Of a DNA stretch of 33,506 bases, positions 1 through 33,506 are shown one piece after another. Within the stretch, counting starts at the first letter, position 1. The number at the start of each line of letters is the position of its first letter. The translations under genes and the position numbers were made by a program. Origin of the DNA: Alcaligenaceae bacterium (GTDB taxonomy: Bacteria > Pseudomonadota > Gammaproteobacteria > Burkholderiales > Burkholderiaceae_B); NCBI GenBank assembly GCA_012511555.1, contig JAAZFX010000117.1, positions 1-33,506 on the forward strand. The letters are read 5' to 3'. A model generated the notes under the pieces. The model did not search any database. It saw only the letters and a list, made by a program, of their open reading frames with translations, and had not been told where the DNA came from.

Positions 1-188
1 AATAAAAAAGGGTCGACATCTGAAAAAAAATGCCTACCCTCAATTAATACATCTTTGCATATGACCAAGTCGCCCTGCCGCATATCTAATACAGCACAAT
101 CATCGCCTATACCAACAAAATTTGCCGACTCTGCACTGGAGGCGGCAATTTTTGTGAAATACTGGCTAATTAGGGCAAATTCATCCAC
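1..188 (-). CDS. thiL: thiamine-monophosphate kinase, N-terminal part (runs off the window)
   Basis: Reverse complement from a GTG at 188 reads (V/M)DEFALISQYFTKIAASSAESANFVGIGDDCAVLDMRQGDLVICKDVLIEGRHFFQ..., with the ThiL GIGDDxAVL and D.LVEGxHF signatures. It overlaps the nusB stop (TAGTG). Absent from the ORF track because no stop lies in the window. Confidence 0.88.
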   Translation of the reverse strand, partial: MDEFALISQYFTKIAASSAESANFVGIGDDCAVLDMRQGDLVICKDVLIEGRHFFSDVDPFL

Positions 189-631
189 TAGCGACCGCCT
201 TTTACCTCAACCACACGTAGTTCAGCTGCTAATTTATCCAGCACACCGTTAACAAATTTAAAGCCATCGGTGCCACCGAACTCCTTGGTCATCTCAACTG
301 CCTCATTAATGACCACGCGATAAGGTACATCCAGGCTATTTTTTAGCTCAAAAGCGGCAATCATTAAAACGCTGTACTCCACCGGTGAAAGCTCATTAAC
401 CGGACGATCAAGATAAGGTTCTATCTCTGTTTGTAACGCAGCGTGCTCGCGAAGTACTCCATGCAAAATCTTTTGTAATAGAGCTTGATCAGCTTTGTCG
501 TAGTCCTCAAGCTCTCTGAGATTAGCCTCAATCAGACCTATCTCAGCACCATCGGGAGCGATAAACCAACCATATAAACCCTGCAATGCCAATTCACGGG
601 CACGTCGACGTGCGCTTTTTTTAATACTCAA
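188..631 (-). CDS. nusB: transcription antitermination factor NusB
   Basis: 147 aa; [18 protein letters not shown]..., [14 protein letters not shown]...[34 protein letters not shown] is characteristic of NusB; adjacent to ribH and thiL. Confidence 0.97.
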
Positions 632-642
632 CTTATTCCCTT

Positions 643-1194
643 CTACTTCTCGTCTTCTTCGTCAATGTCGTCTTCATCAAAGTCGTCATTGTCATCATCA
701 CCAAAATCGTCATCGTCATCACCGATTTCATACTCCGGTGTCAAATAACTGACAAGATTGGCCATCTCAACTGCCACAATAGCGCAATCAATACCTTTTT
801 CTTCGGCGCGCTCCTTGGCCTGCTCCTCATTTTCTGTCGTCAGAATACCATTGGCAATCGGCACGCCAGTCTCTAAACCTACACGAGTAATAGCGGCAGC
901 AGATTCATTGCTGACAATTTCAAAATGGTAAGTCTCGCCACGAATTACTGCTCCCAGAGCAATTAATGCATCAAACTCATCAGTCTGAGCCATCTCATGT
1001 AATGCAAAGCCTGCCTCTAAAGCGCCAGGCACAGTCACTACCATGATATTTTCTTCATCAACTCCTAACTCACCCAATTGAGCTAGACAAGCCTCCAGCT
1101 CCATATAGGTAATTTCTTCTGTGAATCGAGCACAAACAATGCCAATGTGCAGATCTTCACCATTTAAATCGGGCGCTAAAGTGTAGGGTTTCAT
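643..1194 (-). CDS. ribH: 6,7-dimethyl-8-ribityllumazine synthase with an acidic C-terminal extension
   Basis: [13 protein letters not shown]..., [32 protein letters not shown] motifs; C-terminal Asp/Glu-rich tail. Confidence 0.96.
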
Positions 1195-1235
1195 AGTAAA
1201 GTCCTTTTGAGTAAGTTTTGATTAAGCTCTGTGTG

Positions 1236-2432
1236 CTATTTTGCATCATGAGAATCGCTTTGATCTTGATAAAATCCGGTTACGGTCAAACCATAACCTG
1301 CCATACTTGGTATTTTAACTGGTGTAGCCATTAAACGCATTTGAGAGACATTTAAATCCTTCAAAATTTGTGCCCCTACGCCATAGGTGCGCAGGTTATA
1401 ACCATCGTGTTTGCGTCCCTTAGGAGCTTCGGCCTTGGGAGCAGCTCCCCATGCAGCTGCTTGCTTTGCTACCTCGCTACTACCATGTGCTAAATCACAG
1501 TTAAGCATCACCATCACACCGCAGCCCGACTCCCTAATCGCCTCAAGAGCAGCTGCAACTCCCCAACTATGTGAAGTATCTTCACAATCTAACACATCCA
1601 GCATAGTCACTGGTTCGTGTACACGCACTAAAACATCACTATCAGCTTCAATATCACCATATACTAAAGCAATATGAGTCGCATTAGAAGTCTTGTCTTG
1701 ATAAGAAACCGCCTCAAAACTACCCCAGGGAGTTAGCATTTTCTTACTGCCCAAACGATGAACCATGGACTCATGCTCACTACGATATTGAATTAAATCC
1801 GTGATTGTGCCGATTTTAATACCAAACTGCTGTGAGAACTCGATAAGATCCGGCAAACGAGCCATCTCGCCATCTGGTTTAAGAATTTCGCAAATTACCG
1901 CTGCCGGTGTCAGACCTGCCATCGCGGTTAGATCACAACCTGCCTCGGTATGTCCTGCACGAATCAGGACCCCACCCGGCACAGCACGCACCGGGAATAT
2001 ATGACCCGGCGAAACAATATCCTCAGGACCAGCATCCGCAGCCACCGCAGCCTTGATAGTAGTGGCACGATCTGCTGCTGAAATACCGGTTGTAACACCC
2101 TCTGCTGCTTCAATAGAAATGGTGAAATTTGTCTCAAAACCACTCTGGTTGTTACTGGTCATCAAGCCCAAACCAAGTTGCTCGCCACGCTCGCCAGTAA
2201 TAGTCAGACAGACCAATCCACGAGCATGAGTTACCATAAAGTTAATTGCTTCTGGCGTCACAAAGTCTGCCGCCATCAGAAGATCGCCTTCATTTTCGCG
2301 ATCCTCTTCATCAACTAAAATCACCATACGTCCTTGGCGCAACTCCTCAACAATCTCGGTCACCGAAGAAATCACCGTAGTCGCTTTACTAGTTTCGACC
2401 AAATCGCTGGTCTGACCTTGCTCAGAACTCAT
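1236..2432 (-). CDS. ribB: 3,4-dihydroxy-2-butanone 4-phosphate synthase fused to a degenerate GTP cyclohydrolase II-like domain (RibBX type)
   Basis: N-terminal DHBP synthase motifs [27 protein letters not shown] and [12 protein letters not shown]-terminal GCHII-like region with [13 protein letters not shown] and GYGLTVTGF but without the zinc Cys triad. Confidence 0.95.
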
Positions 2433-2653
2433 AATTAATCACTTATCCATCAATTAAAAAATATGTTGCTATTGTACCCTTAAGAGCCCTCTTCCGTGTT
2501 AAAGAGTAATTTATTTTAAGGCCATTAAATAAAAGCAGTGGAAGATTTTTAATCTCTTTGGAACATTTAAAATCTTAAACAGTCTAAAAACTTGTTGAAC
2601 TGTTAACCATCTTCACTCGCTTTGATTTTAAAACAAAAATAATTCCCCAAACG

Positions 2654-2672
2654 ATGTAAGAATAGTTTACAT
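2654..2672. promoter_or_regulatory. inverted repeat, candidate regulator (e.g. MarR) operator
   Basis: ATGTAA-gaatagt-TTACAT, about 125 bp upstream of a MarR-type gene in a divergent intergenic region. Confidence 0.35.
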
Positions 2673-2718
2673 TTAAGCTATCGCAATAATATTATTTTTA
2701 TGCAAGAATTCTATTTAA

Positions 2719-2740
2719 AGAGTAAATTTAATTTTACTCT
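2719..2740. repeat. inverted repeat / possible operator or 5'UTR hairpin
   Basis: AGAGTAAA-tttaat-TTTACTCT, perfect 8-bp arms, upstream of the MarR-like gene. Confidence 0.4.
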
Positions 2741-2796
2741 CTCAACCGAAAACTTCTCGGGAAATTTTTAACCAAGTTAGCCACAAAGGAATCCCT

Positions 2797-3288
2797 ATGA
2801 ATATCGATATAGAGACCAGGATCAATGATTCCAGTAGCGAAGACCTACGACTTGTACTTCGCCTAGCTGCTTTCAACAACCTTATTCAAAACGAACTCCG
2901 TAATCGCTTACGTCTGCAATTTGACATGACCTCTCCGCGCTACGATCTACTGGCTCAGCTATCAACTGAAGCACAGGGCCTTAAAATGGGTGAGCTCTCA
3001 GAGCGCCTGATGGTCAGTAACGGCAATATTACTGCCATTAGTTTACAACTTGAAAAAGCTGGCCTGATCAGCCGCACGACTAATCGCCAAGACCGCCGCA
3101 GTACCTTTATCAAAAAGACGGCCAAGGGTAAAAAGATCTTTGCCAAAATGGAAGCAGCCTATAATCAATGGGTTGAGGAGTTATTGAGTGAGTTATCCAA
3201 ACAATCCAAGGAGCGCCTGTACAGCAGTCTCGACGACGGCAAACAAGCAGTTTATAGCATATTAATGACCACCAAAGCTAAGGACTAA
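2797..3288 (+). CDS. MarR family transcriptional regulator
   Basis: 163 aa with winged-helix pattern LKMGELSERLMVSNGNITAISLQLEKAGLISRTTNRQDRRSTFIKKTAKGKKIF. Confidence 0.9.
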   Translation: MNIDIETRINDSSSEDLRLVLRLAAFNNLIQNELRNRLRLQFDMTSPRYDLLAQLSTEAQGLKMGELSERLMVSNGNITAISLQLEKAGLISRTTNRQDRRSTFIKKTAKGKKIFAKMEAAYNQWVEELLSELSKQSKERLYSSLDDGKQAVYSILMTTKAKD

Positions 3289-3300
3289 ACTAACTGCAAT

Positions 3301-4290
3301 ATGACCGTAGAACAAGAATTAAAACTTCACGTACAACAACCTTCTCGCCAAGCACTAAAAGAGATTGTTAATACTGCAGCAGCAAAGACGATTCATTTGC
3401 ATGCTTTTTATTTTGATACCTGTGAGCGCGAACTTGCTCAGGCAGGCATAGCCCTACGCTTGCGCAAAGAAAATGGTATTTGGATACAAACCATCAAACT
3501 ACCCGGTGACGATGCTCTCAGCAAAATCGAGTATAATCACTCTCGCCCCGAGCCCACGCTAGACCTCAAAGTCTATATGGGCACCCCGGCTGAGCAGGCT
3601 TTTAAGCAATTAAAAAACGATTTAAGCGCCCGTTTTGAAACAGATATTTATCGTACCTTGAGACTTGAAGAAACGCCTTATGGTGTTCTAGAGCTGGCCT
3701 ACGATAGTGGGTTCATCCGTTCGCTCAATCTCGAAATCCCTGTCTGCGAACTGGAACTGGAGCTTAAAGAAGGTTCCTCAGCAGCTATTTTTAGCGTGGC
3801 TAAAGCCTGGCAACAACAGTATCAATTTATTTTAGACTTTAGAAGCAAGGCCGAACGTGGCGATACCTTGGCCTCCACAGCCATTGAATCTAAAGGATTA
3901 GATAGTAACTTCAGTTTATGGCGTGCGTGGCAAGTAAAAGACCCTCAGCTCGCCGGTTTAGAGCCTAAGCAAGCAGCACAATTACATCTGGAACAGATCG
4001 CCAGAAATGCCGCAGTCATAGCTGACATTGACCGTGCCGATATGAAGGCTGAGCTAGACCTGGATCTGAGCGAGCATATCAGCTTGTTATGCTCCGCACT
4101 ACAGAGCATGCGGTTACTGTGCTCTACTTCAAACGACAAAGCACAACAAAATCAGTTAGCCGCCGCACTCCGACACTATGAGCATGAGTTTTCACAGGCC
4201 TTGCCACAACAAGCAAAAGCACTAGCCAGCAGCAGCGCTTTCCAGGCTTGCTTGCTGGATATCCTGGCTTGGAGCATTGTAGAATCCTGA
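3301..4290 (+). CDS. CYTH domain protein (inorganic triphosphatase-like) with a short, degenerate CHAD-like C-terminus
   Basis: N-terminal EQELKLHV signature (CYTH ExExK), YFDTCERELAQAGIALRLRKENGIWIQTIK, ELELELKEG. Confidence 0.88.
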   Translation: MTVEQELKLHVQQPSRQALKEIVNTAAAKTIHLHAFYFDTCERELAQAGIALRLRKENGIWIQTIKLPGDDALSKIEYNHSRPEPTLDLKVYMGTPAEQAFKQLKNDLSARFETDIYRTLRLEETPYGVLELAYDSGFIRSLNLEIPVCELELELKEGSSAAIFSVAKAWQQQYQFILDFRSKAERGDTLASTAIESKGLDSNFSLWRAWQVKDPQLAGLEPKQAAQLHLEQIARNAAVIADIDRADMKAELDLDLSEHISLLCSALQSMRLLCSTSNDKAQQNQLAAALRHYEHEFSQALPQQAKALASSSAFQACLLDILAWSIVES

Positions 4291-4304
4291 CTCATCAAAA
4301 AGCC

Positions 4305-4340
4305 GCTTTACTTGGTACTTATTAATCAACCAAGTAAAGC
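4305..4340 (-). terminator. hairpin terminator for ftsY (stem overlaps the last codons)
   Basis: GCTTTACTTGG / CCAAGTAAAGC 11-bp perfect arms; on the minus strand followed by GGCTTTTTG. Confidence 0.65.
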
Positions 4341-5675
4341 AGTGGCAAACTCAGCTGCAGTAAAAGGCTGTAGGTCATGTAACGACTCGCCCACCCCAAT
4401 CCAGTAAACAGGGATTGGCCTTACCCCCTGACTACCGGCAGCAACCGCGGCTAAGGTACCGCCTTTAGCCGTACCGTCCAGCTTAGTTACAACCAAGCCT
4501 GTCAGCCCTAGCGCAGCATCAAAAGTTTTAATTTGTGTAATGACATTTTGGCCCGTATTGCCATCAACGACCAATAACACCTCATGAGGTGCTTCATTAT
4601 CGGCTTTATTGATTACTCGTTTAATTTTCTTAAGCTCTTCCATCAGATGTAACTGAGTCGGTAAACGACCGGCCGTATCAATCATCACTACATTAGCTTG
4701 GCGAGCCTTGCCGGCATTTACCGCATCAAAAGCAACCGCTGCAGGATCACCTCCATCTTGAGAAATAACGGCGACATTATTGCGCTTGCCCCACTCAACC
4801 AATTGTTCACGCGCAGCAGCACGGAAGGTATCGCCCGCCGCCAATAAGACACTGGCACCAGAAGCTTGAAAATGATGAGCTAATTTGCCAATAGAGGTTG
4901 TTTTACCGGCACCGTTAACTCCTGCAATCATCACTACAGACGTGCCATCCAGTGGCAGCATAAATGATTTTTCCAAGGGTTTTAAATGTTCTGTTAAAAG
5001 CTCCTTTAGAGCCTCTTTAACCTGCTCACCTTCCTCAATTCTTTGCTGTTTAACTTTGGCTCTTAACTTAGTCAACAAAGACTCTGTCGCCTCAATGCCG
5101 GCATCCGCCATCAATAATGCGGTCTCCAATTCTTCAAAAAGCTCTTCATCGACCTTAACGCCGACAAATAAGGCGCCAATATTTGAACCTGTGCGAGAAA
5201 GCCCCTGACGTAACCGCTGCATCCAGGAAGCCTTAGGAGCGGTTTCTTGCACAGATTGCTCCTCTACTACTTCAGCTACGGGAGCCAATGCCAGCTTTTC
5301 AGTTGTTTCCGGTGACGTGGCCAATCCAGCATCACTTGCAACAATCGCGTCTTCCGCACTATCAGTAACAGTCGGCTCAGAATCAGAATCAAACACCCGC
5401 TCTTCGACCGACACTTGAGCGGCTTCAGAAGTTGGTGACGAAGCAGGAGTCGATTCGAGTTCTGCTGGAGGAGGCGAAGAGGATTCGACCACCACTTCTT
5501 CCGGCTCATGGCTTGATACCGTCACCAACGCTTCAGGTGTCTGCACGTCTTGCTCACGCTCAACAAGCTCTACCGCCTCTGCCTCCTCTAACTGCTCAAA
5601 CTCCGGAGCTGCTACAGACTCTTGGCTAACTTTATTTTCTTCTTTTGACTTTTTTCGTCGAAAAAATCTAAACAT
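4326..5675 (-). CDS. ftsY: signal recognition particle receptor FtsY
   Basis: C-terminal NG domain: GVNGAGKTTSIGKLAHHF, AGDTFRAAAREQL, DTAGRLPTQLHLMEELKKIKRV, TKLDGTAKGG; long acidic N-terminal A domain. Confidence 0.97.
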   Translation of the reverse strand: MFRFFRRKKSKEENKVSQESVAAPEFEQLEEAEAVELVEREQDVQTPEALVTVSSHEPEEVVVESSSPPPAELESTPASSPTSEAAQVSVEERVFDSDSEPTVTDSAEDAIVASDAGLATSPETTEKLALAPVAEVVEEQSVQETAPKASWMQRLRQGLSRTGSNIGALFVGVKVDEELFEELETALLMADAGIEATESLLTKLRAKVKQQRIEEGEQVKEALKELLTEHLKPLEKSFMLPLDGTSVVMIAGVNGAGKTTSIGKLAHHFQASGASVLLAAGDTFRAAAREQLVEWGKRNNVAVISQDGGDPAAVAFDAVNAGKARQANVVMIDTAGRLPTQLHLMEELKKIKRVINKADNEAPHEVLLVVDGNTGQNVITQIKTFDAALGLTGLVVTKLDGTAKGGTLAAVAAGSQGVRPIPVYWIGVGESLHDLQPFTAAEFATALLG

Positions 5676-5714
5676 GCTATCTCACTTAATGTTCACGGAC
5701 TGATTGACAGAACT

Positions 5715-5744
5715 TTGCAATAACCTTAGTCCGGCTCATATTAT
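5715..5744 (+). promoter_or_regulatory. putative sigma70-type promoter for rsmD
   Basis: TTGCAA - 18 nt - TATTAT, about 75 nt upstream of the rsmD start. Confidence 0.4.
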
Positions 5745-5818
5745 ACTGGTTTATACTGAGTGTTTAGATTAATATAAATTCGACAGCAATGAGTCGAAAT
5801 TAGGACACGATTCGATAA

Positions 5819-6418
5819 ATGAGCAAATCACAGCCCAGAACTCGTGCAAAGCCACAGCAGATTCGCATTATTGGCGGTTCTCTCAAGCGTAGCACAATAC
5901 CGGTTATAGACTTAACAAATTTACGTCCCACCCCGGATCGGGTGCGTGAAACACTTTTTAATTGGTTAAATCATTTTTGGGATAGCGATTTTTCAGACAA
6001 GTCAGTTTTGGATTTATTTGCCGGCAGCGGTGCTCTAGGATTTGAAGCTGCTTCACGCGGTGCTCAGCATGTATTGATGGTTGAAAAGCACCCCAAAGCT
6101 GTGGCTGCATTACGACAGTTTCGTGACAAGCATAAATTAGCTCAAGTCCGTATTAATGACCACGACGCCAAGCTTGCACTAAAGCGCATGGATAACAGTC
6201 GCTTTGATTTGATATTGATTGATCCACCCTTTGCTGATGAGGATTTACTCAAAGACACAAGCGTAGCTCTCCCTAGCATTTGCAAAAATGGTACTTTAGT
6301 TTATGTAGAGAGTGCTACGCCATTCGAGTTGCCTGAGCAATTTGAATTACTAAGACAAGACAAAGCCGGCGCCAGCCACTTTTATTTGTATTACTATAAT
6401 TCTGAAAGCAAGGTTTAA
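5819..6418 (+). CDS. rsmD: 16S rRNA (guanine(966)-N(2))-methyltransferase RsmD
   Basis: IRIIGGSLKRSTIPV, RPTPDRVRETLFNWL, VLDLFAGSGALGFEAASRGA, LILIDPPFA; next to coaD. Confidence 0.95.
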   Translation: MSKSQPRTRAKPQQIRIIGGSLKRSTIPVIDLTNLRPTPDRVRETLFNWLNHFWDSDFSDKSVLDLFAGSGALGFEAASRGAQHVLMVEKHPKAVAALRQFRDKHKLAQVRINDHDAKLALKRMDNSRFDLILIDPPFADEDLLKDTSVALPSICKNGTLVYVESATPFELPEQFELLRQDKAGASHFYLYYYNSESKV

Positions 6419-6460
6419 ATCTCTTATAATACAAGGTTCAGAATAATCGGGACAAATCTA

Positions 6461-7006
6461 ATGAAAATTGCTATTTATCCGGGTACCTTCGACCCATTGA
6501 CTCGTGGACACGAAGATCTTGTACGTCGTGCAGCCGGTCTTTTTGATCACGTAGTTGTAGGCGTTGCCCGCAGTGCAGGCAAGAACCCCTGTTTTACTTT
6601 AGAGGAGCGCCTGGAAATTGCTCACGAAGTACTTGAACACTACCCTAATGTGACGATCAAGGGATTTAGCGGTTTACTTAAAGATTTTGTCCGCGAAAAT
6701 AACGGCCGCGTAATTATCCGTGGCTTACGTGCTGTATCGGATTTCGAATATGAATTCCAGATGGCCGGCATGAACCGTTATCTGCTCCCAGATGTGGAAA
6801 CTATGTTTATGACGCCTTCTGATCAGTACCAATTCATCTCAGGCACTTTTGTGCGCGAGGTAGCCCTCATGGGCGGTGATGTTAGCAAGTTGGTCTTCCC
6901 TTCTGTTGAGCGTTGGCTCAAAGAAAAAGCCGAACTGCTTAAACCATCTCTAACTGAAGCCAAAGAAAAAGTGGCCATTCTAAATAAATCGCTAGAAAAA
7001 AGTTAA
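6461..7006 (+). CDS. coaD: pantetheine-phosphate adenylyltransferase
   Basis: [60 protein letters not shown]. Confidence 0.97.
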
Positions 7007-7048
7007 ATGGTTTAAGCAACACATTTAATGATAGTTTTAAGGTAAATT

Positions 7049-7312
7049 ATGGCTCTCTATATTGATCACGAGTGCATCAACTGCGATGTATGTGAACCCC
7101 AATGTCCCAATGAAGCGATCTTCATGGGCCCCGAGGTCTATGTGATTGACCCTGCTAAATGCACAGAGTGCATCGGTCACCATGATGAGCCTCAGTGTCA
7201 AGTCATCTGCCCTATTGACTGCATCTATCCGGATCCTGAGTGGAAGGAATCAGAAGAGCAGCTCATGGAAAAATTCCGTCAACTGACGGGCGATAGTAAA
7301 CTACCCGTTTAG
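7049..7312 (+). CDS. YfhL family 2[4Fe-4S] ferredoxin
   Basis: CINCDVCEPQCPNEAI ... CTECIGHHDEPQCQVICPIDCI: two cluster motifs with the Alvin-type insertion; adjacent to coaD. Confidence 0.93.
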   Translation: MALYIDHECINCDVCEPQCPNEAIFMGPEVYVIDPAKCTECIGHHDEPQCQVICPIDCIYPDPEWKESEEQLMEKFRQLTGDSKLPV

Positions 7313-7329
7313 TTGCTTGTTAAGCAGAT

Positions 7330-7370
7330 AAAAAATGGCTCGATAAAAAAGATTTATCGAGCCATTTTTT
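7330..7370. terminator. bidirectional rho-independent terminator between convergent fdx and asmA-like genes
   Basis: AAAAAATGGCTCGATAAA / TTTATCGAGCCATTTTTT perfect inverted repeat; A/T-rich flanks give a T-tract on either strand. Confidence 0.9.
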
Positions 7371-9822
7371 AGTTTATACCCTGAATTTCCGTCTTGATTT
7401 GAATTGAGTCATTATCATTCCAAATCTGTAAAGGCAGACTAAAGCCTTTTACCACAACCCGCACCCCTTGTTTAAGTATATTGACCGGGTGCCTAACTGA
7501 TAGTTGAAGATTTAAGTCAAAATCACCGTTGAGCGTATTATAGCTACTACGTGGCTGTTTATTTACAAAAGAAAAACTCTCACCCTCAAGGTTTAAACTA
7601 TCAAAATTAATAACCCCCTCATCCACTTCAGCGGCAAACTCAAAACGCGTAAAAGGACTCTGCTCTCTTTCATTAAAGTCTAGTTGCAGTGAACCAGCGC
7701 CGATAAGATAATCAATATCATCTAATACTTTTTGAACAGAAAAGCCCTGCAAACGCCCTTCAGCTGCCTGAAACTTTATCTCGCCGTTAAGGTTTTCCAA
7801 CAACTCTTTTTCACTTAAACCCATAGAGATTAAATCGAGCTCAATATCAGCGTTGCCTCTTAATAACACTCGCGCTTTAAGGCCCTTTAAAAGCTCCTGC
7901 ATTTCTACATTGCTCAACTTAAGCTCAAGACTGACACTACCATCATCAAGTGACATATCGCTGTTAGCATAGAGTTCACCGCCAAATAACTGGGCACGCA
8001 GGGATTTAATTTTAATGTCACTGGAAGAATTAAAAATTAATGTCGTACCTAAATCCTTAAATGCCAAACCCCTATAAGTCATCGTGCCGATATTAAAAGT
8101 ACCGATCCCGCTTAGACGAGACAATAACTCTTGCTTTAAACTTAAATTCCGTGATTTTACTTGCAGAGCTTCGACAGCCTCAGACTCCGCTAAGAGCTCC
8201 TCATATTCAGTTGACAACTCTTTGTCAATCGCCATCTCTTGTTCAGCCGAGAGTTCTACTGCATCACTCTTACTACCATCAAGCATCAGTGAAGTAAGAG
8301 GCAAACTAGTATCAACACCTAAAATATGATCTAAGGCCAAAGACTCTGCCTGTAAATCAAAATTAATTTGCGGTTTTGATAAGCCCTCAAGCGAACCACT
8401 GAGACTCATGCGCTCAGAGTCCATCACCGCATCAGCATTAAAGTCGATGAGTCCATTTTTTAAGTCACCCTTGATTGAGGCAATGACTGGTGCTTCCTGC
8501 ACAATATCCCCATCACTCAAACTGACTTTGCCACTCAGCGCTGTATAACTGAACTCTCCACTTAACAAGTTCATTACCAAGGGAGAAGAAAAATCAATAT
8601 CAATGGTACGGTTTGCCGCCGTCAAATATTGTCCTTGAATTTTATTTTCACGTACATTGAGTTTTGAAGCTAAACCACTAAAACCATCCAACGATACATT
8701 TAAGTCCATGCTCTCTTCCCCTCTAAACTGCACTGTCCCGGTTAAAGGATCCCCTGCAGCATCAAAGCCTGAAAGATTAAGATTTGGACTATTTAATTGC
8801 CATGCAATAGAACGCTCTTGAAGATCGGCAATATCACCCTTAAGTGCTAAATTTTGTGCAAATACTTGTGTATCGACACGGTTTAAACCGATTTCATCGG
8901 CCTGCATTTGAGAGCTAATCTTTGCTAAGCGACTATCTTCACTTAATGCGCTTAATCCCAGTAGGAACTGTAACGATGTACCCTTGGCATAGCCGGTAAA
9001 ATTATCAAGACTGAAATTACCACTCAAACTGCCTTGCTCAACCTTATAACCTTGAATCTGTCCTTGAAGCGCAACATTTAGTCGTTCCGCCTGATAGATT
9101 GAAGCAGCCGGGTCTAAACGAATCATGCCGCGTATATTTAAACTGGCATTATCATCAGCGTATCGTGTATCAATCTTGGCATTTAAAGCTAAAGAAAAAG
9201 GCTCTCCAAAGGTAATACGCCCAGTATGGAGACTCATGTTCTCAAGACTAAACTGACGCTCGCTAATCAAGTCCTCAACCAAGACGCTGCCTTCCTCTAG
9301 CTCAAGACCGGCAATATCCACTTTAAACTCATTGGCAGTCAGGCGACTTTGCTCCTCTTGAGCAGCATCAGCCTCAGCCTGTTGGCGCCGATGAGCGATA
9401 TGTTCCGCATCAAAATCCAAAGGCAAGGCATAGAAGTCATCGATATTTAAACTACCGTCCGGATAACGCACAACATGTGTCTTAAAGCCTTTGACTTTCA
9501 CATGATCAACTAAAAACCGATCGAATAGCAAAGGCCACAAAGCGACAGAAAAACGTACTTCTTCCATCGAACTGAACTCTTCTTCGGAGTTCTTGTTCGA
9601 TAAGGTGACATCAGTTACTCTTAAACCAATACGCGGAAAAAGCGATAAATCAAGATCACCGTTAATTTTTAAATCACGCTCATAACGCAGCTTAATTTCC
9701 TTAACCAAACGATCCTGATAGACCTTTGGATCAAAATTAAGTACAAAAATCGCTCCCCCTACTACTGCAACCAGTAATAAGATAACGAGAGCGAAGCCAC
9801 TACGTTTAAGCCATTTATTCAT
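7369..9822 (-). CDS. AsmA family protein
   Basis: 817 aa; N-terminal membrane anchor then AsmA-like repeats and AsmA_2-type C-terminus (NGEIKFQAAEGRLQGFSVQKVLDDIDYL). Confidence 0.88.
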   Translation of the reverse strand: MNKWLKRSGFALVILLLVAVVGGAIFVLNFDPKVYQDRLVKEIKLRYERDLKINGDLDLSLFPRIGLRVTDVTLSNKNSEEEFSSMEEVRFSVALWPLLFDRFLVDHVKVKGFKTHVVRYPDGSLNIDDFYALPLDFDAEHIAHRRQQAEADAAQEEQSRLTANEFKVDIAGLELEEGSVLVEDLISERQFSLENMSLHTGRITFGEPFSLALNAKIDTRYADDNASLNIRGMIRLDPAASIYQAERLNVALQGQIQGYKVEQGSLSGNFSLDNFTGYAKGTSLQFLLGLSALSEDSRLAKISSQMQADEIGLNRVDTQVFAQNLALKGDIADLQERSIAWQLNSPNLNLSGFDAAGDPLTGTVQFRGEESMDLNVSLDGFSGLASKLNVRENKIQGQYLTAANRTIDIDFSSPLVMNLLSGEFSYTALSGKVSLSDGDIVQEAPVIASIKGDLKNGLIDFNADAVMDSERMSLSGSLEGLSKPQINFDLQAESLALDHILGVDTSLPLTSLMLDGSKSDAVELSAEQEMAIDKELSTEYEELLAESEAVEALQVKSRNLSLKQELLSRLSGIGTFNIGTMTYRGLAFKDLGTTLIFNSSSDIKIKSLRAQLFGGELYANSDMSLDDGSVSLELKLSNVEMQELLKGLKARVLLRGNADIELDLISMGLSEKELLENLNGEIKFQAAEGRLQGFSVQKVLDDIDYLIGAGSLQLDFNEREQSPFTRFEFAAEVDEGVINFDSLNLEGESFSFVNKQPRSSYNTLNGDFDLNLQLSVRHPVNILKQGVRVVVKGFSLPLQIWNDNDSIQIKTEIQGIN

Positions 9823-9856
9823 TGTAAAAACCGTCGTTTAACCAATTTTAAACAAG

Positions 9857-10948
9857 TTAAACATTAAATAAGAAGTTAATGACATCACCGTCATGGACAA
9901 TGTAATCCTTGCCCTCAGCACGCATCTTACCTGCTTCTTTGGCACCCTGCTCACCCTTGTGAGCAACAAAATCATCGTAGCCGATTGTTTGTGCACGAAT
10001 AAAACCACGCTCAAAGTCGGTATGAATAACACCAGCAGCCTGTGGTGCGGTATCACCGACACGAATAGTCCATGCCCTAACTTCCTTGACTCCTGCTGTG
10101 AAATAAGTTTGCAAACCCAATAACTTGTATGCTGCACGAATCACGCGATTAAGGCCTGGCTCATCCATACCCATGTCCTCTAAGAAGACTAATTTATCTT
10201 CGTCATCGAGATCGGCAATTTCAGCCTCTACTGCCGCACAAACCGCTACAACCTCTGAATTTTCCCGGGCCGCATAGTCCTCAACTGCTTTTAGATGAGG
10301 GTTGTCTGTAAAACCGTCTTCACGGACATTAGCGACATAAAGCACAGGCTTGGCAGTAATAAAACTAAAGGTCTTAATTAGGGCCATATCATCTTTATCT
10401 AGACCCATACTGCGAATACTTTTAGCTTCGTTAAGGACAGGCACAACACGCTCTAATACAGCTGCCAGCTTTTGTGCCTCTTTGTCGCCGGCACGAGCAG
10501 TGCGTTGTGCTCGGTCTAAGGCCCTTTCAGCTGAAGCCAAATCTGCTAAAGCCAGCTCCGTATTGATCACTTCAATATCTTCGATAGGATTGACACGGCC
10601 TGACACGTGGATGACATTATCATCTTCAAAGCAACGTACAACATGCGTAATGGCGTCTGTTTCGCGGATATTGGCCAAGAACTGATTACCCAGTCCCTCA
10701 CCCTTGGAGGCTCCTGCTACAAGACCGGCAATATCCACAAACTCAACAGTCGCCGGTAAAACGCGCTGTGGCTTGACAATTTCGGACAAACTATCCAAAC
10801 GCGGGTCAGGTACTTCGACAATACCGACATTGGGCTCAATTGTACAGAAGGGATAGTTTTCAGCAGCAATACCAGCCTTGGTAAGCGCATTAAATAAAGT
10901 TGATTTGCCAACGTTCGGTAAACCGACAATACCACATTGAAGTGCCAT
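9857..10948 (-). CDS. ychF: redox-regulated ATPase YchF (OLA1 family GTP-binding protein)
   Basis: [51 protein letters not shown]...; C-terminal TGS-like [48 protein letters not shown]. Confidence 0.98.
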
Positions 10949-11089
10949 ATTAATCCTGAAAATTAATGAGATAAATATAAATAATAACCCGTTATTTTAA
11001 CCATAAAATCAGTTAGATACAGTTAAATAGCGTTTTGTAAGTTTTTGCAAGAAACGATGCAAACACATTAATAACGTTGACCCTTTGTT

Positions 11090-11908
11090 TTAGTCCAAAG
11101 GAACGCCTAAGAGTTTCAATATAACGATTAAAAAGACCGGTCCGCCATTGAAAATGGCATGTAAATAAATCGAGTTGGCTATACCGTACCTTACTCGCAT
11201 CCACATCAAAACAAGTCCCGAGAACCACTGCGGCATCACCATGACCAGGATGGTGAGCGTACTAGCCCTACTAAACTCATAATTAAAAATATGCATATAA
11301 GCAAAACCAAAAACCAATATATGCATAATAATCACAAAGTATTGACGATATAACCTTAGAAACCAAAAAGGCAAATGCCAATACTTACCATAACGATCTA
11401 ATCCGAACCTTGGATAAACAATCATCACTACCGCTAAAACCGCTATCAAACAGACGGTTCCAACCACGGTACCCTGTTTTAAAAGCACAAACACCATTAT
11501 CGGCATCATCCAAAGTGCTAATAATGGTCGTCGTATATTAAAACGGAATAATATCTCCTCAACAATAGGTGCCCAAATAACAGCTAAAGGCACCAACATG
11601 TAAGAGAAGTGTACACGATGGCTGGCATCAACCCCACCTGCTGCCACCAAGGCAATAGGTGCCAGCACCAAAACATTGATGGCCCACATAAAAGCGGCCC
11701 ATTGGAACATCCTCTTCCACGAGGTATTGACTTGCCAGTCTTTTACCCAACCATTACCTGCACCACGCCCATAACCACGACGAAAATCCGGCTTTACAAG
11801 AAAACGGAAAAAATCACGCAATTGAGCATAAAAACGCTCTGCCTGATGTGGTGCCGGCGGTTTTTTATTCATATGCCGAGGTGTCGAGAACAAACTGTTA
11901 TTAGTCAT
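11090..11908 (-). CDS. CPBP (ABI/CAAX-like) family intramembrane glutamic protease homolog
   Basis: Multi-TM 272 aa protein with EEILFR, FAYMH and HAIFN motifs, matching the three conserved CPBP boxes (EExxxR, FxxxH, HxxxN). Confidence 0.78.
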   Translation of the reverse strand: MTNNSLFSTPRHMNKKPPAPHQAERFYAQLRDFFRFLVKPDFRRGYGRGAGNGWVKDWQVNTSWKRMFQWAAFMWAINVLVLAPIALVAAGGVDASHRVHFSYMLVPLAVIWAPIVEEILFRFNIRRPLLALWMMPIMVFVLLKQGTVVGTVCLIAVLAVVMIVYPRFGLDRYGKYWHLPFWFLRLYRQYFVIIMHILVFGFAYMHIFNYEFSRASTLTILVMVMPQWFSGLVLMWMRVRYGIANSIYLHAIFNGGPVFLIVILKLLGVPLD

Positions 11909-11921
11909 GCCTTGAATCTAT

Positions 11922-12515
11922 TTATACCTTGGGTTCTGCCAACAAACGATTAGCTTTGTCCTTATCGCCTGCTAACAACGCAGGTATAGCCTGTCTAGCC
12001 CGATATAAACTATCAACTATCAGCTCATGATCTTCTTTGGAGGGCATGTGCAAGACAAAATCAGACACTCCCTGCTGGAGATTTAGGGTGCGCGGATGGC
12101 CAATGCCGACACGCAAACGCCAATAGTTGCTGCCACCCATCTTGCTATGTATATCACGCAGGCCATTATGACCCGCATGACCACCACCTTTTTTTAATTT
12201 AATCTGACCAGGCATCAAATCCAGTTCGTCATGAATTACTAAAATACTTTCTAAAGGAATTTTATAGAAATGACTAAGCGCTTGTACTGCTTTGCCAGAA
12301 AGATTCATAAAAGTAGCCGGTTTAAGGATGAAAATATTTTCACCAGCCAACCTAAACTTGGCTACCTCACCGAAAAAGTTATTTTCCAGTAAAAAACTGG
12401 CTTTAAAATCATCTGCCAAGAGATCAGCCATCCAAAACCCGGCATTATGACGTGTTGTCTCATACTTAGGACCGGGGTTACCTAAACCAACAATTAAACG
12501 AATTGAATCTGTCAT
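11922..12515 (-). CDS. pth: peptidyl-tRNA hydrolase
   Basis: [70 protein letters not shown]. Confidence 0.97.
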
Positions 12516-12532
12516 TTTCCTGAACTAAATAA

Positions 12533-12571
12533 AAAAACCCTTGCACGCCAGTTTAACGCATGCAAGGGTTT
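12533..12571 (-). terminator. rho-independent terminator downstream of rplY
   Basis: AAACCCTTGCA ... TGCAAGGGTTT 11-bp arms followed by a T-tract on the minus strand. Confidence 0.85.
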
Positions 12572-12591
12572 AGAACATTTTCAAATAGAAA

Positions 12592-13218
12592 TTATTCTTC
12601 TGAAGGTGCTTCACCCTCTCCAGCTGCAGATTCTGCTTCTTCAGCCGCAGGCTCTTCAGCTTGAACAGCAACAATAGCTGCAGTAGCAAGAGTTTCAGTA
12701 GCTGCTGTCAAGAACTCAACACCAGCTGGCGCTGCGATTGACTCAACAGTTAATACATCACCGTTTTTCATGTCAGCTAAGTCAACAACGATCTCTGCAG
12801 GCAAGTCAGCAGGTAAGCAGCTAACCTCAATATCAGTAAGAATTGTGTTGATGCTGGCATTTTCCAACTTAACAGCAGGTGACTCGTCTGCATTGATGTA
12901 AGTTAATGGTACACGAGTAACGATCGCGACGTCAGCACGTACGCGCTGGAAGTCTATGTGTAAAACGATAGGCTTATATGGGTGCCATTGAACAGCACGC
13001 AATAAAACCTTTTGGTTTTTACCCTCTAGATCCATCTCTAGTACGGAAGAACCAAAACCAGGCTTACGTAAAGCATGGTAAATTTCGTTGTGATCTAACT
13101 CGATGTTTTGGGCGTCATCCTTACCACCATAAACAATGGCTGGTACTCGGCCCGCGCGACGCAGGCGGCGGCTCGCACTCGAACCCTGGACGCTACGCGT
13201 AGTGGCTGAAAACTTCAT
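12592..13218 (-). CDS. rplY: 50S ribosomal protein L25/general stress protein Ctc
   Basis: MKFSATTRSVQGSSASRRLRRAGRVPAIVYGG...; internal ATG at 13218 preferred over the ORF start at 13230 because GGAG lies just upstream and the family starts at MKF. Confidence 0.95.
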   Translation of the reverse strand: MKFSATTRSVQGSSASRRLRRAGRVPAIVYGGKDDAQNIELDHNEIYHALRKPGFGSSVLEMDLEGKNQKVLLRAVQWHPYKPIVLHIDFQRVRADVAIVTRVPLTYINADESPAVKLENASINTILTDIEVSCLPADLPAEIVVDLADMKNGDVLTVESIAAPAGVEFLTAATETLATAAIVAVQAEEPAAEEAESAAGEGEAPSEE

Positions 13219-13234
13219 AAAAAACTCCAAATAT

Positions 13235-13328
13235 AAAAAACACCTGAAAACCTCAGGCTAAGGTAAACACCTGCTAATACTAATATCTTAGCAAGTGCCG
13301 GCTTAGCGCCGCGACCAGCGCCTAAGCC
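13235..13328 (-). promoter_or_regulatory. three tandem hairpins in the prs-rplY intergenic/5' leader of rplY
   Basis: Minus strand: hairpin A 13328-13300 (GGCTTAGGCGC/GGCGCTAAGCC), hairpin B 13297-13268 (CACTTGCTAA/TTAGCAGGTG), hairpin C 13257-13243 (CCTGA/TCAGG) followed by TGTTTTTT. Confidence 0.6.
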
Positions 13329-13349
13329 CTAAAAAACTGTTAGGAATCG

Positions 13350-14336
13350 TTACTCTACAAATAAAGAGCTAACAGACTCGGCAGAAGCGATTCGCTCGAT
13401 CGTCTCGCCCAATAAAGCAGCAGACGATAATTGGCGAATTTTATCACATGCTCTAGCGTCATCGCGCAAAGGAATGGTATCAGTCACGACTAAACCATCT
13501 AATTGTGACTCTGCCACACGCTCAACTGCACCACCTGACAAAACAGGGTGAGTACAATAAGCATAAACTGCTTTAGCACCACGCGCTTTCAGCGCTGAGG
13601 CTGCCTTACACAAAGTACCCGCTGTATCAACCATATCGTCCATCAATAAACAGGTACGACCATCAACATCACCAATAATATTCATTACCTCGGAGACATT
13701 AGCACGTGGGCGACGTTTATCAATAATGGCTAAATCTGCTTCTAATTGCTTAGCTAATGCTCGTGCTCGCACCACACCACCGATGTCCGGTGACACGACA
13801 ATCAGATCGCTATAGTTTTGCTTGGCAATATCTGCTAACAGCACAGGACCCGCGTAAATATTATCCACAGGAATATCGAAGAATCCTTGAATTTGGTCAG
13901 CATGTAAATCCATAGTCAACACACGGTCAACACCCACACGCTGAAGCATGTTTGCGACTACCTTGGCAGTAATTGCCACACGCGCAGAACGAGGACGGCG
14001 GTCCTGTCTGGCATAACCAAAATAGGGGATGGCCGCAGTAATACGACCGGCTGAGGCACGGCGCAGAGCATCAACCATCACCATAATCTCCATGAGATTA
14101 TCATTGGTTGGCGCACAAGTTGGCTGTAATACAAAAACATCACGACCACGGACGTTTTCCAGAATCTCGGCCATCACCTCTCCATCAGAGAAGCGCCCCA
14201 CCGTCATTTGTCCCAAGGACATATCTAAATGATTAACAACATCAACAGCTAAACGAGGATTGGCTGTACCCGTAAAAATCATGAAATTATGATGAGGGTC
14301 AACTGCCTGGTCGTGCAAATTAGGTGTATGGGTCAT
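13350..14336 (-). CDS. prs: ribose-phosphate pyrophosphokinase
   Basis: [106 protein letters not shown]. Start chosen at the internal ATG 14336; the ORF extends to 14360. Confidence 0.95.
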
Positions 14337-14376
14337 GACTATACCTGAGATTGTGTGCAATAGATAATTTTTGGCA

Positions 14377-14446
14377 CAAAAAAAACCGTACTAGCTACAA
14401 CCAAGAATGGCACATAATGTGTGTTGTGCTAGCTGTAAGCGTACGG
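14377..14446 (-). terminator. rho-independent terminator downstream of tRNA-Gln
   Basis: Minus strand: ACCGTAC[GCTTACAG]CTAGC-ACAAC ... GTTGTAGCTAGTACGGT followed by TTTTTTT; about 25 nt after the tRNA 3' end. Confidence 0.7.
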
Positions 14447-14470
14447 TCTATTCAAAATCGTTCAAGTGGA

Positions 14471-14547
14471 TGGCTGGGCTGGAAGGATTCGAACCTTCGC
14501 GTGCCGGAATCAAAATCCGGTGCCTTAACCAACTTGGCTACAGCCCA
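14471..14547 (-). tRNA. tRNA-Gln (anticodon TTG), CCA encoded
   Basis: Reverse complement TGGGCTGTAGCCAAGTTGGTTAAGGCACCGGATTTTGATTCCGGCACGCGAAGGTTCGAATCCTTCCAGCCCAGCCA folds as a cloverleaf; anticodon loop TTTTGAT; T-loop GGTTCGAATCC. Confidence 0.97.
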
Positions 14548-14662
14548 TCACCTGAAAGATAAAATTATACATCTTTCTTTAAAAGTAGCAAGTCATTTTA
14601 GTGTTTTCAACAAAACTGTGTCTTTTTTGTATCAAAACAGCAACAAAGTTAAAAAACAACTT

Positions 14663-15574
14663 CTAACTAGAGATGCCATCAACAACCACGCAACGCAGTT
14701 GTAATAACTTAAGCGGATGATCAGCGCCAAGAGTTTGAAATGCTGCCTCTACAAGTCCTTGTGCCGCTTTGGCGGCAGCTTGCGTATCATAAGCCGCAAA
14801 AAACACCGAACCGGCTCCACTCATACGCACTTCAAAACCTAAATCGGTTAGGAATTGGCGCATCACCTCCAAGTTGGGGTGCTGCGCACATGCCACCGAC
14901 TCTAAATCATTGCGCCCATAATGCCAAGGCTGCTTAGAATCACCCAGTACAAACTCCAAGTCGGACACACTTAATTGGCCACTATCTCTTTTTAGATGAG
15001 GGTCTTTAAAAATACTAGGGGTTGGAATTGCCAACTTTGGCACAAAAAGCACATAGTGCACTTTATTTAAACGCTTGCTGAGATCCTCTGAGAGCTGAGT
15101 GATGCGCTCCCCTATTCCTTCAACAATGGCCGGCTTTGCATAAAGAAAAAACGGCACATCAGCACCCAACTGCAAAGCCAGGGGCAAAAGCTCTTCTCTC
15201 GTCAAGCGCAAGTCCCACAGCTGATTGAGAGCCAACAATGTCGTAGCGGCATCACTGGAACCGCCCCCTAAACCTGCACCACTAGGAATTACTTTGTGCA
15301 ATTCGATATCCACACCTAACTCAGGTCTGCACACATGCGCCCTCAATAAGCGAGCGGCTTTAACAACCAAGTCATCGTCTTCAGGAATCTCGGCGATAGT
15401 GCTTATGCGCCTCACCTGTGCTAAAGCATTTTGACTAAAAACCAGACTATCATAGAGCGCAATGGGCACAAACAAACTTTGCAGCAAATGATAACCATCA
15501 TCGCGGCGACCGGTAATATGCAAAAACAGATTCAGCTTAGCAGGTGCCTTGGCCCTAATAACAGAAGAACTCAT
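14663..15574 (-). CDS. ispE: 4-(cytidine 5'-diphospho)-2-C-methyl-D-erythritol kinase
   Basis: APAKLNLFLHITGRRDDGYHLLQSLFVPI, KVIPSGAGLGGGSSDAATTL, LGADVPFFL, MSGAGSVFFA GHMP kinase motifs. Confidence 0.96.
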   Translation of the reverse strand: MSSSVIRAKAPAKLNLFLHITGRRDDGYHLLQSLFVPIALYDSLVFSQNALAQVRRISTIAEIPEDDDLVVKAARLLRAHVCRPELGVDIELHKVIPSGAGLGGGSSDAATTLLALNQLWDLRLTREELLPLALQLGADVPFFLYAKPAIVEGIGERITQLSEDLSKRLNKVHYVLFVPKLAIPTPSIFKDPHLKRDSGQLSVSDLEFVLGDSKQPWHYGRNDLESVACAQHPNLEVMRQFLTDLGFEVRMSGAGSVFFAAYDTQAAAKAAQGLVEAAFQTLGADHPLKLLQLRCVVVDGISS

Positions 15575-15579
15575 GATTA

Positions 15580-16164
15580 TTAATGATCAATCGTTAGACG
15601 AACTGTAATGCGCTCTACCGCTTCATTGCGAATTAAATGCAAACGAGTTGGCCCCTTGGCATCATAAGCACTTAAATTGATTTGCCAACCATGTTGGTAA
15701 GCAGATACCAATCGACCCTGCTCATCACGTTCAACATTTTGAGCCTGGATCGCAGGCATTAGCTCCCCCCTCACCCAATAGCGGAGACCACTCACCGGCA
15801 AGGGACGCCCATCAAGCACTCTAGCCATTAAATCGTCCGGACTGACTGCAACCAGACGCTGATCTGAGCTATTAATCAAGACAGATTGAAAATCGCTAAC
15901 CTCTACACGAGCCAGGGTGTTACCCAAAGGATTCGTTAGATCGATGTCAAGCGTACGACCCCGATCGCGCCAGACAAAACCGCCCTGCACTGCATCTTTA
16001 TTGACATTATCACGTTTATCATAAGATAAAACAGCAAATCGCCCCACTCGAACTTCCTCAGTCAATTGCTCGCTATCAACCTTTGGAGTTAGCGTACACG
16101 CAGACATAAGAGTAACGCTTGAAACAAACAAAGCACCTAAGAACCTTTTTAAAAAAACTTGCAT
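15580..16164 (-). CDS. lolB: outer membrane lipoprotein LolB
   Basis: Lipoprotein signal ending LMSACTLTP; GRFAVLSYD..., FVWRDRGRTLDIDLTNPLGNTLARVEV; located between a TPR gene and ispE as is typical. Confidence 0.85.
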   Translation of the reverse strand: MQVFLKRFLGALFVSSVTLMSACTLTPKVDSEQLTEEVRVGRFAVLSYDKRDNVNKDAVQGGFVWRDRGRTLDIDLTNPLGNTLARVEVSDFQSVLINSSDQRLVAVSPDDLMARVLDGRPLPVSGLRYWVRGELMPAIQAQNVERDEQGRLVSAYQHGWQINLSAYDAKGPTRLHLIRNEAVERITVRLTIDH

Positions 16165-16167
16165 AAC

Positions 16168-18051
16168 TTAATTTACCTCTTCGCTTTGTAATTCATCAGT
16201 CGCCTCTTGCTGCTCGCCTTGATCTTCAGGCGTATAACCCAATCGTTTCATAGTTGCCAATAACGCTCTATCCGTAGAGTCTAGCTCATAACCTCTTTGC
16301 AAATACTCAAAGGCCTTGTCCGTGTCGCCTAATTCATAATACACATCAGCTAAATGTGCAGCGACCTCAGCCAGGGGTTCCTTATCCCAAGCCATTTCCA
16401 AATAACTTTTGGCCAATGCCAAGTTACCCAAGCGGAAATTAACCCAGCCATAACTATCCTGAATATGCACACTGTCCGGAGCCATCGCTAAAGCTCGCTC
16501 AATCAATAGCACTGCATCATCTAAACGAATATTATTATCTGCCAGAACATAACCGAGTCCATTGTATGACTCTGTTTCAAAGGGAAAATCTAATAATATC
16601 TGCTCCAAAACCTCAATGGACTGTTCAAGACGACCCATATGTTCAAACATCATCGCTTGGCTATAACGGATATAAATATTGTCAGGGTAATACTTAAGAG
16701 CTCGCTCTACATACTCTAAACCTTGCCCAAACTCACCTTGCTCACGACTAAGCGTGGCATTCATCAACAAGGCTCGGACATAGGCATCCTCATCATCTTC
16801 CGGTTGAATTTGCTCTAACAAAGCATGAGCCTGGGCATAACTTTTAAGCTTAATATAGAGAGAAGCCTGCTCAATCAGCACATTGTTGCGTGCTAATGGC
16901 TCATCAATTAAGGCTAGCTGCTCTATGCCCTTTTGATACTCGCCAAGGCCCTCGTAAACTTTTGCCATTAAAAAGCGGGCATCGGTAACTGAGGCTTGAG
17001 CGGTAGTTTGGTTGTCCGGAACCGCTTGACGGAGTTGCTCTTGAACGGAAAGATATTGATCTAAGTGTTTGACTGCATCTTCAAGCTTATTCGCCTGGAA
17101 CTCTACTTGTGCTCTATAGTAGAGCAAATCAAAATCCTCAGGATTATACTCACTCATTCTAGCCAATTCATTGAGAGCCATCTCAAAATTCCCATCCCTC
17201 GTCAGTACATGCGTATAAAACAAACGCACAGCACGCTGGGAGGGATTTTCATCGATAAATCTTCTGACTAAAGTCAGCGCCTGAAAACCTCGTGGGCCCT
17301 CAGCGAGTTGCAATAGGCGCATGGCCGCCATACCTCTGACTTCGGACGATAAATTATTTGCATTAAGTGCTTTTAGCGCATTGTCCCAGGCCATTTCCTC
17401 TTTGCCAGCGTACATGGCAAAATCCGATAAAAACATACTCACTAAGGCATTGGGCACCAAAACCTGCCCAACAACTAGCTCTTGAAAAATTTCCAAGGCC
17501 TTGTCCGGTTGATTCAATCGACGTAAAAACTCGGCCACCTCCGCCAAAGCTATCTCTGGCGGCATGATCTTCATCCCAAGTCGACGCTTTAATTCCTCGG
17601 TTAAACCATCGTAATCACCAGCCTGAGCAGCAACAATCAAATAATTCAAATGAGACTCTTCACTGCCTCCATCGAGTTCACGCCACAATGCTGCAGCCTC
17701 CAGAGACGCCTCAGGATCATCAAGCAAGGAGTAAACAGCGCTTGCCATCTTTGCCAAGCTTTTAGAACGCTTAGTTTTGGCAAGGCCTAAAGCAATCGGT
17801 CCGGCAATATCAAACTGCCTTTCTTCGAGGGCTAAGTACATGATAGTCAGCTGATAAATATCCTCCATGCTCACATAGGGCTTAAGCACAATGCCGGCCA
17901 TCTCCTCTTCAGTTTTAAAAACTAAATGCGGAGTACTCACAGGCATGGCACTCAACTCAATTGATTGAGCGTACTCTACTGTTGCTTGGCTAATACCATG
18001 AACAGTAAGTGATAGGGTAAGAAGCGTTATAATTTTTTTAAGCAAATACAA
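16168..18051 (-). CDS. tetratricopeptide repeat protein
   Basis: 627 aa with signal peptide and multiple TPR repeats (e.g. NIYIRYSQAMMFEHMGRLEQSIEVLEQIL, YNGLGYVLADNNIRLDDAVLLIERALAMAPDS). Confidence 0.9.
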   Translation of the reverse strand: MYLLKKIITLLTLSLTVHGISQATVEYAQSIELSAMPVSTPHLVFKTEEEMAGIVLKPYVSMEDIYQLTIMYLALEERQFDIAGPIALGLAKTKRSKSLAKMASAVYSLLDDPEASLEAAALWRELDGGSEESHLNYLIVAAQAGDYDGLTEELKRRLGMKIMPPEIALAEVAEFLRRLNQPDKALEIFQELVVGQVLVPNALVSMFLSDFAMYAGKEEMAWDNALKALNANNLSSEVRGMAAMRLLQLAEGPRGFQALTLVRRFIDENPSQRAVRLFYTHVLTRDGNFEMALNELARMSEYNPEDFDLLYYRAQVEFQANKLEDAVKHLDQYLSVQEQLRQAVPDNQTTAQASVTDARFLMAKVYEGLGEYQKGIEQLALIDEPLARNNVLIEQASLYIKLKSYAQAHALLEQIQPEDDEDAYVRALLMNATLSREQGEFGQGLEYVERALKYYPDNIYIRYSQAMMFEHMGRLEQSIEVLEQILLDFPFETESYNGLGYVLADNNIRLDDAVLLIERALAMAPDSVHIQDSYGWVNFRLGNLALAKSYLEMAWDKEPLAEVAAHLADVYYELGDTDKAFEYLQRGYELDSTDRALLATMKRLGYTPEDQGEQQEATDELQSEEVN

Positions 18052-18096
18052 AATTGCCTCAACTGAATACCGAATAATCTATATTAATAAAATATT

Positions 18097-18924
18097 ATGC
18101 CAGAATTACCAGAAGTGGAAACCACTCGTCGAGGACTTGCTCCTGCAATCGAGGGCCAGCGCCTTGAGAGGCTCAGCATTTACCAAAACCAGCTACGTTG
18201 GCCTATTTTACCTGACTTAGCAGATATTTTGCGTGATCAAATATTACTAACATGCCGGCGTCGAGGTAAATACTTACTTTTTTACTTTGAATCTGGTGTA
18301 CTTCTGGTACATCTCGGGATGTCGGGCTCAATGCGTTTATCCCAAGTCGATGAACTACTCAGAAAGCATGACCATGTGGTCTGGGATTTTGGGCATATTA
18401 CCGTACGCTTAAACGATCCGCGCCGTTTTGGTTCTGTTGTTTGGCATCCACATAGTGATGGCCCTATTCTGGAGCATCGGCTTTTAAAAAATCTGGGGAT
18501 TGAGCCTCTTAGCGAAGACTTTACGATAGATCACTTATATCAAGGTTTAAAGTCCAAGAAAAAGCCGATTAAAACAGCTTTGTTAGATGGTGATATTGTC
18601 GTTGGCGTAGGCAATATATACGCCTCCGAAAGTCTCTTTTTAGCCAAAATAAATCCTAAAATCAGCGCACAGTCATTATCCAAAGCTAGAGCCGAGCGGC
18701 TCCACTCAGCCATATTAAAAACACTAAATGCAGCCTTAGAAAGCGGTGGCAGCACGTTGAGAGATTTTTTAAATGCCAGCGGCGAACCCGGTGCCTATTT
18801 TGATATTCACGCCAATGTCTATAACCGTGAAAAAGAGCCCTGCCATGTATGCGAAACACCCATTCGCAAAATTGTCCAAGCCCAACGTGCGACCTATTAT
18901 TGTGTCAACTGTCAACGACGTTAA
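18097..18924 (+). CDS. mutM: bifunctional DNA-formamidopyrimidine glycosylase/AP lyase
   Basis: MPELPEVETTRRGL N-terminus, GVGNIYASESLF, C-terminal zinc finger CHVCETPIRKIVQAQRATYYCVNCQR. Confidence 0.98.
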   Translation: MPELPEVETTRRGLAPAIEGQRLERLSIYQNQLRWPILPDLADILRDQILLTCRRRGKYLLFYFESGVLLVHLGMSGSMRLSQVDELLRKHDHVVWDFGHITVRLNDPRRFGSVVWHPHSDGPILEHRLLKNLGIEPLSEDFTIDHLYQGLKSKKKPIKTALLDGDIVVGVGNIYASESLFLAKINPKISAQSLSKARAERLHSAILKTLNAALESGGSTLRDFLNASGEPGAYFDIHANVYNREKEPCHVCETPIRKIVQAQRATYYCVNCQRR

Positions 18925-18929
18925 CAAGA

Positions 18930-18961
18930 AAAACGCCTGTCAAAAAATTGGCAGGCGTTTT
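18930..18961. terminator. bidirectional terminator after mutM
   Basis: AAAACGCCTG(TC) ... (TGG)CAGGCGTTTT inverted repeat with A/T flanks between convergent genes. Confidence 0.8.
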
Positions 18962-18987
18962 GAAACTTGAAAATCAATTACTACTTA

Positions 18988-20415
18988 TCAGTAATCAAAA
19001 TCCACACTATCAATGACTTTACCCGGATTCATCAGACCTTGAGGGTCTAAAGCACGCTTAATCTTGCGCATAACCGAGATCTCTACCTCATCCTTGTAGT
19101 CAGGCAGCATATCCTTTTTAAGTTGGCCGATACCATGTTCTGCACTGATAGAACCATCGTAATCAGTGACGCTATCAAAGACAATTTTAAAGGCCTCATC
19201 TTGCTTGGCCAAGAAACCCTCTTCTTCACCAATAGGCGCGCCAATATTGTAATGTAAATTACCATCACCCAAGTGGCCGAAAATAATATGACGCACACCC
19301 GGATACCATGTCTGTAAAGCCGTATTAGTATCATCAACAAAAGGCGCAATTCTGGAAATAGGTACAGAAATATCGTTTTTAATACCCTTGCCCACAATAG
19401 CCTCTGCCAATGGAATACTCTCACGCAAATGCCATAAATCATTTGACTGTTGAATAGATTCGGCCAGTACAGCGTCTTGAATAATATCATTTTCAAAGGC
19501 TTCTTCTAATACACGCTGGAAAGTCTCACGCGCCTGCTCTTCGCTATCACTATCTGCCATATGAATTAAGGCATACCACGGATAGTCCAAGCTCAGAGGC
19601 AAGCTTTGCTCAGGGAAGCAGTCATTAACGATCTTCAAACAATAGTCAGACATTAACTCAAAGCCCTCTAGCTTGGAAGCAAAACCTTTACGAGAATAGT
19701 TCAGCATATACAAAGCATCGTCTAGAGTTTCAAAAGCAACCAAGGCTGTACACTCAGCGACCGGCTGCGGATATAACTTCAAGGTAGCTGCTGTAATAAT
19801 ACCTAAAGTACCCTCACTACCGATATATAAATTGCGTAAATCATAACCGGTATTGTCTTTGCGCAGACCACGTAGACCATTGAGAATCTCGCCTTCGGGT
19901 GTAACCACTTCAATACCCAACGCTAAATCTCGAGCATTACCATATCGCAACACCTGTGTGCCGCCTGCATTAGTGGCTAAATTACCGCCAATGGTGCAGC
20001 TACCCTCAGCGCCCAGACTTAAAGGAAACAAGCGATCTTGTTTTGCAGCGGCCTCTTGGACTTGCTGCAAAATACAACCTGCCTGTACGGTAATGGTGTC
20101 ATTGACCGTATCGACGTTAAGAATATGGCTCAAACGAGTCGTTGAAAGTACTACTGCATCACCCTTATTGCTAGGGGTGGCGCCACCGCAAAGGCCGGTA
20201 TTGCCGCCTTGGGTAACGATCGGCACTTCGTAACGCGCACAAAGCTTGACTACGTCGGCGACTTCTTGCGTATTAGCCGGACGTACGACGGCCTGCGCGC
20301 GCCCTGTAAAGCGACCCCGCCAATCAGTCAGATAAGGCGCTAATTCGTCCTTATCCTTTGCTTTTAACACATGCTTTTCGCCAACAATACTAACTAAATC
20401 TTCGATTAAACTCAT
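18988..20415 (-). CDS. FAD-binding oxidoreductase (GlcD/D-2-hydroxyglutarate dehydrogenase-like)
   Basis: PIVTQGGNTGLCGGATP FAD-binding PCMH motif, GTQVLRYGNARDLALGIEVV, GHLGDGNLHYNI, SISAEHGIGQLKKDML, MRKIKRALDPQGLMNPGKV. Confidence 0.92.
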   Translation of the reverse strand: MSLIEDLVSIVGEKHVLKAKDKDELAPYLTDWRGRFTGRAQAVVRPANTQEVADVVKLCARYEVPIVTQGGNTGLCGGATPSNKGDAVVLSTTRLSHILNVDTVNDTITVQAGCILQQVQEAAAKQDRLFPLSLGAEGSCTIGGNLATNAGGTQVLRYGNARDLALGIEVVTPEGEILNGLRGLRKDNTGYDLRNLYIGSEGTLGIITAATLKLYPQPVAECTALVAFETLDDALYMLNYSRKGFASKLEGFELMSDYCLKIVNDCFPEQSLPLSLDYPWYALIHMADSDSEEQARETFQRVLEEAFENDIIQDAVLAESIQQSNDLWHLRESIPLAEAIVGKGIKNDISVPISRIAPFVDDTNTALQTWYPGVRHIIFGHLGDGNLHYNIGAPIGEEEGFLAKQDEAFKIVFDSVTDYDGSISAEHGIGQLKKDMLPDYKDEVEISVMRKIKRALDPQGLMNPGKVIDSVDFDY

Positions 20416-20517
20416 TCTTGAACCTAAATGATAGATGAAATACGGACTTATCCCAATGTGCTGTTATTATACTGCTTTAGCCATTTATTGTAGTGTTCTT
20501 AAAGCAAAGGTAATTTT

Positions 20518-21912
20518 GTGAAGCAATTCATTGACCTCCCACCTCAAGTTTATAAAGCCTATGACATCCGCGGTATCGTCCCCACAGAACTAAATACCGA
20601 CTTTGCCCTATTACTGGGTCGCGCTTTAGCTGTTAGAGCCAGTAAGCTTGGCATCAAAGAAGCCGTCATAGGCTATGACGGTCGTCACAGCAGCCCGGAC
20701 TTGGCGGCTGCCTTGACAAAAGGCATGCGTGCCGAGGGTGTAAACACCCTAACTATCGGCGTCGTTCCTACACCCGTAGTCTATTATCAAGCAGCCGAGC
20801 ATAAAATCGGTCTAGCTGTTGCTATTACTGGCAGTCATAACCCACCTGAATATAACGGTTTTAAAATCATGCTTGATGGTAAAGCGATTTACGGCGAAGA
20901 GATCACTTCACTACATGCAGAAATGCAAGCACTGATGAACACAGACAGTGCGGCTGAAGTGGCTGAATCCAAAACAGAAAACGTTATTGAGCACTACATT
21001 GAACGCATCGTGAGTGACGTTAAGTTAGCACGCCCAATGAAGGTTGTAATCGATTGCGGCAATGGTGTGGGTGCCGTCGCTGCCAGCGAATTATTTAAAC
21101 GCCTTGGTTGTGAGGTGGACGAGCTTTATTGTGAAGTGGATGGTGACTTTCCAAATCATCACCCCGATCCTGCCGATCCGAAAAACCTCCAAGATATGAT
21201 TGAGCACTTAAAGCATAGTGATTGCGAGCTTGGTTTAGCTTTTGACGGTGATGCCGATCGTTTAGGTGTAGTCACCAAAAGCGGCGAAATTATTTGGCCT
21301 GACCGTCAACTTATTTTATTTTTGAGAGACACACTCAAGCGCGTACCGGGCGCAACCATTATTTATGACGTAAAGTGCAGTCGTCACGTCGGTGAATCAA
21401 TCAAAGCCGCCGGTGGTGAGCCACTCATGTGGAAAACCGGACACTCACTAGTCAAAGCAAAAATGGCTGAAATCGGCTCACCACTAGCCGGTGAAATGAG
21501 TGGCCATATCTTCTTTAAAGAGCGCTGGTATGGTTTTGATGATGGCTTATATGCCGGTGCCCGTCTACTGGAAATTCTCTCCAAGACCGACGATCCAAAT
21601 GCTACTTTAGAAGCACTACCACAAGATATCTCCACACCTGAGCTTAAGCTCCCTATGCAAGAAGGCGAACCTCATGCCCTAATTGCCCGTTTACAGGAAA
21701 AAGGAGAATTTCCAGGCGCACTTAGTACTAACAAAATTGATGGTGTACGTGCAGAATATGCCGATGGCTTTGGTCTGGCTCGTGCCTCAAACACCACGCC
21801 TGTCGTTGTTTTACGCTTTGAAGCAGAAAGTGACAGCGCTCTTGAGCGTATTAAAAACGAGTTTAGAGAAGCTATCCTGGCCTTGGTCCCTGAGACTAAG
21901 CTGCCTTTTTAA
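20518..21912 (+). CDS. phosphomannomutase/phosphoglucomutase (GTG start)
   Basis: YDIRGIVPTELN, AVAITGSHNPPEYNGFKIML (catalytic Ser loop), AFDGDADRLGVV, GEMSGHIFFKERWYGFDDGLYAGARLLEIL: AlgC/ManB type. Confidence 0.94.
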   Translation: MKQFIDLPPQVYKAYDIRGIVPTELNTDFALLLGRALAVRASKLGIKEAVIGYDGRHSSPDLAAALTKGMRAEGVNTLTIGVVPTPVVYYQAAEHKIGLAVAITGSHNPPEYNGFKIMLDGKAIYGEEITSLHAEMQALMNTDSAAEVAESKTENVIEHYIERIVSDVKLARPMKVVIDCGNGVGAVAASELFKRLGCEVDELYCEVDGDFPNHHPDPADPKNLQDMIEHLKHSDCELGLAFDGDADRLGVVTKSGEIIWPDRQLILFLRDTLKRVPGATIIYDVKCSRHVGESIKAAGGEPLMWKTGHSLVKAKMAEIGSPLAGEMSGHIFFKERWYGFDDGLYAGARLLEILSKTDDPNATLEALPQDISTPELKLPMQEGEPHALIARLQEKGEFPGALSTNKIDGVRAEYADGFGLARASNTTPVVVLRFEAESDSALERIKNEFREAILALVPETKLPF

Positions 21913-21926
21913 TTATTAAAAGCTAC

Positions 21927-23060
21927 TCAAGAATCAAGTAGCTCTGCATAAAGAGCTACTTGCCTCTTGGCAATAACTTTCTCATCAAACTCTTCGCACG
22001 CCAACTGATGACCTGCTTGACCCATACCGCGTCGTAACTCGTCATCATCGGCAAGTTTTGTTATGCCCTCATACAATGACTCCGCACTACAAACATCAAC
22101 TAAAAGTCCGGTCACTCCGGGTTCTATCGCATCCCTGCAACCTACCACATCAGTCGTTACTACCGCACGACCACAAGCAGCAGCTTCCACTAAGGATTTT
22201 GGTAGACCCTCACGATAAGAAGGTAAAGTGACAATATGCGACTCACTGTATAAGCTGGCAATATCGCTAACCTCACCTACATAACGAATATCCTCGCGCC
22301 AAGCGGTTAAATCCTCTTCTGTAATTGACGTTGGGTTCCCGGCATCAAGACTGCCCGCCAGTTGCCATAGCAAATCATTTCTACCGTTTTTCTTGGCAAT
22401 GCGCGCTGCTTCGACAAACTCATGCACACCCTTATCCTTAAGCAAACGGGCAGCCATCGTAATAATTATCGGTGGTTTCGCAGGTTCCGGCAAAAACTGA
22501 TACCGATTCAAGTCTGCCCCTGAACCTCGAATAAGCACCAACTGCTCATCCTTCAGAGAACACATCTCTTTAACAAGCGCTCGATCGCTTTGATTTTGTA
22601 CAATAACGCGACTATTAGGATGAGCAAGACTACTGCGATAGAGTAAGCGTGTAATCATTGTCACCGGCTCAAACTTGCTACGTGCCTTTGTGAATAAAAA
22701 GCCCATTCCCGAAATGGCATAGACAACAGCCGGCACACGCATTAATCGTGCGGCAATGCCGCCATAAAGCACAGGTTTAATAGTCACCAAGTGGACAATA
22801 TCGGGTTTAACTTTTTTATAGATTTTGCATAATGCGATAAGCGTTTTTAGCTCTTTAAGCGGATTCATACCGCTGCGGAGCATGGGGAAAGTCAGGTGCT
22901 CGAAGCCATGATCTTTGATCGTTTGTACTGCCGGTCCATCCATGGTCGAAATGATCACGCGATAGCCTTGGGCTTTTGCCTCTTGGGCAACATTTAAGCG
23001 ATGTGATAGAAAAAAAGCGGGGTTATTAACAATTATTAATAGTTTCTTCATTGATAACAC
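21927..23060 (-). CDS. GT4 family glycosyltransferase
   Basis: KPDIVHLVTIKPVLYGGIAARL, AARLLKDKGVHEFVEAAR, LPSYREGLPKSLVEAAACGRAVVTTDVVGCRD. Start may be the internal ATG of MKKLLII. Confidence 0.92.
   Translation of the reverse strand: MLSMKKLLIIVNNPAFFLSHRLNVAQEAKAQGYRVIISTMDGPAVQTIKDHGFEHLTFPMLRSGMNPLKELKTLIALCKIYKKVKPDIVHLVTIKPVLYGGIAARLMRVPAVVYAISGMGFLFTKARSKFEPVTMITRLLYRSSLAHPNSRVIVQNQSDRALVKEMCSLKDEQLVLIRGSGADLNRYQFLPEPAKPPIIITMAARLLKDKGVHEFVEAARIAKKNGRNDLLWQLAGSLDAGNPTSITEEDLTAWREDIRYVGEVSDIASLYSESHIVTLPSYREGLPKSLVEAAACGRAVVTTDVVGCRDAIEPGVTGLLVDVCSAESLYEGITKLADDDELRRGMGQAGHQLACEEFDEKVIAKRQVALYAELLDS
21935..21962. repeat. perfect inverted repeat / possible terminator hairpin
   Basis: CAAGTAGCTCT-gcataa-AGAGCTACTTG, with a third copy of GCTACT at 21922-21927. 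Confidence 0.6.
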
Positions 23061-23063
23061 TCT

Positions 23064-25415
23064 TTATTTTTTCATGGCTTCGCGCCAGGTTGCTTCATAA
23101 CGCTCAATCATCTTCTCTAAACTAAAATTATCTACTACGCGCTGACGGCACTGTTGTTTAAAACGGGCCGCCGACGGTGTTTTTAAGAAATCCAAAGCCT
23201 CATTAATGGCTTGACTTAAGACCTGTGAGTTTTGTGGAGGCACCACCCAGCCGCAAGTATCAACAATAAAAGCCGCATCACCCACATCGGTCACGACATT
23301 TGGTACCTCACAAGCCATAGACTCAGCCACTACATTTGGAAAGCCCTCGGCCATACTGGAGAGCACATGTAAATCAAGCGCCGGCATTAGTGTCGGTACA
23401 TCGTCACGACGACCCAGTAAAAAAACGTCTTGACCCACCACTAGATCAACCTGCTCTAAAAGCGCCATTAACTGCGCATTATCATCGCTAAGACCCTCAC
23501 CGATTAATAATAACTTCACCGCTGGGCGTCGCTTAAGCAACTTAGCAAAAGCTTGAATTAAATTAGCATGATCTTTTAAAGGATTCCAACGAGCCACAAA
23601 AGCTATGACCTCATCATTTGCTGCTAAACCCAGGCTCTCTCTAATTTGAAGCTTAGCGCCTGTCTCCGCCACTTGCCAGCGACTTAAATCATAGCCATTT
23701 GGAATAACTCGTATTTTCGATGCCCTGTAGCCCCAAGCCTGGTGTCGCTTAGCTGCTAATTCAGCGCAGACAACAATTAACCGCGGAATAAAATAAGAAG
23801 TCCAGGCAAAATAACGCGCTAATAGATAGGAAGAGCGGCTACTACGAGCCAGGCTATCACCCGAATTACGCACCCCCCAAAGGATGGATTTGATCCCGGC
23901 CAAACGCGCTGCCAAACCACCAATCATATCGGCATGGTACATCCAGCATTGCACGACGTCAGGTTCTAATTGCTTCAATTTATTACGCAGGCGCCAAAAA
24001 TTGCGCAATCCCATCTTGCCTGCCGGCATATTTAAGCAATGAAGCTCGATCCCTGCCTCAGCAAACTTCTCAGTAAACACGCCACCATCCTGCATACTCA
24101 ACACAATATGTCGATCCTTTTGTGCATGAGCTGTCAGACGATATAAAACAGACTCCGCACCACCATGACCTAAACCACTGATAAGATGCACAACCTTTAA
24201 GGAACTCTGCTCTTGCTGATGTGCACTGAACCCAACATTTAAGCGATGGAATAACTCTTCCCAATCAGCGATAACTTTTTCTTCGCTATAGTTTTCTAAT
24301 ACATGCTGTTGACCTTCAGAAGCTAGACGCTCTCGCAATAACTCATCACTTAAGAGCTTAGCTAAACCATCAATAAATGCCTTACGAGTTGTTTGAGCAT
24401 AATCGCCTTGGTCGGCCATTTCTAAAGGCACTAACAAAGCTGCTTGACCTTGTTGAGTGAGTTCGGCCGGGCCATAGGGACAATCGATTGCAATACTCGG
24501 TAGGCCATTAGCCATCGCTTCCAATAAAACATTAGGAAAGCCTTCGCGCTCAGAACTCATGGCAAAAGCATCTGCCTCGCGCATAACTTGCCAAGGCGTC
24601 TTGGTAGCACCTTTTAAAAACACTTGCTCTGATAAAGATAAACGCTTAATTTGCGCTGCTAACTTGTCTGCTAAAGGACCCGAACCATAAATATGCAATT
24701 GCCACTGGGGAAAATCTTTTGCTAAGTCAGCGAAACAATCAATTAGAAAAGCAAACCGCTTAATCTCCACTAAGCGCCCCATACTAATAAGCACCTTAGG
24801 CTCAGCCGCATCACTCTTAATAGAGACCTGCTCATCAACAGCTTTCAACTCTTCAATCAAGTCTGCTGAGATGGGATTGGCAATAGCGGGAATATACTTG
24901 ACACTCGGTCTGTACAGCGCATAATCCCTGGCGGCAGCTGCAGTTTGCATCATTACAGCCGCTGCCTTCGGATATAGGCCTTTGCGTAGTTTTCTTAAAA
25001 CAAACGGTAAATGAGACTCTGATAAAGGATTAGTCCTCTCACAGACCACAACCGGGACACTTAAACCTTGTGTTGCTAATAAGGCAGTGACATTGACATT
25101 AGTTAGAAAAGACACCACCACATCCGGCCGCCAAGTCTTAAGCTTGCCTCGCAGCACCAATGGCTTCAAGACTCGGCCAAGCAACTTGGACTTGGGCAGA
25201 TCAACAACTAACCAATGTAATTTAACGCGCTCGTCAAGTGCATAAAAAGACTGACCACTACCTTGAGAAAAGCATGGCACAATCCATACCTCATGGCCCA
25301 ATGCCACCCAACGATTGGCTAATGCCGCCGCTACCCTTTCGGCGCCGCCGGCATTCATCGAACTGATCAGCAGGACAATTTTCCTGCCACCTTGAGGGAC
25401 TACGACAGGCTGCAT
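23064..25415 (-). CDS. tandem GT4-GT4 glycosyltransferase fusion
   Basis: 783 aa. Domain 1: GGAERVAAALANRW ... SSEREGFPNVLLEAMANGLPSIAIDCPYGPAEL. Domain 2: LKVVHLISGLGHGGAESVLYRL ... SSMAEGFPNVVAESMACEVPNVVTDVGDAAFIV. Confidence 0.93.
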   Translation of the reverse strand: MQPVVVPQGGRKIVLLISSMNAGGAERVAAALANRWVALGHEVWIVPCFSQGSGQSFYALDERVKLHWLVVDLPKSKLLGRVLKPLVLRGKLKTWRPDVVVSFLTNVNVTALLATQGLSVPVVVCERTNPLSESHLPFVLRKLRKGLYPKAAAVMMQTAAAARDYALYRPSVKYIPAIANPISADLIEELKAVDEQVSIKSDAAEPKVLISMGRLVEIKRFAFLIDCFADLAKDFPQWQLHIYGSGPLADKLAAQIKRLSLSEQVFLKGATKTPWQVMREADAFAMSSEREGFPNVLLEAMANGLPSIAIDCPYGPAELTQQGQAALLVPLEMADQGDYAQTTRKAFIDGLAKLLSDELLRERLASEGQQHVLENYSEEKVIADWEELFHRLNVGFSAHQQEQSSLKVVHLISGLGHGGAESVLYRLTAHAQKDRHIVLSMQDGGVFTEKFAEAGIELHCLNMPAGKMGLRNFWRLRNKLKQLEPDVVQCWMYHADMIGGLAARLAGIKSILWGVRNSGDSLARSSRSSYLLARYFAWTSYFIPRLIVVCAELAAKRHQAWGYRASKIRVIPNGYDLSRWQVAETGAKLQIRESLGLAANDEVIAFVARWNPLKDHANLIQAFAKLLKRRPAVKLLLIGEGLSDDNAQLMALLEQVDLVVGQDVFLLGRRDDVPTLMPALDLHVLSSMAEGFPNVVAESMACEVPNVVTDVGDAAFIVDTCGWVVPPQNSQVLSQAINEALDFLKTPSAARFKQQCRQRVVDNFSLEKMIERYEATWREAMKK

Positions 25416-25427
25416 AACAAGGCCTTA

Positions 25428-26552
25428 TTAGTTTTTGTCTTGAAGTGCTTTTTGAAAAAGCTCATTCCACATACCGCTGATACGACGCATACTATAACGG
25501 TCGCGCATATCTACAGCGCGTTTAGAAAAATTACTGATACGTTCAGGGTCATTGATTAAGCTGACAATACCCTCTGCTAAAGCATCAACCGACTCCGCCG
25601 GTTGCACTAAACAGCCATCGATATTATGACGGATTAATTCTCGAGGCCCAACATCGCAATCAAAGGCAACACAAGGCAATCCACAGGACATTGCCTCTTG
25701 AAGGCTGTTAGAAAGTCCCTCAGAGCGAGAGCTCAAAACAAACATATCGCCTTGTCCATACCACCATTGCATATTACCTACACGCCCGACCAAAAAGACT
25801 CGCTGCTGAAGCCCCGCACGCTCAATTTGATTAGCAAGATTATCACGCTCAGGACCATCACCTAAAATCAGCAAGTCCCAATCCGGATAAGCATCAGCAA
25901 ACTTGGCAAAGCTCTCGACTAATAAATCAAAGCCCTTAACCGGCTGTAGTCGCCCGACAGCTAAAAGCCATTTCTTACCGACCATTTTAGGCATTTGGAT
26001 GATCGGTTCATGCTCCTCAATCGGCCAATGGACAGCATTTGGAATAACTGTAAACTTTGCTTTAGGAATCTCTTTTTGTAAATAATCAGCCGTTGCTTGA
26101 GTTAAGGTCACCACCTGCGCTGCTTTTGGATAAAAAAGCCTTCTGAGGCGCTTCCAGAAACCTGACAGCTTTTGAAAAGGTGGATAAGCATGCTCGGTGG
26201 CGATGACCTTACAGTGCAAGCCAATGCTAGCGACAATACTGAAAATAGAAGCTGAGGTCAAGAAGGACACGACAATATCAGGACGGTAGCGCTTAATCTC
26301 ACGACGTAGGCTGGAAATTTGAGTTAAATGTCCAAAAACCCCGGTTTTTTCGAAGGTATTGAGACTAACCCGTTGTACCCTGGCATCAAGCTGATAGGCA
26401 TCGGTAGAATCCTCGGACTGTGTAACCAGAATGATCTCATGACCATCGTAAACCCAACGCCTTGCCAAATCGACAGCAACACGCTCGGCCCCGCCACCTC
26501 GAAGCGATGGAATATAAAGAAGAATACGACTATTTGATTGATTATTTAACAT
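25428..26552 (-). CDS. GT4 family glycosyltransferase
   Basis: SLRGGGAERVAVDLARRW, AVGRLQPVKGFDLLVESFAKF, SRSEGLSNSLQEAMSCGLPCVAFDCDVGPRELI. Confidence 0.93.
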   Translation of the reverse strand: MLNNQSNSRILLYIPSLRGGGAERVAVDLARRWVYDGHEIILVTQSEDSTDAYQLDARVQRVSLNTFEKTGVFGHLTQISSLRREIKRYRPDIVVSFLTSASIFSIVASIGLHCKVIATEHAYPPFQKLSGFWKRLRRLFYPKAAQVVTLTQATADYLQKEIPKAKFTVIPNAVHWPIEEHEPIIQMPKMVGKKWLLAVGRLQPVKGFDLLVESFAKFADAYPDWDLLILGDGPERDNLANQIERAGLQQRVFLVGRVGNMQWWYGQGDMFVLSSRSEGLSNSLQEAMSCGLPCVAFDCDVGPRELIRHNIDGCLVQPAESVDALAEGIVSLINDPERISNFSKRAVDMRDRYSMRRISGMWNELFQKALQDKN

Positions 26553-26633
26553 GTAAACCTGTTGAAATTAAATCAAGCTAATTATAATTTTAAAAACAAA
26601 ACTTGGTCTTGAGCATGCAAAACCCCCTTGGGC

Positions 26634-27980
26634 TTAGATTTTTTTAAATTCCGGTTTAATAGCAATCACGGCAATAAAATAACAGCTAAAAGACAGCAGA
26701 TACATCAAACTGGTCGCCAGCATAATACCCTCAGCCCCCATAATGGGCGCTAAATATAGGCTTAAAAAAGCCTTTAAAACAAAATTTGCCAAGGCAATGA
26801 TTGCCATCAAAGTATAGCGACTTTGACTTGCCATCAGTTGAACTAAAATCAAAACACCAAAATAAAATGGCAACTGCAATAAACCGAAACGCATCACTGA
26901 AGTTACTGCAAGTGTATTGTCTGCACTAAAGGCACCCCGCTCAAATAAAATCTGCACTAACCAGGGACTAAGCACCCATAACACCAACACGACTAAAACA
27001 CCAATAAACAACATGCCCAAGGCCCACTTTAAGGCGACGTGACGTGCTCTTCCATACTCGCCTTGAGCTTGAATATCAGCCAACACCGGTAAGGCTGCAC
27101 GCCCTACTGAAGCCGCTCCCAAACCAATAATCAGTGAAAGGACACGAGCTGCATAGCCTAGGGTAGCATTGGCATTGCCACCTAATTTGGCGGCAATCAT
27201 TTGATCTAAAGGTCCCACAAAACTCATCGCTACCTGCCCGATAAGCATCACCCCTGCGGCACTAATAACAGCTGACCAATAAGGTGAGGAAAAACTAACC
27301 GTCGGCTTAATCCAACGCCTCTCAGGTTCAGCCCTTGCCGCCAAAAACTGCAGCACCACAGCCTGCACAATATAACCAATTAAGGTACCCCACAATAGGG
27401 GCATCACAGAGGTATCACCTGGACTAGTCAAAATCCATAGCAGAATAAAGAGCGCTGGCAAACTATCTAGGAGCGTATTAATATGGCGCTCACGAGCGCG
27501 CAAGCGCGACATACTTAGGCCAATTAAGAGTATTAGCAGAACAGACGGTGCGAAACCATAAATCAATGTTTGGCTAATCGCCTTGATTTCAGGACTAAAA
27601 CTACCTCCCGCATACTCCAACACCAACGGCCAAAGAACAAAAGTCAAACTCGCCAATAGCACCCCAAGAAGCAGCATGAAGCCCTCAACTTGAGAAATAA
27701 AACGGCGTTGCTCGTCTCTGCTATCATGACGCAACTTCACGAAGCTCGGTATAAGTACAATGGAAAAAACACCGACTAAAGTAGTTGGCAACCAAGTACT
27801 CATGGTCATGGTGAATTGATACGCATCCACCACCTCACTGACCCCATAACGATCAGCTACCGCAATCTCTTTGAGAGCACCAGCTATTTTTCCGATAAAC
27901 AAGAAAAAAGCCACTCGCAGGGCACCCTTGACAATACGCAGGTGATCCCCATCAAGGGCTTTAAAACGCTTAGAAAACAC
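26634..27980 (-). CDS. MurJ/MVN-type polysaccharide flippase
   Basis: 448 aa multi-TM; FLFIGKIAGALKEIAVADRYGVSEVVDAYQFTMTMSTWLPTTLVGVFSIVLIPSFVKLR is MVN-like. Confidence 0.85.
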   Translation of the reverse strand: MFSKRFKALDGDHLRIVKGALRVAFFLFIGKIAGALKEIAVADRYGVSEVVDAYQFTMTMSTWLPTTLVGVFSIVLIPSFVKLRHDSRDEQRRFISQVEGFMLLLGVLLASLTFVLWPLVLEYAGGSFSPEIKAISQTLIYGFAPSVLLILLIGLSMSRLRARERHINTLLDSLPALFILLWILTSPGDTSVMPLLWGTLIGYIVQAVVLQFLAARAEPERRWIKPTVSFSSPYWSAVISAAGVMLIGQVAMSFVGPLDQMIAAKLGGNANATLGYAARVLSLIIGLGAASVGRAALPVLADIQAQGEYGRARHVALKWALGMLFIGVLVVLVLWVLSPWLVQILFERGAFSADNTLAVTSVMRFGLLQLPFYFGVLILVQLMASQSRYTLMAIIALANFVLKAFLSLYLAPIMGAEGIMLATSLMYLLSFSCYFIAVIAIKPEFKKI

Positions 27981-27986
27981 GTATTT

Positions 27987-29012
27987 TTACTTTAAAAAAT
28001 TGATATACCAAGGCATTGCCTCAGCCAACCCCTCTCTAATACTATGCGTAGGTTGGTATCCCAAGTGCTCAACAATTTTTGTGATATCGGCTTGGGAGTG
28101 ACGTACATCCCCAGCTCTAAAATCCTGATGAATAACTTCTTTTTGATAACGTAGACCATTTTCTGAGAGTAGCTCATTTAAGTGAACAAACAACTCATTT
28201 AATGAGGTACGGTTATTTAGAGCGACGTTATACACCTCATAACCTGACTCGGGCATTTGTACCGAGCTGAGAATATTGGCTTGTACTGTATTTTCTATGT
28301 AGCAAAAATCACGACTGGTTTCACCATCACCGTTAATAATCACATCTTCGTCATGAATCATCGCCCCGGTCCACTTGGGAATCACTGCAGCATAAGCACC
28401 GTTAGGCGTTTGGCGTTTACCAAAGACATTAAAGTAACGTAAACCAATAGACTTAAAGCCATAATTTAGGGCAAAAACACGCGCATAAAGCTCATTAACA
28501 TATTTAGTCACAGCATAGGGCGACAATGGATTACCGATTTTCGGTTCTTGTTTGGGCAAGTCCGGATGATCACCGTAAGTGGAGCTGGACGCCGCAAATA
28601 CAAAAGACTCAACACCCTCATCACGACTGGCTACCAGCATATTTAAAAAGCCGTCAATATTAACCTGATTCGTTGTAATCGGATCGTTTAAAGAACGTGG
28701 CACTGACCCTAAAGCTGCCTGATGCGAAACATAATCCACACCCTTAACGGCCTCTTGACACGTTGCCAAATCACGAATATCACCTTCGACAAAGCGAAAA
28801 TTAGACCACTGCTTAGCGCTGACCTGGCTTTGTACCTCATCTAAATTGTGCTGAAAACCGGTAGCAAAGTTATCTAAGCCCACCACCTTTTGCTCATGTT
28901 TTAATAAAAACTCTAATAAATTAGAGCCAATAAAACCGGCACAACCCGTGATCAACCAAGTCTTTGGTTGAGCTGCTAGTTGTTGTTTAACTTGTTCAAA
29001 CTTAGTCGTCAT
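27987..29012 (-). CDS. NAD-dependent epimerase (UDP-HexNAc 4-epimerase, WbpP/TviC-like)
   Basis: [104 protein letters not shown]-type sequence. Confidence 0.92.
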
Positions 29013-29054
29013 AAAATATATGTAATAAAAGATTAAATGAGTCTGAGTGATGCC

Positions 29055-30329
29055 CTATAGGCGAATATCAACGTCTTCTGCATCATAAACGTACTTAAGG
29101 TCGTAAAGAACGTGCTCGTCTTTACCAATGGCACGAATTTTATCAATACCCATCTCTCTAAACTGCTGATGTGCCACCGCAAGAATAACCCCATCATACG
29201 CCCCCTCTTCTAGCGTTTGAATAGGCTTAATTCCATATTCGCGTTCACACTCCTCAGGATCTACCCAAGGGTCATAAACGTCAACGTTAATGTTGTATTC
29301 GGCAAGCTCATTGACGATATCAACAACACGCGTATTACGCAGGTCAGGACAATTTTCTTTAAACGTTAAGCCCATTACTAAAATACGGGACTCTTGTACT
29401 TGAATACGCTTTTTAGTCATCGCCTTAATTAATTGAGCGACCACATAGGTACCCATACCATCATTTAAGCGACGACCGGCCAAAATAATCTCTGGGTGAT
29501 AACCAATGGATTGTGCCTTATGAGTCAGATAATAAGGATCAACACCAATACAATGACCACCAACTAAACCTGGACGAAATGGTAAAAAATTCCACTTGGT
29601 GCCGGCGGCTTCTAATACCGCCTCAGTATCAATATCCAAACGGTTAAAGATAATAGCCAATTCATTAATTAAGGCAATATTAACGTCACGCTGAGTATTT
29701 TCAATCACCTTGGCAGCCTCAGCAACTTTGATGCTGGATGCTTTGTGTGTTCCTACCGTGATAATTTGTTGATATAGTTGATCAATCAACTCAGCTGCCT
29801 CCGGAGTCGAGCCGGAGGTAACTTTGGTGATATTAGTTACACGGCGATCCTTATCGCCCGGATTAATACGCTCAGGGCTATAACCTACAAAAAAGTCTTG
29901 ATTAAACTTCAGACCGGAGAATTTCTCTAAGATAGGTACACAATCATCCTCGGTAGCACCGGGATATACCGTTGACTCATAGATAACAATATCGCCCTTG
30001 CTGAGCACCTTGCCAAGCATCTCAGAGGCTTTTAGTAAAGGCGTTAAATCAGGACGCTTATACTCATCAATCGGAGTTGGCACAGTAACAATAAAGGTAT
30101 TGGCCGCTCGCAAATCCTCAGCATCAGCAGTATAACTAATGTATTTTGCAGCTTTCAGTCCTTCAGGTTCAACCTCTAATGTATGATCCTTACCGCCTTT
30201 TAGTTCCTCAACGCGGTCCCGATTAATATCAAAGCCGATAACTGAACGCTTTTTGGCAAACTCCACCGCTAATGGCAAGCCAACATAGCCTAAACCAATA
30301 ACTGCTAATTTAATATCCTCTAGCTTCAA
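29055..30329 (-). CDS. nucleotide sugar dehydrogenase (UDP-HexNAc 6-dehydrogenase, WbpO/TviB-like)
   Basis: [94 protein letters not shown]. Confidence 0.94.
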
Positions 30330-30386
30330 AGCAAACTCCTAACTATTTTTATATCTTAACAATCTAATTGTAAATCATGATAATAA

Positions 30387-31505
30387 CTATCTGCGGCTAA
30401 ATACTGAAGGCAACAATAACCACCGTGGGCAGCGCCAATTAACTAAGCGTGAATACAACCACAAATAAAGTCCTGAAAAGACCAACATAGATAAGCAAAG
30501 CATCCATGAGTTTGACCAGAAAATAGTCGCCGGTACCAGTCCGATCAAACAAAGCACCCACAAATACGGCGATGTTAGCGCATTACATAAAGCCGGCACC
30601 TGATGGCGACTATCACGGCTAAAAGTCACTCGTACTAAGCGTCTAAAGATTAGTTGATGCAAATGCAGAGCATCCGGCTGATCAACTCGCACCTTGCGAA
30701 TAAAACGGCGGCGCCAAATCGAAAACATAGTTTCAAAAATTGGGTAAAACAAGACTGCAAGCGCATAAAAAGGTGAGACGGATGGATTACGCGCCACTAG
30801 CTGCACTGCCAATTCGGCTAATATAAATCCAATGAAATAAGCTCCGCCGTCACCTAAAAACACTCGCCCAAAAGGGAAATTCCAAACCAAGAAGCCCATC
30901 ACCGCAGATGCCATCGCAAGGGCAATGGCAAAAATCGCCATATCATTGACCTGATACGCTACCAAGGCCAAAGAAATGGAAATCAGACAGGAAACCATAC
31001 CGGCCAGACCGTTCATGCCGTCAATAAGGTTCATCGCATGGGTACAGCCGCCGACAGCAACCATGGTAAATAGCAACGACACAGGCCAAAAGCTTAGAAC
31101 CCAGTCAAACCATTCAAAACCAACACGCGAAACCCCGCCCAACAGCCACCAAGCGATTGCAGCTGAGGCAAAGGCTGCCAACAAACGCTTACCAGCACCG
31201 ATCTCTTTGGTTATATCCTCTAAGATACCCGCCACAAAAACCGGCATGGCAGCCACAAACAAAGCTGGCCAAAACCAGTTTAAAGTCGTATTATCCGGCT
31301 TCCCTAAAACCAACAAGCCAGCCAAAGTACCTGCAAACACAGCCAAACCACCAATACGTGGGGTGGAGCGTGTGTGAGAAGCCTGAGGCTTGTCTAGATC
31401 TGAATCACCAGTAAAGCGTCCGTGCCAACGCTCGGAGGCAATAATCAAACCGCCTACCGTAAACGCTACAACACAAATCAAGAGATACTGCCAAGCATCT
31501 GTCAC
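30387..31505 (-). CDS. WecA/WbpL-like undecaprenyl-phosphate glycosylphosphotransferase
   Basis: Multi-TM; TPRIGGLAVF, NLIDGMNGLAGM, FLGDGGAYFIGF and ALHLHQLIFRRL motifs of the MraY/WecA family. Confidence 0.93.
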   Translation of the reverse strand: MTDAWQYLLICVVAFTVGGLIIASERWHGRFTGDSDLDKPQASHTRSTPRIGGLAVFAGTLAGLLVLGKPDNTTLNWFWPALFVAAMPVFVAGILEDITKEIGAGKRLLAAFASAAIAWWLLGGVSRVGFEWFDWVLSFWPVSLLFTMVAVGGCTHAMNLIDGMNGLAGMVSCLISISLALVAYQVNDMAIFAIALAMASAVMGFLVWNFPFGRVFLGDGGAYFIGFILAELAVQLVARNPSVSPFYALAVLFYPIFETMFSIWRRRFIRKVRVDQPDALHLHQLIFRRLVRVTFSRDSRHQVPALCNALTSPYLWVLCLIGLVPATIFWSNSWMLCLSMLVFSGLYLWLYSRLVNWRCPRWLLLPSVFSRR

Positions 31506-31635
31506 AATATATCTACTATCAAAAAGTATTAATCAATTAAGCTCTTAAAGACAACAAAGTCTAACAGACTTACAAAGTTAAAATAGTTAGCATCTATTTA
31601 AATTTGCAACATAGCTTATAGTAGCCTTGCGCTTA

Positions 31636-32178
31636 CTACTCTGCTCTGACAACGCCTTCAGTTGCAAAGCCCCACTCTTGCGCATAATCCAATAACTCGT
31701 TAACTACAGTCGCATCAGCTTGCTTGGCGCGAGACAACACCCACAAGTACTGACGATCTGGCGTACCGACAAGTGAATATTCATAATCACCGGCTATTTT
31801 TAAAATCCAGTAATCTCCCCAAACAGCAGGGATAAAAGACATCCAAGCTGGCGCAAAACGGACTTCCAGTTTAGCGCTATCGGGCGTTTGCACTGCAGTG
31901 GCGAGCCTAGCCTGCCCTTTGGCTTCGTCAAAACTGCCATCAGCCACTCTGCAGCTATTAAGTACTTCAATGCTACTATCGGCCTTTAAACTATAAACTG
32001 CTTGTGTATCACCTATGCATTGCGCTTGAAAACGATTAGGCAATTTAGCCTGTTCGTACCATGTACCCACATACTGCGTTAAATCAACCGATTTTTCAGT
32101 ATCAAGTGGCGCATAGCTAGCCTTTGATGAGCAAGCAGCTAACATGCTCACTAACAATATACCAAGTACTTTTTTCAT
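31636..32178 (-). CDS. lipocalin family lipoprotein (Blc-like)
   Basis: MKKVLGILLVSMLAACSS lipobox; VDLTQYVGTWYEQAKLPNRFQAQC lipocalin GxW motif; YLWVLSRAKQAD. Internal ATG at 32178 preferred over the ORF start at 32241. Confidence 0.93.
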   Translation of the reverse strand: MKKVLGILLVSMLAACSSKASYAPLDTEKSVDLTQYVGTWYEQAKLPNRFQAQCIGDTQAVYSLKADSSIEVLNSCRVADGSFDEAKGQARLATAVQTPDSAKLEVRFAPAWMSFIPAVWGDYWILKIAGDYEYSLVGTPDRQYLWVLSRAKQADATVVNELLDYAQEWGFATEGVVRAE

Positions 32179-32255
32179 AAGACCCCCTAGTTGCTTATAG
32201 TGATATTGTAAACATAGTCCTGCCCTATATTTCCATACCACTCTATCAAGTGGAC

Positions 32256-32287
32256 AAAAAAAACCCGGAACCTAAAAGATTCCGGGT
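32256..32287 (-). terminator. rho-independent terminator of the putative sRNA
   Basis: Minus strand ACCCGGAA-tcttttagg-TTCCGGGT followed by T8. Confidence 0.9.
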
Positions 32288-32419
32288 AAATCCACCAAAG
32301 GAGGAGGGTGGAGGAGACATCTGCATAAACTAAAGCCCTAATTGAGGAGACAATTACAAGAAGAAACTTTAGTTTAAATTCCTGCGAGCTACTAGGTAAA
32401 AACCCTATAACTCGACAAC
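32256..32419 (-). ncRNA. putative small RNA carrying multiple anti-Shine-Dalgarno motifs
   Basis: Minus strand: putative promoter TTGTGC-N17-TATTAT (32454-32426); hairpin UAAACUAAAG/CUUUAGUUUA enclosing UAAUUG-UCUCCU-CAAUUA; hairpin UCCACC-CUCCUCCUUU-GGUGGA; terminator ACCCGGAA/UUCCGGGU + T8. No plausible ORF. Confidence 0.75.
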
Positions 32420-32425
32420 AATTAA

Positions 32426-32454
32426 ATAATAGCAAAACTTTTGTTGCGGCACAA
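32426..32454 (-). promoter_or_regulatory. putative sigma70-type promoter of the sRNA
   Basis: TTGTGC - 17 nt - TATTAT on the minus strand; -10 matches 5/6, -35 matches 3/6. Confidence 0.45.
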
Positions 32455-32537
32455 GAAGAAATAGATGAAAACCCTAATTAACTTATTTAATCTTATTTTT
32501 TTTGTTGTTTTTTTATGCAAAACAAAAGATTTATTCC

Positions 32538-32568
32538 TGACAATTAGAGAAAAGCCTCTCAATTGTCA
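32538..32568. repeat. imperfect inverted repeat in the sRNA-osmC intergenic region
   Basis: TGACAATT(A)GAGA-aaagcc-TCTCAATTGTCA: 12 paired positions with one bulged A. Confidence 0.6.
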
Positions 32569-32664
32569 TCTTAATGATATTGCCAACTAAACTCTATTCC
32601 CCAAAGATCATACTAAGATCCTTTAGGCAAGTGCTCAATCAACTGATGAAAAGCGACACAATAC

Positions 32665-32693
32665 TTATAAATAAAACCTCAGTTCTATATAAT
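32665..32693 (+). promoter_or_regulatory. putative promoter for the osmC-like gene
   Basis: Consensus -10 TATAAT at 32688-32693 with TTATAA 17 nt upstream. Confidence 0.45.
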
Positions 32694-32756
32694 GATTTAA
32701 CACATTTAAAAATTTAAATAATTGATCAAACATCAAAAAGTATAGGAAAGATTGTT

Positions 32757-33179
32757 ATGCAATGTTCTGTTGAATGGAATGGCCCTGAGGGTATGTTATT
32801 TGTTTGTAGCACCGGTAGTGGTCACACCCTTACTATCGATGGCCCCCCTGAGGGTGGAGGCAACAACCTCGCACCTCGCCCTATGGAAACTCTATTAAGC
32901 GGCGCAGGTGCTTGCTCTGCTTATGATGTTGTCATGATTTTACAACGTGGTCGCAAAGACATTCGTCGCTGTCGCTTAAATATCACTTCAGAACGCGCTG
33001 ACACTGAACCCAAGGTCTTCACCAAAATTCACTTTGAATTTATTGTCAGCGGTCGTGAGCTGCAAGAAAGCGTCGTTGAGCGTGCGATTAATTTAAGCCA
33101 CGAAAAGTATTGCTCCGCCATTGCAATGCTTAATAAAACCGCCGAAATCACCCACTCATTCCGCATTGAAGAGGTTTAA
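32757..33179 (+). CDS. OsmC family protein (YhfA-like)
   Basis: 140 aa; [51 protein letters not shown] carries the conserved OsmC Cys positions. Confidence 0.88.
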
Positions 33180-33506
33180 TGATGAATTCTAATCTTATAA
33201 ACACCAACGCACGCTCAGACCAGTATGAGGAGTTGATGCGTTTTGTGTTCGAACATGGTGTTGAAAAATCAGACCGTACAGGCACCGGCACCCGTTCACA
33301 TTTCGGCTATCAAATGCGCTTTGATTTACAGCAAGGCTTCCCGCTCGTTACCACTAAAAAAATTCACCTTCGCAGTGTCGTTTATGAATTGTTGTGGTTC
33401 TTGCGTGGCGACTCTAATGTCCGCTGGCTTCAAGAAAACGGCGTCAGCATTTGGAACGAGTGGGCTGACGCCGAGGGTGAGTTAGGGCCTGTTTATGGTG
33501 TACAGT
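33179..33506 (+). CDS. thyA: thymidylate synthase, N-terminal part (runs off the window)
   Basis: Frame from ATG 33179 (or 33182) reads [109 protein letters not shown]. Absent from the ORF track because no stop lies in the window. Confidence 0.96.

Follow-up and report, generated by a model that had tools for sequence, protein, structure and literature searches.

A small RNA of the RF02278/S17 family in Oligella with a predicted PhaR operator over its promoter

The minus strand ahead of a lipocalin gene in the window (the whole 33,506-nt stretch of DNA analyzed here) carries a unit with CU-rich loops and a terminator, which raises the question of what the unit encodes, which genes it acts on and what controls it. 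A sequence-only reading had described it as an anti-Shine-Dalgarno small RNA (sRNA) whose loops mimic the 3' tail of 16S rRNA. Judged from its sequence, the sRNA is an Oligella member of the known family RF02278 and an orthologue of Bordetella S17. RF02278 occurs in nearly every Alcaligenaceae genome examined save strongly reduced ones. We propose, with a probability of about 0.65 for the model as a whole, an S17-type sRNA that blocks ribosome-binding sites (RBS) and is itself repressed at its promoter by PhaR. If true, uptake would be tied post-transcriptionally to a polymer that stores carbon.

Layout and family membership of the sRNA

Reading the sequence confirmed every element of the earlier description on the minus strand, between about 32419 and 32256. 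The unit is laid out as follows.

32256-32419, minus strand: expected primary transcript of about 164 nt (promoter spacing from sequence, analogy to S17L, leader conserved in six Oligella genomes)
About 32384-32414, minus strand: leader hairpin 1, CGAGUUAUAGG...CCUAGUAGCUCG (fold, Oligella comparison)
32326-32376, minus strand: leader hairpin 2, UAAACUAAAG.../...CUUUAGUUUA (fold, Oligella comparison, compensatory changes)
32352-32345, minus strand: UGUCUCCU in the loop of leader hairpin 2, repeating the seed of site 1
32256-32319, minus strand: sRNA core, RF02278 (full-length cmscan match, 67.9 bits)
32256-32319, minus strand: expected stable form of about 64 nt after predicted RNase E processing (analogy to S17S)
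32307-32319, minus strand: site 1, UGUCUCCUCCACC, unpaired CU-rich seed region (sequence and fold, by analogy to S17)
32285-32312 (approximate limits), minus strand: hairpin UCCACC-CUCCUCCUUU-GGUGGA with site 2 in its loop (RF02278 match, fold)
32256-32287, minus strand: intrinsic terminator, ACCCGGAA...UUCCGGGUUUUUUUU (11-pair stem, then a U-run)

The core (32319-32256) matched RF02278 above the gathering cut-off of 50 bits (E value 8e-12 over the window), and the match covers model positions 1-64 of 64. The traits of the family are present, namely two hairpins, the second of which is the intrinsic terminator, and CU-rich unpaired sites. Folding of the 168-nt strand gave -55.3 kcal/mol against a shuffle mean of -34.8 (sd 3.7; z -5.6). 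A terminator was called at 32287-32256, and no other within 32200-32760. The score of the match argues that the unit is not a product of chance, as does the occurrence of RF02278 in 208 of the 221 genomes from this bacterial family. The sequence-only reading is thus borne out in its hairpins, CU-rich motifs and CUCCUCCUUU loop, each of which was located on the minus strand, in its strong terminator and in the suggested membership of the betaproteobacterial 'toxic small RNA' family. Pairing with Shine-Dalgarno (SD) regions of many mRNAs, also proposed there, agrees with the published mode of RF02278 (PMC11722255, PMC5688073). The suggested relationship to cuckoo/CcsR RNAs was dropped: the window sRNA lacks the CCUCCUCCC motif, and the Rfam scan returned no such family. 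Four other families scored under their cut-offs: NmsRb (RF02877, 28.4 bits, cut-off 52), anti-hemB (RF02837, 27.0 bits, cut-off 49.5), MmgR (RF00519, 22.3 bits, cut-off 41) and ncS16.

Burkholderia members of RF02278 are reported to inhibit growth of E. coli when overexpressed, and S17 overexpression left exponential growth of E. coli unimpaired (PMC11722255). By analogy with S17, the label 'toxic' would overstate the effect of the window sRNA.

Genomic context and orthology with S17

A pattern specific to the window's copy matches Oligella ureolytica, O. urethralis and Alcaligenaceae MAGs, and the host genome is taken as Oligella (Alcaligenaceae). It holds one RF02278 copy. Among the 13 genomes of the bacterial family without a match, eight belong to a single genus with genomes of 0.7-0.8 Mb. 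The block UGUCUCCUCCACCCUCCUCCUUUGGUGGAU is almost invariant between genera of the family, and the 27-nt block that holds both pairing sites (1 and 2) is identical between the window and its syntenic relatives, the sequences compared here. The gene order in relatives is glycosyltransferase family 4, sRNA, coq7, osmC, and in B. pertussis S17 is flanked by a glycosyltransferase gene on one side and by coq7 on the other (PMC11722255). In the window, the sRNA lies among the following genes.

30387-31505: glycosyltransferase, flank of the sRNA kept in the window
31636-32178, minus strand: lipocalin gene (PF08212), downstream of the sRNA
32757-33179: osmC, flank of the sRNA kept in the window

The S17-type neighborhood is therefore conserved in its glycosyltransferase and osmC flanks, which relatives have together with coq7; coq7 is absent between the sRNA and osmC in the window and in Oligella. 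A lipocalin match beside the sRNA was found in the window's genome and at none of the other Oligella loci checked.

S17 is a 190-nt, Hfq-dependent transcript with a 17-bp promoter spacer, which RNase E trims to 67 nt (PMC11722255). The window sRNA is orthologous to it: the two share Rfam family, gene neighborhood, promoter spacing and terminator, and the leader and promoter layout of the window agree with the S17 long form. The Oligella leader differs by a hairpin of its own, in which the seed is repeated; further differences are that coq7 is not adjacent and that S17 was reported under Bvg, its known signal in B. pertussis, with PhaR not mentioned (PMC11722255). The B. cenocepacia sRNAs ncS03, ncS05, ncS27 and ncS62 (PMC5688073) likewise belong to RF02278, with CU-rich sites directed against the RBS and a two-hairpin core; however, several paralogues occur there, in contrast to the one copy in the window's genome, and the majority lack a long leader because they are transcribed from the core onward. 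Outside RF02278 are the NmsR siblings of Neisseria (RF02877), which are also betaproteobacterial and direct CU-rich unpaired stretches against the RBS of metabolic genes, but whose copies are in tandem and whose model the window matches only under its cut-off.

Leader hairpins in Oligella

Two leader hairpins are common to six Oligella genomes. A UCUCCU core lies in or near the loop of hairpin 2 in 6/6 species, and in the window this loop carries all eight letters of UGUCUCCU, with which site 1 also begins. With the arms trimmed by hand and a common loop, 98.3% of cells in the hairpin 2 stem pair and three pairs are altered on both sides, which for six sequences is modest evidence. Comparison of homologous leaders, which had been suggested earlier as a check, thus returned both a kept loop core and compensatory changes in the stem. 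Like the candidate targets and the promoter palindrome described below, this extra seed hairpin goes beyond the family record. The seed that it would present in the unprocessed form is a genus-level variant that may be active.

Candidate targets

The genome was searched for the exact seed complement AGGAGACA positioned 1-10 nt before an ATG. This returned 21 sites, against 4 for the reversed pattern, and 20 of the 21 were readable as frames. Fourteen of these 20 genes encode solute-binding proteins (eight: two DctP, three TctC and three Peripla_BP), AMP-binding, acyl-CoA-type ligases (four) or acyl-CoA dehydrogenases (two). The remaining genes encode an MFS transporter, a catechol dioxygenase, a gamma-glutamyltranspeptidase, a LuxR-type regulator and two proteins without a Pfam match. 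The control AGGAGAAA, one base off complementarity, yielded 13 usable genes (ten classified by Pfam scan and the three short ones by eye), none of which falls into the three main classes. The enrichment (14/20 vs 0/13) has a Fisher p of 5e-5, although AGGAGACA is a good SD sequence itself, so that part of it could reflect RBS style. Mean site-1 duplex energies of -13.9 kcal/mol for targets and -9.9 kcal/mol for controls differ because of how the gene sets were selected, and site 2 energies showed no difference between the two sets.

Targets of the same kinds were reported for Bordetella S17 (solute binders, a fatty-acid ligase and acyl-CoA enzymes), where direct repression of BP2158 via site 1 was demonstrated with compensatory mutants (PMC11722255). 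The sRNA described here likely acts on periplasmic solute-binding proteins, acyl-CoA-type ligases and acyl-CoA dehydrogenases, as suggested by the seed matches. No seed site was found near a phaR or phasin gene in the stretches examined, and we therefore claim no feedback on those genes. As to the proposed mimicry of the 16S tail, the likeness of CUCCUCCUUU to the anti-SD sequence stands, but mimicry as a general mechanism is not required, since specific seed matches exist and chosen mRNAs would be reached through sites longer than an SD (AGGAGACA).

Promoter and PhaR-type palindrome

The elements at and around the promoter are as follows.

32454-32449 and 32431-32426, minus strand: promoter, TTGTGC, 17-nt spacer, TATTAT, with an extended -10 TG (S17 homology, same spacing)
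32440-32457, minus strand: PhaR-type palindrome TTCTTGTGCCGCAACAAA over the -35, putative operator (sequence match)
32393-32407, minus strand: TAGGGTTTTTACCTA, operator-like, inside leader hairpin 1; one of two TAGGGTTTTYAYNTA matches in the genome
32462-32476, minus strand: TAGGGTTTTCATCTA, operator-like, upstream of the -35; the other TAGGGTTTTYAYNTA match

By homology to S17, transcription is read from the sequence to start near 32419. A consensus sigma-70 scan called no promoter at the sRNA, because the -35 here is TTGTGC; the plausible promoter of the sequence-only reading is accordingly kept in the form placed by homology, and not as a consensus match.

The -35 region reads CTTGCNNNGCACAAA across genera, a palindrome wider than a -35. 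Published PhaR sites are TG[N]TGC[N]3GCAA, supported by DNase footprinting in H. seropedicae (PMC3206438), and the consensus YTKNTGCRNYGCANMAR in R. eutropha (PMC12849132). The palindrome at the sRNA agrees with both; the box in the window has 2 mismatches to the latter by hand count, where three are allowed in R. eutropha. Many of these genomes also carry the box at their phasin loci. Within this genome, the window box is the sole TTGYNNYGCANCAAA match outside a coding frame. Three further matches lie inside open frames and were not counted as operators. In mononucleotide shuffles of the upstream regions TTGCNNNGCA arises in 1.4% of cases. Because one half of the box doubles as the -35, part of its conservation reflects promoter constraint. 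We consider that the palindrome is probably a PhaR operator, a prediction drawn from these matches.

Co-distribution of the box, the sRNA and phaR

When the count is confined to upstream regions of genomes in which phaR was demonstrated, the strict box is present in 74/79; among the five without it are the window and O. ureolytica, whose boxes differ from the strict form by one base. Four phaR-less genomes have a completeness of at least 90% (G005, G126, G138 and G032), and none of them has the box; two incomplete phaR-less genomes (62% and 86% complete) do have it. The association between box and phaR has a Fisher p of 7e-5 without the incomplete genomes and 8e-4 with them, values that ignore relatedness and are optimistic because the genomes are related. 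Two of the four near-complete phaR-less genomes keep -35 and -10 without the other half-site: G126 (genus g39) keeps CTTGC and CATAAT and has TTTTCTTTTT where congeners have AATGCACAAA, and G138 (genus g5) keeps TTGC and TATACT with the distal half-site gone. Loss of the non-promoter half along with phaR fits the operator prediction.

The sRNA itself is absent from 12/18 phaR-less genomes of the family versus 1/203 phaR-carrying ones, eight of the 12 being reduced genomes from one clade. A PhaR operator would go some way to explain why genomes without phaR mostly lack the sRNA as well. In G005, a complete genus member (loci L005 and L053), a phasin and the sRNA are present, phaR was undetected and the box is at neither locus.

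Regulatory model and alternative explanations

In the proposed model, free PhaR would sit on the -35 palindrome and keep the sRNA low. Once PhaR is titrated by PHB granules, the cell would make the sRNA together with phasins, as a transcript that starts near 32419, ends with the terminator at 32256 and is probably trimmed by RNase E near 32319. The trans-acting, probably Hfq-bound sRNA would pair through the unpaired UGUCUCCUCC (site 1) and the loop CUCCUCCUUU (site 2) with the RBS of chosen mRNAs; covering of the RBS would block translation initiation, and raised sRNA would act as a brake on carbon uptake and acyl-CoA activation. The unprocessed Oligella leader would offer a further seed copy in a hairpin loop. 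Burkholderia homologues rise in glucose medium and in biofilm (PMC5688073), and overexpression of ncS27 is reported to slow growth on certain substrates; both fit the model.

A regulatory parallel exists in MmgR of Sinorhizobium meliloti (RF00519), an sRNA whose promoter is bound and directly repressed by PhaR/AniA (PMC12542648). It differs in being alphaproteobacterial and in targeting phasins, and the window scores under the cut-off of its model. The authors of the S17 study postulated an unknown repressor of the S17 promoter, PS17 (PMC11722255), for which PhaR is a candidate. The RF02278/S17 sRNA probably belongs to the PhaR regulon across Alcaligenaceae as a storage-coupled brake; control of sRNAs by PhaR would then, with MmgR, be a design that recurs. 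The literature searched holds no report of PhaR control of an RF02278/S17 sRNA; an earlier mention may exist, for instance in Kimelman et al. 2012 or Sass et al. 2019. The possible operator at the sRNA promoter is the part of the finding worth an experiment, being direct and cheap to test.

The most serious alternative keeps the RBS-blocking sRNA and assigns the -35 palindrome to another regulator or to the promoter itself. The box does overlap the mapped S17 -35, a second operator-like pair (TAGGGTTTTYAYNTA) unique in the genome brackets the promoter, and the signal known from B. pertussis is Bvg, not PHB. Against it, the distal half-site GCACAAA is gone in the phaR-less G126 and G138, which keep -35 and -10, and the box equals both the phasin-promoter boxes and the published PhaR sites, so that we regard this alternative as rather unlikely.

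Far less probable is a global anti-SD RNA that mimics the 16S tail and lowers translation broadly as a growth brake or toxin. The similarity of CUCCUCCUUU to the anti-SD, the inhibition of E. coli by family members on a cloning vector and the slowed growth reported for ncS27 overexpression would suit it, but overexpressed S17 spares exponential growth of E. coli and acts on chosen genes, and the genes preceded by seed sites in this genome form a coherent set. We give still slightly less weight to a small ORF or the leader of a downstream gene in place of a regulatory RNA. The S17 long form contains a 32-codon ORF (PMC11722255) and an 82-codon open frame crosses the region here; against this, a strong terminator stands ahead of the lipocalin gene, the other Oligella loci checked lack a lipocalin match, and the leader varies by indels and compensatory pairs.

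Further elements and paralogues

The two TAGGGTTTTYAYNTA matches, the only ones in the whole genome, lie 69 bp apart on either side of the sRNA promoter. Genus g39, with the phaR-less G126 among its members, shows the upstream copy too. The pair possibly marks a second regulator with two operators. A GGGAAAACCC-like element occupies a fixed place in the transcribed leader, about 64 nt past the start of the -35 box (e.g., L007, L009, L010, L011, L015 and L115-L117); motifs of this type occur 40-95 nt downstream of the box in 44/83 leaders, where shuffles predict about 7. In multi-copy genomes, RF02278 copies without a PhaR-type box were found (L027, L151, L152 (G030), L153 (G020) and L154 (G019)), and such paralogues may answer to other signals. 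G030, a genome of about 5.2 Mb from the same order, has nine RF02278 matches, most of them above the cut-off, an unusual expansion.
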